Shown here: positions 1 to 64,000 of the stretch, piece by piece
Position numbering within the stretch: position 1 is the first letter of the stretch
Layout of the letters: the number at the start of each line of letters is the position of its first letter
Assembly: GCF_002355635.1 (NCBI RefSeq)
Contig: NZ_AP017558.1
Coordinates: forward strand, 1,612,001-1,676,000
DNA length: 64,000 bases
Direction of reading: 5' to 3'
From: Halopenitus persicus
Lineage (GTDB): Archaea; Halobacteriota; Halobacteria; Halobacteriales; Haloferacaceae
Notes under the pieces: generated by a model
The model's database searches: none
Told to the model about the DNA's origin: nothing
What the model saw: the letters and a program-made list of their open reading frames with translations, nothing else
Program-made: the position numbers and the translations under genes

Positions 1-1082
1 TGTGGGTGTTTCAGGGCCCGCCGGGTCCCTTCTCGGGCGACCTCTCGCCGGGGATGTTCGTCGTCTTCATCCTCTATACGCAGCGGTTCATCTGGCCCAT
101 GGCGCAGTTCGGTCAGATCATCAATATGTACCAGCGCGCCCGCGCCTCCGCCGCCCGCGTCTTCGGGCTGATGGACGAGCCCTCGCGGCTCGGCGAGAAC
201 CCCGACGCCGCCGAACTCGTCGTCGAGGAGGGCCGCGTCGAGTACGACGACGTCACCTTCGGCTACGACGACGAGCCGATCGTCGCCGACGTCGACTTCA
301 CGGTCGAGGGCGGCGAGACGGTCGCACTCGTCGGGCCGACCGGCGCCGGGAAGTCGACCGTGCTCAAGCTGCTGCTCCGGATGTACGACGTCGACGAGGG
401 AGCGATCCGGATCGATGGCCAGGACGTTCGGGACGTCACGCTCCCGTCGCTCCGGCGGTCGATCGGCTACGTCGGCCAGTCCTCGTACCTCTTTTACGGG
501 ACCGTTCGGGAGAACATCACCTACGGCACCTTCGAGGCCACCGACGAGGCGGTCGTCGCCGCCGCCAAGGCCGCCGAGGCGCACTCGTTCATCGAGAACC
601 TGCCGGACGGCTACGACACGATGGTCGGCGAGCGCGGCGTGAAGCTCTCGGGCGGCCAGCGCCAGCGGCTCACGATCGCCCGGGCCGTCCTCGCGGACCC
701 GGAGATCCTCGTCCTCGACGAGGCCACCTCCGACGTCGACACCGAGACGGAGATGCTGATCCAGCGCTCCCTCGACCGGCTGACGACCGACCGAACCACC
801 TTCGCGATCGCCCACCGGCTCTCGACGATCAAGGACGCCGACACGATCCTCGTGTTGGAGGGCGGCGGGATCGTCGAGCGCGGAACCCACGAGGAGCTGC
901 TCGAGAGCGACGGGCTCTACGCGAACCTCTGGGGCGTCCAGGCCGGCGAGATCGACGATCTCCCGCAGGAGTTCATCGAGCGCGCGACCGAGCGCACCGC
1001 GACGATCGATGCCGACGGGACGACTGCGACCGACGGGACGACTGCGGCCGATACCGACGCGGAGGCCGACCTCGACGACTAA
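1..1082 (+). CDS. ABC exporter, C-terminal part (5' end outside window)
   Basis: The reading frame is open from the window edge, so the start lies upstream. What remains is the end of a transmembrane domain (hydrophobic stretch around residues 17-35) and a complete ATP-binding domain: Walker A GPTGAGKST near residue 110, Q-loop YVGQSS, signature LSGGQRQR, Walker B VLDEATSD and the H-loop IAHRLST. TMD followed by NBD on one chain is the half-transporter exporter layout (MsbA/lipid or multidrug exporter type). The C-terminal tail is acidic and Thr/Asp-rich, as usual for haloarchaea. Substrate cannot be told from sequence. The next gene follows on the same strand after 25 bp, possibly co-transcribed. 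Confidence 0.93.
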   Translation, partial: WVFQGPPGPFSGDLSPGMFVVFILYTQRFIWPMAQFGQIINMYQRARASAARVFGLMDEPSRLGENPDAAELVVEEGRVEYDDVTFGYDDEPIVADVDFTVEGGETVALVGPTGAGKSTVLKLLLRMYDVDEGAIRIDGQDVRDVTLPSLRRSIGYVGQSSYLFYGTVRENITYGTFEATDEAVVAAAKAAEAHSFIENLPDGYDTMVGERGVKLSGGQRQRLTIARAVLADPEILVLDEATSDVDTETEMLIQRSLDRLTTDRTTFAIAHRLSTIKDADTILVLEGGGIVERGTHEELLESDGLYANLWGVQAGEIDDLPQEFIERATERTATIDADGTTATDGTTAADTDAEADLDD

Positions 1083-1107
1083 AGTCCCCGGCCCCCCGAG
1101 TTGGGGT

Positions 1108-1860
1108 ATGCACCTCTCGGATGCGACCTGGACCGACGTCCGCGACGCGACGATCGACGCGGCCGTGATCCCGGTCGGGAGCACCGAACAGCACGGCCCC
1201 CACGCACCGCTGGGAACCGACGCGCTCAACGCCGCCTCCGTCGCGACCGAGGCGGCCGACCGGTACGCGACGGCGGACGCACGGGGCGGCGAGGTCCTCG
1301 TGACGCCGACGATCCCGGTCGGGATCGCCGAGGAGCACCGCGGCTTCGACGGGACGCTCTGGGTGACCCCCGACACGTTCCGCGCGTACGTCCGCGAGAC
1401 GGCCGTCTCGCTCGTCCGGCACGGGGTGGAGCGCGTCGTGTTCGCCAACGGCCACGGCGGGAACGTCGACGCCCTCGCGGAGGTCGCCCGTCGGTTCTCG
1501 CGCGATCCGGACCACGGCGGCTACGCGGTCGCGTTCACCTGGTTCGACGCGGTCGGCGAGCACGCGAGCGAGATGGGCCACGGCGGCCCCCTCGAGACCG
1601 CGCTCCTGCGGGCCACCCATCCCGAGCTCGTTCGCGAGGACCGGATCGAGGCGGCGGCCGCGGGAGCGACCGACCGCTGGGGCGAGTGGGTCGCCGGGGT
1701 CAACCTGGCGCACGACTCCGACGCGTTCACCGACAACGGCGTGGTCGGCGACCCGCGCGGGGGCGACCGCGATCGCGGCGAGCGTCTGCTCGAACTCGCG
1801 AGCGAGTCGTTCGTGGATCTCCTGACCGCGGTCGTCGACCGCGATCTCGATGCGAACTGA
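1108..1860 (+). CDS. creatininase-family amidohydrolase (ArfB-like)
   Basis: A 250-residue protein of the creatininase family. It shows the family landmarks: PVGSTEQHGPHAPLGTD near the N-terminus (metal-binding Glu and His), NGHGGNVDAL in the middle and MGHGGPLETALL after it. In archaea one branch of the family (ArfB) deformylates an intermediate of riboflavin and F420 biosynthesis; others act on creatinine-like amides. I cannot assign the substrate from sequence, though a riboflavin synthase gene lies 18 kb away. The ATG at 1108 is chosen because it sits just before the conserved core; longer upstream frames overlap the ABC gene. Confidence 0.85.
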   Translation: MHLSDATWTDVRDATIDAAVIPVGSTEQHGPHAPLGTDALNAASVATEAADRYATADARGGEVLVTPTIPVGIAEEHRGFDGTLWVTPDTFRAYVRETAVSLVRHGVERVVFANGHGGNVDALAEVARRFSRDPDHGGYAVAFTWFDAVGEHASEMGHGGPLETALLRATHPELVREDRIEAAAAGATDRWGEWVAGVNLAHDSDAFTDNGVVGDPRGGDRDRGERLLELASESFVDLLTAVVDRDLDAN

Positions 1861-2055
1861 TCGACGCTCGTTCGCCGGGCAGTCCGAGCCGTCGCGTGTT
1901 TATAAGTTCGTTCGGAGCATCCCTTGGTGGTTTATAAGCAACGACGAGGACGGACCGTCCGATCGCGGTCCGCTCTTCGCTACTCGTTCGCGATCCACGC
2001 TCCGGATGCGATCCACGCTCCGGATGCGATCCGCGCCGGATCTGCGACCGGGTCG
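1861..2055. other. intergenic: two orphan TATA boxes and an 18-bp tandem repeat
   Basis: Between the two converging genes lie two identical GTTTATAAG boxes (1898-1906 and 1930-1938, 32 bp apart) and a tandem repeat at 1990-2041: two exact 18-bp copies of GCGATCCACGCTCCGGAT and a decayed third. No plus-strand gene follows within 1 kb, so the boxes look like orphan promoters, possibly for a small RNA. No convincing coding frame was seen. Confidence 0.5.
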
Positions 2056-2556
2056 CTACTCCTCGGCTTCCTCCGCCTCGGCGGCGTCGTCGGCCTCCGT
2101 GCTCGTCTCAGCCGCATCGTCCGCGTCGTCCGCGTCGCTCGCGTCGTCCGCATCATCGGCGTCGTCCGCGGCGGCGTCCTGCAGGGCGCCGCGGATCGCC
2201 GGCACCGTTCCGGTGAGGTCGGCGACGTCCTCGGCGGCGTCCTCGAGGTCGGCGATCAGGTCGGCGACGTCGTCGATCGCCGCCTCGAGGTCGTCGGCGT
2301 CCTCGAAGGCGTCCGCGCGCTCGCCGAGCACGTAGGCCTTCTTCGCCTGCCGGAGGTGGTCGGCGGCGTCGCCGGCGTCCAGGGCCGACTTGAGGCCGTT
2401 GAGCATGCCGAGGACGTTGTCGGCCTCCGTCTCCCAGACCGCGTCCGGGTCGGGGAGCTCGGCGCGTGCCGCCTCCAGGTGGCTCTCGACCTCCGCGCGG
2501 GTCTCGGCGGCCGCCTCGCCGAACAGGTCGTCGTCGTCGAACGTCGATTGGCTCAT
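2056..2556 (-). CDS. small acidic haloarchaeal protein (DUF5790-like)
   Basis: A 166-residue, very acidic protein starting MSQSTFDDDDLFGEAA, a start I associate with the haloarchaeal DUF5790 family; this is from memory. The body (residues 20-125) is helical with regular Ala/Leu/Asp spacing. The last 40 residues are low-complexity D-A-D repeats. A TATA-like CTTTTAAAG lies about 27 bp upstream of the ATG on the minus strand (2579-2588), which supports this start and suggests a leaderless mRNA. No catalytic motif is visible. Function unknown. Confidence 0.75.
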   Translation of the reverse strand: MSQSTFDDDDLFGEAAAETRAEVESHLEAARAELPDPDAVWETEADNVLGMLNGLKSALDAGDAADHLRQAKKAYVLGERADAFEDADDLEAAIDDVADLIADLEDAAEDVADLTGTVPAIRGALQDAAADDADDADDASDADDADDAAETSTEADDAAEAEEAEE

Positions 2557-2578
2557 ACGTATGGATTCACCCCGTCAG

Positions 2579-2588
2579 CCTTTAAAAG
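2579..2588 (-). promoter_or_regulatory. TATA box of the DUF5790-like gene
   Basis: The sequence CTTTTAAAGG on the minus strand lies about 25 bp before the ATG at 2556, the usual haloarchaeal TATA-to-start distance for a leaderless transcript. Confidence 0.5.
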
Positions 2589-2648
2589 CGACCCCGAAAG
2601 CGAAAGTGAAACGTGGCGGGACGACGGCTGTTTCGCGTCGTTCGGCGC

Positions 2649-2851
2649 CTATCGTTCCGACTCCGCCGTCGGCGCCGGTTCGGCCACCTCGACGACGTGC
2701 TCCACGGTGACCGGGTCCGCATACGTGTCGGGTCGTCTCGGCCCCTTATAAACCCGTTCTCGATGACGGAAACAGCCAATGCTTGCCCAGTTCTCGATGG
2801 GGATCAGCGCCTCGTACGCCGAGATCCGTCCTTTCCGGACGACCTCGTTGA
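2649..2851 (-). pseudogene. remnant of a coding sequence (C-terminal ~67 codons)
   Basis: Minus-strand frame between a TAA (2852-2854) and a TAG (2649-2651). It has no ATG, GTG or TTG near its front, yet codon choice is strongly GC3-biased and the peptide looks real: it contains RKGRISAYEALIPIENW, then CFRHRERVYKGPRRPDTY, and ends in the acidic EVAEPAPTAESER. This looks like the C-terminal end of a gene whose front was lost. The upstream DNA (2852-3000) is AT-rich and unlike its neighbours, consistent with a deletion or insertion junction. I do not recognise the family. Confidence 0.45.
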
Positions 2852-3012
2852 ATTATTTGTGAATTTACATATTGTGGGTGCTGCATACGGCGTACGCGTT
2901 TGCCACTGTGGAACACACAGCATACCGGAAGATCGTACATGAATCATCGGGACACATACCGGAGAAGAAAACGCATTTATGTCAGACTTTCCGAACGTAG
3001 GGCTACCCCGCA

Positions 3013-4119
3013 ATGAGCACGTCTTCGCGGTCGGATACGGTTCAGAAGACCTTCCTCAAGTATCAGCACCTGTTCGTGTTCCTCGCTCCGCTGCTGTTCG
3101 TGGTGAGCGTGTATCTCGTGGCTCCGACGGAGGGGTCGGGAACGGGCTACTGGCTGGAGTACTGGTGGCTCTTCCTTGCCTTCCTCGTCGGCGCCACCAT
3201 CGTCAATACGGTCGGCATCAGCGGATCCGCACTCTTCGTCCCGTTTCTCATTTTCATCTTCCCGCTCATCGCGGGTGAGACGCTCACGCCCGAGACGCTC
3301 GTGAAGGTCGGACTCATCAGCGAGTCGTTCGGCCTCTCCAGTTCCGCGCTCGCGTTCATCCAGTACGGGTTGGTTGATCGACGCCTCGCGCTCACGCTGG
3401 TCGCGGGTGGCGTGCCCTTCGTCGTCGGCGGCGCGCTGCTCTCGTTCGTCATCCCCGCGCCGGTGTTTCACCTCCTGCTGGGACTGGCGCTGATCGCCGC
3501 CTCGTATCTCCTGTTCAAGGCTGATTTGGGCCACGAGGAACCTGGTGGCACCGACAGCGGTGCCGAGATATCGACCGACAGCGGTGCCGAGGTGTCGACC
3601 GACGGTGGTTCGTTGCCGAACGACGCTGACAAACTCGGGCCGGCCGGCGTCGAGATGGACACGCACGGGACCGTCACACGGGTCGACCGCGACGGCAACG
3701 ACTACAGCTACTCCCACGGGGGGTATCTCGAACGCTTCGCCAACTACAGTATCGGCGGCGTGTTTCAGGGACTCGCCGGCTTCGGGATCGGCGAACTGGG
3801 CATCATCTCGATGCTTCGGACCGAGGTGCCGGTGAAAGTCGCCATCGGAACCAACCACATCGTCGTCGCGCTGACCGCGGTGTTGGCGTCACTGGTTCAC
3901 GTCTTCGGCGGCCAGTTCGTCCCCGGCGGCCACAGTATGAGCCTCGCGTCCACCCCGTGGAACATGGTCGTCTGGACGGTCCCGGCCACGGTCACCGGCG
4001 GACAGATCGCACCGTACGTCTCGGCGGCGCTGGACACGAGTTTCATCAAGACGGGCGTCGGCGTGCTCTTTGCGGTCATCGCCGTCGCGCTGTTCGTGAT
4101 GGCGGCCGGCGGCTTCTAG
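3013..4119 (+). CDS. sulfite exporter TauE/SafE (TSUP) family permease
   Basis: A 368-residue membrane protein with about eight or nine hydrophobic segments. The two TSUP half-repeats are recognisable: VGATIVNTVGISGSALFVP near residue 58 and GVFQGLAGFGIGELGIIS near residue 253, separated by a hydrophilic loop of about 70 residues that contains a small duplication (TDSGAEISTDSGAEVSTDGG). TSUP proteins export sulfite, sulfoacetate or other organic anions. An AT-rich box (CGCATTTATGTC, ~2967-2978) precedes the ATG. There is no sulfur-metabolism neighbour to fix the substrate. Confidence 0.85.
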   Translation: MSTSSRSDTVQKTFLKYQHLFVFLAPLLFVVSVYLVAPTEGSGTGYWLEYWWLFLAFLVGATIVNTVGISGSALFVPFLIFIFPLIAGETLTPETLVKVGLISESFGLSSSALAFIQYGLVDRRLALTLVAGGVPFVVGGALLSFVIPAPVFHLLLGLALIAASYLLFKADLGHEEPGGTDSGAEISTDSGAEVSTDGGSLPNDADKLGPAGVEMDTHGTVTRVDRDGNDYSYSHGGYLERFANYSIGGVFQGLAGFGIGELGIISMLRTEVPVKVAIGTNHIVVALTAVLASLVHVFGGQFVPGGHSMSLASTPWNMVVWTVPATVTGGQIAPYVSAALDTSFIKTGVGVLFAVIAVALFVMAAGGF

Positions 4120-4225
4120 GTCGGCCGACGGCCTTCGTTCGACGATATACGACGACACGAGGCCCTCACCGACCGCTTCGACGCGGCAATCCATCGCCGC
4201 TTGCGGACTGCATCGGAGCCCCCCG

Positions 4226-4235
4226 GATATTTATT
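4226..4235 (+). promoter_or_regulatory. TATA box of the truncated gene at 4260
   Basis: GATATTTATT lies about 28 bp upstream of the ATG at 4260, supporting a formerly expressed gene there. Confidence 0.45.
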
Positions 4236-4259
4236 TCGTTCACCGGTGATCGTTCTCGT

Positions 4260-4460
4260 ATGGCACACTATCCCGACGGCCATCTCGGTCACATCAGCGA
4301 CATCGAACGGGCAGCACGGGAGGAGCGTGATCCGCACCGACGGGCGATGCTGTGGAACTACCTCCACCACGCCGCCCTCGAAGTGAGCGGCGACTGGGAG
4401 GACATCTTCGACCCCGAGATGATCGTCGACGATCCGCAGTACGAGATGCATCTCGGCAGT
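4260..4460 (+). pseudogene. gene truncated by the tnpB element
   Basis: Starts MAHYPDGHLGHISDIERA and reads as a normal acidic protein for about 65 codons (ends ...DPQYEMHLGSK), then runs into the hairpin at the right end of the tnpB element and stops artificially at 4508. The peptide suggests a small alpha+beta protein; I do not recognise it, though a SnoaL/NTF2-type fold is conceivable. No continuation was found on the far side of the element, so the 3' part has been lost or decayed. A TATA box upstream suggests the gene was once functional. Confidence 0.55.
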
Positions 4461-4466
4461 AAACTA

Positions 4467-4516
4467 CCCCACCCTACTCGCTCACGGCTTCGCCGTTCGC
4501 TTCGTTGAGGGTGGGG
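4467..4516. ncRNA. right-end hairpin of tnpB element; candidate omega-RNA (reRNA) 3' region
   Basis: A long nested inverted repeat: outer arms CCCCACCCT (4467-4475) and AGGGTGGGG (4508-4516), inner arms ACGGC and GCCGT (4484-4496). It covers the tnpB stop codon and the last codons of the gene. In IS200/IS605 and IS1341 elements the RNA guide of TnpB comes from exactly this place: the tnpB 3' end plus the right end, with the guide read from flanking host DNA. By that model the guide here would be the host sequence just below ~4460 on the minus strand. Expression is inference. Confidence 0.5.
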
Positions 4517-5751
4517 CTTTCGCGTGGACTCCCGTTCTGGCCGCCATCGGCGGAAGGCTCGTAATCGCCATTCACGTTCAATGTCCCGCGATTCAAGCGC
4601 ACGTTTACGGGTACGCCTCCGCCCGACGACTTTTGCGCCGAGCGGAGATACTTCAGGCCAATATTCTTCGCCGCGTTGTAGTCGGCGTTCACTTCGTAGC
4701 CACACTTCACACAACAGAATCGTTCTTGCGTCTGGCGGTTCTCTCGGAGCGTCGTCCCGCACTTAGAACACCGCTGGCTCGTGTACGCAGGACTCACCTG
4801 TTCGACCGAGATACCGAACATCTCGGCTTTGTATTCGACGTACTCGAACAAACGTCGGAACGCCCATGCGTGGAATTTCTTGACGTTCGGCATCCGCTCA
4901 CGAATCCCTGTCAGGTTCTCAAAGGCAATCACGCTACAGCCGTTTTCGACGGCTTCCGCGACGAGTTCTTTCGAGACGGTGTGTAAGAAGTGGTCGTAGC
5001 GACCCGTCTCGGTACGTCCAACCGACTGGACGGTTTCGTGAGCTGTCCGCGTTCCACGCTGTTGAAGCGAGCCGCGTCGTTTCTCGAACTCGCGGTGCCA
5101 GTGGTTCAACTCTGACCCGTTCCAGAACGCACCTGTCGAGGCAACGGCGACGTTTTCGATGCCGAGGTCAACGCCGAGGACTGTGTTGTGCCCGTCGTTG
5201 CCGTCGTCGGCAGTCTCGAACTCCACGTCCGCCTTTGTTCGGACGTGAAGGTAGAACTCACCGTCGCGGTAGTGGAGTTCCCCGCCAGTCACTTCGTAGT
5301 CGTCGTTGAACAGGTACTCCGAGTGGGGCGTTTCGCGGCTCTCGTCGGGAAGGACGTACTCCGCAGTGATACGACCTTCGACGGTCGAGAGAGTCGCGTG
5401 GTCGTCATTGAACGTCGCACACCGCTTGTCGTAGACGAGCGTCGGCGCGGAGAAGTGCGGCTTCCCCGCGTAGTCGCCTTGCTTCCACCGAGCGACGATG
5501 CTCTGTACGGCGTCGGCGGCCTTGTTGCGAGCGTTCTGGACGAGATTCGCTTGGAGACGCGTCTCGGCACGCACATCGTCGTAGGTTTCGCGTTGGAGCT
5601 CGGCTTTGCTCGTGGTCTTGTACTCGCCTTGCCACGCGTGGTCGACGACGTAGTTGGCAGCCCACAGGAACTCGGAGATGGTTTCGTGGAGGAGGTCGGC
5701 GTCGCTGTCGGCCACGTCGAGTTTGACGGGGACGGTGCGACGTACCTCCAT
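4474..5751 (-). CDS. tnpB: TnpB, RNA-guided nuclease of an IS1341/IS605-type element
   Basis: A 425-residue TnpB. The N-terminal helix-turn-helix region contains residues such as WAANYVVDHAW. The split RuvC nuclease has all three acidic residues: D in GVDLGIEN (about residue 193), E in AFENLTG (about 277) and D in NADYNAAKN (about 356). The zinc ribbon between the last two has CSKCG and CVKCG. So the protein looks catalytically intact. No tnpA transposase is present, so this is a stand-alone IS1341-type copy. The start MEVRRTVPVKL matches the usual TnpB beginning. Confidence 0.95.
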   Translation of the reverse strand: MEVRRTVPVKLDVADSDADLLHETISEFLWAANYVVDHAWQGEYKTTSKAELQRETYDDVRAETRLQANLVQNARNKAADAVQSIVARWKQGDYAGKPHFSAPTLVYDKRCATFNDDHATLSTVEGRITAEYVLPDESRETPHSEYLFNDDYEVTGGELHYRDGEFYLHVRTKADVEFETADDGNDGHNTVLGVDLGIENVAVASTGAFWNGSELNHWHREFEKRRGSLQQRGTRTAHETVQSVGRTETGRYDHFLHTVSKELVAEAVENGCSVIAFENLTGIRERMPNVKKFHAWAFRRLFEYVEYKAEMFGISVEQVSPAYTSQRCSKCGTTLRENRQTQERFCCVKCGYEVNADYNAAKNIGLKYLRSAQKSSGGGVPVNVRLNRGTLNVNGDYEPSADGGQNGSPRESPTLNEANGEAVSE

Positions 5752-6102
5752 CCGTGTTTCAGATGTAAGCTGTTGTTTTTATATTAGTAACGGTTCGGTA
5801 GGGAGTCAGCCAGCCATCGAACGTGGTTGGTGTAGTACCGTGTCGGTTTCCTCTCCGACCTACTCGCTCGCTCCTTGAGGTCGGAGGCTCCACCTTGCAT
5901 TACGCTGACTAGCCCTTGCTCGCTTCGCTCGTCCGCTGCGACTTTTTTGTTCAAATCTCCGTGGACGCTTTTCACTTCGCAGACTGCTCGCTACGCTCGC
6001 AGTATTGCTTCGTGAAAAGCGTCCTGACGGAGTTCCACGCGAGCGAAGCGAGCGTGGAGCTAGTCAGGACGTGAACGGAGTGAGTGAAACGAACGAAGTG
6101 AA
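5752..6102. repeat. palindrome-rich DNA with partial copies of the tRNA-Arg 3' end
   Basis: Non-coding, presumably containing the left end of the tnpB element. It is dense in short hairpins of the GCGAGCGAAGCGAGCGT kind. Pieces of the neighbouring tRNA-Arg 3' end recur: TTCAAATCTCCGT-GGACG on the plus strand at ~5953-5969 (two bases missing against the tRNA) and CGTCCTGACGGAG at 6024-6036, which repeats 6103-6115 of the tRNA itself. The copies at 5958-5983 and 6011-6036 form a long inverted repeat. This looks like debris of past integration at a tRNA attachment site. Confidence 0.5.
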
Positions 6103-6175
6103 CGTCCTGACGGAGATTTGAACTCCGGTCCCTGGCTCCGCAAGCCAAGAGGATAGTCCACTACCCTACCAGGAC
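6103..6175 (-). tRNA. tRNA-Arg (anticodon GCG)
   Basis: A 73-nt cloverleaf on the minus strand: acceptor GTCCTGG pairs with TCAGGAC, anticodon stem TTGGC/GCCAG encloses the loop TTGCGGA (anticodon GCG), and the T arm is CGGAG-TTCAAAT-CTCCG. The discriminator base is G and no CCA is encoded. GCG reads arginine codons CGC and CGU. A TATA-like ACTTAAG lies about 25 bp upstream. Confidence 0.92.
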
Positions 6176-6195
6176 TCATCTTCCCGTAGCCGGGA

Positions 6196-6206
6196 GATAC
6201 TTAAGA
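6196..6206 (-). promoter_or_regulatory. TATA box of tRNA-Arg
   Basis: Minus-strand CTTAAGTATC, centred about 25 bp before the tRNA 5' end, is the only AT-rich box in the upstream region. Confidence 0.45.
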
Positions 6207-6402
6207 TGGTTACGGTCCGTCGGCGTGTGTGGGGTCCGGGAACACGGTCCCGAACACGATCGCCGATCCGAAGCGGGAGCGGTACCCCGGAACCGCGGCG
6301 ATCGTGACCCACGATCTGCGACGGTGAGGGCCCCGAACGCCCCGGTTCGGCGGCCGGCCGAAGCCACGTCGTTTATCCGAGCGGGGCCCGTGTAGGGGTA
6401 CA

Positions 6403-8253
6403 ATGACCGATGCCGACCCGACCGTGACCCGCCTGTTCGGCGGTCCGGGCAGCGGGAAGACGACCGCGCTGCTCGACCGCGTCGACGAGCTCCTGCAGGA
6501 CGGCAGCGTCGACGTTCGCGACGTGCTGGTGGTCTCGTACACCCGTGCGGCCGCCGCCGAGGTCCGCGACCGGCTCGCCGAACGGCTCGACGTCTCCCCG
6601 CGGTCCCTCCAGGGGAACGTCTGCACGATGCACGCGAAGGCCTACGAGCTGCTCAACCTCTCGCGGGGCGACGTCGTCGGCGAGGACGACAAATCCGACT
6701 TCTGTGAGGGGTATGGGATCGAGTTCGAGGACGAGTACGGCGGCGCCAACCGCCGGACCGCGCGATCGACGACGATCGGCAACAAGATCATCGCGACCTC
6801 CCAGTGGCTCCAGCGGACCAACCGCGACGTCGCCGACTGGTACGACGTCCCCTTCCAGTGGGACGTCGAGGAGGTCCGGCTCCCGCCCGAAATCGACCCG
6901 AACGCCCAGGAGGGCAACAAGTACACGCCCACGTGGTCGGCCGACGACGACCGGATCGACGTTCCCGAGACGATCCGCGCCTGGCGGGCCTACAAGGGCG
7001 ACCACGAGCTCGTCGGCTTCGCGGACATGCTCGAGCGCGTCGCGCAGCGCTCGCTCGTCCCGAACGTCGACTACCTCGTGATCGACGAGTTCCAGGACAT
7101 CACGACCCTCCAGTACGACGTCTTCGAGGAGTGGCTGCCCCACGTGGAGACGGCGCTCATCGCCGGCGACGACGACCAGGTCGTCTACGCCTGGCAGGGC
7201 GCCGACCCCGACCTCCTGCTCGACACCGACGTCGACGAGGACGTCGTCCTTCCCAACTCCTACCGGCTTCCCTCCCGGATCCTCAACGTCGTCAACGCGG
7301 AGATCCGCCACATCGACAAGCGCCAGGAGAAGGACCTCCGGCCGCGCAAGGAGGGCGGCGTCGTCGAGGCCATCGAGAGCCCCTCGATGCTCGAACTGGT
7401 TCGCAACGTCCGGTACACGATCGACGACGACGACGGCAGCGTGATGTGTCTGTTCCGGGCGCGCTACCAGATGTTCGACTTCATCGACGAGTTCATCGAC
7501 CACGGCATCCCGTTCAAGCTCCTCACCGACGGCCGGATGTGGACCGACCGGCTCACCGACTACGTTCGGGCGGTCGAGAAGTACAACGACGACGAGCCGG
7601 TCTCGGGCCTTGAGGCCCGCCGCCTGGCGGACATGCTCCAGGAGTCGACGTTCGGCACGAACGAGCGCGACGACTTCTACGACTACCTCGACGACCGCGA
7701 GGAGGCGGCCGACGCCGACGACATCACGCAGCTAGAGATCGCGCCGGAGACGATCGCCGAGTACGCGCCGTTTATGCCCGACCGAGCCAGCGCCAGCGAC
7801 ATGGTCCGAAAGGTGACGAGCTTCCAGCGGAACTCGGTCGAGGCCTACTTCGACGGCGACTACCAGGACGTCGCCCCGAACCGCATCCGGATCGGGACGA
7901 TCCACTCCGCGAAGGGCCGGGAGGCCGACCACGTCTTCGTTTCGACGGACCTCACCGAGAAGGTGGTCGAACAGCTCGCCGCCTCCGTCGAGGACCCGAC
8001 CGACGTCGAGGGCGTCGAGGAGTTCACGAAATCAACCAGCCCGGTACCGGTCCTCACCGACAACGAGCGCCGCGTCTTCTACGTGGGAATGTCCCGCGCC
8101 CGCGAGCGGCTCGTTGTCCTCGAGAACCTGATCACCGGCGCGCCGACGCTCCCGGTGAGCGTCCTGCTGTTCAACGAACTCCGGGAGGAGCCCCCCGACG
8201 AGCTGATCGAGGAGGTCCAGGCGGAGCTGGCGGCGCCGGAACCCGAGCCGTGA
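6403..8253 (+). CDS. UvrD/Rep-family superfamily 1A DNA helicase
   Basis: A 616-residue SF1A helicase. Motif I is GGPGSGKTTA at residues 13-22; the Ia region follows with VVSYTRAAAAEVRDR. Motif II is VIDEFQD near residue 226, motif III GDDDQVVYAWQG near 255, a motif V-like GTIHSAKGREADHVF near 498, and motif VI YVGMSRARERL near 560. It is shorter than bacterial UvrD (about 720), mainly in the 2B region. Such enzymes unwind DNA 3' to 5' in repair or replication restart. The next gene starts inside its stop codon (GTGA overlap), so the two are translationally coupled. Confidence 0.93.
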   Translation: MTDADPTVTRLFGGPGSGKTTALLDRVDELLQDGSVDVRDVLVVSYTRAAAAEVRDRLAERLDVSPRSLQGNVCTMHAKAYELLNLSRGDVVGEDDKSDFCEGYGIEFEDEYGGANRRTARSTTIGNKIIATSQWLQRTNRDVADWYDVPFQWDVEEVRLPPEIDPNAQEGNKYTPTWSADDDRIDVPETIRAWRAYKGDHELVGFADMLERVAQRSLVPNVDYLVIDEFQDITTLQYDVFEEWLPHVETALIAGDDDQVVYAWQGADPDLLLDTDVDEDVVLPNSYRLPSRILNVVNAEIRHIDKRQEKDLRPRKEGGVVEAIESPSMLELVRNVRYTIDDDDGSVMCLFRARYQMFDFIDEFIDHGIPFKLLTDGRMWTDRLTDYVRAVEKYNDDEPVSGLEARRLADMLQESTFGTNERDDFYDYLDDREEAADADDITQLEIAPETIAEYAPFMPDRASASDMVRKVTSFQRNSVEAYFDGDYQDVAPNRIRIGTIHSAKGREADHVFVSTDLTEKVVEQLAASVEDPTDVEGVEEFTKSTSPVPVLTDNERRVFYVGMSRARERLVVLENLITGAPTLPVSVLLFNELREEPPDELIEEVQAELAAPEPEP

Positions 8254-9464
8254 CCGGCGACGCCGACCCCGATGCACCGATCGTGACCGACCTCTCGCCG
8301 ATCTCGACGCGACTCCGGGATCAGGGGGCGGACGCGCTGGTCGTCGTCGGCGACCGATTCGACGCTGACCTGCAGTACCTCGCCCGGCTCGGCGCGTTCG
8401 AGGCCCGGGCCGCGGCCGTCGTGACCGCCGACGAGGCGGTGCTGTGCCCGCCCGCCGAGCCCCGACCCGGGAACTCGACGGCTGCCGCCGGACGGTTTCG
8501 CGAGGCGTCGGGGAGCGACGCGCTCGATCGGATCGTTCGTTCGACCGGTGCGGACGGCGGCGCGCCGGTTGACGCACGCGCGCCCGTAGGCGAACGCGCC
8601 GCCGCCGCGGTTACGGAGCTCGCCGGACCGAACGCCGACGTGGTCGTCCCGCGGGACCTCCCGCACGACGCGGCGGTCTATCTCGAGCAGGCCGATCACG
8701 GCGTCCGTTCGACCACGGTGGTTCGGGACGCCCGAGCGGTCAAATCGGACGCGGAGATCGACCGTCATCGAACCGTTCAGTCCGCAGCCGTGGCGGCGAT
8801 GCGTGCGGTGACGTCGCTGCTTGCCGACGGCGACGTCACCGGGTCGTCGCGGGAGCTCCGGTGGCAGGGGTCTCCCCTGTCGACGGAGCGGCTCCGGCGG
8901 GAGGCGAACGCGGCTCTGGCTCGGGCCGGCGTCGATCCCGGCGAAAATACGACCGTTCGGGCGGCGGCGACCGATACCGGCGCCCTCCGCGCGGGCGACC
9001 TCATCACCGTCTCGTTCGCGCCGCGGGGGCCGGCGGGCTATCACGGCGCGCTGGCGCGAACGGTCGTCGTCGACGGTGACGGCGGTTGGCAGCGGCGCGC
9101 ACACCTCGCGGTCGAATCCGCGCTCGAGGCCGCGGTCGAGACGGTCGATCCCGGCGATCCGGTTTCGCTGCTTCGCGAGGAGGTCGCCGCCGAGATCGGC
9201 GCCTACGGGTTCGATCCGACCCTCGGGGACCGGACGACCGGCACGACCCACGCCGGCGGGTACGGCGTCGGACTCACCCGGCGGGAGGCGCCGGCCCCTG
9301 ACTCGAGCACGCCGCTCCGGGCCGGCACCGTGCTGGCGGTCGAGGCGGGCGTTCGCGACCCCGGCCACGGTGCGGTCCGATTGCGGGATCTCGTCGTGGT
9401 TTGCGACGCGACGGTCGAGCGGCCGTGTGCGTGCCCGACCGCCCTCGCACCGGATCGATACTAA
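8250..9464 (+). CDS. M24-fold (Xaa-Pro aminopeptidase-like) protein with lost metal ligands
   Basis: A 404-residue protein with the M24 pita-bread layout: an N-terminal creatinase-like domain (residues ~1-170, FDADLQYLARLGAFE) and a C-terminal catalytic-type domain. Four of five metal ligands appear replaced. The first Asp position reads GDLITVSFAP (Ser), the second GYHGALART (Ala), the His position GGYGVGL (Tyr) and the last Glu VRLRDLV (Arg); only the Glu in LAVEAG remains. It is thus probably not a peptidase and may bind peptide or protein. The GTG start overlaps the helicase stop. Confidence 0.8.
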   Translation: MTGDADPDAPIVTDLSPISTRLRDQGADALVVVGDRFDADLQYLARLGAFEARAAAVVTADEAVLCPPAEPRPGNSTAAAGRFREASGSDALDRIVRSTGADGGAPVDARAPVGERAAAAVTELAGPNADVVVPRDLPHDAAVYLEQADHGVRSTTVVRDARAVKSDAEIDRHRTVQSAAVAAMRAVTSLLADGDVTGSSRELRWQGSPLSTERLRREANAALARAGVDPGENTTVRAAATDTGALRAGDLITVSFAPRGPAGYHGALARTVVVDGDGGWQRRAHLAVESALEAAVETVDPGDPVSLLREEVAAEIGAYGFDPTLGDRTTGTTHAGGYGVGLTRREAPAPDSSTPLRAGTVLAVEAGVRDPGHGAVRLRDLVVVCDATVERPCACPTALAPDRY

Positions 9465-9516
9465 CGCGAGAATTCTATCGGAGGATCCTATCGGGGCTTC
9501 TACCGGTGGATTCGAG

Positions 9517-10623
9517 CTACTGCGACGGGGATTCGGGCGTTCTCGCGGGCCGCTCCGCGGTCGCGTTCTGCCGTCGGAGCGTCCGTCTGAGACCCAATTC
9601 CGCGATGGCGGCGCCACGCTCCGCGATCCGCCGCAGCCGGGACAGCACGGTCCGCAGCACCGGCGCGCCCCGGTCGGCCGTGGCTAGTCGACGATCGAAC
9701 GCGTCGATCGTCTCACGCGCTCGGGCCTCGGCTGTGAGTGCCTGCTGCGCCGTCTCGGCATCCTCGTCGCCGACGACGACGCTCACCCCCTCGGACACGA
9801 TCGACCGGACGTCGGCGGCGATCTCTCGGGTCTCGGCGAGCCGGGACTCGGTCGGCGGATCCTCCATCCGCGCCGCGGCCGCGGCGACGTCGGCGGCGGC
9901 CTCGCGGACGCGTTCCAGCTCGCGCATCGCGGTCCACGACTCGAACAGCGCCGACCGGGATGCGCCGATCGCGTCGGCCGCCTCGAGGTCGGCCATTCCG
10001 AGCGTGACCGTCCGGTCGATCATCGCCGAGAGGCGCGCGGCGTGGTCCGCACGCTCCGCGACGGTCGATCGGTCGCCGGCCGTCGCCAGCGATTCGACGG
10101 CGGCCCGCTGCGTCGCGTCGACCACGAACGCGAGCTGACGGACCGACTGGGACACCGAGACCTCCCCGGGATCGAGCAGCATCCGCACCGCGGTTCCGCT
10201 CTCCGACGTCTCGGTGGTCGATGTCTCGGCCATCGACGTCCCGATCCGACGCCGGAGGACCGACTCGATGGCGCGCCGGTGTTCGGCCCCGAGCGGTTCC
10301 TCGTGGTGCAGCTCCACCGTCCGCACGCCGGCCGCGTAGGCCGCCCGAAGCGTGCCCGCCAGGGACCGCGGATCGAGGGCCGCCGTCCGAACGGCGGGAC
10401 CGCTTCGGACGTTCGTGCCGATCCCGTCGACTGCCTCGCCCGGGTCGCCCGTCCCGTCCCGGTCGTCGCTCCCGCGCGGCGCCTGGATGGCGAGGATGCC
10501 GTCAGTGTGGCGATGCAACGTCACCGTGTCGCCCGCCGAGACGTCCTCCGCCTCGGCCCACTCCTTCGGCAGCGAGACCGTGTACGTTCCGTTGCCGACC
10601 GTCTGTACTTTGCGTGTTTCCAT
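9517..10623 (-). CDS. AbrB-type DNA-binding / PhoU-domain phosphate regulator
   Basis: A 368-residue protein. Residues 1-50 (METRKVQTVGNGTYTVSLPK, then EDVSAGDTVTLH) form an AbrB/SpoVT-type swapped-hairpin DNA-binding domain. The rest is two helical PhoU-like bundles (e.g. RAAVESLATAGDRSTVAE and AMRELERVREAAADVAAAA). It is the last gene of the pst operon, 9 bp behind phoU. The domain pair suggests a transcription factor that senses the state of the Pst transporter; the likely target is the pst promoter, which is inference. Confidence 0.85.
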   Translation of the reverse strand: METRKVQTVGNGTYTVSLPKEWAEAEDVSAGDTVTLHRHTDGILAIQAPRGSDDRDGTGDPGEAVDGIGTNVRSGPAVRTAALDPRSLAGTLRAAYAAGVRTVELHHEEPLGAEHRRAIESVLRRRIGTSMAETSTTETSESGTAVRMLLDPGEVSVSQSVRQLAFVVDATQRAAVESLATAGDRSTVAERADHAARLSAMIDRTVTLGMADLEAADAIGASRSALFESWTAMRELERVREAAADVAAAAARMEDPPTESRLAETREIAADVRSIVSEGVSVVVGDEDAETAQQALTAEARARETIDAFDRRLATADRGAPVLRTVLSRLRRIAERGAAIAELGLRRTLRRQNATAERPARTPESPSQ

Positions 10624-10632
10624 CGGTTCCTC

Positions 10633-11307
10633 TCAGTAGATCAGCTCCGGATCGCCGTCGATCATGTACAGCGTTCGTGCGGCGACGTTCACGGCGTGAT
10701 CGGCGATCCGTTCGAGATCACGGATCGTCAACAGCACGCGCGAGACGTCGTCGAGCAGTCGCTCGATCGCCCACGGGTCGTCGTCGACGTTTCGTTCGAT
10801 CAGGCCGCGGGTCACCGTCTCGCTGGCCCGCTGACACAGACCGTCGACCTCGTCGTCGTCGGCCGCGATCCGACGACATGCGGCGGCGTCCTCGGCGGCG
10901 TACGCCTCGAGGCTGCGGTCGAGCAGCGACCGAACCGCCTCGCCGATCGCGTCGATGGCGACGTCGGGCTCGAGGGTCCGCTCCGCGGCGCGTGCGTACC
11001 GTGCCAGGTTGACGGCGAGGTCGCCGATCCGCTCGAGGTCGGTGCTGATCTTGAACGAGGCGGTGACGAATCGGAGGTCGCCGGCCACCGGCTGCTGGAG
11101 CGCGAACAGGTCGACGCAGTCGGTCTCGAGCGCCAGGTACCGCTCGTTGATCTCGGCGTCACCCTCGATGACTGCCTGCGCCGCGGACTCCGATCCGGTC
11201 GAGAGGCTCTCGAGAGCCGTCTCGAGCTGTGCGTCGACGTGCTCGCCCATCTCGAGGACGTCGTCGCGGAGCGCCTCGAGGGCGTCCTGGTAGCGTTCCC
11301 GTGGCAT
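10633..11307 (-). CDS. phoU: PhoU phosphate signalling protein
   Basis: A 224-residue PhoU with two three-helix bundles. The metal-binding motifs are recognisable: ISTDLERIGDLAVNLA in the first half and IRDLERIADHAVNVAA in the second, the family's E/DxxxD signature. Length fits the family (about 220). The ATG at 11307 (MPRERYQDAL) is chosen over an in-frame ATG 26 codons upstream because the upstream extension would overlap pstB and lacks similarity. PhoU restrains Pst transport and represses the phosphate response when phosphate is plentiful. Confidence 0.94.
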   Translation of the reverse strand: MPRERYQDALEALRDDVLEMGEHVDAQLETALESLSTGSESAAQAVIEGDAEINERYLALETDCVDLFALQQPVAGDLRFVTASFKISTDLERIGDLAVNLARYARAAERTLEPDVAIDAIGEAVRSLLDRSLEAYAAEDAAACRRIAADDDEVDGLCQRASETVTRGLIERNVDDDPWAIERLLDDVSRVLLTIRDLERIADHAVNVAARTLYMIDGDPELIY

Positions 11308-11311
11308 TCGA

Positions 11312-12334
11312 TCACCCGAACTTGCCCGTGATGTAGTCCTCGACGCGCTCGCTGTGGGGGTCCTCGAACACCTGGTCGGTGTCACCGTACTCCACGAGTT
11401 CGCCCCCGGTGAGGAACACGGCGGTCTGGTCGGAGATGCGCGCGGCCTGCTGCATATTGTGCGTGACGATGACCACCGTGTACTCCTCGCTGAGCTGCTC
11501 GATGAGGTCTTCGATCTTCGCGGTGGCGATCGGGTCGAGCGCGGAGGCGGGCTCGTCCATCAGGATGACCTCCGGATCGACCGAGAGACAGCGCGCGATG
11601 CAGAGCCGCTGCTGCTGGCCGCCCGAGAGCCCGAGCGCGTTGTCGTCGAGACGGTCGTTGACCTCCTCCCAGAGGGCCGCATCACGGAGGCATTCCTCGA
11701 CCAGCCGGTCGCGGGCCGCCGCGTCGCTGCGTCCGAGCAGCCGTGCGAGGAGCCCGGTCTCGATGTCGCCGTGTTTCTCCGGACCGTACGCGATGTTCTC
11801 GCGGATCGACTTCGGGAACGGGTTCGGCGACTGGAACACCATCCCGACCCGCTTTCGAAGCTCGACGAGGTTCACCCCGTCCTGGTAGATCTCCCGTCCG
11901 TCGATCCGCACCGACCCGTCGACGCGAGCGCCCTTGATCCGGTCGTTCATCCGGTTGAGACTCCGGAGAAACGTCGACTTTCCGCAGCCCGACGGCCCGA
12001 TGAGCGCGGTGACGCTGTTCTTCGGGATCTCGATCGATACGCCCTGCAGCGCATGGTCCTCGCCGTAATGGACGTCGAGGTCCTCGACGGCGAACTTCGC
12101 CTCGCCCTCGAACTCGTACTCACGCCACTCCTCGCGTACCTGCTCGTCCGTCTCGCCGGCCGTGGTGTGGGTCGCCGCGTTCTCGGACTCGTTCGTCCCG
12201 GTCGTACCCCCCGTTTCCGTTCGGTCCGGTTCCTCCGTTTCCGTTCGGTTCGATTCCTCCGTTTCCGTTCGGTCCGGTTCCTCCGTTTCCGTTCGATTCC
12301 GTTTCTCAGTCGTCGCTGGTGTGGTTTCACTCAT
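11312..12334 (-). CDS. pstB: PstB, phosphate ABC transporter ATPase
   Basis: A 340-residue ATPase whose last ~260 residues are a standard PstB: Walker [11 protein letters not shown]-loop [12 protein letters not shown], signature [13 protein letters not shown], Walker [13 protein letters not shown] and the H-loop [12 protein letters not shown]. Ahead of it lie about 75 extra acidic residues holding a tandem RTETEEPD repeat (24-bp unit, roughly four copies, DNA 12212-12299). The start overlaps the end of pstA by 8 bp, so the operon is translationally coupled. Confidence 0.95.
12212..12299. repeat. 24-bp tandem repeat in pstB N-terminus
   Basis: Three full copies and one partial copy of a 24-bp unit, in frame, encoding RTETEEPD or RTETEESN. 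It adds an acidic disordered extension to PstB. Confidence 0.85.
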
Positions 12335-13946
12335 GTCGAAGTCGCCTCCGGAAGTAGTATCGCGCGCCGATGCCGACCGCGTAGAACGACAACACGACGA
12401 GCAGCAGCACGAACGCCGTCGCCCACTGGAACTCGGTCGGGTTCGAGACGTTGTCGCCCAGCCCGACGCCGGCGGTGATGAGCGCGTACAGCTGGAACGG
12501 CAGCGCCGTGGTCGCCTGCAACAGTTCGGGGTTCGTGACGAACGGCGGCTGGGCGGTGAACGCGAACCCGCCGATGACGTCGGCCGCCCGGTCTCCGGAC
12601 ACGAAGGTTCCCCCGGTCATCGTCAACAGGATGGGCGCGGTCTCGCCGGCGATCCGACCGACGCCGAGAATGACCCCGGTGACCATACCCGGCAGCGCGG
12701 CCGGCACGACCACGCTGCGGATCGTCCGCCACTTCGAGACGCCGAGCGCCGCGCTGGCGTCCCGATACTCGTCGGGGACGGCCAACAGCGCCTCCCGGCT
12801 CGTGATGAGCACCAGCGGGAGCAGCATAAACCCGAGCGTCAGCATCCCCGAAAGCAACGACTTGGTTCCGCCGAACCGGGGAACGAGGAACGTGAACCCG
12901 AACAGCCCGAAGACGATGCTCGGGGTGCTCCAGAGTCCGTTGGTCGCGACCTCGACCAGCTGGGTCAGTCGGCCGCGCTCGGCGTACTCGGTCAGGAACA
13001 CCGCGGCGCCGACGCCCAGCGGGACCGCGAACGCGACCGCGCCCACGACGAGCCAGACCGTGCCGACGATGGCGGGGAGCACGCCCTGGAAGTCGTTCAG
13101 CAGCGAGACGCCGTTCATCACGAACGGGATCGAGACCGGAAGCGCGACCGAGATTCCGAGGATCGACACCGTCGGTCCGGACCCGGGTCCGACCGCGGCA
13201 CCGGTCAGCAGCCCCGGGATCCCGCGGACGGCGGTGAAGGCGATCAGCAGGAACAGCACGCCGATGATGGCGCTCGCGTTCACGTAGATGAGGAGGTACG
13301 CACCCATTCGCCGCCCACGAGCGCCGAACCCGCCGTACGCCGCCGCAGCCGCCCAGCCGGCGAGCAGCCCGCAGCCGATCGTCGCGATCGGGACGACGAA
13401 CGTCGCGGTCAGCGACGCCTGCTGTTCGAATCCCAGGTCCCACACCCACGACGGGCCGATCGTCCCGGCCAGGAACGTTCCGCCGACGACGATCGCCACT
13501 GCACCGGCGGGGAGCGTCGCCCCGACGTCCTCGCGGGCGGCCGCCGTCGTCACGAACGCGGTGCCGCCGGTCACCGCACCTACCGGGATCCACGCGATCC
13601 CGTCCCCGAACGTCGCCGACGCCGCAACCGCCCCGAGCGTGAACCAGATGCCCGAGAACGCGACGGTCGCGACGAGCCCGGCGTTCGGGCTCGGCTCCGT
13701 CTCGACGTATCCGAGCGCCGACCCGACGCCGAGGCCGATGACCGCCGCGCCGAGCGCCACCAGCAGTCCGCCGAGGACGGTCACCGCCGGGAGGCCGCCG
13801 ACCGTGGCGTCGATCGAAACGAGGTCGAACAGCGACGCGATACCGACCGCGATCAGGGTTATTGCGACCGCGATCGCGACGCCGGCGATCGCCTCGGGAC
13901 GCGAGGCGTCCCCGCGGATCAGGGGCGTTTGCGTCGCCCCCGCCAT
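12327..13946 (-). CDS. pstA: PstA, phosphate ABC transporter permease
   Basis: A 539-residue permease. The C-terminal ~280 residues hold the canonical PstA domain with the binding-protein-dependent permease motif ([17 protein letters not shown], the EAA loop that contacts PstB). The N-terminal ~220 residues add several hydrophobic segments (e.g. [19 protein letters not shown]), making it longer than bacterial PstA (about 290). It overlaps pstC by one base (TGATG) and pstB by 8 bp. Confidence 0.94.
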
Positions 13947-15073
13947 CAGACCTCACCCCCGAGCTTCCGATGCATTCGCCACTCGATGTACTGCGAGCCG
14001 ATCGAGATGGCCAGGACCGTGATGAACAGGATCACGCCGGCGAGAAAGAGGGCGTCCATCTGGAGCCCGTGTGCGTTCCCGTAGTTGTTCGCGATCAGCG
14101 AGGTGAGCGTCTCCTGGCCGTAAAAGACGTTGTACAGCGGTTTCGTCAGTTGCGGGACGCCGCGAAGCATCACCGTCGCCGCCATCGTCTCGCCGATGGC
14201 GCGGCCGACGCCGAGCAGAACCGCCGCCGAGACGCCCGAGAAGGCCGCCGGCAGCGTGATCGACGTCATCGTCTGCCAGTCGGTGGTCCCCATCGCGAGC
14301 GAGCCGCTCTTCATCGACTCGGGAACGCTGCTCAGGGCGTCCTCGGCCACCGAGACCACCGTCGGAAGTGCCATCAATCCGACCACGATGCCAACGAAGA
14401 GGTACGACCCCTGGCCGGTGGTCCGGAACTGGTCGCTCGCCCAGGGGCTCAGGATCGTGAACCCGATGAACCCGTAGACGATCGACGGGATGCCGGCGAG
14501 GATCTCGACGCCCGGTTTGACGAACTCACGGACTGGACCCGGCGCGATCTCCGAGAGGAACAGCGCGGCGGCGACGCCGAGCGGGGCGGCGACCGCGGTG
14601 GCGATCGTCGTCACCATCACGGTTCCGTGGATCATCGGAACCATCGAGTACCGTATGGGCTCCGCGACCGCGTCCCACCGCGTTTCGGTGAACAGTCGAA
14701 GTCCCGGCACCGGGACGCCGAACACGGTCGCGGTCCCGTAGCGGATCACGGGGATCGATTCGACGGCGATGAACACGGTGATCAACAGCAGGATGAGCAC
14801 CGTCGAGACCGTCATCGCGAAGGTCAACACTCGAGCGGTCAGTCCCTGATGCCGTATCCAGCCGACGCCGGCGGCGATGAGGAACGCTGCGAAGGGGAGG
14901 GCCGTAAGCGGCGAGGCCAGCAGGAACCCGACGAGCGAGGCCAACAGCGCGACCGTCATCGTCCCGACGGTGACGATCGCGGCGGTCGAGGACTCCTCGT
15001 GGAACGCGCGAAGCCGGCGTCGGACGCGCCGCACCCGCTCGTCGTCGGTTCGTGTGTCGGTCGTCCGCGTCAT
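13946..15073 (-). CDS. pstC: PstC, phosphate ABC transporter permease
   Basis: A 375-residue permease with six or more membrane segments. The EAA loop is present (VPESMKSGSLAMGTTDWQT), as is the typical GVAAALFLSEIAPG. It pairs with PstA to form the channel for phosphate released by PstS. It starts 56 bp after pstS ends, on the same strand, so the order is pstS-pstC-pstA-pstB-phoU-AbrB/PhoU. Confidence 0.94.
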   Translation of the reverse strand: MTRTTDTRTDDERVRRVRRRLRAFHEESSTAAIVTVGTMTVALLASLVGFLLASPLTALPFAAFLIAAGVGWIRHQGLTARVLTFAMTVSTVLILLLITVFIAVESIPVIRYGTATVFGVPVPGLRLFTETRWDAVAEPIRYSMVPMIHGTVMVTTIATAVAAPLGVAAALFLSEIAPGPVREFVKPGVEILAGIPSIVYGFIGFTILSPWASDQFRTTGQGSYLFVGIVVGLMALPTVVSVAEDALSSVPESMKSGSLAMGTTDWQTMTSITLPAAFSGVSAAVLLGVGRAIGETMAATVMLRGVPQLTKPLYNVFYGQETLTSLIANNYGNAHGLQMDALFLAGVILFITVLAISIGSQYIEWRMHRKLGGEV

Positions 15074-15129
15074 AATGAATGCATTCGTATAAATATCGAT
15101 GTGTCTCGACGGGTCAGTTCACGGCGGCG

Positions 15130-16347
15130 TTACGCCGGGTCGGGCAGCTTCCCCGCTTCGGACTCGATGTCGGACGTTGGCAGCGGGATGTAGTTGTTGT
15201 CCTCGACGAAGACGGTCTGTCCGAACTCGGTCAAGAACATGTTCAGGAACGCGCCCTCGCGACGGTCCGTTCCGCTCGGGGTCGCGTCGGTGACCTTCGT
15301 GTACATGTGAAGGTCCCGGTTGAGCGGGTACTCGCTGTCGAAGATCGTGTTCTCGGCGTCCCGGTCGGGCTCGTAGACCGTGCCCTCGAAGTCGATCGCG
15401 ATCGGCTGGACCGCGTCGCTCGTGAACGCGAGCGCCATGTACGCGATGGCGCCCTCGTTGTTCGCGACCGCCTCGGCGACCTGCTGGTTCTGCCCGAACC
15501 GGGTGTCGACGCCGGACATCGACGCCGAGGCGTCGCCGAGCATGTTCAGTCGGAATGAGGTGTCCGTCCCCGACCCCTCGGCGCGACCGATGGCGTAGAT
15601 CTCCTGGTCGGGGCCGCCGACCTCGGACCAGTTCGTGATCTCGTCCTGGTAGATCCCGCGGATCTGCTCGCCGGTGAGCTGCTGGACGCCGTTCTCGTAC
15701 ACGTCGCTGCTCACGACGACGGGCTGTCCGTCCCGGCCGACGACGTGGTCGACGAACTGCTCGTCCGCCGCCGATTCGCTGATCCCGAGTTCCGCCGTGA
15801 TCGGTCCCGAGGAGTTGCCGATGTCGACCAGCTCGTCCCGCACCGCCTCACAGCCCGTTCCGGAGTGACTCAGGCTCACCGTCGTGTTGTACGGGGGATT
15901 CGACCGCTGGTCGGTCGGTTCAAAGCCGAACTGGCTGGCGAAGTAGTCGGCGAGGTACATGTCCGTCTCGATCTCGTCCCAGCCCGGAACGGACGTCTCG
16001 TCGTTCGAGCCCCAGTACTCGCCGTCGCTCGGCGGCGCGTTCGCGTTCCAGTAGGAGCTGCCCGTGTTCGAGATGGGATAGACCGTCGAGGACCCCTCCG
16101 CGGTGAGCAGCGCCGGGCCGTTCCCGTCGTTCGTCTCGGTGTCGTCGCTGCTGCCGCCGTTTCCGTCGCCATTACCGCCGTTGCCGTTCCCGTTGCCGCC
16201 GGTCCCGTTCCCGCCACCGTTCCCGTTGCCGCCGGTCGTTCCCGTGCTTCCGCTACAGCCAGCCAGTCCGGCCGACCCGATCGCACCGGAGGTGACCAGG
16301 AACTTCCGCCGTGATACGCCGGTTTCAGCCCAGTTACGGTCTGACAT
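15130..16347 (-). CDS. pstS: PstS, phosphate-binding lipoprotein (Tat-exported)
   Basis: A 405-residue extracellular phosphate-binding protein. The start MSDRNWAETGVSRRKFLV gives a twin-arginine signal followed by a lipobox LAGC, so it is Tat-exported and lipid-anchored as usual in haloarchaea. A Gly/Asn/Thr linker with GNGNGG repeats follows. Phosphate-contact motifs include EGSSTVYPI near residue 90 and GRAEGSGTDTSF later on. The ATG at 16347 is preferred over one 33 codons upstream because it starts the Tat signal and sits 12 bp or so behind the expected transcript start from the TATA box at 16378. Confidence 0.95.
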   Translation of the reverse strand: MSDRNWAETGVSRRKFLVTSGAIGSAGLAGCSGSTGTTGGNGNGGGNGTGGNGNGNGGNGDGNGGSSDDTETNDGNGPALLTAEGSSTVYPISNTGSSYWNANAPPSDGEYWGSNDETSVPGWDEIETDMYLADYFASQFGFEPTDQRSNPPYNTTVSLSHSGTGCEAVRDELVDIGNSSGPITAELGISESAADEQFVDHVVGRDGQPVVVSSDVYENGVQQLTGEQIRGIYQDEITNWSEVGGPDQEIYAIGRAEGSGTDTSFRLNMLGDASASMSGVDTRFGQNQQVAEAVANNEGAIAYMALAFTSDAVQPIAIDFEGTVYEPDRDAENTIFDSEYPLNRDLHMYTKVTDATPSGTDRREGAFLNMFLTEFGQTVFVEDNNYIPLPTSDIESEAGKLPDPA

Positions 16348-16377
16348 CACCAGTACGATCAGGCGGTCCTTGTAAAC

Positions 16378-16392
16378 GGGTTTATATTTCTG
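16378..16392 (-). promoter_or_regulatory. pst operon promoter (TATA box)
   Basis: Minus-strand AGAAATATAAACCC lies about 38 bp before the pstS ATG. It is the strongest TATA-like sequence upstream of the operon. Confidence 0.6.
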
Positions 16393-16485
16393 ATATGTCT
16401 TCGTCAGTATGCATCCCGAGTCGAGCATACCGCTCCGAAACCCCACCGATCGGTACGATCCGGTATGACTGCATAGCGACCCATC

Positions 16486-16532
16486 CGTTCGGATACCTAT
16501 CGATACGTTCGGATACCTATCGATACGTTCGG
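16486..16532. repeat. 20-bp tandem repeat between pstS and the next gene
   Basis: Two exact copies of a 20-bp unit (CGTTCGGATACCTATCGATA) at 16486-16505 and 16506-16525, followed by CGTTCGG. It lies in the divergent intergenic region, about 100 bp upstream of the pst TATA box, so it could be a regulator site or a chance duplication. Confidence 0.8.
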
Positions 16533-16654
16533 CTCCCGTCAGATATGGGTGGCTCGGATCGCTATATAGTCGATCGTATCGCTACCGGGAGAAACGGACC
16601 ACAACGATCGGTTCTGACGGAAGGTATACACGACGGGGCGGGAAACCCCCGTCC

Positions 16655-17674
16655 GTGACCGAGACAGACCGTCCCGATCCGGCCGTCGCCGATCCGACTG
16701 CCGCCGACACGGCATCGACTGCGGAGCCGCTCCTCGATCACGACCCGGCCGTCGAGTCGGTCGCCGCGGCGGTCGCCGACGGAACCGACCGTGAACCGGC
16801 TGCGATCCGCCGGGATCTCGACCCGTTCTCCGACGACGGCGTTCTCACCCGCGATGCGGTTGCGACCACCGTCTCGGACGTCTCACAGATCCTCGCCACG
16901 GCGGAGACGCGCGTCGACCTCGCCGCTCGCGCGGTCGACGACGTTCGGGCAACGGCCGATCCCCTGGCCGACATCGACGTCGTCCACCATCGGTTGCGGG
17001 CGCTCGAGCACCGCCTCGCCGCCCTGCAGCGCCGCACCGTCGAACTCGGCGAAACGGTCCATGCCTCCCGTAATCGGCTCGACACGCCCACGGCGATCCA
17101 CCGGTCGGCGGTCGAACTGCGCGAGACGGCGGCCGACGCACAGCGCGTCGTCCGGGTGGCCGACGATCTCGCGTCCGACGTCGATGCCTTCGAGTCGTGG
17201 CTCGAGTCGCCCGCCGAGCGTACTGCGGCGCTCGCGGCCGACGTCGACGCCCTCGAGGAGGCGCTCGGGGAGCTGTCGACCACGGTCGAGCGACTTGCAG
17301 GATCGTCGGGTTCGAACGGCGAGCAGGCGCCGGCACAGGCGTGGGTCGACGCACCGGCACAGGCGTGGGTCGACGCGGTCGTCCACACGCGCGTGCTCGA
17401 GCTACTGGTTACCGACCTTCGGACGGAATCGGCCGACCTCCGGCGCTGGGCCGACCGGGCGGATGCGTCGGTTCCGGCGCCGCTCCCGTCGCGGATCGAC
17501 GCCGCGGACCGGCGGCGTTCGACGCTCTCCGCGACGCTGTCGGACCTGGCTGCGCCGGACTGGCGCGACCGGTTCGCGGATCGCCTCGAGGCGACCGACC
17601 GGGCGCTGGCCCGGTTCGATCCGCCCGTCGCCTGGGATCGAGTTCGAGAGGCGATGGCGGAGATCCCCGAGTGA
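16655..17674 (+). CDS. coiled-coil protein of unknown function
   Basis: A 339-residue acidic, nearly all-helical protein starting at GTG (TETDRPDPAVADPT). It has long heptad-like stretches (HHRLRALEHRLAALQRRTVE; AALAADVDALEEALGELSTT) and no membrane segment or catalytic motif. Residues ~225-240 contain an exact duplication, APAQAWVD twice (24-bp unit, DNA 17327-17374). I recall similar Halorubrum proteins labelled halo transducer protein; that name is not supported by any domain I can see. It runs divergently from the pst operon. Confidence 0.7.
   Translation: MTETDRPDPAVADPTAADTASTAEPLLDHDPAVESVAAAVADGTDREPAAIRRDLDPFSDDGVLTRDAVATTVSDVSQILATAETRVDLAARAVDDVRATADPLADIDVVHHRLRALEHRLAALQRRTVELGETVHASRNRLDTPTAIHRSAVELRETAADAQRVVRVADDLASDVDAFESWLESPAERTAALAADVDALEEALGELSTTVERLAGSSGSNGEQAPAQAWVDAPAQAWVDAVVHTRVLELLVTDLRTESADLRRWADRADASVPAPLPSRIDAADRRRSTLSATLSDLAAPDWRDRFADRLEATDRALARFDPPVAWDRVREAMAEIPE
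17327..17374. repeat. 24-bp in-frame duplication
   Basis: Two adjacent copies, one base different, of a 24-bp unit encoding APAQAWVD inside the coiled-coil gene. Confidence 0.85.
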
Positions 17675-17806
17675 AGTCACGTTCGGCTGCCCGCCACGGC
17701 GCGGCAAGCGTCGCGTCTCGTTCCAGTGGTCTCCGATCGCGCGGTCTATATAGTCGATCGGACCGCTCGGATCCGGGAGTATCGCTCCGCGTGACTCAAT
17801 AGGGGT

Positions 17807-17814
17807 CTTATAAG
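17807..17814 (+). promoter_or_regulatory. TATA box of the DUF7260-like gene
   Basis: CTTATAAG lies 33 bp before the ATG at 17847. Confidence 0.55.
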
Positions 17815-17846
17815 CGTTTAATCCCGTGCGGCGGTCGTGTCGGCGT

Positions 17847-18710
17847 ATGGCAACCGGATCGGCGACGCGACCGAGCGACGATCGGATCGGCGACCGGCTC
17901 GCGGCCCTCCGGCGGGCGGTACGCACCGAGCGCCGCCGCGTCGCCGACGAGCGACAGGCCTTCAACGCCTTTCGAAAACGCCTCGCCGACGTGGAGTCCC
18001 GGACGGCAGCCCTGGCGCCGGCGGCGACTCCGCTCGTGGGGGAGCGGGCACGCTCCGTCTCGACGCCCGGGCTGTGTGCGGTGCGCGACGCCTACGAGGA
18101 GACGGTGATGAGCGTTCCACACTACGTCGAGGATTACGACGACACCTATCCCGAGAGCCTCGCGGCCGAGTTCGGCCGCGAGCTGTCGGCCACGCTCACC
18201 ACGGGGACCGCCTTCGATCCCGCGATCAAGCGGGAGCTCCAGCGCGCCGTCCGCGACCGTTGCGAGGGTTGTGCCGCGGTTCTCGACACGCTCGACACGG
18301 AGGCAGCGTCCCTTGCGGACCTCCGGGAGTCGCTTCCGGAGTTGGCTCGCGACCTCGGGTGCCTTGAGAACGACCTCGAGCACCTCGAGAACGACCTCGA
18401 GCACCTCGAGAACGACCTCGAGCACCTCGAGAACGACGACCTCGAGGCGATGGGTTTCGGCGCGCTCGAGGCACGTCACGCCCGGGCGGGCGCGTTGCGC
18501 GACCGCTGTGAGACGCTCGCCCGGGAGCGGCAGGCGACCATTCGCCGACAGCGCCGCGACCTCCGCGTCCCCGGCGAGACGCCGGACGTGCCGCGGTACC
18601 TCTATGACGACCACGAGGCGACCTATCCCGTGCTGGCGACGATCGCCGATCTGGCCGACCGGACCGCGTCGATCCGGTCGCGGATCGAGACGGCGATCGC
18701 GAGGTGCTGA
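17847..18710 (+). CDS. DUF7260-like haloarchaeal helical protein
   Basis: A 287-residue helical protein with no transmembrane segment. It contains paired motifs, HYVEDYDDTYPESLAAEFG near residue 94 and YLYDDHEATYPVLATIADL near 253, that read like two related substructures. Between them a heptad repeat ENDLEHL occurs three full times plus a fourth start (21-bp unit, DNA 18366-18437), extending a coiled coil. I associate this architecture with haloarchaeal DUF7260 from memory. The ATG at 17847 is chosen from its TATA spacing. Function unknown. Confidence 0.75.
   Translation: MATGSATRPSDDRIGDRLAALRRAVRTERRRVADERQAFNAFRKRLADVESRTAALAPAATPLVGERARSVSTPGLCAVRDAYEETVMSVPHYVEDYDDTYPESLAAEFGRELSATLTTGTAFDPAIKRELQRAVRDRCEGCAAVLDTLDTEAASLADLRESLPELARDLGCLENDLEHLENDLEHLENDLEHLENDDLEAMGFGALEARHARAGALRDRCETLARERQATIRRQRRDLRVPGETPDVPRYLYDDHEATYPVLATIADLADRTASIRSRIETAIARC
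18366..18437. repeat. 21-bp heptad-encoding tandem repeat
   Basis: Three exact 21-bp copies and a partial fourth encode ENDLEHL, a perfect coiled-coil heptad. Expansion or loss of a unit would keep the reading frame and the coil register. Confidence 0.9.
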
Positions 18711-18764
18711 CCGCCGGAGAGTGCTCGCGGAGAACGAATTCGGAGACGCGCACCGTCCGCCGGT

Positions 18765-18874
18765 GGGATGCACATCGTCCGCTGATGGGATGCACATCGT
18801 CCGCCGATGGGATGCACATCGTCCGCCGATGGGATGCACATCGTCCGCCGATGGGATGCACATCGTCCGCCGAC
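18765..18874. repeat. 22-bp tandem repeat, five copies, between converging genes
   Basis: Copies start at 18765, 18787, 18809, 18831 and 18853; each begins GGGATGCACATCGTCCGC. The 22-bp unit is not a multiple of three, fitting its non-coding position between the stop codons of two convergent genes. It could act in transcription termination or be a neutral minisatellite. Confidence 0.9.
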
Positions 18875-18885
18875 CGCCGTGTTCG

Positions 18886-19185
18886 TCACTCCTTCGCCGA
18901 TCGGTCCACGTCGGCCGGGTCAGCGGCTCCGTCCGTCGGGTCTTCGGCGTCGGCTCCCGCGTTCTGCAGCCGACTCGGAAGGAGTCCACCAACCAGTCCG
19001 CGGAGGATCCGTTCGGGATCCAGAAAGTACTGCGGGAGGACGACCATCGCGACCGCGACCCCGACCATCGCGACCCCGACCGCCGTCTCGCCGTCGAGGG
19101 CGCGCATCACGCCGTAGTTGGCCACCGGGATCGCGAAGATCAGCGTGGTCGCCAGCCCGATCGTGTCCAGGATCCCGAGTCGCAT
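18886..19185 (-). CDS. small two-helix membrane protein, haloarchaeal
   Basis: A 99-residue protein with two hydrophobic segments (IGLATTLIFAIPVANYGVM and AVGVAMVGVAVAMVVLPQYF) and an acidic C-terminal tail. The short hydrophobic start MRLGILDTIG and the FLDPERILRGLVGGLLP motif after the second helix look conserved-type, not random. It follows two other minus-strand small genes (19210-19772), with which it may share a transcript. Function unknown. Confidence 0.65.
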   Translation of the reverse strand: MRLGILDTIGLATTLIFAIPVANYGVMRALDGETAVGVAMVGVAVAMVVLPQYFLDPERILRGLVGGLLPSRLQNAGADAEDPTDGAADPADVDRSAKE

Positions 19186-19209
19186 CGCCGATCGGTAGTC
19201 CCCGCCGGG

Positions 19210-19575
19210 TTAAAAGTCGCGCGGCGAGTGCCAGAAGAGGCCGTCCGCGATCAGCAGGCCGCACGCGAGCGAGGCGCTCGCGGCGGGAATCGCGGCGGGA
19301 TCCATCGCCAGCCGCCCCCCGCCGTAGATCCCGACGAACAGGATCGGGATGAGCGCGAGCCGCAGGTCCTCCCGCGAGGCGCTTGCGATCCCCTCGGCGA
19401 TCTCCGCAGTCGCGACCGTCTCGCTCGTCGCGACCGTCTCGACGTCGGTGACGTCCTCCACGCCATCGACGTCCGCAACGTCGACGTTTCCGACTCCATC
19501 GACGTCCGCAGTCTCGACGTCCCCGGCGCCATCGTCGGCGCCGGCGTCGAACGACGACGACACCACCGGCGTCAC
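19210..19575 (-). CDS. small membrane protein with acidic N-terminus
   Basis: A 121-residue protein. The first 60 residues are a low-complexity acidic stretch with imperfect DVDGV/DVADV repeats; the rest is two hydrophobic segments (LRLALIPILFVGIYGGG and ASLACGLLIADGLFW). The ATG overlaps the stop of the upstream RHH gene by four bases (ATGA), so the two are coupled. Function unknown. Confidence 0.6.
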   Translation of the reverse strand: MTPVVSSSFDAGADDGAGDVETADVDGVGNVDVADVDGVEDVTDVETVATSETVATAEIAEGIASASREDLRLALIPILFVGIYGGGRLAMDPAAIPAASASLACGLLIADGLFWHSPRDF

Positions 19576-19772
19576 TCCATATACCCCAGATCCCGGAGCT
19601 TCTGTCCGATCTCGCGGGCTTCCGCCTCGGAGATCTCGTCGGCGGATTCCATCTCCCGGACGACGACGTGCTTTACGAACTCCTTGACCGATCCGAAGGG
19701 CTCGTCCTCGATGTACGCCTCGACGTCCGCCACGAACTCCTTGCGCAGCGAGATCGTCGTGTACTCGCTCAT
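19572..19772 (-). CDS. ribbon-helix-helix-type small protein (VapB/CopG-like)
   Basis: A 66-residue protein starting MSEYTTISLRKEFVADVEAY, the beta-strand plus helix pattern of RHH DNA-binding proteins, followed by FGSVKEFVKHVVVREME and a short C-terminal helix. Such haloarchaeal proteins are often antitoxin-like or stand-alone regulators. No toxin gene sits next to it; the coupled downstream gene encodes a membrane protein. It runs divergently from riboflavin synthase, so it might regulate that gene, which is speculation. Confidence 0.7.
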   Translation of the reverse strand: MSEYTTISLRKEFVADVEAYIEDEPFGSVKEFVKHVVVREMESADEISEAEAREIGQKLRDLGYME

Positions 19773-19905
19773 TGATGCCGTCTCGTCGTCCCCGACGTAT
19801 AAATCTTAATTAGATGTAATTACATCCCTGATGGACCCGCATCGGCGAACCACGCCGGCGGATTCGTGCCGACACCGACTTCACGACCCCGTTCGAAACG
19901 GGCCC

Positions 19906-20571
19906 ATGTTCACCGGGATCGTCGAGACCGCCGGCGAGGTGGTCGGCGTCGAGAAGACCGCGGACGGGCGACGGCTCGCGATCGCCGCCCCCGGCCTCTC
20001 GGAGCTGTATCACGGCCAATCGATCAGCGTCAGCGGCGTCTGCCTGACGGTCGAGGCGGACGGGGACGACGTGCGCGTCGCGGACGCCGAGGCGGCGACG
20101 GACCTCGACTCCTACGCGGACGACGGTGCCGGCGACGACGTCGGCGTCTTCGAGGTGTTCCTCGCGAGCGAGACGGTCGCAAAGACCTACCTCGGTGCCC
20201 TCGACGTCGGCGACGTCGTCAACGTCGAACGCGCGATGCCGGCCGACGGGCGCTTCGACGGCCACCTCGTGCAGGGCCACGTCGACACGGTCGCGACCGT
20301 CGAGGCGATCGAGTCCGTCGGCGAGGACTGGCGGTTCACGTTCGCGCTTCCGGCCGACCAGGCTCGATACGTGGTTCAAAAGGGCTCGGTCGCGCTCGAC
20401 GGAATCTCACTCACGGTCGCGGACCGTCGCGACGACGCCTTCGACGTGGCGATCATCCCGACCACCTACGAGCTCACCACGCTCTCGGAGAAGGACCCCG
20501 GCGACCCGATCCATCTGGAGGTCGACGTGATCGCGAAGTACGTCGAGGGGATGGTCGACGGATACGTCTAG
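19906..20571 (+). CDS. riboflavin synthase, alpha-chain type
   Basis: A 221-residue protein with two lumazine-binding repeats. MFTGIVETAG is the classic start, and repeat 1 has SISVSGVCLTVEA (first-barrel substrate site); repeat 2 starts around HLVQGHVDTVATV and has SVALDGISLTVA. It dismutates two 6,7-dimethyl-8-ribityllumazines to riboflavin. The ATG at 19906 is fixed by the family start; a longer frame begins 25 codons upstream. The trimer-type enzyme is bacterial in origin but standard in haloarchaea, unlike the pentameric enzyme of methanogens. Confidence 0.95.
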   Translation: MFTGIVETAGEVVGVEKTADGRRLAIAAPGLSELYHGQSISVSGVCLTVEADGDDVRVADAEAATDLDSYADDGAGDDVGVFEVFLASETVAKTYLGALDVGDVVNVERAMPADGRFDGHLVQGHVDTVATVEAIESVGEDWRFTFALPADQARYVVQKGSVALDGISLTVADRRDDAFDVAIIPTTYELTTLSEKDPGDPIHLEVDVIAKYVEGMVDGYV

Positions 20572-20618
20572 TCTCGGCCGGCCGCGAAACGCATAGCGTC
20601 GGCGAGGACGCTTTCCCT

Positions 20619-21395
20619 TCACACATCGGCGATCACGGTCTCGCCGGCCCGAACCGTCTCGCCCTCCCGGACGCGTAGGTCCTCGCGATCGACCGACGGC
20701 GGGAACAGGACGTCTGCGCGCGATCCGAAGGAGACGTGGCCCACGCGCTGGCCACGTTCGAGCTCGTCGCCGACGGAGACGTGGGGATGGATCCGGCGGG
20801 CGAACCAGCCGGCGATGCAGAACAGCTCGTAGTCGCCGCAGTCGATCACGAGCTGCTCGTTCCGGTCGGAGTCCTTGCTGAAGGCGGGTTTATACGCGCC
20901 GGGCCGGTGGCGAACCGCCTCCACCGTCCCCGACAGCGGCGCGCGATTCACGTGGACGTCGGTGACGTTCATGAAGACCCCGACGCGCAGGCGGTCGCCC
21001 TCCTCGCGAATGACGGAGACCGTTCCATCCGCGGGAGAGACGGCGGTGACCGCATCCAGGTCCCACGACTCGTCCGAGTCCGGCGGCGATCGCGGCGGGT
21101 CGCGATGGAACCACAGAATCCCGAGAGCGAGCGCGAGCAGGGCGATGCCCGCGGGCGGGACGAACACGAGCAGCGCCGCGCCGAGCAGCGCCGGCGGTCG
21201 GGCGAGCCGCCAGGCATCGTCGACGACCGGGAATGGGAGGACGCGGGCTAGCGGCGGATTCGTGCCCGAGCGTGAGTTCGGTGGGTCGGTGCCCGAGCGT
21301 GAGTTCGGTGGGTCGGTGCCCGAGCGTGAGTTCGGTGGGTCGGTGTCCGAGTGTGGTTCTGACGTGGGCGATCGATCGGTGTTCACGACGGTCAA
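20619..21395 (-). CDS. asd: phosphatidylserine/archaetidylserine decarboxylase, short type
   Basis: A 258-residue membrane-associated pyruvoyl enzyme of the short PSD type. It has one hydrophobic hairpin (residues ~60-95), the core motif VSPADGTVS, HVNRAP and the C-terminal FGSRADV, where self-cleavage before Ser gives the pyruvoyl group. In haloarchaea it makes archaetidylethanolamine from archaetidylserine. The first 45 residues hold a 9-residue GTDPPNSRS repeat, three exact 27-bp copies (DNA 21262-21342) plus a variant, dispensable-looking and low-complexity. Confidence 0.9.
   Translation of the reverse strand: MTVVNTDRSPTSEPHSDTDPPNSRSGTDPPNSRSGTDPPNSRSGTNPPLARVLPFPVVDDAWRLARPPALLGAALLVFVPPAGIALLALALGILWFHRDPPRSPPDSDESWDLDAVTAVSPADGTVSVIREEGDRLRVGVFMNVTDVHVNRAPLSGTVEAVRHRPGAYKPAFSKDSDRNEQLVIDCGDYELFCIAGWFARRIHPHVSVGDELERGQRVGHVSFGSRADVLFPPSVDREDLRVREGETVRAGETVIADV
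21262..21355. repeat. 27-bp tandem repeat in decarboxylase N-terminus
   Basis: Three exact copies plus a degenerate fourth of a 27-bp unit encoding GTDPPNSRS, in frame. Confidence 0.9.
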
Positions 21396-21483
21396 ACGTA
21401 AGCGGTGCGTACGTCAAAAGATCGCGGATCGATATAGATATGTTACCACATATCTCGGTAGTTCTCGCTATTCTGGCCGAGAA

Positions 21484-21737
21484 TCACACCGGACGTCGTG
21501 TGTAACGGTCAAAACGGAACGGACAGATCGGGCGGGGCGCCGATCCGATGGATTCGCCGATCGGAGACACACCGTCCGTCGAGTGTAAATCGACTATGAA
21601 CGGTGGGGTGATCGGCTGGAGCCACATCTCGCTGCGAGCCGATCGTCGACACACCACCTGTCGAGTGTATATGTTGCTTAAGTGGTGTTTTAACCATATC
21701 ACGGTCCGGTGGGACACACACCACCTGTCGAGTGTAA
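21484..21737. other. left ORB-like array of the replication origin
   Basis: Four 22-bp elements in one orientation start at 21484, 21567, 21649 and 21716. Each begins with CACACC and ends TCG-(T/A)-GTGTA. They sit just beyond the 3' end of the Orc1/Cdc6 gene in DNA without coding capacity. The spacing is 83, 82 and 67 bp. They match the elements on the other side of the gene, so they are read as origin recognition boxes for this Orc1 protein. Confidence 0.8.
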
Positions 21738-21746
21738 CGACGGGTA

Positions 21747-22976
21747 CTAGCTGGCGGGTGAAAAGCGGGGGTCGGATTCGATCGCCGTCTGGACGACGGT
21801 CGGGTCCTCGAGGAGGTAGTACAGGTTCGTGATCCCCTTGCCACGACCCCGGCCGACACGGTCCGTGACGCCGAGAATGTCGAGGAACGCCAGTTCGTTC
21901 AACCGATCGACCATCCGGCGTTGTGAGAGCGAATCGATATCGAGGGAGTCCGTGATCCGTTCGTACTGTTCGTATATCCGGCGCGTCGGAAACTCCTCCT
22001 CGTCGCTCGCGTCCGCAAGCAATGAGAGCGCATACACTGCCGCTTTCGATTGGGTTGGTTGGTCCTGAAGGAGTTTGGAGAAGCGATCGATGTCCGCCTT
22101 CTGCCGGGCGTTTCGAACGTGGTCCTCCCGAACGGCGTCGCTATCGTCCTCCTTGGCGAGTTCGCCGGCGTTTCGAAGGATGTCGAGCGCCTTCCGCGCG
22201 TCACCGTGCTCCTGTGCGGCGAAGGCGGCCGCGAGCGGAATCACGTCATCACTCAGGACGCCTTCGCGAAAGGCATCCTCTCGATGTCGCATGATTTCGC
22301 GGAGCTGGTTCGCATCGTAGGGCGGGAAAATGAACTCGCGTTCCAGGAGGCTGCTCAAGACGCGCTCGTTCAGTGAATCCTTGAACGAGATCTTGTTGCT
22401 GATCGCGAGAATGCCGACCTTACACGTTTCGAGCTTGCCAGCTTCACCTGCCCGAGACAGTTGCATCAACACGTTGTTTCCTTGCAGTTTGTCGACCTCA
22501 TCGAGAATGATGATAACGACGTCGTGGAGCGAATCGAGGATGTTCCACAGTCGATCGTAGTACGCGTTGGTTGACAACCCGGACAGGGGGACCGTGATGT
22601 CCGTCGTCTCCGGTTGGTTGAATGAGCGCGCGAGCGTGATGACGACTTGCGTTTCCGTCGTCGCTTGCGTACAGTCGATGTAGGCACGATCGAGTTTCGT
22701 GTCACGGTCACGAGCGAACTCCTCGGCACTCTGTGTGACGTGCTTCGCGACGAGGCTCTTTCCGGTCCCGGTCTTCCCGTAGATGAGCGTGTTTCGGGGC
22801 TTACCGCCACGTATCGCGGGGTGAATGCTGTTGGCAAGGCTGGATATTTCGTCCTCTCGTCCGATGATCCGGTCCTCGTTCGGAATATGTTCGATGTCAA
22901 GCAGTTCCTTGTTCGCGAAGATCGGATCCTCGCTTTGCCAGATCGAGTCGAGGGAACTGTGGTTCTCGTTGGTCAT
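21747..22976 (-). CDS. orc1: Orc1/Cdc6-family replication initiator
   Basis: A 409-residue AAA+ initiator. Walker A is GKTGTGKSLVAK (about residue 67), Walker B VIIILDEVDKL, sensor I GILAISNK, and the sensor II / lid region contains AAFAAQEHGDARKALDILR. A C-terminal winged helix (residues ~310-400, YEQYERITDSLDIDSLSQRR) binds origin boxes. Nine ORB-like repeats flank the gene on both sides, the usual arrangement of a haloarchaeal origin and its cognate initiator. A TATA box at 23031-23040 partly abuts one repeat, so self-regulation is likely. Confidence 0.96.
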   Translation of the reverse strand: MTNENHSSLDSIWQSEDPIFANKELLDIEHIPNEDRIIGREDEISSLANSIHPAIRGGKPRNTLIYGKTGTGKSLVAKHVTQSAEEFARDRDTKLDRAYIDCTQATTETQVVITLARSFNQPETTDITVPLSGLSTNAYYDRLWNILDSLHDVVIIILDEVDKLQGNNVLMQLSRAGEAGKLETCKVGILAISNKISFKDSLNERVLSSLLEREFIFPPYDANQLREIMRHREDAFREGVLSDDVIPLAAAFAAQEHGDARKALDILRNAGELAKEDDSDAVREDHVRNARQKADIDRFSKLLQDQPTQSKAAVYALSLLADASDEEEFPTRRIYEQYERITDSLDIDSLSQRRMVDRLNELAFLDILGVTDRVGRGRGKGITNLYYLLEDPTVVQTAIESDPRFSPAS

Positions 22977-23009
22977 TGGTGCGATCGATCCTGAACAGAT
23001 CGTTTCTCA

Positions 23010-23174
23010 TTACATACGACGCCCGGTTTAGTATATAAATACACGTGTTTCATAGACTCCACCTGTCTAGTGTAAACTCCTGTATTTTGGCGATTTAAGC
23101 GATAGATATTGGGATTAGATGTCTGATAAATCAGCGATCGATTTGAACACAGACACACCGGGTGTCGTGTGTAT
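23010..23174. other. right-inner ORB-like elements and AT-rich candidate unwinding region
   Basis: Three ORB-like elements: 23010-23031 (reverse, divergent), 23054-23075 (forward, divergent) and 23153-23174 (forward, close to consensus). The DNA from about 23030 to 23150 is clearly AT-richer than its surroundings (GTATATAAATAC, TTTTGGCGATTTAAG, GATAGATATTGGG), the best candidate for the duplex-unwinding element. Confidence 0.65.
23031..23040 (-). promoter_or_regulatory. TATA box of orc1
   Basis: Minus-strand TTTATATACT lies about 55-60 bp before the orc1 ATG and touches the ORB-like element at 23010-23031. Confidence 0.5.
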
Positions 23175-23578
23175 ATTGTTGGATCGGCGGACCGATAAGT
23201 AGTGAGTCTGAGTGAGGCAAACGTTCCCAGCACTCGAGTCAGTTCCCCGGCGGCGTGAACTGCTGCTGATACTCATCTGAACCGTATTTCATTCCGATGC
23301 CGGTGATGCCTGTGTGGGTGTGTTGTGAGTGGTCAGCAAGATCGCGTCATTCACTATAATATGAATATTTCTATATCGGTGGTAATTTCTGCAAACTTTC
23401 GAAGACGACTGAACCAGTGATCGTTCTCGGATTCCGTCGATCGCCTCGGGATCAAGGCCCAAGTCTTTCGCTAGAGCTCCCGCTCTCTGCCTCAATGGAG
23501 GAGGAGAATACGTACTCCCGGCTCACGCTCAGCATCCTGTGATTCGATCCTCGTACTGCCCGTGAACTTCTTCACCAC
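23175..23578. other. origin intergenic DNA, no clear gene
   Basis: About 400 bp between ORB-like elements. It includes an AT-rich patch (23347-23392, ACTATAATATGAATATTTC). A minus-strand frame at 23289-23495 has a coding-like piece (ALAKDLGLDPEAIDGIRER) but no good start and a poor C-terminal half, so it is at most a gene remnant. Confidence 0.4.
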
Positions 23579-23701
23579 TTACACACGACACCTGGTGTGT
23601 GACTCCAACTTTGGCATCGAACCGTGCCTCCGTGCGCACTCACTGCCCATTCAGGGTTCAACCCTTGAAATCTCCACATATACACTCGACACCCGGTGTG
23701 T
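23579..23701. other. right-outer ORB-like pair
   Basis: Two near-consensus elements in reverse orientation at 23579-23600 and 23680-23701 face the orc1 gene and the left array. Their inner parts read GACACCTGGTGTGT and GACACCCGGTGTGT. Confidence 0.75.
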
Positions 23702-23851
23702 CTGTGTCCCATCGATCGGCGACCCCGATAGAGACTGCACCATCGATCGTCGAGGGCGTCGATCGATATACTTCCGATCGCCGCCGTGCTCGGCACGGAG
23801 TCCGTGCCGGTCTTTGTGAAGCGACTCACGCCGGGGAAAGCGACCATCCGG

Positions 23852-23871
23852 GTAATTTGGGGGCAAATTAC
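23852..23871. promoter_or_regulatory. palindromic operator of the toxin-antitoxin operon
   Basis: A perfect 8-bp inverted repeat, GTAATTTG and CAAATTAC, separated by GGGG, ends 27 bp before the antitoxin ATG. Its AT-rich arms overlap where the promoter should be, as expected for an operator bound by the AbrB-type antitoxin or toxin-antitoxin complex. Confidence 0.6.
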
Positions 23872-23898
23872 TTTCGTTGGTGCCACGTACCTCCGGAT

Positions 23899-24147
23899 AT
23901 GTCTCACGAGGTCGAGAACGAAACGACGGTCAACGAGAGCTACTCGATCACGGTTCCCGCGGCGGTGCGTCAAGCCGCCGGCGTCGAGGCAGGTGACAAA
24001 CTCCGATGGCACGTGGACGAGGACGGGACGATCTCGGTCGAACTCGTCAAACAGCGCTACGGCGCGTTTTCACGGCTGGAGCCGGTTGACATCGGCCATC
24101 CAACCGACGCCGCGGAGGATCACGATCTCATCGCTGGGGACTCGTGA
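23899..24147 (+). CDS. AbrB/MazE-type antitoxin
   Basis: An 82-residue protein with an N-terminal swapped-hairpin AbrB domain: NESYSITVPAAVRQAAGVEAG then DKLRWHVDEDGTISVEL. The C-terminal tail (SRLEPVDIGHPTDAAEDHDL) is acidic and would wrap the toxin. Its stop overlaps the toxin start by one base. The ATG at 23899 is chosen over longer upstream frames because the AbrB domain begins there and the operator palindrome lies just ahead. Confidence 0.88.
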   Translation: MSHEVENETTVNESYSITVPAAVRQAAGVEAGDKLRWHVDEDGTISVELVKQRYGAFSRLEPVDIGHPTDAAEDHDLIAGDS

Positions 24148-24575
24148 TGTCGGCGGTCGTCGTTGATTCGAACGTCCTCATCGCTGCCCGTCTTTCACGC
24201 GACCAGAACCACGAGCGAGGGGCCGCGATCGCGAACGCGATAGATCACGGGAACCTCCCGACGGCATACGTCCTGAGCGACGTTCTCGAGGAAGTCATCA
24301 ATTATCTTCAGGCGAGAGCGGGACACGATGTGGCCATCGAGACCCTTGATGCGCTCATCGAGAGTAGCGGATTCTCACTTCTGCAGACCTCGAAAGCGGA
24401 TTTCAACGCCGGTCGGTCGGTGTTTCGACGGTACGAATCGCTCTCGTTGACTGATGCCGTCATCGTCGCAACGATGCAGCGTGACGGGACCGACCATCTG
24501 TACAGCTTCGACGACGGGTTTGACGGTATTTCCGAACTCACTCGTCTCACCACCCCGGATAACCCATTCGAGTGA
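24147..24575 (+). CDS. vapC: PIN-domain ribonuclease toxin (VapC-like)
   Basis: A 142-residue PIN protein. The acidic residues of the nuclease site are present: D in VVVDSNVLIA, E in VLEEVINYL, D in LTDAVIVATM and D in YSFDDGFDGI. Such toxins cleave tRNA or rRNA when freed from the antitoxin. It is coupled to the antitoxin (TGATG). A GTG one codon upstream is an alternative start. The location beside a replication origin fits a role in keeping the region or replicon. Confidence 0.9.
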   Translation: MSAVVVDSNVLIAARLSRDQNHERGAAIANAIDHGNLPTAYVLSDVLEEVINYLQARAGHDVAIETLDALIESSGFSLLQTSKADFNAGRSVFRRYESLSLTDAVIVATMQRDGTDHLYSFDDGFDGISELTRLTTPDNPFE

Positions 24576-24674
24576 TGCACCCTCCGTGGCACTTCTGACG
24601 CTTTCAGGCCGCTACACCGCCCGAACCGTTACCACGAACGGTCGAATGCTCAGGCCGCCGCGCTCGCCGACCCC

Positions 24675-25736
24675 TCAGGCTGCTGCGCCCGCCGCGTCCG
24701 GATCCCGAAGGTCGACCGCGATGGTCTCCCGGCCGGCCGCCCACGCCGCGAGCAGGTGCGTGAGGTGGAGCTGGTCGTCGAGCCCCTCGGCGAGCTGCAG
24801 GTCGACCTCGCCGGCCAGCGCGTGGAGGCGCGCGAGCTGGTCCCCGCCGTAGGTCGACCCGGCGCGGGCCACCCGGAGGATCTCGCGGAGGAGGGTCGGT
24901 CCGTCGTACCCCTCGTCGTCGAGGAGGTCACCGAGCGTGCTCCGAGCGTCGGCGAGATCCCCGTCCACGGCGGCCGCCAGCGCCTCGCGGATCGCCTCGT
25001 CGTGGCCGACCTCGCCGAGGGTCTCGTAGGCGGTCGACATGGTGATCGACTCGCCCTCGACCGCGGTCGCCTGCGCGGAGAGGATCGCCCGCCGGAGGTC
25101 GCCGCCCGCGGCGCTGGCGACGAACTCCAGTCCGTCGTCGTCGTAGGCGACGTTCTCGCGGTCGCAGATCGTCGCGAGCACGTCGATCGTCTCGTCGATC
25201 GTCGGCGAGCGGACCTGCACCGGAAAACACCGCGACCGGATCGGCGGGATGAGCTTCGTCGGCTGGCGAGTCGTGATCACGAACTGGGTCGTCCGGTGGT
25301 GCCGCTCCATCACGCGCCGCAGCGCCTGCTGGAAGTCCTCGCGGATCGCCTCGGCGTTGTCCAGGACGATCGTCTTGTACTCGCCGCTCATCGGTGCGTA
25401 GGCGGCCGACTCCGTGAGCACGCGGTTTATCATGTCGCGCTTCGCCATCCCGCTGCGCCCCGCGAGGAACGACTCGAAACGCGGGTCGGTGCGGATCTCC
25501 TTTTTCGTCCGGCCGAAGAAGTCGGCGACGTTGATCTCGATCAGGTCGTTGTCGGGATCGGCGTGGGCTTTCCGGGCCAGCGCCCGGGTCGCGGCCGTCT
25601 TGCCGACGCCCGGCGGCCCCTGCACCACGAGATTCATCGGCTCGCTGAGTGCGCGATCGAGCCGCTCTCTGGCCTCAGTCTGCCGGATCTCCGACAGGGC
25701 AGGCGCGTGCCGGCTCGTCCACAGCGGTCCGTCCAT
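24675..25736 (-). CDS. rfcC: replication factor C small subunit paralogue
   Basis: A 353-residue AAA+ clamp-loader subunit. Walker A is QGPPGVGKTAATR (residues ~39-51), Walker B TIVLDNAEAI (DNAE instead of the usual DEAD/DEAA), sensor I QFVITTRQP, and the arginine-finger SRC motif is IRSRCFPVQV. A helical collar domain follows. Haloarchaea carry a second small RFC subunit with these features; the symbol rfcC follows that usage. RFC loads the PCNA clamp. Its place 2 kb from an origin fits replication, but no operon links them. Confidence 0.88.
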   Translation of the reverse strand: MDGPLWTSRHAPALSEIRQTEARERLDRALSEPMNLVVQGPPGVGKTAATRALARKAHADPDNDLIEINVADFFGRTKKEIRTDPRFESFLAGRSGMAKRDMINRVLTESAAYAPMSGEYKTIVLDNAEAIREDFQQALRRVMERHHRTTQFVITTRQPTKLIPPIRSRCFPVQVRSPTIDETIDVLATICDRENVAYDDDGLEFVASAAGGDLRRAILSAQATAVEGESITMSTAYETLGEVGHDEAIREALAAAVDGDLADARSTLGDLLDDEGYDGPTLLREILRVARAGSTYGGDQLARLHALAGEVDLQLAEGLDDQLHLTHLLAAWAAGRETIAVDLRDPDAAGAAA

Positions 25737-25877
25737 TACCGACCCCTCGGCGCCCCGCGCTCAAGAATCGGTCGATCGGGCGGATCCGATCGGGATGGGG
25801 CGGCAGGTGGGATTCGATCGGGATGGGAGACCGGACGGACCGGTCGGACGCGTCGGCGAGTCCCCCTTTCGACACCG

Positions 25878-25886
25878 GTTTATAAG
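25878..25886 (+). promoter_or_regulatory. TATA box of rnz
   Basis: GTTTATAAG lies about 25 bp before the ATG at 25907, as for a leaderless mRNA. Confidence 0.6.
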
Positions 25887-25906
25887 CCCCGCCCGCACCT
25901 GAGGAC

Positions 25907-26833
25907 ATGTCCTTGCGCGTGACCTTCCTCGGGACCGGCGGCGCCGTCCCGACGACCGAACGAGCCCCCAGCGCCGTCCTCTGCAACCGCGAGGGCGACC
26001 GGCTGTTGTTCGACTGCGGCGAGGGGACCCAACGGCAGATGATGCGGTTCGGGACCGGGTTCACCGTCGACCACGTCTTCGTCTCCCATCTCCACGGCGA
26101 TCACGTCCTCGGGCTTCCCGGCCTGGTCCAGACGATGGACTTCAACGACCGGAACGAGCCCCTGGCGGTCCACTGTCCGCCGAACGCGACGCGACACCTC
26201 CACGACCTCGTCCACGCGGCGGGCCACGACCCCGGCTTTCAGGTGCGGATCAACGAGGTCGCCCCCGGAAACGTCGCGCTCGAGACCGACGAGTACGCGG
26301 TCCGTGCCTTCGAGACGTCCCACGGGACGCGGTCGCAGGGGTACGTCCTCGAGGAGGACGATCGACTGGGACGCTTTGACCGGGCGAAAGCCGAGGAACT
26401 GGGCGTTCCCGTGGGGCCGAAGTTCGGTCGGCTCCACGAGGGCGAGCCGGTCGAGCTCGCGGACGGCACCGTGATCCGCCCCGAACAGGTCGTCGGCCCG
26501 CCCCGTCCCGGTCGTCGCCTCGTCTACACCGCGGACACCCGCCCGCAGGAGCGTACCGTCGAGGTCGCCGCGGAGGCGGACCTGCTGATCCACGACGCCA
26601 CCTTCGCCGACGATATGGCCGATCGCGCCCGGAAAACGGCCCACTCGACCGGGCGCGAAGCTGCCGAGATCGCGACCCGCGCCGACGTGGCCCGGCTCGC
26701 GCTGATCCACGTCTCCTCGCGATACGCCGGCGACGCCTCCGCGATCGAACGCGAGGCCCGCGAGGCCTTCTCCGGCGAGTGTTTCATTCCGGCCGACGGG
26801 CGGAAGCTCGACGTCCCGTACCCGGACGTCTGA
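25907..26833 (+). CDS. rnz: ribonuclease Z (tRNA 3' endonuclease)
   Basis: A 308-residue metallo-beta-lactamase protein with the RNase Z signatures: FLGTGGAVPTTERAPSA at the start, the zinc motif SHLHGDHVLGLPGL near residue 60, the exosite-type region in the middle, YTADTRPQ with the bridging Asp near 205, HDATF, and HSTGREAAEIA followed by LIHVSSRY. It cuts the 3' trailer off tRNA precursors, needed here since the tRNA genes seen lack an encoded CCA. Length matches archaeal enzymes. Confidence 0.95.
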   Translation: MSLRVTFLGTGGAVPTTERAPSAVLCNREGDRLLFDCGEGTQRQMMRFGTGFTVDHVFVSHLHGDHVLGLPGLVQTMDFNDRNEPLAVHCPPNATRHLHDLVHAAGHDPGFQVRINEVAPGNVALETDEYAVRAFETSHGTRSQGYVLEEDDRLGRFDRAKAEELGVPVGPKFGRLHEGEPVELADGTVIRPEQVVGPPRPGRRLVYTADTRPQERTVEVAAEADLLIHDATFADDMADRARKTAHSTGREAAEIATRADVARLALIHVSSRYAGDASAIEREAREAFSGECFIPADGRKLDVPYPDV

Positions 26834-27102
26834 GTCGACGGTGACCGGACCGCGATCGACCTCAGTCCGCGGCTGATGGATCGACGGGATCGAGTTTCCG
26901 GTCGGTCCGAAGCCGGCCACCGCGTAGCCGAACGCCGTCCCAACTTCTTCACCCTCACAACCCTCACAACCCTCTCAACCCTCACAACTCTCTCAACCCT
27001 CACAACTCTCTCAACCCTCACAACCCTCTCCATCGCCTCGTCGTGCACCCTCTCCATCGCCTCGTCGTGTAGTATTTATCCGTCGATCGCCTATCGGCGG
27101 GC
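26834..27102. repeat. intergenic minisatellites (18-bp and 24-bp units)
   Basis: 26950-27020 holds a run of CTCACAACCCT / CTCACAACTCTCTC units with an 18-bp period. It continues directly into a 24-bp unit, ACCCTCTCCATCGCCTCGTC, present twice up to 27069. The plus strand is almost pure C/A/T here. The TATA box of the next gene (GTATTTATC, ~27073-27081) lies right after it. Confidence 0.8.
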
Positions 27103-29154
27103 GTGACTTCCCGGACCGTTCGCGCCCTCGACCGTCCGGTGTTCGGGGTCGACGTGCAAAGCGGCGACGTCCGCGGGGACGCGCCCGCCTACGCGCTCGT
27201 CACCCTCACCCCGCTGTCCGCCGACGAGGAGGACGCGGTCCCCGACGAGAACCGGCCCGACGTCGACGGACCCATCGCCCGGATCGACCGCGACGTCGTC
27301 TCCCGCCGGAAGCTTCTCCGGCTGATCGACGACCGCGAGCCGGCCCGGATCGCCACCGACAACGCCTACGAACTGGCGGCTGACAAGGGCGAACTCGTCC
27401 AGCTCCTCCGATCGTTGCCCGACGGGACCCGGCTCGTCCAGGTGACCGGCGCAGAGCGGCCCGAACCACTCTCGCGGGTGGCCTCCCGCCACGGCATCCC
27501 CTACGACTCGGACCCGATGTCGGAGGCGGAGGCCGCCGCCCGGCTCGCCGCCGCCAACGTCGGACACGAGGTGACCGCGTTCACCGACGAGACCACCGTG
27601 AAGGTCGCCCGCGGTCGGTCCACCGGCAAGGGCGGATGGAGCCAGGACCGGTACACCCGCCGGATCCACGGCAACGTGAAGAAACGAACCCGGCAGGTCG
27701 AATCGGAACTCCGGTCGGCGAACCTCGAGTACGAGCGCGAGGTGACCGAGAAGTACGGCGGCTACGCCAACGCCGTCTTCACGGTCGCGGCCCGTCCCGA
27801 GGACATTCCGGTCTCGAACTCCCGGGCGGGCGACGTCCGCGTCGAGGTCGAACGCGAGCGCCGGGACGGGATCGCCTACGAGCCGCTCGTGCAGCGGCGC
27901 GACCACGTGATCGTCGGGATCGATCCCGGCACCACGACCGCGGCGGCCGTGGTCGGCCTCGACGGGACGGTCCACGACGTCCACTCCACCCGAACCGCCG
28001 ACACCGCCGACGTCATCGAGTGGGTGATCGAGCGCGGCCGCCCGGCCATCGTCGCGGCCGACGTCGAGCCGATGCCCGACACCGTCGAGACGTTTCGCCG
28101 GTCGTTCGACGCGGCCGGCTGGATCCCCGATAGCGACCTCCCGGTCGACGAGAAGCTCCACCGGACCCGCGAGTTCGAGACCGACAACGACCACGAGCGG
28201 GACGCGCTGGCGGCCGCGCTCTACGCCCTCGACGACCACGCCGACCAGTTCGACCGGATCGCCGAGAAGACCCCGCCGCGGCTCGACCGGGAGGCCGTGA
28301 TCGCCCGCGTCGTCTCGGGCGAGGAGTCGGTCGAGACGGTCATCGACGACCTCCGGGACGACGGCGACGGATCCGGAGCGGGCGAAGCGGACGACGAGGG
28401 CGACGGCGACCCAACGGAGCCCGACCGGACCGAGGAGGAACGCGAGATCCGCCGGCTCCGCGACCGCGTCGAGCGGCTCGAGGGCCACGTCGACGACCTG
28501 ACCGCGAAGCTCGACGACCGGGACGACCGGATCGAGGAGCTCGAGGCGGAGCTCACGGATGCCAAACGTCAGGAGCGGATCGAGGCCCGCGAGCGGCGGG
28601 CGGTCTCACGGCTCGAGCGCGAGACGGACCGGCTCGAGCGCGAACGCGACGAGGCCCGCGAGCGCGCCGACGGCCTCGCCGAGAAGCTCGAACGGCTCAA
28701 GGCGCTCTGGAAGCTGGATCACTCCGACTTCGCGGACGTCGCCGCGGGGCGCGACCTCGTCGCGGTCAAGGCGGTCGACCAGTTCACTCGCAACGCCATC
28801 GAGGCCGCCGACAGCCAGTACGGCATCGCCGCCGGCGACGTGGTCTACCTCCGAGACGCCTCCGGTGCGGGTCGTCAGACCGCCGCGCTGCTGGCGGAGA
28901 TGGATCCCCGGCTCGTGTTGAAGGAGGGAACGCTCTCGGAGGCGGCCGACGCCGTCCTCTTCGAGGAGTCGATCCCGGTCGCGCCGGCCGACGACGTCGC
29001 CCTCCAGGAGGTCGACGACCTGGCGGTCGCCCGCGAGAGCGACGTCGAAGCCGCCATCGACGACTGGGAGCGCCGGGCACGCGAGCGCGAACGCCAGCAG
29101 CAAAGCGAGCTCGTCGACCAGATCATCTCCGAGCACCGGGCCGAGCGCTCGTAA
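27103..29154 (+). CDS. DUF460 protein: RNase H-fold with coiled coil
   Basis: A 683-residue member of archaeal DUF460. Its centre holds an RNase H/RuvC-like core, VIVGIDPGTTTAAAVVGLDG near residue 270, with TDNDHERDALAAALYA near 363 as the last conserved acidic motif of that fold. A long charged coiled coil (residues ~440-545, IRRLRDRVERLEGHVDDL...) follows, then a C-terminal alpha/beta domain. Related YqgF/RuvC folds act on nucleic acids, so a role in nucleic-acid metabolism is likely but unproven. It starts with GTG 28 bp behind a TATA box. Confidence 0.88.
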   Translation: MTSRTVRALDRPVFGVDVQSGDVRGDAPAYALVTLTPLSADEEDAVPDENRPDVDGPIARIDRDVVSRRKLLRLIDDREPARIATDNAYELAADKGELVQLLRSLPDGTRLVQVTGAERPEPLSRVASRHGIPYDSDPMSEAEAAARLAAANVGHEVTAFTDETTVKVARGRSTGKGGWSQDRYTRRIHGNVKKRTRQVESELRSANLEYEREVTEKYGGYANAVFTVAARPEDIPVSNSRAGDVRVEVERERRDGIAYEPLVQRRDHVIVGIDPGTTTAAAVVGLDGTVHDVHSTRTADTADVIEWVIERGRPAIVAADVEPMPDTVETFRRSFDAAGWIPDSDLPVDEKLHRTREFETDNDHERDALAAALYALDDHADQFDRIAEKTPPRLDREAVIARVVSGEESVETVIDDLRDDGDGSGAGEADDEGDGDPTEPDRTEEEREIRRLRDRVERLEGHVDDLTAKLDDRDDRIEELEAELTDAKRQERIEARERRAVSRLERETDRLERERDEARERADGLAEKLERLKALWKLDHSDFADVAAGRDLVAVKAVDQFTRNAIEAADSQYGIAAGDVVYLRDASGAGRQTAALLAEMDPRLVLKEGTLSEAADAVLFEESIPVAPADDVALQEVDDLAVARESDVEAAIDDWERRARERERQQQSELVDQIISEHRAERS

Positions 29155-29640
29155 GGGTTGGACGGTCCTGAGCGCCGAATGTCGGTGAGGACCGGTCGGT
29201 CCTGCCGGTTGAGCGGTCCTGCAGACCTGCCCGGCGTCGCGGCCGCTCGACGTCGGATTTGCAGTTCATTCAGAAGCGATCGCCTCACCGAGTCCCCGGG
29301 CCGCCGCGGGACCAGCGGCGATTTCGCGCGTGGCACCGCCGTCGGCTGGGACGGCGGTTCCGGATGGAGTGGGGCCGGTCGGCGGGCGATCTCGTCGTGT
29401 GTATGGCCATCAGACGTCGGATTCGGCGGGCAGTGCGTCTCGGCGCCGGTCGTGGTCGTTCGTCGTGGATCCTCTGTGTCACCTCCGGCATCCATTCATT
29501 ATCAAACGATTCGACCATTTCTCGGACCATATGTTTTCCTCAGACACTCTTTCCGCGTGATATCGTGATGAATAACGACTATATAAGCACATCCCTTAAA
29601 CACCTATGATACTGAAATTCGATCGAATTCGTGACGGGAG
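29155..29640. other. intergenic, about 490 bp
   Basis: No convincing gene. A minus-strand frame of 81 codons (29285-29530) begins promisingly (MVREMVESFDNEWMPEVTQR) and has a TATA-like box GCTTATATAG about 45-55 bp upstream (29573-29586), but its C-terminal half is an Arg-rich frame typical of antisense DNA. It could be the start of a frameshifted gene. Confidence 0.4.
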
Positions 29641-30309
29641 TTAGGCGTCGTCGAGTCGGCGGTCGTCGACGCGCTCCCGAACCGACGCCGTCGTCTCGAT
29701 CCGGGCGAACTCGCCGGCGAGGTGTGCTAGCGCGGTCCGGTGGACCAGGTCGGCGTCGAACCGTTCTTCGTCGCCCCGTTCCCCCTCGAGTTCGCGGTCG
29801 AAGCTCGCGGTCGCGTCCCGGACGACGGTCACCTCGAAGCCGCGATTCTCGGCCATCCGCGCCGTCGTCGAGACGCAGTGGTCGGTCGTGAGCCCGCAGA
29901 CGACCAGCCGCCCGTAACCCCGCTCGGCGAGGAACTCCTCGAGGTCGGTCCCGACGAACGCGCCGTTGACCCGCTTGGTGACGAGGCGCTCGCGTTCGCC
30001 CTCGGCGGGTTCGAACCCCTCCTTGAACGCGAAACCCGAGCGATTGCCGCGGAGCGGCGAGTCCGGCTCCGTCGAGTCGTGGCGCACGTGGACGATCGGG
30101 AGGTCCGCCTCGCGCCAGGCTGCCAGCAGCGTCCGGGCGTTCGCCTCGGCGTCGGGGTTGTTGCGGTCGCCCCACCCGGGCTCGTCGAACCCGCGTTGGA
30201 AGTCGACGAGCACGAGGACGGGGTCGTCCGGCGTCTCGTCGGGGGTCTCGTCCGGCGTCTCGTCGGGGGTCTCGTCCTCCGATCCCGTTCCCCCCTGACT
30301 GCCGGTCAT
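29641..30309 (-). CDS. isochorismatase-family cysteine hydrolase
   Basis: A 222-residue cysteine hydrolase. The catalytic triad can be placed: D in [11 protein letters not shown] in [10 protein letters not shown] and C in [14 protein letters not shown], with the cis-peptide region before it. Family members include nicotinamidase and amidases such as ureidoacrylate hydrolase; substrate cannot be told. The first 30 residues contain ETPD four times (12-bp unit). Its ATG overlaps the stop of the upstream YqcI-like gene by four bases, so the two are co-translated. Confidence 0.9.
30226..30279. repeat. 12-bp tandem repeat (ETPD) in hydrolase N-terminus
   Basis: About four 12-bp units encode ETPD in the disordered N-terminus. 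Confidence 0.8.
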
Positions 30310-31175
30310 CGCGTCGCCTCCAGGGGAAGCGACGGAGTCAGCGGCTCGGCCTCGAGCAGGCGCGTCGATTTGGGATGGTCGCGGCTGATCGCGATCGGTG
30401 GCTCAGACGGGGCCTGGTTCTCGTCGGACGAGAGCATGTACTGCACCCACTCGCGGTCGCCCTCGTGGCCCCAGTCGCCGAGGTCGGCGTGGGGGCAGAC
30501 GCCGTCGTAGTCGCCGAGCCGGTCCTGGATGATCTCGCGAGCGCGTTCCCCCTTTTCGGCGTCGGGGGTGACGTCCAACCCCTCGAAGAGGGCCCGCGGC
30601 TGGAAGGTGATCTCGAGGCCGATCGGACAGTATCGGCTTTTGCGCTCCTCATAAAAGGGCGCCCGGCACGTCGGGAAGATCGGTTCGCCGGCGAAGCAGA
30701 ACTCCCAGTAGGGGTCGTCGGGGTCGACCGGGATGTCCTCCGGCCACGGTTCGGGGTCGTGAACGTGGAGGAACTGGAGGACGTTCCAGAGGCGCTCGTG
30801 GTACGCCGCCTCCGACAGCGAGCCCGCCGGTGGCTTGAAGAACGTCACCAGCGAGGCGTGGTCGTCGTACTCCCGGTAGACGTCGAGGTATGCCTGCAGC
30901 GTTCGCCCGAGCTCCAGCAGCGCTCCCGGGTCGGTCATCGATTCGACGGCAGTATATAAGGGTGCGCCGGCCTCGACCGACCGTACGCCGAAGTAACACG
31001 GGAACGGGGACCCGTTCCGCTCGCCGAGCAGTCCCTCCCGAAACGTCCGCCAGTGGTCCGCCACCCAGGCGGGCGCGCTCCCGTCGTCGACGCGCGTCTC
31101 GATCGTCTCCTGGGTGTGCAGCCCGCCAACGATCGTCTCCTGGGTGTGTGGCCCGCCAACGATCGGGTCGCTCAT
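30306..31175 (-). CDS. YqcI/YcgG-family protein
   Basis: A 289-residue protein of the YqcI/YcgG family: the conserved elements [46 protein letters not shown] and the Asn/Gln-Pro-rich [12 protein letters not shown] are present. No biochemical function is established for the family; some bacterial members neighbour stress or redox genes. The N-terminus has a 10-residue duplication around HTQETIVGG (30-bp unit, DNA ~31100-31160). It heads a two-gene operon with the hydrolase and runs divergently from tyrS. Confidence 0.85.
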
Positions 31176-31319
31176 ACGCTCCGGTCCGGGACCGACGTAC
31201 TTCCGTCCATCGGCGAGTCCCGGATCGTTGGACGCCCGATCACGGTCGAGCGGGCGCCGATGGCTGCGCACGAACGCGCTTTCAGAAGGCATATCCGAAC
31301 GGTCCTCAACCGAGCGTAT

Positions 31320-32309
31320 ATGGACGCCTACGAGCTGATCACCCGGAACGCCGCCGAGGTGGTCACGGAGGAGGAGATCGAGACGCTGGCCGACGCCCCC
31401 GAGGGGAAGCGGGCGTACGTCGGCTACGAGCCCTCGGGCGTCCTCCACATCGGGCACATGCTCACCGCGAACAAGCTGATCGACCTCCAGGAGGCCGGCT
31501 TCGAGGTCACCGTCCTCCTGGCGGACGTTCACGCCTACCTGAACGACAAGGGCTCCTTCGAGGAGATCCGCCGGACCGCCGAGCGGATGCGCGACCAGTT
31601 CATCGCCTACGGCCTCGACGCCGACCGGACGCAGTTCGTGCTCGGGTCGGACTTCCAGCTCGAGGACGATTACACCCTGGACCTGCACGCGCTGGAGCTC
31701 GAGACCACCCTCGCGCGCGCCGAGCGGGCGATGGCCGAGATCAAGTCCGGCGACTCGGTGAAGGTCTCCCAGGCCGTCTACCCGCTGATGCAGGCGCTCG
31801 ACATCCCGTACCTCGGCGTCGACCTGGCGGTCGGCGGGATGGAACAGCGGAAGGTCCATATGCTCGCGCGGGACGTGCTCCCGAGCATCGATCGGAAACC
31901 CCCGACGAGCCTGCACACGCCGCTCATCGCCGACCTGGCCTCCGGGATCGGGAAGATGTCCTCGAGCACCGGCGTCACGATCTCGATGGAGGACTCGACC
32001 GCGGAGATCGAGGAGAAGGTGAACAAGGCGTACTGTCCGCCCACTGCCGACCCCGACCCCGACGACGAGGGCCGCGAGCGGGAGAACCCCGTCCTCCAGA
32101 TCTTCGAGTACCACGTCTTCCCCCGCTTCGACAGCGTCGTGGTCGAGCGCCCCGACGAATACGGCGGCGACCTCGAGTACGAGGCGTACGACGCCCTCGA
32201 GGCCGACGTCGAGTCCGGCGAGCTCCACCCCGCGGACGCGAAATCCGCCCTCGCGAACGCGCTCGACCGGCTCATCGCGCCCGGCCGCGAGCAACTGCAG
32301 GACCAGTAA
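31320..32309 (+). CDS. tyrS: tyrosyl-tRNA synthetase
   Basis: A 329-residue class I synthetase of the archaeal/eukaryotic TyrRS type. It has HIGH-like HIGHM after GYEPSGVL, the tyrosine pocket region QAVYPLMQALD, GGMEQRKVHMLARD and the KMSKS-like GKMSSSTGVT. No S4 domain follows, as expected in archaea. The ATG at 31320 (MDAYELITRN) is chosen; a frame beginning 20 codons upstream lacks similarity. It charges tRNA-Tyr. Confidence 0.95.
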   Translation: MDAYELITRNAAEVVTEEEIETLADAPEGKRAYVGYEPSGVLHIGHMLTANKLIDLQEAGFEVTVLLADVHAYLNDKGSFEEIRRTAERMRDQFIAYGLDADRTQFVLGSDFQLEDDYTLDLHALELETTLARAERAMAEIKSGDSVKVSQAVYPLMQALDIPYLGVDLAVGGMEQRKVHMLARDVLPSIDRKPPTSLHTPLIADLASGIGKMSSSTGVTISMEDSTAEIEEKVNKAYCPPTADPDPDDEGRERENPVLQIFEYHVFPRFDSVVVERPDEYGGDLEYEAYDALEADVESGELHPADAKSALANALDRLIAPGREQLQDQ

Positions 32310-32375
32310 GGCTCGCCCGTCTGAGCATCCGCTGGGGCGTTCCCGTGCCGGCCACCGTCGGCCCGCGTCCGGCGG

Positions 32376-32383
32376 GTTTAAAC
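32376..32383 (+). promoter_or_regulatory. TATA box of the eIF-1A gene
   Basis: GTTTAAAC lies 27 bp before the ATG at 32407. Confidence 0.5.
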
Positions 32384-32406
32384 CGTGACGGATCGAACCG
32401 GGGTCC

Positions 32407-32694
32407 ATGAGCGACGACGGCGAGGGCCGACGTGACCTCAGAATGCCCGACGAGGACGAGGTGTTCGCCGAGGTCACGAACATGCTCGGAGCGAATCGCG
32501 TCACCGTTCGCTGTGCGGACGGGACGGAGCGGACCGCGCGCATCCCCGGCCGGATGCAAAAGCGCATCTGGATCCGCGAGGGCGACGTCGTTCTCGTGGA
32601 ACCGTGGGACTGGCAGGACGAGAAGGCGGACATCACGTGGCGCTACGAGAAGAGCGAGGCCGACCAGCTGCGTGAGGAAGGCCACATCCGGTAG
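32407..32694 (+). CDS. tif1A: translation initiation factor aIF-1A
   Basis: A 95-residue S1/OB-fold protein. [20 protein letters not shown], then [21 protein letters not shown] and [18 protein letters not shown] are the canonical eIF1A sequence, and the length matches archaeal aIF-1A. It binds the small ribosomal subunit A site during start-codon selection. It stands as a separate transcription unit 100 bp after tyrS. Confidence 0.97.
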
Positions 32695-32837
32695 GACGCC
32701 GCGCTGCCGGCGGTTCGATCGCGGGTTTTCGGTCACCCACTCCCTTCCAGCCACGCGTCCGCGGTTCGACCGGCCGACCGCTCCCGAGCGCGTGCTCGAG
32801 GGAAACGGTTAGGGCGCTCCCGGCCGATCCTTCGGCC

Positions 32838-33959
32838 GTGATGCCCCCATCCCTGTCCGGCCCCGACCGACGCTCGTCGGGGGACGGGGACCGCGCGGAA
32901 CTCGAGCTCGTGGTCGGGGCCGGCGTCCTCCTCGTCGTGGGGTTGCTCGCGGTCGCGACCATCGTCGGCGGTCCGGCGATCGCCGCGCTGCCGGCGGTGC
33001 CGAGCGCCGACGGTGACGCAGTCGACCGGCCCGCGACGACCGCGACGCCCGGCTTCGACCGCACCGCCGGCGCGACCGTGACGGTCATCGAGGTGGTCGA
33101 CGGCGACACGATGCACGTCCGGCTCCCGGACGGGACCCGCGACACGATCCGGCTGCTGGGCGTCGACACGCCCGAGACGGGGACCGGATCGGTCTCGCCC
33201 GACGAGTGGGAGTCGATCCCCGACGACCCGGACGGGCGAGCGTGGCTTTCCCACTGGGCCGATCGGGCGACCGTCTACGCCGAGGACCGGCTCGCCGGCG
33301 AGGAGGTGTACATCGAGACCGACCCGACCGCGGACGCACGCGGGAGCTACGGCCGGCTGCTCGTCACCGTCTCACAGAACGAGACCACCGAGGTCTCGTT
33401 CAACCGCCGATTGCTCGAGAACGGCTATGCCCGGCTGTACGATACTCCCTTCACGGAGCGGTCGGCCTACCGGTCGGCGGAGGCGGCCGCCCGCGAGGCC
33501 GGCATCGGCGTCTGGGGATACGAGGAGGGTGCCGGGGCGAACGCGACGGCGGACGGAACGGCCGCGTCGGGCGACGAAACCACCACGTCGGGGAGCGGGA
33601 CCGACGCCGCTGCGACCGCCGTCGGCCCGGACGGGGTCGCGGTCGCGGACGTCACCGCGGACGCCCCCGGCAACGACCACGAGAACTTGAATGGCGAATC
33701 GATCACCCTCGAGAATCGCGGCGAGGAGCCGGTCTCGCTGGATGGGTGGACGCTCTCCGATGCGGCCGGGAAAACGTACGCGTTTCCCGAGGGGTTCGTC
33801 CTCGAACCCGGCGATCGGGTGACCGTCCACTCGGGCGCGGGCACGGACACCGGAACCGAACTGTACTGGAACGCCGGCTCGGCCGTCTGGAACAACGGTG
33901 ACGACACCGTGATCGTGCGGGACGCGGCAGGCGAAACGCGGATCGCGTACGAGTACTGA
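32838..33959 (+). CDS. secreted thermonuclease with lamin-tail domain
   Basis: A 373-residue protein: one N-terminal membrane segment (LVVGAGVLLVVGLLAVATIV), a staphylococcal-nuclease (thermonuclease) domain at ~75-225 (VIEVVDGDTMHVRLPDGTRD, LLGVDTPETG, GSYGRLLV, GIGVWG), a Thr/Ala/Gly linker, and a C-terminal lamin-tail domain (ENLNGESITLENRGEEPVSL, GWTLSDAAGKTYAFP). The Asp and Arg of the SNase site are present. It is likely an extracellular nuclease anchored or released at the cell surface. A GTG at 32838 and ATG at 32841 are equivalent start choices. Confidence 0.9.
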   Translation: MMPPSLSGPDRRSSGDGDRAELELVVGAGVLLVVGLLAVATIVGGPAIAALPAVPSADGDAVDRPATTATPGFDRTAGATVTVIEVVDGDTMHVRLPDGTRDTIRLLGVDTPETGTGSVSPDEWESIPDDPDGRAWLSHWADRATVYAEDRLAGEEVYIETDPTADARGSYGRLLVTVSQNETTEVSFNRRLLENGYARLYDTPFTERSAYRSAEAAAREAGIGVWGYEEGAGANATADGTAASGDETTTSGSGTDAAATAVGPDGVAVADVTADAPGNDHENLNGESITLENRGEEPVSLDGWTLSDAAGKTYAFPEGFVLEPGDRVTVHSGAGTDTGTELYWNAGSAVWNNGDDTVIVRDAAGETRIAYEY

Positions 33960-34007
33960 GGCCGCGTCCGCCGTTTTCCGGTCACTCCTCGCTTCCGCCC
34001 GTTCCCG

Positions 34008-34361
34008 TCACTCCTCGCTCCCGTCTTCGACCTCGACGAGCGTCATCAGGGGGTAGCCGTCCGCCATCTCCATGCGCGTCCGCACGGTCACGTCCTCGTA
34101 GTCGATCCGCATCGTGACGTCCATCAGCGACCCCGTCAGCTCGGCGTAGCCGTTCCCGTGGTCGATCGCCTCCCTGACGCGGTCGTCGTGGATCGTGACC
34201 GTCACCGACTCGCAGAACGGCTGGTTCTCGATGGCCTCGGCCATCGCGCGCTCGAGGCTGCGCGTGCTCGTCGGGCTGACGGGCGTGCCGGCGAACTGGT
34301 GGTATAGCGACCCGAACTTGATCCCGGCCTCGAAGCAGGCCTGCTGGGCGTCGGTGGGCAT
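34008..34361 (-). CDS. mptD: archaeal dihydroneopterin aldolase MptD
   Basis: A 117-residue protein of the archaeal MptD family: ACFEAGIKFGSLYHQFAGTP at the start, then SLERAMAEAIENQPFC and EYEDVT-type strands (DVTMRIDYEDVTVRTRM). MptD makes 6-hydroxymethyl-dihydropterin in tetrahydromethanopterin/folate-type biosynthesis. The ATG at 34361 sits about 27 bp behind a TATA box (34386-34396), which rules out the longer upstream frame that runs into a DNA repeat. Confidence 0.9.
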   Translation of the reverse strand: MPTDAQQACFEAGIKFGSLYHQFAGTPVSPTSTRSLERAMAEAIENQPFCESVTVTIHDDRVREAIDHGNGYAELTGSLMDVTMRIDYEDVTVRTRMEMADGYPLMTLVEVEDGSEE

Positions 34362-34385
34362 TGCTCCGTCCCTCGTCCGCTCGGG

Positions 34386-34396
34386 ATTTATAAACC
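34386..34396 (-). promoter_or_regulatory. TATA box of mptD
   Basis: Minus-strand GTTTATAAATC lies about 27 bp before the ATG at 34361. Confidence 0.55.
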
Positions 34397-34402
34397 CTGG
34401 TC

Positions 34403-34504
34403 TATGGACGGACGTGGACGGACGTGGACGGACGTGGACGGGCGCGGACGGACGTGGACGGGCGCGGACGGACGTGGATGGGCGCGGACGGACGTGGACG
34501 GACC
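34403..34504. repeat. 6/12-bp tandem repeat between divergent genes
   Basis: About 100 bp of GGACGT/GGACGG/GCGCGG hexamers, forming 12-bp and higher-order 24-bp periods (GGACGTGGACGG, GCGCGGACGGACGTGG). It fills the space between mptD and the gene at 34568 and lies directly upstream of the mptD TATA box, so length changes could alter that promoter's context. Confidence 0.85.
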
Positions 34505-34567
34505 CGAACGATCGCAGTGGCGATGACCGCCGGTACACGTAAACCCGATCCGACCGTTGGCTCCGAT

Positions 34568-34864
34568 ATGGCAGCGAAGCCGGCGTATCGCGACCGGCCG
34601 GAGGTCGAGGTCGCGATCCTCGACGCCCTCGTCGACCGCAGGGAGGAGGGGATGACGGTGTTCGAGCTCCGGACCGCCGTCGACGCCGACATCGACCGGA
34701 TCGAGGCGGCGCTCGGAGAACTGAAGGACGACGACCTGATCACCGTCGACCAGGCCGAGTCGCGCCTGCGCGTGTACCCCCACGACCGCGTCGTCCCCGA
34801 CTCGACGCCGGAGCCGGACGACCCGGGGATCCTCGACCGGCTCCGATCGAAACTCGGACTGTGA
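34568..34864 (+). CDS. DUF6432-like winged-helix protein
   Basis: A 98-residue protein. Residues ~10-70 fit a winged helix: VEVAILDALVDRREEGMTVF, ELRTAVDADIDRIEAALGEL and KDDDLITVDQAESRLRVY. I recall such haloarchaeal proteins as DUF6432. A short Pro/Asp-rich tail follows. It is probably a small DNA-binding regulator; the target is unknown. It precedes the YgfZ-like gene by 82 bp on the same strand. Confidence 0.75.
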   Translation: MAAKPAYRDRPEVEVAILDALVDRREEGMTVFELRTAVDADIDRIEAALGELKDDDLITVDQAESRLRVYPHDRVVPDSTPEPDDPGILDRLRSKLGL

Positions 34865-34946
34865 GGGCGCGTTTCCCGCCAGTCGTCGAACCGTGGGTCG
34901 CCCCCGGTTCACGGCGCTTTTCACCCCGCGCCGACTCCGGATCGGT

Positions 34947-36059
34947 ATGACGCTCGTCAGTGACGCCCACGCGGACCACGGGGCCGCCTTCGTCGACCGC
35001 GGCGGCCGCGAGGTCGTCGACCACTACGGCCGCCCGGACAGCGTCGGGCGGGCGGTCCGGAACGGGGTCGGGACGATCGAGATGGGCTACGGGATCGTGG
35101 TCGTGACCGGCGACGACCGGGTCGCGTTCGTCGACGACGCCGTCTCGAACGCCGTCCCCCGGACCGACGGGGAGGGCGTCTACGCGCTCCTGCTCGACCC
35201 CCAGGGCGGGATCGAGACGGACATGTACGTCTACAACGCCGGCGAGCGCCTGCTGGTGTTCACCCCGCCGGACCAGGCCGCGCCCCTCGTCGAGCACTGG
35301 AGCGAGAACGTCTTCATCCAGGACGTCGCGATCCGCGAGGCGACCACGGAGTTCGGCGTCTTCGGGGTCCACGGGCCGACCGCGACCGAGAAGATCGCCT
35401 CGGTCCTCAACGGTGCCGGATCGCCGGAGCCCGCGCTCTCGTTCGTCCGTGGCACGATGGTCGACGCCGGCGTGACGGTGATCGCCAGCGACGCCCCCCT
35501 CGGCGAGGAGGGGTACGAGGTGATCTGCGCGGCCGACGACGCCCCCGAGGTCTTCGACACGCTGCTCGTCCGCGGACTCAACTCGGCACCGTTCGGCTAC
35601 CGGACGTGGGACGCGTTGACGCTCGAGGCCGGGACGCCGCTGTTCGAATACGAACTCGACGGTCGGATTCCCAACGTCGCGGGTATCCGCAACGCGCTCG
35701 ACTTCGAGAAGGGCTGTTACGTCGGCCAGGAGGTCGTCTCACGCGTGGAGAACCAGGGACGACCGAGCCGTCGGCTGGTCGGACTCGTCCTCGAGGAAGG
35801 GGACGATCACGAACCGCTCCCGGAAGCCGGCGCGGCGATCGTCGACGGTGACGCCGCCATCGGCGAGGTCACGCGCGCGGTCGCGAGCCCGTCGCTGGAC
35901 GCTCCGATCGCCTTCGGACTCGTCGCGTTCGAGGCACTCGCCCCCGGCCAGTCCGTGGCGGTCCGGATCGATGGCACGGACGTCCCGGCGCGTCGCGTCG
36001 CGCTCCCGTTCCAGGACGGAAGCGCTCGGTCGGCCCGGGTCCCGACGTATCCCGAGTGA
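34947..36059 (+). CDS. YgfZ/GcvT-like folate-binding protein
   Basis: A 370-residue protein of the GcvT/YgfZ superfamily. The YgfZ signature FEKGCYVGQEVVSR (K-G-C-Y-x-G-Q-E) is at residues ~253-266. The N-terminal part resembles the T-protein fold (AAFVDRGGREVVDHYGRPD; LLLDPQGGIETDMYV). YgfZ proteins bind folate and help make or repair certain iron-sulfur enzymes. Annotation as an aminomethyltransferase would be wrong, since the glycine-cleavage partners are absent and the KGCYVGQE motif marks the YgfZ branch. Confidence 0.88.
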   Translation: MTLVSDAHADHGAAFVDRGGREVVDHYGRPDSVGRAVRNGVGTIEMGYGIVVVTGDDRVAFVDDAVSNAVPRTDGEGVYALLLDPQGGIETDMYVYNAGERLLVFTPPDQAAPLVEHWSENVFIQDVAIREATTEFGVFGVHGPTATEKIASVLNGAGSPEPALSFVRGTMVDAGVTVIASDAPLGEEGYEVICAADDAPEVFDTLLVRGLNSAPFGYRTWDALTLEAGTPLFEYELDGRIPNVAGIRNALDFEKGCYVGQEVVSRVENQGRPSRRLVGLVLEEGDDHEPLPEAGAAIVDGDAAIGEVTRAVASPSLDAPIAFGLVAFEALAPGQSVAVRIDGTDVPARRVALPFQDGSARSARVPTYPE

Positions 36060-36300
36060 GGGTGGCAGGGTCCCCGCCGCCACGCCGCGGCTTCCGTTCG
36101 AGGCGCCTCGACAGGCCTCAGCCCGGGCGCCTCGACTAGCCTCGGCCGGCTCGGTCCTCTTTCGGGATCGTCCCCGGCATCCGGGCTCGACGGAAACCCC
36201 GTTCGGGGAACGACCGTCACGAATTCCGTTACTATGACAAACACTTCTCGACGGAGTACGGGGAATACCTTGATTATCCTCCCGGCTCTCCGTCTAGGAA

Positions 36301-37749
36301 ATGGCCAGTCTCTCACGAGTGGAGACGGGAGTCGAGGGACTCGATCGCGTGCTTTTCGGTGGACTACGGTCGGGACGGTCCTATATGCTCCGGGGCGGGC
36401 CGGGCACCGGGAAGACGATACTTGGAGTGCACTTCCTGACGACCGGCGTCGCGGCGGGCGAGTCGACGCTGTTCGTGAACTTCGAGGAACCGACCGAGCA
36501 CGTTCGGGAGAACCTCTCGTCGCTCGGGTTCGACCTCTCCGACGTCTCCTTTCTCGACCTCACCGCGGACGCCGGCTCCTTCACCGAGGACCGGACCTAC
36601 GGCCTGTTCGGTCCCGAGGAGACCGAGGCCGGCCGGATCGCCGACCGGATCTCCGAGGCGGTCGACCGCGTCGAGCCGGACCGGGTGTTCGTCGACCCGC
36701 TCACGCAGTTCCGACAGCTGGTTTCCGACGACACCGCCTTCCGGCGCGAGGCGACCGCGTTTATGCGCTATCTCACGGACTCCGGCGCGACCGTTCTCTT
36801 CACGACCCAGTCGACCCCGGATCGGTCCGTCGACGACCTCGAGTACCTCTGTGACGGCAGCATTCGGCTCGGCCACGGCGAGACCGGACGGACGCTCGAG
36901 GTGACGAAGTTCCGCGGTTCCGACTTCCAGGCTGGCACCCATACCGCACGGATCACCGACGACGGACTCCGGGTGTATCCCCGGCTCGAACCGGAGATAC
37001 ACGCTCGGGAGTTCACGGCCGATACCGTCTCCTCGGGTGTCGACGCGCTCGATTCGTTGCTTTCCGGCGGGATCGAACGAGGAACCGTGTCGGTGATATC
37101 CGGGCCCAGCGGCGTCGGCAAGACGACGACCGGGTCCCACTTCATGAAGGAGGCGGCCACCCGTGGCGAACGGTCGGTCATCTACATGTTCGAGGAGTCG
37201 ACGGCGACCTTCCGCCACCGCTCGCGCACGATCGGGGTGCCGGTCGACGAGATGATCGACGAGGGCTCGCTCGCGGTCGAGGAAGTGGAGCCGCTGTCGG
37301 TCTCCCCGGACGAGTTCGCGGCGCAGGTTCGGACCGAAGTCGAGGAACGCGACGCCCGCGTCGTGATGCTCGACGGGATCTCCGGCTATCGGCTCTCGCT
37401 GCGTGGCGCGGAGGACGACCTGGTCCGGGAGCTGCACGCGCTGTGTCGCTATCTTCGGAACATGGGCGTCACCGTGATCCTCGTGGACGACGTCGGCACC
37501 GTTACCGGCGAGTTCACGCCGACGAGTTCCCGTATCAGCTATCTCGCCGACACCATCCTCTTTCTGCGCTACATCGAGGTCGCCGGCGAGCTCCGGAAGG
37601 CGGCCGGCGTGTTGAAGAAACGTGCCAGCGACTTCGAGCGGACGCTTCGGGAGTTCGCGATCACGAACGAGGGGATCGTCCTGGGGGACCCGCTGACCGG
37701 ACTCCGCGGGATCCTGACCGGAACGCCCGACTTCGTCGAGGACGACTGA
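36301..37749 (+). CDS. KaiC-like double-domain ATPase
   Basis: A 482-residue protein with two RecA/KaiC domains. Domain 1 (about 1-235): VETGVEGLDRVLFGGLRSGR, Walker A GGPGTGKTIL, Walker B DRVFVDPLTQFRQL. Domain 2 (about 240-482): VSSGVDALDSLLSGGIERGT, Walker A GPSGVGKTTT, Walker B ARVVMLDGISGYRL. No KaiA or KaiB is nearby. In haloarchaea such ATPases often pair with sensor kinases, and here a PAS kinase starts 10 bp downstream, so it is probably an input or output partner of that kinase. Confidence 0.92.
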   Translation: MASLSRVETGVEGLDRVLFGGLRSGRSYMLRGGPGTGKTILGVHFLTTGVAAGESTLFVNFEEPTEHVRENLSSLGFDLSDVSFLDLTADAGSFTEDRTYGLFGPEETEAGRIADRISEAVDRVEPDRVFVDPLTQFRQLVSDDTAFRREATAFMRYLTDSGATVLFTTQSTPDRSVDDLEYLCDGSIRLGHGETGRTLEVTKFRGSDFQAGTHTARITDDGLRVYPRLEPEIHAREFTADTVSSGVDALDSLLSGGIERGTVSVISGPSGVGKTTTGSHFMKEAATRGERSVIYMFEESTATFRHRSRTIGVPVDEMIDEGSLAVEEVEPLSVSPDEFAAQVRTEVEERDARVVMLDGISGYRLSLRGAEDDLVRELHALCRYLRNMGVTVILVDDVGTVTGEFTPTSSRISYLADTILFLRYIEVAGELRKAAGVLKKRASDFERTLREFAITNEGIVLGDPLTGLRGILTGTPDFVEDD

Positions 37750-37759
37750 TCGCCGGCCG

Positions 37760-39756
37760 ATGACCGACGACGCTCCGACGAACGACTCCGGGCTCGGGTG
37801 GTCCTCCGAGCGGCAGGTACGTCCAGAGGCCGACGGCGGTGCGAACTCGGGGGCCGACGACGGTGCGAACCCGGAGCAACCGCCCGTGTTCGGACTCGCC
37901 GCCGAGCGGTCCGGCCTCGGCCCGACCGACGGGTCCCGCCGCCCGCGGGTGGCGTGTTGTCTCACCCGCGACGGCCACGAGCGACTGCTCACCGAGTGGC
38001 TCGAGGCACACGGCTATGACCCGGTTCGGATCGACGCGTCCGGCGTTGGGAACGCCCGATTCGACCTCTGTATCGTCGACCGCCACACGCTCGCGGACGT
38101 TCGCGCTCCGCTCCTCGACCGCCGGCAACGGTCGCAGGCGCTGCTGCCGGTGTTGTTGCTCACGCCCGGCGGCACCGGCGAGACGCTGGCCGCGCTGCCG
38201 GCCCCGCTCGCGGCCGTCGTCACCGACGTCGTCTCGACGCCGCTTCGGACGCCGATCCTCGAACGCCGCATCGAGAGCGCGCTCCATACACGTCGGCTCT
38301 CCCGCGATCTGGCCGGAAGCCGGGAACGCTATCGCCGGCTCGTCGAGCACACGCCCGCGGCGGTCTTTCTCGTCACCGAGGGAACGATCACCTACGCCAA
38401 CGCCGCCGCCGAGCGGATTCTCGGCGCCCAGTCCGGCGGACTTCGCGGCGAGTCGTTCGTCGCGTTCGTCCTTCCTGACGACCGGAACCGCGTCGGGGAG
38501 CTCATCGAGTCGATGGCGCCCGGCTCGTCGATCGAGTTCGTCGACGTCGACCTCCAGCGCAACGACTACGCCATCCCGACCGAACTCGCCGTGGCTCGCG
38601 TCGACGACGGGACGGTGGACGCGTCCGAGCCCGGCGGAACCGACGCCGGCGCTGCCCGCCGGTCGCCGGGGCACACCGTCCAGATCGTCGCCCACGACGT
38701 CTCGCGGCGGCAGGCTCGCGAGGATCAGCTCAAGCTCTACCGTCGAGCGATGGACGCCGCGACGGTCGGGATCTCCATTACCAACCCGTCGTTGCCCGAC
38801 AACCCGCTCATCTACGTCAACGACGAGTTCGAACGGATCACCGGCCGATCGCGGGAGGAGGTGCTCGGGCGCAATCCGCGGATCCTGCAGACGGAGCACA
38901 CCGACCCCACAACGGTCGCCCGGATCCGGTCGGCCGTCCAGGCCGGCGAGCCCGTCTCGGTGGAGATCCGGAACGGTCGCCCGGACGGGTCGGAGTGGTA
39001 CAACCAGCTCGACATCACGCCCATCGAGGGCGCCGACGGCGAGGTCGAGTACTTCCTCGGATTCCAGCGCGACGTGACCGACCGCCACGAGCGCGAACAG
39101 CGGCTCGCGGTGCTCGACCGCGTCCTTCGCCACAACCTCCGCAACCGACTCAACGTCGTCACGGGCCACGCCGCCGAGATCGAGGCGGAGAACGGCGACG
39201 CGGCGGAGCACGCGGCGGCGATCCGGAACGCGGCCGAGAGCCTGATCGGGCTCTCCGACGCTGCCCGTCGGTTCCGGTCGGCGATGCGTGATGATGCCCC
39301 CCTCGAGCGCGTCCGGCTCGATCGGCTCCTTGCGGATCTGCTCGAAACGATGGTCGAGACCGACTCGAACGTGACGATCCACCGCGATCTCGTTCCCGCA
39401 ACGGTCCGGTCGAACGGCGGGCTCCAGCTCGCGATCGAGGAGGTCGTGACGAACGCGATCAAACACGCCGACCGCGACCCCGAGATCGCAGTCACGCTCC
39501 GCATCGAGGGGGACGAGGCGGTTCTCAGCGTCGCGGACAACGGCCCCGGTATCCCCCCGCCGAACGGAAGGCGCTCGAAGGCACCGCGGAGACCCCGACC
39601 GAACACAGTTCGGGGCTCGGCCTGTGGCTCGTCCGCTGGGCCATCACCGACGTCGGCGGCGAGGTCGGCTACGCCGACAACGATCCCCGCGGCGCAGTCA
39701 TTACGCTCCGGCTCCCGTTCCTCCAGGGGTCGACGACCGCTGCGGGCGATCGCTGA
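37760..39756 (+). pseudogene. PAS-domain sensor histidine kinase with a frameshift
   Basis: Domains in order: receiver-like N-terminal domain (~50-170), PAS-1 (YRRLVEHTPAAVFLV, ~190-310), PAS-2 (ERITGRSREEVLGRNPRILQ, ~320-440), HisKA-like H-box with LRHNLRNRLNVVTGHA and the ATPase domain. N-box (EEVVTNAIKHADRDP) and G1 (DNGPGIP) are in frame, then the frame is lost at a C-homopolymer (39553-39558). The G2 box GLGLWLVRWA and the true end (LPFLQGSTTAAGDR, stop 39754-39756) follow in another frame; one extra C restores the protein. It is a real frameshift or a sequencing error. Confidence 0.85.
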
Positions 39757-39786
39757 GGGCGACGCAGCGGAGACCTGCTCGCGGGA

Positions 39787-40872
39787 TCAGGAAAACAGCC
39801 GCCGGAACTGCTCGCGAGAGAAGAAGGACGACGGGCGGTCCATATGGACGCCGATCTCCCCCGAGAGCGCGCGAAGCCCGACGCGCTGAACCGGCTCGGG
39901 CAGCGAGTAACACGCCCGGATCAGCTTCCCCAGCCGGATCTCCGTGGCCAGCTCCGTCCGCCACCCCGCCTCGTAGTCGGCGAGCGTGGCCGGATCCGTC
40001 GGATCGATCCGGTCGGCGGCGACGTCGGCGGCGGTCATCCCGTAGAGGATCCCGCCGCCGGTGAACGGCTTCGTCTGGGCGGCCGCGTCGCCGATCAGGA
40101 ACGCTCGATCGCTCGTGACCGTCCCGGGCGGGCCGATCGGGATGGCGCCCGAGCAGAACCGGTCGGTCTCCACGTCGTAGGCGCCCGTCAGCGCGTCGAA
40201 CAGCGCGGTGACGTCCTCGCCCGGCGGGGCGGCGAGGCCGTACTCGACGCCCGCCTCGCCGCGGGGGATCCGCCAGGCGAAGAAGGTGGGCGCGGTGAGG
40301 TGAACGTCGACGAAGTCGCCGTCGTCGGGCGCGTCGTCGAACGCGAGCACGCCGTGGAGCGTCTCCGCGGGCTCGGGTAATCCCAGCGATCGGCGCACCC
40401 GGGAGACGGGGCCGTCGCAGCCGGCCACCATCCGCGCCTCGATGGTCTCCGTCGTGTGCTCATCGTCCGCGGCGACCGTCAACACGACCCGGTCGTCGTG
40501 CTCCTCGATCCCCGTCACCGTGTGGCCCTCGCGGACGTCGGCGCCGGCTTCCCGGGCGCACTCGGCCAGCGTTCGGTCGAGCGCGACCCGGTCGATCACG
40601 TTGGAGACCGCCTCGCGCTTATAAAATGGGTAGGACCGAGACCCCGGCCCGCCGACGTGGAAGCGCGCGCCACGGACCCGGTTCTGGCGGAGATCGTTCT
40701 CGGCGCCCTCCGGGAGATACTCCCAGATGTCGGTGGAGACGTGGCCCGAGCAGGCCAGCGGGGTGCCGATCTCGCCCTTCTCGAGGGCGATGACGTCGCG
40801 GCCGGCTTCGGCGGCCCGACGGGCGAACCGCGCGCCGGCGGGACCGACGCCGACGACGGCGAAGTCGTACAT
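39787..40872 (-). CDS. geranylgeranyl reductase-family FAD oxidoreductase
   Basis: A 361-residue flavoprotein. The N-terminal Rossmann FAD motif is YDFAVVGVGPAGARFARRAA with ALEKGEIG; the second FAD motif is FLIGDAAAQTKPFTGGGILYGM. The CSGHVS segment near residue 50 is typical of the geranylgeranyl reductase family, which saturates isoprenoid chains of archaeal lipids or quinones. It is shorter than the main haloarchaeal digeranylgeranylglycerophospholipid reductases, so it may be a side branch. The start MYDFAVVG is set by the FAD motif. Confidence 0.88.
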   Translation of the reverse strand: MYDFAVVGVGPAGARFARRAAEAGRDVIALEKGEIGTPLACSGHVSTDIWEYLPEGAENDLRQNRVRGARFHVGGPGSRSYPFYKREAVSNVIDRVALDRTLAECAREAGADVREGHTVTGIEEHDDRVVLTVAADDEHTTETIEARMVAGCDGPVSRVRRSLGLPEPAETLHGVLAFDDAPDDGDFVDVHLTAPTFFAWRIPRGEAGVEYGLAAPPGEDVTALFDALTGAYDVETDRFCSGAIPIGPPGTVTSDRAFLIGDAAAQTKPFTGGGILYGMTAADVAADRIDPTDPATLADYEAGWRTELATEIRLGKLIRACYSLPEPVQRVGLRALSGEIGVHMDRPSSFFSREQFRRLFS

Positions 40873-40990
40873 ACGTCGGGGGACGGCGTCCGTGCCCAAA
40901 GGGCTTTCTCGTCGATGTGGGGATGATTCCCCTCGAGACGAACCCCCGAAGACGAACCGCTGAAGTACCCCGATCGCCTACGCGCCGGTA

Positions 40991-43069
40991 GTGTCACAGC
41001 AGCAGGCCGAGGTCGACACGCTGTTCCTCCACGAGGCGCGGAGTCACTACGTCGTGGCGGCGATCCGGGACGGATCGCGCGTCCTCCACGGGCGATTGGA
41101 GCTCAAGGACACCGACGCGGGCCCCCGGCCGGGGAAGTTTCACGCGATCCGGGGCGATGACGCCGAGCCGCGGCGCCCGGAGGAGTTCGTCGACCTGGCG
41201 CGGGCCGCCTCCCGGATCCGGATCTCCCAGCAGACCTCACCCGAGGGACGCACGCGCCTTCGAGCGGCCCTCGACGGCTACCAGCTCGAGGCGGCGGTGG
41301 TTCGCACCTGCCGCCGGTGTGCAAGCGACGGTCGCTACTCGCCGATCACCGAGGACACGGCCATCGTCCACAACGACGAGCACATCTGTCCGGACTGTGC
41401 CAGACGCGAGCTCGACCGCGAGCTCTCCTTCGCCAGCGGCGTCGGCGGGACGAACGGCGGCGGCTTCACCGGCGCCGCCGAGGACCGCCTCGAGGAGCTG
41501 CTGCTCGAGGTCCAGGACCTCGACCGGATCGCAAACCTGCTGTCGGGCGGGCTCGACCCCGACCTCACCAAATACGACGAGGTCTCCGCGACCGTCGACG
41601 ACGTGACCCCGGTCCGGACCGCCGACCTCGATCTCCACCCGAAACTGGCTGACCGGGTCGAGTCCCGGTTCGAGGAGCTGCTCCCGGTCCAGAGTCTCTC
41701 CGTCCGCAACGGCCTGCTCGAGGGCGACGACCAGCTCGTCGTGAGCGCCACCGCGACCGGCAAGACGCTCGTCGGCGAGCTAGCCGGCATCGACCGCGCA
41801 TTAAAAGGCGAGGGGACGCTGCTGTTTCTCGTCCCGCTCGTCGCGCTGGCCAACCAGAAACACGAGGACTTCCAGGACCGGTACGGCGACGTCCTCGACG
41901 TTTCGATCCGCGTGGGATCCTCGCGGATCGACGACGACGGCACCCGCTTCGACCCGAACGCGGACGTGATCGTCGGCACCTACGAGGGGATCGACCACGC
42001 GCTCCGGACCGGCAAGGACCTCGGCGACGTCGGGACGGTCGTCATCGACGAGGTCCACACGCTCAAGGAGGGCGAGCGCGGGCATCGCCTCGACGGGCTC
42101 ATCTCGCGGCTGAAATACTACAGCGAGCGACGCGTCGCCGCCCGTGACTCCTACGACGGCGCCCAGTGGATCTACCTGTCGGCGACCGTCGGGAACCCCG
42201 AGTGGCTCGCCGGCCAGTTGGGCGCGACGCTCATCGAGTTCGAGGAGCGCCCCGTTCCGATCGAGCGCCACGTCACGTTCGCCGACGGCCGGGAGAAGAC
42301 CCGGATCGAGAACAAACTCGTCAGACGTGAATTCGACCGGAAATCCTCGAAGGGCTACCGCGGGCAGACGATCGTCTTCACCAACTCCCGGCGGCGCTGT
42401 CACGAGATCAGCCGAAAGCTCGAGTACGACTCGGCCCCGTACCACGCCGGCCTCGATCACGGTCGGCGCAAGCAGGTCGAACGGCAGTTCCTCGACCAGG
42501 ACCTCGCGGCGGTCGTCACCACGGCGGCGCTGGCGGCCGGGGTCGACTTTCCGGCCTCGCAGGTCGTCTTCGACTCGCTGGCGATGGGCATCGAGTGGCT
42601 CTCGGTCCAGGAGTTCTCCCAGATGCTCGGCCGGGCGGGCCGGCCCGACTATCACGACCGCGGGACGGTCTTCCTGCTGGTCGAGCCCGACTGCACCTAC
42701 CACAACTCGATGGAGCGCACCGAGGACGAGGTGGCGTTCACGCTGTTGAAAGGCGAGATGGAGGACGTCGCCACGATCTACGACGAGACCGCCGCCGTCG
42801 AGGAGACGCTCGCGAACATCACGGTCGCCGGGAACCAGGCCAAACGCCTCAACGACCGGATGATCGGCGACGTCCCGACGAAACACGCCGTCGGCAAGCT
42901 GCTGGAGTGGGGGTTCATCGACGGCCTCGAGCCGACGCCGCTGGGCCGGGCAGTCACCCGCCACTTCCTCTCCCCGGACGAGGCGTTCCGCATCCTCGAC
43001 GGCGTTCGGAAGGGCACCGATCCCTACGACCTCGTCGCCGAGCTCCAGCTGCGCGAGGACGACCGGTAG
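40991..43069 (+). CDS. Ski2-like DEAD/DEAH helicase with zinc finger
   Basis: A 692-residue SF2 helicase. An N-terminal domain with a four-cysteine zinc site (CRRCA ... CPDCA, residues ~101-140) precedes the helicase core: motif I SATATGKT, Ia FLVPLVALANQK, motif II VVIDEVHTL, motif III YLSATVGNPEW, motif IV FTNSRRRC, motif V TAALAAGVDFPASQV, motif VI QMLGRAGRPDYHD. A helical C-terminal domain follows. This resembles Hel308/Ski2-type enzymes and the haloarchaeal family I recall as DUF5814. The GTG at 40991 is the only sensible start; it runs divergently from the reductase. Confidence 0.9.
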   Translation: MSQQQAEVDTLFLHEARSHYVVAAIRDGSRVLHGRLELKDTDAGPRPGKFHAIRGDDAEPRRPEEFVDLARAASRIRISQQTSPEGRTRLRAALDGYQLEAAVVRTCRRCASDGRYSPITEDTAIVHNDEHICPDCARRELDRELSFASGVGGTNGGGFTGAAEDRLEELLLEVQDLDRIANLLSGGLDPDLTKYDEVSATVDDVTPVRTADLDLHPKLADRVESRFEELLPVQSLSVRNGLLEGDDQLVVSATATGKTLVGELAGIDRALKGEGTLLFLVPLVALANQKHEDFQDRYGDVLDVSIRVGSSRIDDDGTRFDPNADVIVGTYEGIDHALRTGKDLGDVGTVVIDEVHTLKEGERGHRLDGLISRLKYYSERRVAARDSYDGAQWIYLSATVGNPEWLAGQLGATLIEFEERPVPIERHVTFADGREKTRIENKLVRREFDRKSSKGYRGQTIVFTNSRRRCHEISRKLEYDSAPYHAGLDHGRRKQVERQFLDQDLAAVVTTAALAAGVDFPASQVVFDSLAMGIEWLSVQEFSQMLGRAGRPDYHDRGTVFLLVEPDCTYHNSMERTEDEVAFTLLKGEMEDVATIYDETAAVEETLANITVAGNQAKRLNDRMIGDVPTKHAVGKLLEWGFIDGLEPTPLGRAVTRHFLSPDEAFRILDGVRKGTDPYDLVAELQLREDDR

Positions 43070-43143
43070 GGAACGAACCGGCCGGGACGGGAACTCTCCC
43101 CGAACGAAACCCTTTAGCGCGTCATCCGGGTAGTGGAGGATGC

Positions 43144-43214
43144 GGGGCCGTAGGGTAGTGGTATCCTCGCTGCCTTGGGTGCAGTGGACCTGAGTTCGAC
43201 TCTCAGCGGCCCCA
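43144..43214 (+). tRNA. tRNA-Pro (anticodon TGG)
   Basis: A 71-nt cloverleaf: acceptor GGGGCCG with CGGCCCC, anticodon stem GCTGC/GCAGT around CTTGGGT (anticodon TGG), T arm TGAG-TTCGACT-CTCA. Discriminator A, no encoded CCA. It reads proline codons CCA and, by wobble, others. Confidence 0.93.
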
Positions 43215-43219
43215 CTTCC

Positions 43220-43420
43220 TTATTCGAAATCGTCGCACACGACGTGTTTGAGTTCTCCGTATAGGTCTGGATGATGTTCTTTGAGCACCTCCATATCCGT
43301 TTCAAGCTCGTCCGCTATTCTGCTTCTGACACGTGAAACCGTCTGGTACCGCTTCGATCCCGCCGTATTCGATCGGAGATGATCTCGCTCTGTTTCAGTA
43401 AGATGAGCAAGGCGAGTGCC
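43220..43420 (-). pseudogene. C-terminal remnant of a haloarchaeal gene beside tRNA-Pro
   Basis: Minus-strand open frame from a TAA at 43421-43423 to a TAA at 43220-43222, without a start codon. The peptide is convincing: LTETERDHLRSNTAGSKRYQ, then VSRVRSRIADELETDMEVLK and EHHPDLYGELKHVVCDDFE. I recall this ending from short haloarchaeal proteins, but cannot name the family. Upstream, to about 43600, a second frame (TREFERLKTDDGEPPQSQ) looks like decayed coding sequence of the same gene, interrupted by a perfect 17-bp hairpin at 43458-43474. Confidence 0.5.
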
Positions 43421-43423
43421 TTA

Positions 43424-43827
43424 GGGTCGTTCGGACATCGGATACTTTCGTGATGACGAGACGCTTCGCGTCTCGAACCACTTGACTCTGAGGCGGTTCA
43501 CCGTCGTCGGTCTTCAATCTCTCGAACTCCCGAGTAGCCGCGAAACGTGTCCGCGACCCATCGCCCGGCGGCGACGATCGCTCGCCCCGGACGTCGCCAC
43601 CACGCCCCGGAATCCGCGGCAGCATCGTCGTTCGTGTTTTCGTTCGACGTCATTGCCCTGGAGTCATCGTTCCTGGACCGGCATAATTCTTCATCCGGTC
43701 GTGGATCGAACGCCGGAGCCGACGCGACGTCGTCCCTGATGGAACCAATACCGAGGGGTTCCGGTCGACGTCCCCGCGCCGTGTTTCGAAATCCTTTTGT
43801 CCCGAATCGGCCTTGGTTCGGATGCGA
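43424..43827. other. intergenic between tRNA-Pro and tRNA-Phe
   Basis: About 400 bp with no intact gene. It holds a perfect hairpin GAGACGC-TTC-GCGTCTC (43458-43474) and decayed minus-strand coding fragments near 43470-43600. The promoter of tRNA-Phe should lie just before 43828, but no strong TATA box stands out. Confidence 0.45.
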
Positions 43828-43901
43828 GCCGCCTTAGCTCAGATTGGGAGAGCACTCGACTGAAGATCGAGCTGTCCCCGGTTCAAATCCGGGAGGCGGC
43901 A
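43828..43901 (+). tRNA. tRNA-Phe (anticodon GAA)
   Basis: A 74-nt cloverleaf: acceptor GCCGCCT with AGGCGGC, D arm GCTC...GAGC, anticodon stem CTCGA/TCGAG around CTGAAGA (anticodon GAA), T arm CCCGG-TTCAAAT-CCGGG. Discriminator A, no encoded CCA. The accessory stretch of the window begins right after it. Confidence 0.96.
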
Positions 43902-44270
43902 TCCTGTTACCGGTTCTTTCCTATTGACGGTACGGCGTAGGGATTCAGCCGTATATCGCCCTGTTTTCGCGGTGGGATTTGAACCGGTCACAGTACGCGC
44001 CCTCCGCCGTCTGGCACTTCGTTAGATTGGAAGCGCGGGACCTACTAAATTCTATCGATGTTTTGACAACTATTTTGACCTAAGCCCGTTGCGGTCAGCA
44101 CATTCGCCCGTTGCTGATAGCAGATTCGGTCCAGGGGTCCAATCGTCGTTGCAGAACTACCGGGGCAGGAACGAAAATCCGACAGCATTTTTCTGCCGAA
44201 ACGTCCTATGAGCCATTTACTTCCAACTTGGTTTGCATAAAGTGATAAGGGCCCGATGAGTACGGGTAGA
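43902..44270. other. non-coding DNA behind tRNA-Phe with a tRNA-like fragment
   Basis: About 370 bp, lower in GC than the core genes and without an intact gene. At ~43968-43990 the minus strand reads GACCGGTTCAAATCCCACCG, the look of a tRNA T arm and 3' stem. It may be a leftover attachment site of an integrated element. Confidence 0.4.
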
Positions 44271-45331
44271 CTATAGTAATCGTTAGAACTTTCCGCTCAA
44301 AGGTTGTTACTATACTCAATGGATCATCTCGACGAGATCTCCGTCGAAGAACTCCAAGACGCCCTCAACAATATTGACGGAAACAAGCCGATTCAACGGT
44401 TGTTAGCGGCGATCGCGTACAAAAACGGTGTGACGCAGACCGAACTTGCAGAGTGGCATGACACCGGGCGAAGAACGATCTACAGCTGGTTGATGCGACT
44501 TGATACAGACGAACCGCTTGAGCAAGCTGTTTCCGATGCTCATCGATCTGGGAGAAAACGAAAGCTCTCAGAATCACAGCAAAAAGAGTTCGAACGAACT
44601 GTTTATGAACCACCCGAGGAAGTCGGGATCGACGCGCCGGCGTGGACACCGGCGCTCGTCCAAGATTTTCTCGAAGAAACCTACGGCGTTGAGTACTCTG
44701 CCCCGAGTTGTCGGCGGTTACTGAAAGAAGCTGGACTCAGCTATCAAAAACCTCGACGTACAGCCGCTGAATCTGAGGAATCCGACCAAGACGAGTTCTA
44801 CGACGAGATCAAAAAAAGCGGCGGGAAATGGACGCCACAGTAGTGTGTATCGATCAAACCAAGAAATCAGTCCAGGTCGAGCCGCGTGCCGCGTGATTTC
44901 CGCGTGGCACGCGGCCCTCCGTCGAATTGTCCGGGTAGCGGGACTGGACGTGCTTGCTCGGCGCGATCACCGAGGATGGTGATCGGTTCTTCTCCCGATG
45001 TACAGAGTACATCACCGCAGATCACGCAAAACATTTCATTTTAGCACTCTGTGAAGAATTTGAAGATGATCTGATTATCGTTCTCGATGGTGCACCGTAT
45101 TTCCAGGCGTCGGCCGTCACGGAGCTGGCGGCCCGTGACGACCTCGCCTTCGTGACGCTTCCCCCGTACTCACCGGAGTTGAACCCAGTCGAGGAATGCT
45201 GGAGACAGCTCCAAGCAGCCCTCAGCAACCGGTTCTTTGACTCACTCGACGAACTGACAACAGCGATCGACACCGCTCTTGATCAGATCTCGATCCCAAA
45301 TGTGAGTAACTATTTCTAGTGACTACTATAG
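44271..45331 (+). mobile_element. IS630-family insertion sequence, decayed
   Basis: An element of about 1.06 kb bounded by imperfect terminal inverted repeats: left CTATAGTAATCGTTAGAA (44271-44288), right end reading CTATAGTAGTCACTAGAA on the minus strand (45314-45331). The ends begin with TATA, fitting the TA target of IS630. It carries a transposase in two frames. Two in-frame stop codons in the second part make it inactive. It lies between tRNA-Phe and a small zinc-ribbon gene whose 5' end it seems to have removed. Confidence 0.8.
44304..45319 (+). pseudogene. IS630 transposase, two frames, with nonsense mutations
   Basis: The first part (ATG 44319 or upstream GTG/TTG; HTH domains with TELAEWHDTGRRTIYSWL) ends at 44843. 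Just before, a run of seven A (44811-44817) offers a -1 slippage site, as in IS630 elements. The second part (from ~44828, MDATVVCIDQTKKSVQVE) holds the DDE residues: D in CIDQ, D in IIVLDGAPYF and E in ELNPVEECW. It is broken by a TGA (in AA-stop-FPRGTRP, probably an original Trp) and a TAG (LSG-stop-RDW, probably Gln). Confidence 0.85.
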
Positions 45332-45585
45332 GATCGGAAGGCGAGTCTGACTACTTCGAGAGCCCTGCAGAACTCAGATCGTACGCACTTCAAGGGACGC
45401 ACAAGGTCGCGCAAGCAATCTGGATCTACGAGCTCATCGACGCCTACCGGCTCCCTGATATTCCGCAAGAATGCCGAGAATGCGGAACGGCACTCATTGG
45501 CACCTGGGTCGGGCATCCAGACAAAGGCGAACCAGGCGTCCTCTGCGAAGACTGCGCCAACATAGACCCCAACCCCGGTCTCTAA
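45319..45585 (+). pseudogene. zinc-ribbon protein, 5' end cut by IS630
   Basis: From ~45331 the frame reads as host coding sequence (SDYFESPAELRSYALQGTHK, then IYELIDAYRLPDIPQECREC). A C-terminal zinc ribbon has CRECG and CEDC. The nominal GTG start at 45319 lies inside the right end of the insertion sequence, so the original N-terminus was lost or replaced; the product may still be made from an IS-borne start. No promoter is obvious. Function unknown. Confidence 0.6.
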
Positions 45586-45633
45586 GACCCGTCACCGGTC
45601 AGCACACGTGCGAACCGACAACAACGACCTTTC

Positions 45634-46749
45634 TTAGACGAGATCCATCGCCTGCTCGGTCAACCGGTAGCGATACGCCGGTCGGACAAACACAATCTGC
45701 CCGTAATCCTCTGATTTCGTGACTTCTTCAGAGGACTCAATCACCTCAACAGCCGTATTGAGTCGATCCACTGCGTCGCCGGAGCGCAGAAACTCGACGA
45801 CCTGCTCTGGCTCGATATCAAACTCCGCGGCCAAGATACTCCGAATTGTTCGACCAGCCCCGTCAGCGACCGCGACAGACGGCGCTGACACCCGGGCCTG
45901 CGGGCCCCCTCGCTCCGCAGCGTCCTCAGAAAGCGCCGTAACCTGCAGTTCATCGTCGATATGCGCGATCAGCGCATCCAGGTTCACCTCCGCTTCCTCA
46001 GTCACCTGCCCGTTCACAATCTCATCAAGCCGTTCGCTAATCGCAAAGACATCCGGCCCGGGCGGCGCGGTCTGGGCAAGCACTCCAGCATCAACAAGGT
46101 GATTCAGTACCGTCCGCGGTTGGTACTCAATGTCGACATCAAGCGAGTCCAGTAGCTCGGTTCGCTTGATCCCCTCTTCCTCGGGACCGATCTCCGCATT
46201 GTAGAACGCCTTTGCGACGACTACCTGATCATCGACGCTGTGTGTATTCCCCTTTCGTTCCCGGATATACCGCTCCAAGCGGTCAAAATCAGTGCTGTCA
46301 TCCTCCTCAATCGTGAGGGCATCTCTGACCTTGTCTGGGAGTTCCGGACGCGGCGCGTCACGGTGCCGCTGGGCTTTCTCCGACAGGCGCGTGTTGTCGT
46401 AGAGGGCACGCGCTACAGGGAGGCCACGGAGATAATTATACTCGTAGAGAACCTCCACCCCGTGTTCAGTCAGGCCGTAGAACTGCGACGGGAGGTCACG
46501 CGCGTCCTCATTCGGCGGGTACCGATAACAGTCGATGATATCGTTGTCACTGAGAACCTCCAGCTGATCTCTGATTGCGGCCTTGTTCTTCGGCATCATG
46601 TACGCCAACTCATCGAGTGACGGGAGATGCTCCGGATGGCCAAGGATGAACTGCAGGATCAAGTGCCGCGTCTCCTGGGACAGGAGATCGTAGATCTGCC
46701 GCTGCTCTTCAAACGGGCCGCCACCCTCCGCGGCAGGTGCGTCACTCAT
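45634..46749 (-). CDS. winged-helix transcription regulator, haloarchaeal
   Basis: A 371-residue protein with at least two winged-helix segments. The first (residues ~15-80: QIYDLLSQETRHLILQFIL, LPSLDELAYMMPKNKAAIRD) is ArsR-like; a second lies at ~195-245 (GIKRTELLDSLDVDIEYQPR, TVLNHLVDAGVLAQ). The C-terminus (VVEFLRSGDAVDRLNTAVEV) is helical. No ligand domain is recognised. It shares a 121-bp intergenic region with the divergent gene at 46871 and has the somewhat lower GC of this accessory stretch. It may control that neighbour and itself. Confidence 0.75.
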   Translation of the reverse strand: MSDAPAAEGGGPFEEQRQIYDLLSQETRHLILQFILGHPEHLPSLDELAYMMPKNKAAIRDQLEVLSDNDIIDCYRYPPNEDARDLPSQFYGLTEHGVEVLYEYNYLRGLPVARALYDNTRLSEKAQRHRDAPRPELPDKVRDALTIEEDDSTDFDRLERYIRERKGNTHSVDDQVVVAKAFYNAEIGPEEEGIKRTELLDSLDVDIEYQPRTVLNHLVDAGVLAQTAPPGPDVFAISERLDEIVNGQVTEEAEVNLDALIAHIDDELQVTALSEDAAERGGPQARVSAPSVAVADGAGRTIRSILAAEFDIEPEQVVEFLRSGDAVDRLNTAVEVIESSEEVTKSEDYGQIVFVRPAYRYRLTEQAMDLV

Positions 46750-46870
46750 AGTCTCACTTGAGACTACTTCGGCGGCGCGAATAATACTTTGGGTAAACCG
46801 ATGTGGTCAAACAGCGGATTAGGCATACTGGTCAGCAACCTATTTATTCACGCGCCAAGGAGCACACAGT

Positions 46871-47629
46871 ATGACTGACCCCGGCCCGCCTCCGAACGCG
46901 AAAGCGATTATGGAGAGCGTGAACGAAGCGCTCCAAGGGCTCGAATTAGAACCTCACGAAACCTCGGAAATACTGGGGTTCGCCAACCGAGAACTTCCGC
47001 ACCTCCACACCCCTGAAGACTCGTATTTTATCCTCGGTAGCTACCGCGACCCGTACCTTCGACGACTCCGCATCGTCCAGAACGAACTGGACAAGCGACT
47101 CGGCACATACCCGTTCCTGATGGCTGATCTCTCCGAATTGGATATCGACCGGCTCCCCGTCTTCCGTATCCGATTCACCCTCCTCGCCGCGCACGCCGAC
47201 ACCATCGTCGCCGTGTACGAACAGGACGCCGGCGGTGAAGTCACCGAACTCGGGAAAATCAGCACGACACCATACTTCAACAAATCGTACGTCCTCCCGC
47301 GAGACTACGCGTGGATGACCGACCAGAACCTCGACACAGAAGCAGACGTCATCGCCGCTGCTGCGACAATCTACTTCAACGACGGTCTCGACGAAGCGGC
47401 TACTAAAGAAGAACTGGACTCACTCATCGCCACAGCCAACAAGAACGACATCAGCCTTACAACACCAGATGTCATCGAACGGCTGGAAAACCGTGATGAC
47501 AGCGAACACGCACCCGTCTCATACAGCTGGGTTCACCTCAACGAATTCCGTCTCTTCGAACTCCACAATCGATGCTTCGCCTGGTCCAGCCCAGATGACC
47601 TGCGCGACATCGTACATGAAGTCCCGTGA
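46871..47629 (+). CDS. unknown protein, possible TIR/deoxyribosyltransferase-like fold
   Basis: A 252-residue protein. Residues ~50-135 show an alternating strand-helix pattern: DSYFILGSYRDPYLRRLRIV, GTYPFLMADLSELDIDRL, FRIRFTLLAAHADTIVAVYE and GGEVTELGKIS. A strand ending in GSYRD, a later strand with ADTIV, and E in GGEVTELG resemble nucleoside 2-deoxyribosyltransferase/TIR-like NAD-processing folds, which is inference only. The C-terminal half is unlike known domains. A TATA box (CTATTTATTC, ~46840) sits 28 bp upstream. It is divergent from the HTH gene, suggesting a regulator-effector pair. Confidence 0.6.
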   Translation: MTDPGPPPNAKAIMESVNEALQGLELEPHETSEILGFANRELPHLHTPEDSYFILGSYRDPYLRRLRIVQNELDKRLGTYPFLMADLSELDIDRLPVFRIRFTLLAAHADTIVAVYEQDAGGEVTELGKISTTPYFNKSYVLPRDYAWMTDQNLDTEADVIAAAATIYFNDGLDEAATKEELDSLIATANKNDISLTTPDVIERLENRDDSEHAPVSYSWVHLNEFRLFELHNRCFAWSSPDDLRDIVHEVP

Positions 47630-47636
47630 TGCCGCG

Positions 47637-47831
47637 TCACTGATGATTGAGGTATAGGAACGGGTCATTCCAGTCTTGCTCTTCATCTGCGGCCAGTACC
47701 TGATTCAGCGTGTCTACCATCCCATCCACGCCCATCTCGTCGAACTGATCTCTGAGTTCAGAGGCGAGCGGTCGCCACTCAGCACCGTGGATTTTGTTCC
47801 ATTCTGGCGGGACGAGGATGTCTGCGAACAT
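47637..47831 (-). CDS. small protein of unknown function
   Basis: A 64-residue frame starting MFADILVPPEWNKIHGAEWR and ending WNDPFLYLNHQ. The peptide looks real (acidic, with two Trp near the ends), and the frame is closed upstream by a stop near 47870. It lies 8 bp from the converging end of the preceding gene. It could be a truncated piece of a larger protein, as it has no helix-capping N-terminal region and no visible promoter. Confidence 0.45.
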   Translation of the reverse strand: MFADILVPPEWNKIHGAEWRPLASELRDQFDEMGVDGMVDTLNQVLAADEEQDWNDPFLYLNHQ

Positions 47832-47873
47832 GTGCCCGTGGTCATCGTGGCTCCTCCCACGTCTCGGGGAACG

Positions 47874-48476
47874 CTATTTCACGAACAGCTGGAACAGGGC
47901 CAGACCGACGAGTGCAACGATCGTCACAACTGCCAGCGTGGTCTGCGAGACGAGACCCAGCGGGCCGATCCCAACGCTTCCGAGCGTCACGCTCACCGCC
48001 ACGACGAACGCGACCCCCAGCTCGACGCGTGCGGACGTCGGCGTCCCCACGTCGTCGAGATACGGGTCGAGGTCGGAGGCGCCATCACGAAGACGAACGG
48101 TGTTCTCGTCAGTGTCGAAATCGACCACTCCCAGTTTCGCCATCCTGCGGAGGTGACACTGGTAGAGCCCCGTGTACACCCGTTTGTACTGTTTCGACGT
48201 CACGTCTGCGGCGGGAACGTCGTACTCGTCGGCCGCGACCTGCGTCGTCAGCTCCTCGACCGACATACTGCCGCCGTGCGTACGGAGACGGGAGACCACG
48301 GTTCTTCGTCTGCTGTTCCGAAGGACGTCGAACATCTCGTTTTTCGAGAGTCTCACCGGCGTCTGATCCCCGTAATCGGTGTCTTCGTCGGACGTCCCCG
48401 CCGCGATGTCCGCCACCTCCTCGCCGGATCGACCCTCCCCCGACCCCCGACCGTAGTGGATCTGCTGTGATGCCAT
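47874..48476 (-). CDS. DUF7344-type HTH protein with membrane tail
   Basis: A 200-residue protein from MASQQIHYGRG. The core (residues ~50-140) is a winged helix of the haloarchaeal DUF7344 type: EMFDVLRNSRRRTVVSRLRT, then QYKRVYTGLYQCHLRRMAKL and a wing GVVDFDTDENTVRL. Two membrane segments end it (VELGVAFVVAVSVTLGSVGI, TLAVVTIVALVGLALFQLF), giving a membrane-bound regulator. A start 7 codons upstream is possible, but the ATG at 48476 fits the shared upstream motif at 48505-48515. Confidence 0.85.
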   Translation of the reverse strand: MASQQIHYGRGSGEGRSGEEVADIAAGTSDEDTDYGDQTPVRLSKNEMFDVLRNSRRRTVVSRLRTHGGSMSVEELTTQVAADEYDVPAADVTSKQYKRVYTGLYQCHLRRMAKLGVVDFDTDENTVRLRDGASDLDPYLDDVGTPTSARVELGVAFVVAVSVTLGSVGIGPLGLVSQTTLAVVTIVALVGLALFQLFVK

Positions 48477-48497
48477 CTCAACCGCTAATGTTACCAC

Positions 48498-48874
48498 TAC
48501 TATGTTGTTATGTTGCTACTTACTGTCGCGGCGGCACGAGTACTATCCTCATACCGGTCCGTAGAAGCATCCTACCATCCAGGTCCTCGAACCGAATCGC
48601 CATCGACGTCCCTGCATCCCCGTCGTCGTTCGGACCATCCGACGGTCGGTTCGACCGTCCCCTCCGGTCGGCCGGAAAACGGTCCGCGACGGAGCGGTCT
48701 GAGCCCTATCCGAACGAGCTCCGATGGTAGTCGTCTCAAACGGCGGAACAGTGCCTCGATTACAATGGCCTTGCTCCGCAATCGTGGTAACGTATCCGCC
48801 CGACAATGAACGTAAAACCATCACAACGAACGCGATGTCGGTCGAACCCTCGTCGCTACAGTGACCGATGATCA
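48498..48874. other. intergenic, about 375 bp
   Basis: Apart from the CAACATAACAA motif at its left end, no gene or clear signal was found. A minus-strand frame (48549-48881) lacks coding character. Confidence 0.4.
48505..48515 (-). promoter_or_regulatory. shared upstream motif CAACATAACAA (first copy)
   Basis: The minus strand reads CAACATAACAA 29-39 bp before the ATG at 48476. The same 11 bases precede the second DUF7344-type gene (49941-49951). It may be the promoter box or a binding site of these regulators. Confidence 0.55.
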
Positions 48875-49219
48875 ATGCCATCCCAGCCTGACGACGGTCC
48901 GAGCGACGATCCCCGCCGCGAACCCGCTGGTCCCCGCCATCGACGTGCCGAGAAGCACCTCGGCGAATCCGATAGGCACGATGCGTTCGAACCCCTCGAC
49001 GGCGGGGAGGCGGGTCGCGTGACTGCCCGGCGAATGGGGACCCTTTCGTACGGAATCACGGCAGTGATCCTGGCGAGCGTCGCCCTGGTGGTCGAGCGCG
49101 ATCTCGTCCCCGTTCCCGAGTTCGCCCTGTCGTGGGTCACGATCGCCGGTGCAACGACGATGCTGCTGACCGCGCTGACGCGGTACGCTCGAACGCGCAG
49201 CCGTCAGTCGATCGAGTAG
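48875..49219 (+). CDS. small membrane protein of unknown function
   Basis: A 114-residue protein: about 50 hydrophilic residues rich in Pro, Asp and Arg, then two hydrophobic segments (LSYGITAVILASVALVVE and WVTIAGATTMLLTALTRY). The charged N-terminus contains no recognised motif. It stands between two convergent/divergent DUF7344-type genes. The ATG at 48875 is the first in frame; an internal ATG at 49034 (MGTLSYG) is an alternative. Confidence 0.5.
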   Translation: MPSQPDDGPSDDPRREPAGPRHRRAEKHLGESDRHDAFEPLDGGEAGRVTARRMGTLSYGITAVILASVALVVERDLVPVPEFALSWVTIAGATTMLLTALTRYARTRSRQSIE

Positions 49220-49311
49220 CCGGTCGCAGGACCGGCGGGAGGAACGTGGTCCGTCGACAACCCAGCCCAACTCAATCCAACCCAACCCAACCCGGCGTCG
49301 ACTCGTGACGT

Positions 49312-49902
49312 TCACGTCGAAGCGCGACTGTACGAGTCCAGTGCAGCCAGTCCGAGGAACCCGGCCATCCCGACGCCGATCCGGAGCAGTTCCGGTGGCG
49401 CGGCGAACGGGGGAACGCCGGTGAGCCCCAGCAGGATCATCCCCGCGAGGACGAACGCCACCACGACCGTCGTCCGATGCCGGTCCCTTCCAACGGTGTC
49501 GTCGAGGTACGGCTCCAGCTGTGTCCCACACTCGCGGAGCCGAACCGTTCCCCGATTCTTCTCGTACTCGATGACGCCGATGTCGTCCATCATCGGCAGG
49601 TGGTTCTGGTAGAGCCCGACGTAAACGCGCTTCCGCTGCGACGAGGAGAGCTGCTGAACGGTGACGTCGTTCTCCTTTGCGGCGATGTGTTCGGCCAGGT
49701 CGCTCGCCGTCGCCGACCCGTCCCGATCCCGAAGATACCGCAGTATGTCCCTGCGTCGGCGGTTGTACAGTACTTCGAACACGGCGTCCGTGGACAGCTC
49801 CTTCTCACCGTCCCGTTCAGCGGTCGCATCGTTCAGTAAAGCGCTCACAACCGGATCGTTGTCCCGGTCGTTTTCACGTTCGTTGTTGGTTTGTTGTGGC
49901 AT
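49312..49902 (-). CDS. DUF7344-type HTH protein with membrane tail (second)
   Basis: A 196-residue protein from MPQQTNNERE. It is a paralogue of the gene at 47874: winged helix with VFEVLYNRRRRDILRYLRDR, then SQRKRVYVGLYQNHLPMMDD and IGVIEYEKNRGTVRL, followed by two membrane segments (TTVVVAFVLAGMILLGLTGV and LLRIGVGMAGFLGLAA). A longer start at 49956 exists, but it would run over the shared upstream motif, so the ATG at 49902 is preferred. Haloarchaeal proteins of this kind often sit near pili and archaellum genes, as here. Confidence 0.85.
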   Translation of the reverse strand: MPQQTNNERENDRDNDPVVSALLNDATAERDGEKELSTDAVFEVLYNRRRRDILRYLRDRDGSATASDLAEHIAAKENDVTVQQLSSSQRKRVYVGLYQNHLPMMDDIGVIEYEKNRGTVRLRECGTQLEPYLDDTVGRDRHRTTVVVAFVLAGMILLGLTGVPPFAAPPELLRIGVGMAGFLGLAALDSYSRAST

Positions 49903-49940
49903 ACCCCGATCTCCTGTTGGAGTAATTACCACATTCTCCA

Positions 49941-49951
49941 TTGTTATGTTG
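49941..49951 (-). promoter_or_regulatory. shared upstream motif CAACATAACAA (second copy)
   Basis: Identical to the 11-mer at 48505-48515, here 39-49 bp before the ATG at 49902. Confidence 0.55.
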
Positions 49952-50072
49952 ATCATACCAACGTCCGCGAACGCGGTTCACGATGGTAGGACGTTCCTAC
50001 ACGCGGTGAACGGCTCCGACTACTCGGCCTGCTCCTTCGAGAGAGCGGAGGCCGACCGGTGACGCGACTCCC

Positions 50073-50128
50073 CCGGTTCTCGTAGCGACCGGTCGTCTCA
50101 CTGGTTCTCGTAGCGACCGGTCGTCTCA
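50073..50128. repeat. 28-bp direct repeat downstream of the zinc-ribbon gene
   Basis: The block GGTTCTCGTAGCGACCGGTC plus GTCTCACT occurs twice in a row. A third, diverged copy runs into the 3' end of the 53-codon gene that stops at 50126, so the repeat probably arose by duplication of that gene's end. Confidence 0.75.
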
Positions 50129-50287
50129 CCTGATCTCGTAGCGAACGATGTTGTCGCGTCCGCAACTTGCACACGGGATGGACGTGGAGTCGACGGTCGT
50201 TCCGCACCGACGACATTCATACACGACGACGTGGCCGTCCTCGTCCGACAGCAGCCGTTTGAGTACGGATAGTACGCTCGGGTTCAT
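50126..50287 (-). CDS. 53-residue zinc-ribbon microprotein
   Basis: A short gene on the minus strand: MNPSVLSVLKRLLSDEDGHV, then VVYECRRCGTTVDSTSIPCA and SCGRDNIVRYEIR. Two CxxC pairs (CRRC and CASC) make a compact zinc ribbon, preceded by an amphipathic helix. Haloarchaea encode many such zinc-finger microproteins, some affecting swarming or biofilm. Codon use is typical for the genome. It lies next to pilus genes; the role is unknown. Confidence 0.75.
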   Translation of the reverse strand: MNPSVLSVLKRLLSDEDGHVVVYECRRCGTTVDSTSIPCASCGRDNIVRYEIR

Positions 50288-50331
50288 GTGTTTCAGTTCG
50301 TGTTCTGTGATGGGTGTTCGTCGCCGGCGAA

Positions 50332-52125
50332 CTACCCCTCCCTGACCTCGATCTCGTGGTGTTCGATGTACAGGTATTCGAATCGGGGAACGCCCGGCGC
50401 AAGCGGGATCCGTTCGCCCTTGATGGCGTGGTCGAAGTGGACTGCACCGTTCTGACCGAGCGTCAGATTCCCGGTCATGACTGCGCCGTAGAGTTCGCCC
50501 TGTTTGATGTAGAACTCGCCGTCGCCAAGCGGTCCGGCGGGGGCGATGATGACCCCGGTCACGCTCGGCCTCTTGGCCGACGACCCCGCGATCGCTCCTT
50601 CGAAGTGGCCCGGGCCGAAGACGAGGAACTGCGTGGATCGTTCGCGGTCGTCGTCCACGGTCGTCACGCTGGCGTCCCGTTCGACGTAGAAGTGGAGGTC
50701 CCGTTTCCCCTCCCCCGGGACGTTGACGGTGTTCTTCTCGGTGCTCTTCACGAAGAGCCGGACCTCGCCGTCGCCCTCGATCTCGACGTGCCCCTCGTCG
50801 ATCATGACCCAGGTTTCCAGGGCGATGGTGACGTCGCCGTCCGTCGTATTCAACACGAGCGTCTCGCCGTCGAGGTCGATGTTCTCCAGGTAGTACTCGC
50901 CGGCCGTGAGCTCGATTTCGTCGCCGCCGCCGAAATCGAGCCGGTCGTCGCTGATCGCGTCGGTGGCGTCGTTGTCGTTCTCGCCGACCACCTGGTCGAC
51001 TCGATACTCGACTAACCTGTCGATCGGCGGGATGGACGGGACGTTGGACCCGTTGTTCGTGATCTCCCCCGTGACCGATTCCCCGTCGTGTACGTGGACC
51101 TGCGTTGCTGACGAGGCGTTGCCGTCGATCTGGCTCGACCCTGACTCGATGGAGATGTCGCTGTCGGCTGCGACGTCACCGTTGATTCGAGAGTCTCCGA
51201 ACATCGAGACTTCCCCGGCGGATCTGACGGATCCGTTATCGCCGTTCGTCTCAGCGTACGAGCCGACCGTCGAGTCGTAGCTGTCGATGTAGGCGCCGGT
51301 TCCCTCGAGTCGAATCTCGCCGGGCCCGGACGTCGCGATGACCCCGGCTTCCGGCGAGTAATCCTGCGGGAGCGCCACGAACTGGATCACGACCACCTGC
51401 TTGTCGTGGTCGTACTGGACGATCGTATCCGCGTCATCGTCGAAGTACCGACCCCAGGCCCTGTAGTACCGGCTCTCGATGGTGACCTGGACGATGGCGC
51501 CCTCCACCCTGTTGTGCAGGCCGGCGGTCGAGTTGGGGTACTGCTGTACGGAGGGCCCGGAACGGGCGATCTGAACGTCGCTGTGGACGCTTCCTCCTCG
51601 ATTGCTTTCGACGATGTGCATCGTGAGGGTTTCGTTCCGGAACCGGATCTCGGGCGGCGACACCATCATCGATCCGTTCCCGTCGCTGCGCCAGACGCCG
51701 CCACTCTGGTACCCGACCGTCGTGTCACCGTTCTCGTAGACGACGGTTCCCATTGACGTGTTCGTGATTTCGGTCCGGTTTTCGCTATCCATGAGGTCGA
51801 CGTACTCGACCGTGAGGCGTCCGCTCTCGGGGTCGACGTCGAGGGTGCCGCCGTTCCCCCGCAACCCGAGGTCGACGGTCCGTGACGACGTCCCTCCGAT
51901 CGCGACGCGTTTCGCCTCGGCATCGAACTGGGTCACCGACTGCTCGGCCTGGCTCACCTCGACGTCCTCCTGGCCTCCCGACAGCTGCGGCCCGGCGATC
52001 AGCACGATGGTGGACATCCCGAGGACGACGATGGCGATCAGCAACGCCACGGACACGACTTCGGAGACGGCGCGGTCGGTCGCCGGAGCCGTTCCCTCGT
52101 GCGTGCGTGTACTATCATTTGACAT
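50332..52125 (-). CDS. large pilin-like surface protein with type IV pilin N-terminus
   Basis: A 597-residue protein. The N-terminus has a class III type signal: charged stretch ending TDRAVSEVVSVALLIAIVVL, one membrane helix, then a long extracellular part rich in beta structure, Asn-x-Ser/Thr sites and Gly. The middle (GSSQIDGNASSATQVHVHDG) resembles polymer-like surface repeats, and the C-terminal region (FLVFGPGHFEGAIAGSSAKR, VTGVIIAPAGPL) recalls the haloarchaeal DUF7305 type. It follows the short pilin gene by 24 bp, so they form an operon divergent from pilB. Confidence 0.8.
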   Translation of the reverse strand: MSNDSTRTHEGTAPATDRAVSEVVSVALLIAIVVLGMSTIVLIAGPQLSGGQEDVEVSQAEQSVTQFDAEAKRVAIGGTSSRTVDLGLRGNGGTLDVDPESGRLTVEYVDLMDSENRTEITNTSMGTVVYENGDTTVGYQSGGVWRSDGNGSMMVSPPEIRFRNETLTMHIVESNRGGSVHSDVQIARSGPSVQQYPNSTAGLHNRVEGAIVQVTIESRYYRAWGRYFDDDADTIVQYDHDKQVVVIQFVALPQDYSPEAGVIATSGPGEIRLEGTGAYIDSYDSTVGSYAETNGDNGSVRSAGEVSMFGDSRINGDVAADSDISIESGSSQIDGNASSATQVHVHDGESVTGEITNNGSNVPSIPPIDRLVEYRVDQVVGENDNDATDAISDDRLDFGGGDEIELTAGEYYLENIDLDGETLVLNTTDGDVTIALETWVMIDEGHVEIEGDGEVRLFVKSTEKNTVNVPGEGKRDLHFYVERDASVTTVDDDRERSTQFLVFGPGHFEGAIAGSSAKRPSVTGVIIAPAGPLGDGEFYIKQGELYGAVMTGNLTLGQNGAVHFDHAIKGERIPLAPGVPRFEYLYIEHHEIEVREG

Positions 52126-52149
52126 TTGATCGTCTCCCTCCGCCTTTCG

Positions 52150-52593
52150 TTACGGTCTGAACGTTCCCAGGACGCTCTCGGTGCTGCCGCGGGGATCCTG
52201 CCAGACGACGGTGACCCGTTCGACGTCGTCCGGACCGATCGCATCACCGGTGTCGTTCACCATCACCGTCCGTTCGCCGGTGACGAGCCGATCACTGGAC
52301 AGGTCGTACTCGTCGCCCTGCTCGGTCCGGACCACGATCTCCTCCGCAACGAGCGGCTCGCCGCCCTCGTGGTGCAGCTCGACGACCTGGTCGCCCCCGT
52401 CGTCGGCCACGCTGAACGAGAGCGTCACCTGGGGAGCGTCTGCCGACCCGACGCCGACGTCAAGCACCACGGTGCCGATGACGGTCGCGAGGATCACCGT
52501 AATGCCGAGCAGTAGCGCAGTCCCCACGACCGGCGACACCGCGCGGTCGTCGGAACCCGACGCTCGCTCGTCCGATCTTCGTCGTTGCGTCAT
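52150..52593 (-). CDS. archaeal type IV pilin
   Basis: A 147-residue pilin. SDDRAVSPVVGTALLLGITV is the standard haloarchaeal prepilin start: a short charged leader cut before the hydrophobic helix by the prepilin peptidase, followed by an assembly helix (LATVIGTVVLDVG) and a beta-rich head (DAPQVTLSFSVADDGGDQ). It heads the two-gene unit with the large pilin-like gene. A second similar pilin begins at 63636. Confidence 0.9.
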   Translation of the reverse strand: MTQRRRSDERASGSDDRAVSPVVGTALLLGITVILATVIGTVVLDVGVGSADAPQVTLSFSVADDGGDQVVELHHEGGEPLVAEEIVVRTEQGDEYDLSSDRLVTGERTVMVNDTGDAIGPDDVERVTVVWQDPRGSTESVLGTFRP

Positions 52594-53160
52594 ATTTTCT
52601 CGCCCACGTCAGATCGTGTCGTCGGTGGCATCGACGAACGCGGTGAGCGTCGTTCGTCCCGCGCGCTTCCATCGAGTGACATATGAACGAACAGCCCCCC
52701 TGTCCGGTTCGTAATTCCGTGTATACGACGCGATAGCCGGTGGCTTCTCGTCGCGATCGTCGGGATCCCACCGCGACCGTTGGGCCCTCACCGCGACCGC
52801 TGGATCCCCACGCGACCGTCGGGACTCCAGTCCGGTTCATCCGGTGGAAACTGGAGTTCGGCGGTCCGCTTCACAGCGGTGCGCGCCCGTGGAGACGCCC
52901 CCGACGCGAACTGGAGCCAACCTGCCGCTCGGCACCCGTGCCGTACGGGCCCGAACCGTCGATCCACCCTCCCACGAGCTGCTCCGCGTCGGGACGGATA
53001 CAATAGAAACGGTCGGCTGTTAGGCTACAAACGGACCGTAACAAAGCCCTACAGGGCGGTAGTCGGGGAGGATGACAGCGGATGACAGATCGCGGACTCG
53101 ATCACGAACCGGGGTACCGCGCCGACGAACGAGACGGCGGTCATCGGGAAGGAACGGCCG
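52594..53160. other. intergenic between divergent pilus operons
   Basis: About 570 bp. At 52750-52825 there is an imperfect repeat of roughly 25 bp built on CACCGCGACCGTTGGG / CCACGCGACCGTCGGG. The stretch 52995-53060 (ACAATAGAAACGG, GCTACAAACGGACCGTAACA) is the AT-richest part and the likely promoter region for the pilB operon. No gene was recognised. Confidence 0.45.
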
Positions 53161-56100
53161 ATGAGTGGGGACACGGTCGAAACGGGTGCGACGGAGTTCC
53201 CCGATCTCCCCGGTAGCGAGGGTACGGACGACGACTCCGACCCGCCAGCGGCCATCCTCGGGGAGTACACGTGGAAGGAGTTCATGCGCGAACACGGGTA
53301 CGGAGACGAGGTCGAGGCCGTGTACCGGGACGTCGATCCCGAGGCGAACGGGGACACGTTCTTCCCGTTCTCGAGCACCGACGTCCGTCGTGTTCCGAAC
53401 GCCGACGACTGGGATCGCGTCGCGTTCACCCCGGCTGCGTACCTCGGTTGCCGGCCATCCGCGTTCGAGGACCGGCTCCGCCGGGCCACGAGCGCGAGCG
53501 CACGGTTCGATCGCGCGTTCGAGAACTGGATCGTGCGGACCCGGGTCGCGAAGGGCGAGTACACGTGGGAGCACTTCAAGTGGGAGTACTACTACGACGA
53601 CGGCCGACCCCCACGGGACGGCGGGGAGATCGAACCGTTCGCCCCGTCCGAGCATCTGGGGTTCCATCCCGACGACATCGGATCGGTGCTGGCTGCAGGC
53701 GCTGAAAACGCCCGGGAGTTGCTCGAGATCGAGGACCGCCGGACGGTGAACGTTACTCCCGAACTGGACGAGGACGAGTTCTTCTCGACGAACGAGGGAC
53801 TGACGACGCTCACGAACCGCTACGATCTGGAGAAGGCCGTCCCGATGGAGAAAAAGCGGCACTTCGTCGAGGAGGACCGATACTGGGTCGACAAGCCGTA
53901 TGCGTTCGTCGTCATCTTCCACTCGGTCACGGAAAACGAGAAGAAGTACTACGTGATCGAACCGTACCTCAACGAGATCGAGCAGGACCTCGTCGAGTTC
54001 TTCTCCGGCAAGCTCCGGACGAGCATCAAGTACTCCGACGAGGACGTCGTCGTCAGGGGAACCGAGGAGGAGCGCGCGGACCTGCTCGAGGAGGAGACCA
54101 GGTGGTTGATCGACCGGTACAACCTGCGTAGCCCGGCCGCGAGCGACGACGAGTCAACCGACGGGCCGCTGCGCGAGACCCTGACACGGTTCGACGGGGA
54201 GGCCGTCCGCGACCGACTCAGGGGACTCGTGGACTCGCTCGGATCGTCGTCCGAGGAGCCCGACGACGATTCGACGGATGAACCCACGGAACTGGAGGGG
54301 ATCTCGGCCCGTCCGGAACCCGCGGTGCTCGCGGAGGACTCGGGATGGCTCACCGAGTACCAGGTCCAGAAGGTGCTCCGGCTGATCCGGCGCGACTTCA
54401 TCGGGTACGAGCGGATCGACCCGATCAAACACGACATCAACGTGGAGGACATCTCCTGTGACGGCTACAACTTCCCGGTCTTCGTCTACCACACCGATTA
54501 CGAGAACCTGATCACGAACATCAAGCACGGGGAAGACCGGCTCGACAGCTTCGTCATCAAGATCGCCCAGCGGTCCGGGAAGGGGATCTCGAAGCGTCAG
54601 CCGCAGGTGGACGCCACCCTGCCGGACGGCTCCCGCGCCCAACTCACGCTCGGCGAGGAGGTCTCCGACCACGGGACGAACTACACCATCCGGCAGTTCA
54701 AGGACGTCCCGTTCACGCCGGTCGACCTCATCAACTGGAAGACGTTCTCGCTCGACGAGATGGCCTTCCTGTGGCTCTGCATCGAGAGCAACAAGTCGCT
54801 GATATTTGCGGGTGGCACCGCCTCCGGGAAGACGACGAGCCTGAACGCGGTCTCGCTGTTCATCCCCTCGAACTCGAAGATCGTCTCGATCGAGGACACC
54901 CGCGAGGTCGAGCTGCCCCAGCGCAACTGGATCGCCAGCGTGACTCGGCCGTCGTTCAGCCAGGACAACGTCGGCGACATCGACGAGTTCGACCTCCTGG
55001 AGGCGGGGCTCCGGCAGCGCCCCGACTACATCGTGATGGGTGAGGTGCGGGGAGAGGAGGGCCGAACCCTCTTTCAGGTGATGTCGACCGGACACACGAC
55101 GTACACCACCTTCCACGCCGACACGGTCGACGAGGTGTTGAAGCGGTTCACGACGGACCCGATCAACGTCTCGAAGACGCTATTCACGGCGCTGGACCTG
55201 ATCTCGGTTCAGACCCAGACCCGGGTCCAGGGCCGGAAGGTCCGGCGCAACAAGACGATCACGGAGATCAACTCCTACGACGCTGAGAACGACGAGGTGA
55301 GCGTCCAGGACGTGTACCAGTGGCAGCCGGAGGAGGACGAGTTCCTCCAGCACGGAAACTCGAAGAAGCTCCAGGAGATCGCCTTCGACCGCGGCTGGAC
55401 CCCCGAGCAGCTCAACGCGGAACGGTTCAAGCGCCGCACCATCCTGGCGTACCTCATCACGAACGGGCTGAACACGTACACCGAGGTCGCCGCCACGCTG
55501 CAGGCGTTCATCAACGATCCCGAGACGATCCTGACGATGATCGCCAACGAACGGCTGGAGGAGAGTCTGGCGGACCTCCGGGAGATGGAGTCGGTGCTCA
55601 TCGACGTCGACCCCGTGAAGGAAGCGCTGGTCCCGCGGCCCGAGCCCGGATCGGACGTCCTCGAGGAGGCGGAACGCATCCTCGAGGTTGCGGAGGATCG
55701 GATCTTCAAGGAGTACCGTGGAAAGCAGGCCAGCAGCCTGGCCGACGCGCTCTCCCGAACGAAACACGCGAACGACGCCACCGCGTCGCCGGAACGTGAC
55801 CCACAGATGCTGATGGCGGTCGACGACGCCGACGATCAACTCCTGGCCGACGGAGCGACGTCGGACGTCGAGATGCCGAAACCCCCAGAGACCGTCGATG
55901 CTGGGGAGACGACACGGGGACCGACGCCGGACGCACGCGTCGACGATGCGGACGTCTCATCGAACGAATACGATGACGACGAGCCGACCAGCGAAGCGAT
56001 GGACGAGCCGACTAGCGAAGCGATGGACGAGCCGACTAGCGAAGCGATGGACGAGCCGACTAGCGAAGCGATGGACGAGCCGACTAGCGAAGCGATGGAC

Positions 56101-56292
56101 GAGCCGACTAGCGAAGCGATGGACGAGCCGACTAGCGAAGCGATGGACGAGCCGACTAGCGAAGCGATGGACGAGCCGACTAGCGAAGCGATGGACGAGC
56201 CGACTAGCGAAGCGATGGACGAGCCGACCAGCGAAGCGATGGACGAGCCGACCAGCGGAGCGACCGACGACGACACCCAGGAGCGTGAATGA
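53161..56292 (+). CDS. pilB: PilB-type pilus assembly ATPase with repeat tail
   Basis: A 1043-residue type II/IV secretion ATPase. The N-terminal region has two related modules (EYTWKEFMREHGYGDE near 38 and EYTWEHFKWEYYYDDG near 135, each followed by PF...LG..P). The ATPase core has Walker A FAGGTASGKTTSLNAVS (about 547), Asp box SIEDTREVELPQ, Walker B YIVMGEVRGEEG and His box TGHTTYTTFHADT. The last ~100 residues are twelve EPTSEAMD-type units. It assembles type IV pili with the PilC-type protein; its stop overlaps the next ATG. Confidence 0.93.
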   Translation: MSGDTVETGATEFPDLPGSEGTDDDSDPPAAILGEYTWKEFMREHGYGDEVEAVYRDVDPEANGDTFFPFSSTDVRRVPNADDWDRVAFTPAAYLGCRPSAFEDRLRRATSASARFDRAFENWIVRTRVAKGEYTWEHFKWEYYYDDGRPPRDGGEIEPFAPSEHLGFHPDDIGSVLAAGAENARELLEIEDRRTVNVTPELDEDEFFSTNEGLTTLTNRYDLEKAVPMEKKRHFVEEDRYWVDKPYAFVVIFHSVTENEKKYYVIEPYLNEIEQDLVEFFSGKLRTSIKYSDEDVVVRGTEEERADLLEEETRWLIDRYNLRSPAASDDESTDGPLRETLTRFDGEAVRDRLRGLVDSLGSSSEEPDDDSTDEPTELEGISARPEPAVLAEDSGWLTEYQVQKVLRLIRRDFIGYERIDPIKHDINVEDISCDGYNFPVFVYHTDYENLITNIKHGEDRLDSFVIKIAQRSGKGISKRQPQVDATLPDGSRAQLTLGEEVSDHGTNYTIRQFKDVPFTPVDLINWKTFSLDEMAFLWLCIESNKSLIFAGGTASGKTTSLNAVSLFIPSNSKIVSIEDTREVELPQRNWIASVTRPSFSQDNVGDIDEFDLLEAGLRQRPDYIVMGEVRGEEGRTLFQVMSTGHTTYTTFHADTVDEVLKRFTTDPINVSKTLFTALDLISVQTQTRVQGRKVRRNKTITEINSYDAENDEVSVQDVYQWQPEEDEFLQHGNSKKLQEIAFDRGWTPEQLNAERFKRRTILAYLITNGLNTYTEVAATLQAFINDPETILTMIANERLEESLADLREMESVLIDVDPVKEALVPRPEPGSDVLEEAERILEVAEDRIFKEYRGKQASSLADALSRTKHANDATASPERDPQMLMAVDDADDQLLADGATSDVEMPKPPETVDAGETTRGPTPDARVDDADVSSNEYDDDEPTSEAMDEPTSEAMDEPTSEAMDEPTSEAMDEPTSEAMDEPTSEAMDEPTSEAMDEPTSEAMDEPTSEAMDEPTSEAMDEPTSEAMDEPTSGATDDDTQERE
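55981..56268. repeat. 24-bp x 12 tandem repeat at the 3' end of pilB
   Basis: Eleven copies encode exactly EPTSEAMD and a twelfth reads EPTSGATD. The middle copies are identical in DNA (GAGCCGACTAGCGAAGCGAT plus GGAC); the first copy and the last two have ACC in place of ACT. The uniformity points to recent expansion and predicts copy-number variation. Confidence 0.95.
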
Positions 56293-56837
56293 TCATGGAA
56301 TACGCATACGCGACGTGTATACTGAACGAAACGGGCGAAGAGATCAACGAAGAGAACCTGACCGCGGTCCTCGAGGCCGCTGGCTGTTCCGTCATCGAGT
56401 CCCGCGTAAAGGCGATCGTCGCCGCGCTGGAGGACGTCGACGTCAGTAAGGTCACTGCCGTCGACGTGGAGGACGCCGGTAACGCGTCACCGGCGGATCT
56501 GGAGATTCCGTCGACGGCGGACGAGGACGTGGCGGCGGACGAGGCCGATTCCGGGACGGCACCCGGGAGCGACCCGGCGATGGAGGATCCGGCGATGGAG
56601 GATCCGGCGATGGAGGATCCGGCGATGGAAGACCCGGCGATGGGAGCCGAGACGGAGCTCGCGTCGGGTGAACGGACCGATGAAGCGCACGAGGCCGACT
56701 CGGAAGCGACTGCCGGCGACGACGATCGAACGATCGACGCGGACGACGAGACGACGAACGCCGACCCTCCGGTGGAGGCGACGGACGCCGAACTCCCGGA
56801 GGAGGAGACGAGCGCCGGCCCTTCCGAAGAGAGGTAG
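56289..56837 (+). CDS. ribosomal stalk P1-like domain protein in pilus operon
   Basis: A 182-residue protein. Residues 3-58 (MEYAYATCILNETGEEINEE, NLTAVLEAAGCSVIESRVKA, IVAALEDVDVSKV) closely follow the N-terminal dimerisation domain of archaeal ribosomal protein P1 (L12). The tail differs: acidic, with PAMED repeated four times (15-bp unit, 56575-56640), and it lacks the GLGALFG-like C-terminus with which P1 binds translation factors. The ATG at 56289 overlaps the pilB stop; ATG 56295 matches the P1 start. It sits between pilB and pilC, 3 bp before pilC, so it is part of the operon. Confidence 0.8.
   Translation: MIMEYAYATCILNETGEEINEENLTAVLEAAGCSVIESRVKAIVAALEDVDVSKVTAVDVEDAGNASPADLEIPSTADEDVAADEADSGTAPGSDPAMEDPAMEDPAMEDPAMEDPAMGAETELASGERTDEAHEADSEATAGDDDRTIDADDETTNADPPVEATDAELPEEETSAGPSEER
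56575..56640. repeat. 15-bp tandem repeat (PAMED)
   Basis: Four units of CCGGCGATGGAGGAT (the last with GAAGAC) encode PAMED, followed by PAMGAE. Confidence 0.9.
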
Positions 56838-56840
56838 TTC

Positions 56841-58877
56841 ATGAGTACAGACCCGGTGGCCGTTCACGGATGGCGACGTCGACGCTACATCGACACCCTC
56901 ACGGACGCGTTCAGACCCGTCTACGTCAGGCTGTTCGACGAGAACGATTCCTTCGTCATCAACGTCGAGGACAAGCTCGCCGAGGCTCGTATGGACAAGA
57001 CTGTGGAGGTGTACCTCTCGCGAGCGCTCGCGTTCGGAACGATCTGTGGAGCCCTGCTCTGGCTGCTGGGCGTCACCGTGGCCTTCGGAGTGATCGAGAC
57101 CGGCATCGTGGAGGTCGGGGCGCTTACCAGCCTCCGGATCCCGAACCCGACGCTTCTGGCGCTGATCGAGATCGCCCGGGTCCCGTTTTTGATCGTGACC
57201 TCGGGGTTCCTGCTCGGCTCGATCGGCTTCGCGGCCGTCTTCGGCAGCTACGTCGCGCTCCCGTACAGTCGGGCCGGATCCCGCAAACGTGAGATCAACA
57301 CGCTGCTGCCCGACGCCGTCTCGTTTATGTATGCACTGTCGCTCGGGGGGATGAGCCAGATCGAGATCATCGAAACGATGGCCGAATCGGCGGACACCTA
57401 CGGGGAAGTGTCGATGGAGTTTCGAACGATCCTCCAGGAGACCCGGTACTTCGATACGGACTACCGGACGGCCATCCAGCGATGCGCAGTCCGGACTCCG
57501 AGTGCCGAACTGAGCCAGTTCTTCACCGATATGCTGTCGATCATCGACAGCGGCGGGAGCATGACGGAGTTCCTCGAGGACAAGAAGGACATTCACTTCC
57601 GCCACGCCAAGGAGGACCAGCAACGCACCCTCGAGACGCTCGAGCTGTTCAGCGAGATGTACATCACGATCTCGCTGTTCCCCCTGCTTCTGATCGTCAT
57701 TCTCGTGATCCTGGACATGATCGGCGGGAGCCAGGAGCTGCTCCTCTACGGGACCGTGTACGTGCTGATACCGGGACTCGGACTGGCGTTCCTGGTCATC
57801 GTCTCGACGGTCCGGACGGACGAGCACGGGAACGGCTACCTCGAACTGGAGGACGACGTCGGGCGGTTCGATTTCGGCCAGGAGTCGAACGCGCTGGACC
57901 TCGGGTTGATCGGACAGTTCACGGGAACGTACTACATCTTCGACCGGATCGCCAGCCGGGAAGGCACCAAAGTGGCCATGGAGATGTTCAAGAACCCCCA
58001 CGTCTTCCTGCGCGACAATCCGATATATACGCTCGCGATCACCGTTCCGGGGTCGATTGCGTTCGTGGCCGTGACGGTCCTGACCGGATCGGCTCCGGTC
58101 ACGTGGGCCGGCGTCATCGACTATCCGATCTGGTCGACGGTCGTCTACGTGTACGTCCCGTTGTTCGCCATCTGTATCCCCTTCACGGTCTTCTGGGAGT
58201 GGAACGTTCGACGACGGCGGGCCGTCCTGGATGGGCTCTCCGAGAACCTCCGGAAGCTGGCGAGCGCAAACGCGACGGGGCTGACGCTGCTCGAATCGAT
58301 CAAGGTGGTCGCGGACACGACGCCCGGCAAGCTGGGGGAGGAGTTCCGGACGATCCACTCGAAGAGCAACTACGGGATGCACCTCAAGGAGTCGCTGGTC
58401 GTGTTCAACAACAAGTACCACATCCCGCGGCTCGCCAGGACGGTGAAGCTCGTCAGCAAGGCACAGGAGATCTCGAGCCAGATCTCCACGGTCCTGTCGA
58501 CGGCCGCAGTGGCGACCGAGACCCAGGAGGACATCGAGCGTGACCGCAAGCAGCGTGCGATGATGCAGGTCGCGATCATCGTCCTGACGTACCTGACGCT
58601 GCTCGGCGTGATCGCGCTGTTGAAAGCCCAGTTCGTCGACGTCATGGCGGATGTGACCGCGCAGACCGAAGGCGGAGCCGGGACCGGCGGACGGAACTTC
58701 GGCGTCTCCATGGACCTGGGGCTGCTGTCGCTGCTGTTCTTCCACGCCGTGACCCTGCAGGCGATCCTCTCGGGGCTCGTCTGCGGGTACATCCGCGACG
58801 CGAACGTGGCGTCGGGCGTGAAGTACGTGGTGTTCCTCTCGACCGCCGCACTCGGCGTCTGGCTGGTGGTTGCATGA
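56841..58877 (+). CDS. pilC: PilC-type pilus assembly membrane protein (T2SSF domains)
   Basis: A 678-residue membrane protein with two type II secretion F-like domains. Each has the pattern of a cytoplasmic helical bundle and following membrane helices: LPDAVSFMYALSLGGMSQIE near 155 and LSENLRKLASANATGLTLLE near 465. About eight membrane segments are visible. It is the platform that PilB drives to add pilin subunits. The next gene overlaps its stop (ATGA). Confidence 0.92.
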   Translation: MSTDPVAVHGWRRRRYIDTLTDAFRPVYVRLFDENDSFVINVEDKLAEARMDKTVEVYLSRALAFGTICGALLWLLGVTVAFGVIETGIVEVGALTSLRIPNPTLLALIEIARVPFLIVTSGFLLGSIGFAAVFGSYVALPYSRAGSRKREINTLLPDAVSFMYALSLGGMSQIEIIETMAESADTYGEVSMEFRTILQETRYFDTDYRTAIQRCAVRTPSAELSQFFTDMLSIIDSGGSMTEFLEDKKDIHFRHAKEDQQRTLETLELFSEMYITISLFPLLLIVILVILDMIGGSQELLLYGTVYVLIPGLGLAFLVIVSTVRTDEHGNGYLELEDDVGRFDFGQESNALDLGLIGQFTGTYYIFDRIASREGTKVAMEMFKNPHVFLRDNPIYTLAITVPGSIAFVAVTVLTGSAPVTWAGVIDYPIWSTVVYVYVPLFAICIPFTVFWEWNVRRRRAVLDGLSENLRKLASANATGLTLLESIKVVADTTPGKLGEEFRTIHSKSNYGMHLKESLVVFNNKYHIPRLARTVKLVSKAQEISSQISTVLSTAAVATETQEDIERDRKQRAMMQVAIIVLTYLTLLGVIALLKAQFVDVMADVTAQTEGGAGTGGRNFGVSMDLGLLSLLFFHAVTLQAILSGLVCGYIRDANVASGVKYVVFLSTAALGVWLVVA

Positions 58878-59521
58878 TCCGACCGCCGGACCAGTCGGAA
58901 GACGGTAGCCGGACGTCAGCCGACGACACGGTCGACACACCTGGCGACGACACGGTCGGAACACCTGGCGACGACACGGTCGACACACCTGGCGACGACA
59001 CGGTCGGAACGTTCGCCGACGACACGCGCGGACAGACGCTCCCCGACTTCGCCGCCGGAATCGCCATCTTCCTCATCACGGTGACGTTCGTCTCCGTATT
59101 CGTCCCACAACTGATCCTGCCGTTCGAGGACCAGGAGCAGCCCGTCGTGGCCGATCGGATCACGAACGGGCTGGGGAACGATGCGCTCACGGAGCCGGGG
59201 ACGCCGTCGGAGCTGAACGAATCGGCGACGCGAGCGTTCTTCGACCTCGCTGAGGACGAGGCGCTCGACCGGCTCGGCGTTCGCCCGTGGTACTCGGTCA
59301 ACGTGACGATACGCGACGTACCCAGTCACGACCCGGACTCGGCCGTGCTCTGTGCCGTCGACGACCCCGACAGCGACGAGTGGATCGGCGCGTGTGAATC
59401 CGGTGCCGATCGGTTCGCGCTCGGCCCACCGGCGTCGACGGACGACCGGTCGGTCTCGACGGCCCGGCGAGCGCTCTTCGCCGGCGACAGCGGCGTCGTT
59501 CTCGAAGTGAGGGTCTGGTAA
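58874..59521 (+). CDS. pseudopilin-like protein (DUF7287-like)
   Basis: A 215-residue protein: an acidic N-terminal stretch with four DDTV-(D/G)-TPG repeats (24-bp unit, DNA ~58921-59012), then TRGQTLPDFAAGIAIFLITV, a prepilin-like junction with a membrane helix, and an extracellular domain with cysteines (VLCAVDD, IGACESG) that could form a disulfide. I recall the family as DUF7287, found after PilC in haloarchaeal pilus loci. Probably a minor pilin or assembly factor. Confidence 0.78.
   Translation: MIRPPDQSEDGSRTSADDTVDTPGDDTVGTPGDDTVDTPGDDTVGTFADDTRGQTLPDFAAGIAIFLITVTFVSVFVPQLILPFEDQEQPVVADRITNGLGNDALTEPGTPSELNESATRAFFDLAEDEALDRLGVRPWYSVNVTIRDVPSHDPDSAVLCAVDDPDSDEWIGACESGADRFALGPPASTDDRSVSTARRALFAGDSGVVLEVRVW
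58921..59012. repeat. 24-bp tandem repeat in the DUF7287-like gene
   Basis: About four units encode DDTVDTPG or DDTVGTPG alternately, suggesting a 48-bp higher-order duplication. Confidence 0.85.
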
Positions 59522-59523
59522 CC

Positions 59524-60153
59524 ATGGGACGAAACTCGAGCGAAAACACGTCCGACCGTGGCCAGACGTTTACGCTGGAGGCGTTCGTCGCGGCGATCCT
59601 CCTCGTCTCGACCGTCGCGTTCGGACTCCAGGCCGTCTCGATGACCTCGAACACGGCGAGCGCCGCGGATGCGGAGCTGCGAGGCCAACACGTCGGACTC
59701 GCCCAGGGCGTCCTCGACCGGGCCGTCGAGAACGGGACCCTGAAGGCGACGCTGCTGTACTGGAACGAAGCGGAAGCACGGTTCTACGGGGCCGACGAGG
59801 AGGACGGGTTCTACGTCTCCGAGAGCCCACCCACGACGTTCGGCGAGTCGCTGGACGCGATGTTTCACGGATCGAACATCCGATACAACGTCGATCTGTC
59901 CTACCGCGACGAAACCGGCGACCGGGCGACCCGGAAGCTGGTCGAGTCCGGCACGCCGAGCGACGACGCGGTGCGGGTCGCCGAGACGGTGACGCTGTAC
60001 GACGACACCGTTCTCGTCAACGCGACCGAAACGCCCCGCGAAAACGTGACGCTCGCGTCGGTCGGCGGAGACGGGTTTTACGCGCCCAACGTGGACACGG
60101 ACGGTTCGCTGTACAACGTGATCCGGGTGGAGGTGGTCCTGTGGCGCGCCTAG
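59524..60153 (+). CDS. pseudopilin-like protein (DUF7288-like)
   Basis: A 209-residue protein starting MGRNSSENTSDRGQTFTLEA and a membrane helix (FVAAILLVSTVAFGLQAVS), the minor-pilin layout. The external part has several Asn-x-Ser/Thr sites (NGTLKA, NVTLAS). It begins two bases after the preceding stop and overlaps the next gene by 13 bp. The family is, from memory, DUF7288. Confidence 0.78.
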   Translation: MGRNSSENTSDRGQTFTLEAFVAAILLVSTVAFGLQAVSMTSNTASAADAELRGQHVGLAQGVLDRAVENGTLKATLLYWNEAEARFYGADEEDGFYVSESPPTTFGESLDAMFHGSNIRYNVDLSYRDETGDRATRKLVESGTPSDDAVRVAETVTLYDDTVLVNATETPRENVTLASVGGDGFYAPNVDTDGSLYNVIRVEVVLWRA

Positions 60154-61124
60154 GTACCCGGTCGGACGACCGGGCACAGCTGTTGATCGTCGGCGCGATC
60201 GGCATCGCGATCCTGCTCACCGTCCTGGCGCTGGCGCTGAACACGGCCGTCTACGGCGAGGTCTACGTCGCACAGACGGACGACAACCTCCAGGACGAAC
60301 GGGGGGCGATACAGTACCGGCACAGCGTCGACCGCGCCGTCACCGGGCTGATCGGGGCGAACCCCGGGAACCCCCCCGAATACGACGACCTCGAAAGCGA
60401 CCTGCGGGCGGACGTCGACCGGTGGAACGATCTGACGAAACGGGAGCACGTTGCGGACGACGCGGTGACGTCCGCCTCGATAACCGACGTCACCTTCCGG
60501 AGCCGGATCGTGCAGGACGAGACCAAATCGTTCGCGACCCAGTCCGACCGGAGCAACCGATCGAACTGGACCGTCGCCGACGACGTCTCCGCCGTCGAGG
60601 CGTTCGAACTGCGGGTCCACGACGACTCGCTCGCGTCGACCGATGACTGTACGCCGGGCGGCGACTGCTTCACCCTCGAGGTCGAGGGCGGCGGCGGGAA
60701 GACGTGGCGGCTGTTCGCCAACACCACTGCGAGCGATGCGGGCGTCGCGGTCACCGTCGAGTCGTCTGATGGGGCCACCACCTGCGAGACGACCGAGTCG
60801 ACCGCGTCGGTCAACGTGACGGCGGGCACGTTCGACGACGGAGCCGGAACCGAGTGTTCGTTCACGTCGTTCCTCGACGACGATCTCGATCCGCCGTACA
60901 CCGTGCGGTACGCGAACGCCGACAACGCCACCGGGACGTACGACCTCACCGTGGGCGGCAAGATCGTCGCGGACACGATCGATGCCGACGACCGCTACGG
61001 GACGTCCGGATCGCCGCGGATCGAGGCCCGGATCGAGACGGCGACGGTCGCCGTCGAGTACCGGTCGCCGGACCTGACCTATCGGACCGAGTTCAGGGTC
61101 GAGGGAGGTGCGGACGATGCGTGA
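60141..61124 (+). CDS. pseudopilin-like protein (DUF7261-like)
   Basis: A 327-residue protein. The N-terminus LGTRSDDRAQLLIVGAIGIA runs into a membrane helix (ILLTVLALALNTAVYGEVYV), again the minor-pilin type. The ectodomain holds four cysteines (DDCTPGGDCFT, TTCETT, GTECSF) that could pair. From memory the family is DUF7261. It overlaps both neighbours, so the whole set is tightly coupled. Confidence 0.78.
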   Translation: MARLGTRSDDRAQLLIVGAIGIAILLTVLALALNTAVYGEVYVAQTDDNLQDERGAIQYRHSVDRAVTGLIGANPGNPPEYDDLESDLRADVDRWNDLTKREHVADDAVTSASITDVTFRSRIVQDETKSFATQSDRSNRSNWTVADDVSAVEAFELRVHDDSLASTDDCTPGGDCFTLEVEGGGGKTWRLFANTTASDAGVAVTVESSDGATTCETTESTASVNVTAGTFDDGAGTECSFTSFLDDDLDPPYTVRYANADNATGTYDLTVGGKIVADTIDADDRYGTSGSPRIEARIETATVAVEYRSPDLTYRTEFRVEGGADDA

Positions 61125-61590
61125 CCGCCGTTCGACGACCGACCGCGGCGTCTCGACGGTCGTGAGCTACGCGCTGATCCTGGGGATCGTGGCCCTGCTC
61201 CTGGTCACGCTGATCCTGGCGTTCGCTCCGCTGGTGACGAACCAGCAGACGAGCGCCGTCCACTCGACGCTTGCGGTCGTGGGCAACGACCTCGCCGGCG
61301 ACGTCGAGAGCGTCGACAGGCTCGCGGTCACGACCGGGTCGAACGGGACGGTCGTCCATCGCACGCGGCTCCCGGAGCGCATCGGGGGGAGTCCCTACCG
61401 GATAGATATCGACCAGCCGGGCGGCGAGACGTACTACGAGCTCACGCTCCGGAGTCCCGACCACGACCTCGACGTGACGGTCACGGTCAGGACGCGAACC
61501 GAGATCGACGTCGCCGAGATCGGGACGCTCGATGGGGGACACCTCGAGATCGCCTCGGGGGAGAACGGGCTGGTGATTCGGAATGCGTGA
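61117..61590 (+). CDS. pseudopilin-like protein (DUF7266-like)
   Basis: A 157-residue protein with the start MRDRRSTTDRGVSTVVSYAL and a membrane helix (LILGIVALLLVTLILAFAPL), very like an archaeal prepilin. The head is beta-rich. The ATG at 61117 overlaps the preceding gene by 8 bp; a GTG three codons earlier is possible. From memory the family is DUF7266. Confidence 0.78.
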   Translation: MRDRRSTTDRGVSTVVSYALILGIVALLLVTLILAFAPLVTNQQTSAVHSTLAVVGNDLAGDVESVDRLAVTTGSNGTVVHRTRLPERIGGSPYRIDIDQPGGETYYELTLRSPDHDLDVTVTVRTRTEIDVAEIGTLDGGHLEIASGENGLVIRNA

Positions 61591-62443
61591 CCGCGACCGC
61601 CAGCGGTGCGCGAACGACCGGAGCGAGCACATCTGCGATCGAAGCGGGCACACTTGCGACCGGGGCGAACAGACCCACGGCCGGGGCGAACAGACCCACG
61701 GCCGGGGCGAACGTACCCATAACCGCGGGCAGAGTGAACTGCTCGGGTTCGCGCTGATCTTCGGGGTCGTCGTCCTCGCCATCGTTCTCATCGGGACGAC
61801 CGGCTTCGTCGGGCTCGACGATGCCCGGGACTTCCAGCGGACGACGAACGCCGAGCAGGCGTTGACCGTCCTCGCGGAGAACATCGACGACGTGACGCGT
61901 CGCGGCGCACCGAGTAGGACCACCGAGATCAGGCTCGCCGACGCCTCGCTGTCGCTCGGGGAGCCGGAACGGATCACCGTCACGGTCGGTGACTCGACGC
62001 CGGAGAACACGACTGACGTCGAGATGCGGCCGATCGTGTACGACTCCGGCTCCGGAACGACCATCGCGTACACCAGCGGCGCGCTGATTCGTCAGGACGG
62101 CGAGCATTCGGTGATGATCCGGGAGCCGAACGTGGTGCTGACGGACGAGCTGGTACTCCTCCCCGTCGTCGCCACGTCGCCGAACGATGCCGGTCCCGTC
62201 GGCGGCACGTCCGCCGTCGACGTCCGGACGCGGAGCGCGGGAACCGAGGTGGTCGCCGCGGACGACGGCGCGACCACCGTCGACGTCGAGGTGACCTCGC
62301 CGCGCGTCGAGTCGTGGTACCGGTTCCTCGATGGCGAAACGGACGCCGACTGCGAGGCTCCCGTCGACGAGACGGTAACCTGCACGATCGAAACCCAGCG
62401 CGTCTACGTGACGGTCGAGCACGTCGACGTGCGGTTCCGGTGA
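61583..62443 (+). CDS. pseudopilin-like protein (DUF7289-like)
   Basis: A 286-residue protein. A charged leader with HTCDRGEQTHGRGEQTHGRG (21-bp repeat, about three copies, DNA 61660-61725) precedes QSELLGFALIFGVVVLAIVL, the pilin-like helix. The ectodomain is beta-rich and has two cysteines near the C-terminus (ADCEAP, VTCTIE). It ends the operon that begins at pilB. From memory the family is DUF7289. The unusually long, His/Cys-containing leader is probably due to the repeat. Confidence 0.78.
   Translation: MRDRDRQRCANDRSEHICDRSGHTCDRGEQTHGRGEQTHGRGERTHNRGQSELLGFALIFGVVVLAIVLIGTTGFVGLDDARDFQRTTNAEQALTVLAENIDDVTRRGAPSRTTEIRLADASLSLGEPERITVTVGDSTPENTTDVEMRPIVYDSGSGTTIAYTSGALIRQDGEHSVMIREPNVVLTDELVLLPVVATSPNDAGPVGGTSAVDVRTRSAGTEVVAADDGATTVDVEVTSPRVESWYRFLDGETDADCEAPVDETVTCTIETQRVYVTVEHVDVRFR
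61660..61725. repeat. 21-bp tandem repeat (GEQTHGR)
   Basis: About three units of CGGGGCGAACAGACCCACGG plus C encode GEQTHGR ahead of the pilin-like helix. Confidence 0.85.
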
Positions 62444-62667
62444 GGACGTCCGAACCGCGCCGCCCGCTTCGACCACGGTTAAACGGGTCCGGCCGTTAAA
62501 AACTCGACTTCACGCCATGGAGAACCCGCCTCACGCCGCGGAGAACCCGGCCCGCGCCGTTGTGAACGGAAAACGAAACGGTGCACGTCCGGTGTGACGA
62601 CCGTCAGTACACACCGGACGTATCGGGATCGTCTTCGGATGACGAACGGACATCACTCCGCGAGCAG
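62444..62667. other. intergenic, converging genes
   Basis: No gene seen. An 18-bp near-repeat (GGAGAACCCGCCTCACGCCG / GGAGAACCCGGCCCGCGCCG) lies at 62519-62560. Confidence 0.4.
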
Positions 62668-63345
62668 TCAGGCGATCTTCCGGCTCACGTCGATGGTGAC
62701 GTCCGAGGTCAGATCGAGCTCGATCGTGTTCGGGAGCGACTCGCCGCCGCGGAACTTGGGAAGCGAGAGACGGTTCTCGACGCTCCCGCCGCGCAGTTTC
62801 GTGACGAGGTCGAAGATGACGTCGGCGTGGTACTCGGTGCGGTCGCGCTGGGCCGGCACGTCGCGCCCGTCGAGACAGTGAAGCAGGGCGATCCCCCCGG
62901 TTTCGACCGTTCGCGTCTTGAGGTCGTTCAGGAACGCACGGTACACGTCGTCGTCCGCCGTCTCCAGTGCGTTGATGGGGTCGACGATCAGCATGGACTC
63001 GTCGGTGAGTCCCTCCAGTGCCGACCGCGCGCTGCCGACCGGATCGTCGTCGAGCCGGCGGACGTCGACCGCGTCCGGTGAGGTCCCCGCCCGTTCGAGC
63101 TCGAGTTCGACCTCCGCCGTCGTCCGTTCGGTCGTCAGGTACACCGTCTCTCGGGCGGCGGCCATCTCGTAGAGGAACAGTTCGGACTGGCACGCCGGCG
63201 ACGCCAGCAGCGCGATCGTCCGGCCGGCGGGAATGCCGCCGTCGAGCTTCCGGTCGAGGATGTCGATCCCCGTCGACAGCGTCTCAACCGTCGACTCCTC
63301 CGTCTCCGATTCCTCGTCCTCGAACATGTGGTGCGCTTCGGTCAT
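62668..63345 (-). CDS. RadA/KaiC-like protein with degenerate P-loop
   Basis: A 225-residue protein of the RecA/RadA-KaiC superfamily: LSTGIDILDRKLDGGIPAGR is the usual lead-in, but the Walker A position reads LLASPACQSELFLYEM with no GKT/S, so ATP binding is doubtful. The Walker B-like strand is SMLIVDPINALE. Such small KaiC-like proteins are common next to haloarchaeal pilus and chemotaxis genes. It converges on the pilus operon. Probably a regulatory or scaffold protein. Confidence 0.78.
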   Translation of the reverse strand: MTEAHHMFEDEESETEESTVETLSTGIDILDRKLDGGIPAGRTIALLASPACQSELFLYEMAAARETVYLTTERTTAEVELELERAGTSPDAVDVRRLDDDPVGSARSALEGLTDESMLIVDPINALETADDDVYRAFLNDLKTRTVETGGIALLHCLDGRDVPAQRDRTEYHADVIFDLVTKLRGGSVENRLSLPKFRGGESLPNTIELDLTSDVTIDVSRKIA

Positions 63346-63635
63346 CGCTCGCTCGAAAGACGTCCGTCTCGGGGATAGTTATCCATCGGCTGTTCGGCGG
63401 TCACCGGATGGGGAATGCGTTGCCATCACCGCCTCACTCCGTATAGTTGATGGTTTACGGGACGACAGGCACCGGCATCCGGCTCATATAATTCTATTTA
63501 CAAACATACTGCGGATTCTGGTGGCAAGTAACACCGACTGATGGTCGGTCGTCCGGCGCGGGCCGGTCGTCGTGGCGACGCGCGGCCCGTGTGTCCGGAC
63601 GAACCCGATCACGTCAGGCGGTGTACCAACAACGT
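63346..63635. other. intergenic upstream of the distal pilin
   Basis: About 290 bp. The AT-rich CATATAATTCTATTTACAAA at 63484-63503 is the best promoter candidate for the pilin at 63636, though it is about 130 bp away, which would give an unusually long leader. No gene seen. Confidence 0.4.
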
Positions 63636-64000
63636 ATGAACGTACACAAACTCTGGACGGACGATCGCGCCGTGTCGCCGGTGGTCGGCGTCGCGCTGCT
63701 GATCGCCATTACGGTGATCCTCGCGGCCGTCATCGGCGGCGTGGTGCTCGGGCTCGGAACGAGCTCGGCGGACGCACCGCAAGCATCGCTTCAGTTTGAA
63801 TACGACGACGGGACCGATACTATAACGATTTATCACAACGGTGGCGACCCTCTCGGGGATAACGTAGAGGTGAGGGGTAGTGCCCTTGATACTACTCCCC
63901 AGACGATTACGGTCTCGGCTGGTGGGAGTGCCGACGTTAATACTTCTGATGGTACGACCGGCGAAATCGCCGTCGTTTGGATGGATCCGAATAGTGACGA
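63636..64000 (+). CDS. archaeal type IV pilin (3' end outside window)
   Basis: The first 121 codons of a pilin: MNVHKLWTDDRAVSPVVGVA with the canonical leader and helix (LLIAITVILAAVIGGVVLGL), then a beta-rich head (SLQFEYDDGTDTITIYHNGG). The helix is close to that of the pilin at 52150, so both are likely substrates of the same machinery. The head region has lower GC (from ~63800) than the helix, a pattern expected for a variable surface domain. It runs off the window. Confidence 0.93.
   Translation, partial: MNVHKLWTDDRAVSPVVGVALLIAITVILAAVIGGVVLGLGTSSADAPQASLQFEYDDGTDTITIYHNGGDPLGDNVEVRGSALDTTPQTITVSAGGSADVNTSDGTTGEIAVVWMDPNSD

Follow-up and report, generated by a model that had tools for sequence, protein, structure and literature searches.

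A 24-bp tandem array of twelve units lengthens the acidic tail of a pilus ATPase in Halopenitus persicus, and it is probably a young, lineage-specific expansion, grown by near-neutral in-frame slippage in a permissive tail that tolerates it. The gene that follows, P1L, resembles in sequence a ribosome stalk protein that has been copied and put to a new use. Array and genes lie on the forward strand of the window, by which we mean the whole 64,000-nt stretch analysed (NZ_AP017558.1, positions 1,612,001 to 1,676,000; the genome is coded G000).

The tandem array and its host gene

The host gene (positions 53161–56292) encodes a PilB-like protein of 1043 residues, in which a T2SSE/VirB11-type ATPase is accompanied by an N-terminal extension and a long acidic C-terminal tail. 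The T2SSE domain (PF00437) matches residues 477–696 of 1043 at 5.1e-29, with 101.5 bits against a cut-off of 24.9, and the motif GGTASGKTT is invariant across all 30 aligned PilB sequences, including that of a Haloferax marinum relative (L215). Extra N- and C-terminal parts flank the ATPase as in the PilB4 type, and by this domain layout the protein fits an accessory, PilB4-like pilus ATPase. The extra domains of PilB4 (HVO_1160 locus) have been called Halobacteria-specific (Makarova 2016, PMC4858521). In contrast to the PilB4-type ATPase and locus as presented in the main text of that paper, where the words 'ribosomal' and 'L12' do not occur, the C-terminal part here contains a twelve-unit repeat, and a P1-like gene sits between pilB and pilC. 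A second large PilB, 60% identical to the window PilB, is encoded elsewhere in the genome (L067). In the PilB tree, this second protein groups with the PilBs of the two other genomes of the same genus; the window PilB falls with those of G003 and G399, the latter from another family.

The array spans positions 55978–56265 and is composed of twelve head-to-tail units, 288 bp in total, in frame in the PilB tail. Specifically, units 1–11 encode DEPTSEAM and unit 12 encodes DEPTSGAT. Units 2–10 are identical in DNA (ACT-AGC), units 1 and 11 are a single synonymous base (ACC) apart from them, and unit 12, which also has ACC, is three bases apart from unit 11. The TRF score of the array is 544, with 98% matches, versus best scores of 45–63 per run in 20 first-order Markov simulations of the window, and no array scores higher in the 464 kb made up of the window and a 400-kb sample of the same genome. 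The preliminary description had placed the array at 55981–56268, which is the same repeat in another register, and its twelve units are confirmed.

A pattern search of the own genome with the unit, allowing up to three mismatches, returned exactly these 12 sites, and the reversed-unit control returned none. In addition, the DEPTSEAM unit is absent from 255 of the 257 loci fetched, the remaining two both covering the window pilB. A dispersed repeat or mobile element is ruled out, since the unit is confined to the array in the own genome and in the 257 fetched loci.

Following the PRP motif, the tail of the window PilB has 219 residues, or 123 without the array; the tails of its closest relatives have 117 (G003) and 115 (G399), and both are without the array. 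Nine identical units, together with the absence of the array from the two closest orthologues, bear out the earlier proposal of a recent expansion, and the 35 acidic and zero basic residues of the array agree with the acidic tail that had been described on the pilus ATPase. The distribution of CTAG is of interest in this respect. In the 400-kb sample of G000, this tetranucleotide occurs 74 times versus 263 expected from a Markov estimate based on trinucleotide counts; nine sites nevertheless lie inside the 288-bp array, at 24-bp spacing, and 16 in the rest of the window. An expansion too young for avoidance to act would explain the nine sites despite the genome-wide avoidance.

We propose that the array would have started in the tail of the accessory PilB4-like ATPase, from a pair of imperfect 24-bp units lying side by side. 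Amplification, by replication slippage or unequal recombination, would have spread one copy with a silent C-to-T change into the nine identical central units; a block of nine identical units, with differences confined to the edges, is consistent with growth from the middle. With a unit of eight codons and a long, acidic tail of low conservation, no step would have damaged the conserved motor core or the start of the following gene. The outcome would be a presumably disordered tail that is nearly doubled in length and has gained 35 acidic residues. The AlphaFold model of PilB, based on 30 sequences, is poor everywhere (mean pLDDT 48), with the conserved ATPase low too; it neither supports nor opposes tail disorder and was left unused for the tail.

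Phase-variable simple-sequence contingency loci carry tandem repeats able to change copy number. Unlike in those loci, the unit here keeps the frame and the array is located at the 3′ end of the gene, immediately ahead of P1L. Copy-number change is frame-neutral, as had been anticipated, given that 24 bp is eight codons; the suggestion of phase variation fails for on/off switching by frameshift, as any number of 24-bp units leaves the frame unchanged. The in-frame coding satellites of Halobacteria likewise have short units, with a length that is a multiple of three, inside genes (PMC6749651); the portion of this general survey considered here does not discuss pilB tails.

Repeats in PilB tails and in the pilus operon

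To place the array in context, we delimited 102 distinct PilB tails from 121 loci, of which ten were dropped for a missing anchor or end; the other nine left out were six copies of loci already counted and three loci (L023, L194 and L215) that failed the text pattern. All 102 tails are more acidic than basic, with medians of 32% Asp+Glu and 3% Lys+Arg versus 19% and 10% in the cores, and this conserved acidic composition indicates that the tail is probably useful. At a score of ≥40, the tails contain 152 arrays in 89 kb, found in 71 of 102 PilBs (31 of 102 tails have none), and the cores contain 31 arrays in 153 kb, found in 28 of 102. Codon shuffles (five each) gave 41 arrays for tails and 13 for cores at this score. 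At ≥80, the tails have 40 arrays versus 0.4 in shuffles, and the cores one versus 0.0. Low complexity accounts for part of the tail arrays, but not for the strong ones. Strong tail arrays occur in several genera, e.g., a 24-bp unit in 10.3 copies in L191 and a 24-bp unit in 5.4 copies in L003, and the repeat units are unlike between genomes, which suggests separate origins. The PilB tail is a site where repeats grow and are tolerated.

Some PilB tails (L004, L008, L014, L018, L067, L088 and others) have a C-terminal tip of the W-G-F-G type, or W-x-F-G-like, in an acidic context, which recalls the tips of stalk proteins. W-x-F-G-like tips are present in 23 of 97 tails of PilBs without linked P1L and in 0 of 5 P1L-linked ones, with no significant difference in frequency (Fisher p = 0.59).

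Repeats are also frequent in the rest of the operon. One small gene, P1L, separates pilB from pilC (positions 56841–58877), the product of which matches T2SSF (PF00482) in two stretches. The next gene encodes a DUF7287 pilin-like protein (positions 58874–59521) with a 24/48-bp array (58919–59026) of TPGDDTV-type repeats before its hydrophobic segment, and a DUF7289 pilin-like protein (positions 61583–62443) has a 21-bp array (61660–61719), with encoded repeats before its hydrophobic segment. The downstream families above their cut-offs are T2SSF, DUF7287, DUF7288, DUF7266 and DUF7289; a match to DUF7261 is below its cut-off. Over its 9.3 kb, the operon contains seven TRF arrays with a score of ≥50, every period being divisible by three. 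The five strongest are located in the PilB tail, in the P1L tail (two) and in the pre-hydrophobic segments of the two pilin-like proteins. The P1L-tail arrays comprise 4.7 copies of a 15-bp unit, with DPAME units (56574–56643), and a weak array with 2.8 copies of a 27-bp unit and 72% matches (56748–56822). No array of this score is present in the orthologous operon of G003 (8.5 kb) or of G399 (6.6 kb), and the other eight P1L-linked loci have 0–2 each over 6–10 kb; G000 is the exception among P1L-linked loci in array number.

The own genus is rich in repeats in the samples taken. Its three genomes have 38, 55 and 39 arrays per 100 kb, and six other genomes have 15, 35, 12, 19, 26 and 9, as counted in 400 kb for G000 and 100 kb for each other genome (~3–13% of each genome, with the G001 sample drawn from two contigs), a density that may depend on G+C. 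G014, at 35 per 100 kb, is nearly as repeat-rich and lies outside the genus. Of the 151 arrays in the G000 sample, 107 have a period that is a multiple of three. We read the operon arrays as slippage that survives where the protein tolerates a change in length.

Two further arrays in the window, at positions 18754–18873 and 34406–34501, have periods (22 and 20 bp) that are not multiples of three. An exact 92-bp tandem duplication is present in the G072 pilB (L256, positions 7992–8174), which is split into two frames; the reading of this gene contains an ambiguous residue, and the duplication may be an assembly error.

Alternatively, in-frame changes in copy number could be under selection as a contingency device, altering how far the PilB tail reaches or how much charge it carries, and through this pilus assembly or adhesion. 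We regard such length tuning as unlikely: strong arrays do recur in PilB tails of several genera, and acidity is kept in every tail, but arrays abound in the sampled parts of the genome and also in other operon segments under loose constraint, nearly a third of the tails have no array at a score of ≥40, and the two closest orthologues are without any. As the strongest array in 464 kb, this one may still be favoured rather than neutral.

Each DEPTSEAM might also be a putative binding site, for P1L or for another partner, with the repeats adding avidity. The amino-acid sequence is unchanged in 11 of 12 units, and the P1L-tail repeat shares a 15-base stretch with the array unit, identical at 13 of 15 positions. 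A multivalent motif is nonetheless distinctly improbable, given that none of the other fetched loci contains the unit, that the identity of its copies is explained by youth, that the DNA resemblance to the P1L repeat is weak, and that P1L occurs in ten other genomes without a DEPTSEAM unit. An assembly artefact affecting the copy number or the entire array is the least credible explanation, for although identical tandem units are hard to assemble, and the G072 duplication may be a case of this, the genome assembly consists of two contigs and is 99.5% complete, and the array, at 288 bp with diverged edge units, is within long-read span.

A stalk-like gene between pilB and pilC

P1L (positions 56289–56837) encodes an archaeal ribosomal stalk P1 N-terminal domain of ~55 residues and a variable acidic tail. 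Its first ATG overlaps the pilB stop, and a start reading MEY is located at 56295. The first 70 residues match TIGR03685 at 1.2e-19 and PDB 3a1y at 3.5e-14. The AlphaFold model of P1L has a confident helical domain in approximately the first 50 residues and low confidence beyond, and its best Foldseek match is again 3a1y (E 1.6e-4, TMt 0.84), with 57% identity in the structural alignment. The ribo_P1_arch cut-off of 100 bits is missed by P1L, both as the whole protein (55.5 bits) and as the N-domain (70.6 bits), and by five other members (63–75 bits); the true P1 of G000 reaches 128 bits. This true P1 is encoded elsewhere (L068), ends in GLGELFG, and follows an ORF resembling P0, which we named by eye.

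The archaeal stalk protein aP1 forms dimers that are held by aP0 in a heptameric complex, and elongation factor 1A binds to its C-terminal end, as reportedly do other translation factors (PMC6791870). P1L shares with aP1 (TIGR03685, 3a1y) the N-terminal helical domain and an acidic C-terminal part, but differs from it in having no GLGxLFG tip, in not being beside P0, and in its location in a pilus operon. Specifically, the GLGx(L/M)FG tip is found in 0 of 10 distinct P1L sequences and in all 50 of the remaining distinct P1 sequences from the fetched loci. The P1L of G062 has only 62 residues and consists of the domain without a tail.

Pairwise comparison of the P1L N-domain gave dN and dS of 0/0.23, 0.086/0.32, 0.089/0.28, 0.25/0.86, 0.29/0.92 and 0.30/2.3 in six pairs, which are rough values, as three pairs share members and the domain has 55 codons. 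By these values, P1L appears to be under purifying selection.

Distribution and possible role of P1L

Six of the 170 family genomes searched yield two or more P1-like matches (E up to 1e-6), and in five of these the extra copy is located between pilB and pilC. In the sixth (G181), the extra P1-like match is something else. A stop-to-stop frame of that genome (L079, positions 1123–2274) has two P1-like domains, and the frame adjoining it resembles a portion of a protein kinase. We also sampled 392 genomes evenly across the order, some of them shared with the family set, and 25 of the 392 have more than one match (E up to 1e-8). The weaker copy is between pilB and pilC in nine of them; in the other 16 (L077, L235 and L237–L251), it is an additional full-length P1 that has the normal tip and lies away from pilB. 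Combined, P1L is present in at least 11 genomes from three families, according to the tool's family codes, and the gene order is pilB-P1L-pilC in 11 of 11. These counts are lower bounds, as more diverged copies would be missed. G072 and G074 share one P1L N-domain sequence. Of 80 named PilB loci, part of which have short flanks, three contain P1L: SHRA6, Halomicroarcula rubra F13 and Halomicroarcula sp. SYNS111, records that duplicate genomes already in the sampled sets.

The 11 P1L-linked copies are clustered in the PilB tree, with three changes versus a shuffled mean of 10.3. Well-supported branches force at least three P1L changes, so that this topology requires P1L to have been lost or to have been gained more than once, and a one-clade constraint gave a p-AU of 0.16. 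This tree left out L005 and has two badly filled rows on very long branches (L213 and L025). In the P1-domain tree, which has only 56 columns, one P1L clade is not rejected (p-AU 0.82), which is not proof of it. Neither tree rejects or proves a single origin of P1L.

We recognised no published account of a P1-like gene in a pilus locus in the literature searched, which was mostly outside subscription journals. By analogy with aP1, P1L could form a dimer that binds a helix of PilB or PilC, or could have kept its binding to P0 and draw ribosomes to the base of the pilus; our guess is a scaffold at the motor. We therefore put forward, as a tentative and rather doubtful possibility, that a duplicated stalk protein was recruited to an accessory pilus motor, keeping the P1 dimerising domain and losing the factor-binding tip, and that it serves as a flexible scaffold with the acidic tail of PilB or as a tether to P0 of ribosomes making pilins, the tails of both partners having grown by repeats in this genome. 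The link between the PilB array and P1L consists only of their neighbourhood and a weak likeness of the repeat units. A common origin of the two repeats was rejected as too weak, with 6 of 500 shuffled-unit pairs as good as 13 of 15.

The array is a clear case of acidic tails growing in frame, repeatedly and at the same place in one protein family, and it is a caution against taking every coding repeat for a switch. We consider P1L the more important and more surprising of the two findings, and it deserves follow-up. If the proposed recruitment is true, P1L would be an unusual case of a part of the translation apparatus transferred to a surface machine, and a candidate for a so far missing component of haloarchaeal pili.

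Follow-up and report, generated by a model that had tools for sequence, protein, structure and literature searches.

A tail-less paralogue of ribosomal stalk protein P1 linked to type IV pilus genes in haloarchaea

Between the genes for the motor ATPase (pilB) and the platform protein (pilC) of a type IV pilus operon, Halopenitus persicus encodes a paralogue of the archaeal ribosomal stalk protein P1 that lacks the factor-binding tail of that protein. The sequence-only reading of this paralogue as a member of the operon is borne out, and the association recurs at 14 loci in several families. I will argue, tentatively and with a probability of about 0.4, that the protein is a dedicated component of a haloarchaeal pilus cassette, that it descends from a P1 copy which retained the N-terminal domain and lost the factor-binding tail, and that it acts as a dimer clamping a helix of the pilus motor. 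I take it to be a dedicated component because of its invariable placement (14 of 14 loci), the loss of the tail, purifying selection on the domain, the presence of a separate normal P1, and the linkage to a gene encoding a DUF7125 protein.

The P1-Like Gene and Its Surroundings

The features considered in this study are listed below, with coordinates given in the window, i.e., the whole stretch of 64,000 nt that was analyzed.

50332-52125, minus strand: DUF7289-DUF7305 protein, second gene of the divergent pilin pair
52150-52593, minus strand: type IV pilin (Pilin_N, PF07790, E = 3.3e-17)
53161-56292, plus strand: pilB, type IV pilus motor ATPase, 1043 aa (T2SSE, PF00437, E = 5.1e-29; weak PilB3_C match), with 24-bp repeats in its tail (55978-56270)
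56295-56837, plus strand: probable extent of the P1-like gene, 180 aa counted from M3 (TIGR03685, E = 5.7e-15; 3a1y_A, E = 6.6e-13; homologues start MEY)
56295-56453, plus strand: conserved P1 N-terminal dimerization-type domain, about 53 codons (alignments; pN/pS 0-0.45; AlphaFold helices)
56454-56834, plus strand: acidic tail, predicted to be unstructured, without GLGxLFG and unconserved in homologues, holding a 15-bp PAMED array (56574-56643)
56841-58877, plus strand: pilC, platform protein (T2SSF, PF00482, E = 1.4e-26; included in the tree of P1-linked PilCs)
58874-59521, plus strand: DUF7287 protein, conserved downstream gene
59524-60153, plus strand: DUF7288 protein
60141-61124, plus strand: DUF7261-like protein
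61108-61590, plus strand: DUF7266 protein
61583-62443, plus strand: DUF7289 protein
62668-63345, minus strand: DUF7125 protein, KaiC-like, with a degenerate Walker A motif (SPACQSE) (PF23442, E = 3.3e-54)

An open reading frame of 182 aa was confirmed at 56289-56837 (plus strand). Residues 3-86 match the NCBIfam family TIGR03685 (ribo_P1_arch) with 55.5 bits, the top match in PDB is P1 from Pyrococcus (3a1y_A), and residues 3-55 are 75% identical to the rpl12 product of the same genome. The N-terminal match to archaeal ribosomal P1 covers about the first 55 residues and is far beyond chance. The protein shares with archaeal P1 (aP1, the product of rpl12) this N-terminal domain, the MEYxYA start, a predicted fold of three to four helices, and an acidic low-complexity tail. 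Unlike P1, it has no GLGxLFG motif, lies inside a pilus operon, and scores below the curated equivalog cut-off of TIGR03685 (100 bits), as do the other pilus copies (47-75 bits), while the genome's own rpl12 reaches 128.2 bits. A Pfam search with the protein gave nothing significant; a weak match to RdfA (E = 0.022) was taken as chance.

The position between pilB and pilC, ending 3 nt upstream of the latter, was confirmed by the identity of the T2SSE and T2SSF neighbors. The claimed overlap with the pilB stop fared less well. All homologues open with M(E/K/D)Y, and for this reason the true start is probably the ATG at 56295, 2 nt after that stop, rather than the overlapping ATG at 56289.

An AlphaFold model built from four sequences places helices at residues 2-15, 21-30, and 37-47, with pLDDT of about 80-91 across the first 40 residues and low confidence in the tail. 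Foldseek ranks 3a1y and eukaryotic P1/P2 as closest to the model (E = 9.4e-4, probability 1.00), and structural comparison gave Z = 6.6 with 1.7 Å over 48 residues. For a small helical domain such a Z score is not decisive by itself, but taken together with the sequence match it is consistent with a P1-like fold, not with the different fold that would have spoken against the sequence-only reading.

Since the genome also holds a normal rpl12 gene of 112 aa, ending in GEGLGELFG and located beside the genes for P0 and L1 (G000:C1:350282), the pilus-linked protein is not the stalk protein, and the earlier reservation that it might be the only P1 of the organism falls away.

Distribution of Pilus-Linked P1 Genes

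A second P1 gene is present in only a few of 148 genomes of the family, and about 26 of 391 good Halobacteria genomes carry two or more. The neighborhoods of extra copies were fetched from genomes with more than one P1, and 11 of these copies lie between pilB and pilC (those in the window, L040 (SHRA6), L042, L043, L044, L047, L048, L049, L051, L067, and L069). Ten of the 391 Halobacteria genomes (2.6%) have the gene at this site, L042 (G083) coming from the family sample. Three further loci were found, two in metagenome-assembled genomes (L070 and L073) and one on plasmid pHME505 of Haloferax mediterranei (L164), a model species with an intact cassette, in which the gene lies at about 321738-322175 of NZ_CP039140.1. 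At all 14 loci the gene is placed exactly between pilB and pilC, and in none of the 14 does the product contain GLGxLFG, which is present in every rpl12 and every other second copy checked; the absence of the factor-binding tail, first remarked in the window's copy, thus extends to the 13 others.

Related cassettes are spread over the Haloferacaceae and two or more further families, and they also occur in metagenome-assembled genomes labeled Haloarculaceae and Halococcaceae. The two other species of the genus are without the cassette, and horizontal transfer is likely to have played a part in its history. The genome of the window and that of SHRA6 carry ordinary PilB3/PilC3 genes in addition. 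The P1-like gene is confined to a small minority of haloarchaea, and type IV pili in general therefore do not require it. Outside the Halobacteria the phylum was sampled with about 230 genomes, of which a single draft genome had extra P1 copies; two of its three extra copies were read, both of them tailed, and BLAST found no pilus genes near any of the three. A phage origin was considered and set aside, as there was no match in phage records.

The simplest alternative is that an ordinary second stalk gene landed by chance in a pilus operon. The strong similarity to P1 would fit this, but the factor-binding tail is missing in 14 of 14 cases, members of several families have the gene at one and the same site, and ordinary second copies are very different from these, all of which makes the idea extremely improbable. 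There are 16 other second copies (L050 and L052-L066), which keep GLGxLFG, lie away from any pilB or pilC, and are ordinary extra rpl12 genes. They fall mostly within one family (f4), and one of the second rpl12 copies lies on a plasmid of Natrinema caseinilyticum among genes for universal stress, Hsp20, and CBS-domain proteins.

A different arrangement was seen at locus L068, where an open reading frame (4669-5820, plus strand) contains two tandem P1-like domains whose identity to rpl12 is about 48%, and its neighborhood holds no pilus genes. It is possibly another reuse of the P1 domain and is perhaps frameshifted downstream.

The pilB-pilC Junction

In haloarchaeal pilB-pilC pairs without a P1-like gene, pilC mostly begins 4 nt inside pilB, and the P1-like gene therefore sits in a tightly coupled junction. 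Where the gene is present, it starts 2-6 nt downstream of pilB and ends anywhere from 20 nt inside pilC to 9 nt before it, spacings that look like translational coupling. The sole large gap between pilB and pilC without P1, in Halorussus litoreus (L125), reflects a frameshift in pilB and holds no extra gene.

A tree was made of 57 PilC proteins, 13 of them P1-linked. In 92% of bootstrap trees a single branch separates the P1-linked proteins from the rest, with low support for that branch in the best tree (59/36), and none of 500 shuffles was as clustered. The 13 sequences are consistent with a single clade. An attempt to establish a single origin from the P1 copies themselves was abandoned: their 53 columns give no resolution, one clade not being rejected (AU p = 0.38).

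Conservation of the Domain

Between homologues, the pN/pS ratio of the domain is 0-0.45 in the pairs compared, and the first 53 or so residues are under purifying selection. The pair L042/L043 shows zero amino acid changes in the domain and a pN/pS of about 1.1 in the tail. The tails differ among relatives, with no conservation in the alignment, and the L067 protein (62 aa) stops right after the domain. The constraint on the domain, the freedom of the tails, and the existence of a domain-only copy together indicate that the domain is the functional unit. The free variation of the tails and the very short and divergent L067 might instead suggest a nonfunctional relic or an artefact of annotation, but in every pair tested the domain has an intact reading frame and evolves under purifying selection (pN/pS ≤ 0.45), and the junctions are tight at all loci, and so I regard this as very improbable.

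The pilus copies evolve faster than archaeal P1, with which they coexist: they are 61% identical to one another, as against 95% for true rpl12 within the sampled genomes. Their helices 1-3 are largely preserved (67% mean identity to rpl12), and there is little conservation of the helix-4 region, which in stalk proteins contributes to the dimer interface. These figures bear on whether the protein might still serve the ribosome, by binding P0 or forming heterodimers with P1, so as to yield stalk positions without tails or to tether ribosomes to the pilus machine. The many rpl12 residues retained in helices 1-3, the binding of P0 by the P1 domain in known structures (PMC4379515), and an LF-like motif retained in the tails of L048, L049, and L051 would accord with such a role. 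On the other side, every copy is linked to pilus genes and none lies near P0, helix 4 has diverged, and the low mutual identity fits a different or changing partner. On this evidence a role at the ribosome is unlikely. More doubtful still is the specific version in which the protein, by docking on P0 or pairing with the normal P1 of the cell, would let the pilus machine draw in ribosomes or tune them, giving a physical link between translation and pilus assembly.

Possible Partners in the Pilus Machine

Stalk P1 dimerizes via helices 1, 2, and 4, the dimers sit on spine helices of P0, and translation factors attach to the LF motif of the tail (PMC4379515). A dedicated pilus component could be derived from this scheme as follows. 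A copy of P1 would have kept the N-terminal dimerization domain and lost the tail that binds translation factors. By analogy with P1, its product may homodimerize, and the dimer may clamp a helix of PilB, PilC, or the DUF7125 protein, as P1 clamps those of P0. The clamp might hold ATPase and platform together or set the clustering of motors, with the variable acidic tail perhaps serving as a solubility or spacer segment. The divergence of helix 4 in the pilus copies counts against this scheme, and a BLAST search for a P0-like spine helix in the operon proteins (PilB, PilC, and DUF7125) found nothing significant.

The DUF7125 gene is present in every P1-bearing cassette with enough flank, and the pilin and the DUF7289-DUF7305 protein in nearly all of these. 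Neither DUF7125 nor such a pilin was found at P1-less PilC loci (sampled genome contigs, 5-kb flanks); most genomes of the family have a separate core copy of DUF7125. The constant linkage could mean that the P1-like protein is a chaperone-like or regulatory factor, made together with PilB and PilC and acting by way of DUF7125 (e.g., in assembly or switching) in a nonstructural capacity. It is in keeping with this that KaiC-family ATPases are known near archaeal type IV pili and have been proposed as their regulators (PMC4858521). However, the site within the pilB-pilC junction, not beside DUF7125, favors a partner in the motor, and a regulatory factor seems to me rather unlikely.

With a dedicated pilus component of this kind, a core interaction domain of the ribosome would have found a second, recurrent use in a surface-appendage machine. 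Clamping of the motor ATPase or the platform, should it occur, would make the protein a new accessory subunit of a type IV pilus motor, and the principle of a dimer on a helix, known from P1 and P0, would prove reusable outside translation.

Comparison with Known Systems

The cassette resembles the haloarchaeal PilB3-PilC3 system (clade 2 of Makarova et al. 2016, PMC4858521) in its related PilB and PilC, a PilB-type ATPase followed by a T2SSF platform protein, and in the order of the DUF7287, DUF7288, DUF7266, and DUF7289 genes downstream of pilC. It differs in that pilC does not directly follow pilB, the extra P1-like gene splitting the usual overlap, in that its PilCs fall in a separate group, and in its linkage to pilins, the DUF7289-DUF7305 protein, and DUF7125. 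Like the KaiC-like or FlaH/ArlH-like ATPases of archaeal pili and archaella, DUF7125 adjoins a PilB-type motor; unlike them, it has a degenerate Walker A motif. I know of no relation between those ATPases and P1. A search of openly licensed papers for P1 or L12 in connection with pili brought up no earlier report, and the terms "ribosom", "stalk", and "L12" are all absent from the main text of the census of archaeal type IV pili (PMC4858521).

Tails and Repeats

The acidic PAMED repeats had been put forward as a functional replacement for the lost tail. This part of the sequence-only reading does not stand: the repeats, a 15-bp tandem array at 56574-56643, are private to the genome of the window, the tails of relatives differ, and L067 has none, so that the PAMED repeats are incidental. 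Of the 15 bases of their unit, 13 agree with the 24-bp unit of the repeats in the pilB tail, for which reason the two arrays probably share a DNA origin. The two arrays (55978-56270 and 56574-56643) have in common the 15-bp core GCGATGGANGANCCG (15 matches vs. 0.03 expected).

PilB tails beside P1 are shorter than others (median 84 vs. 297 aa, p = 5e-5, by a statistic that ignores kinship). The notion that the P1-like tail stands in for a shortened PilB tail was nevertheless rejected, as the tails are similar in both systems of SHRA6 (85 and 90 aa) and LF-type motifs are found mainly in Natrialbaceae. Among the PilB C-terminal tails of loci L074-L149, many from PilB3 proteins of that family are long and acidic, with repeated SIFxD or LGGLFDD, resembling the LF motif of the stalk.
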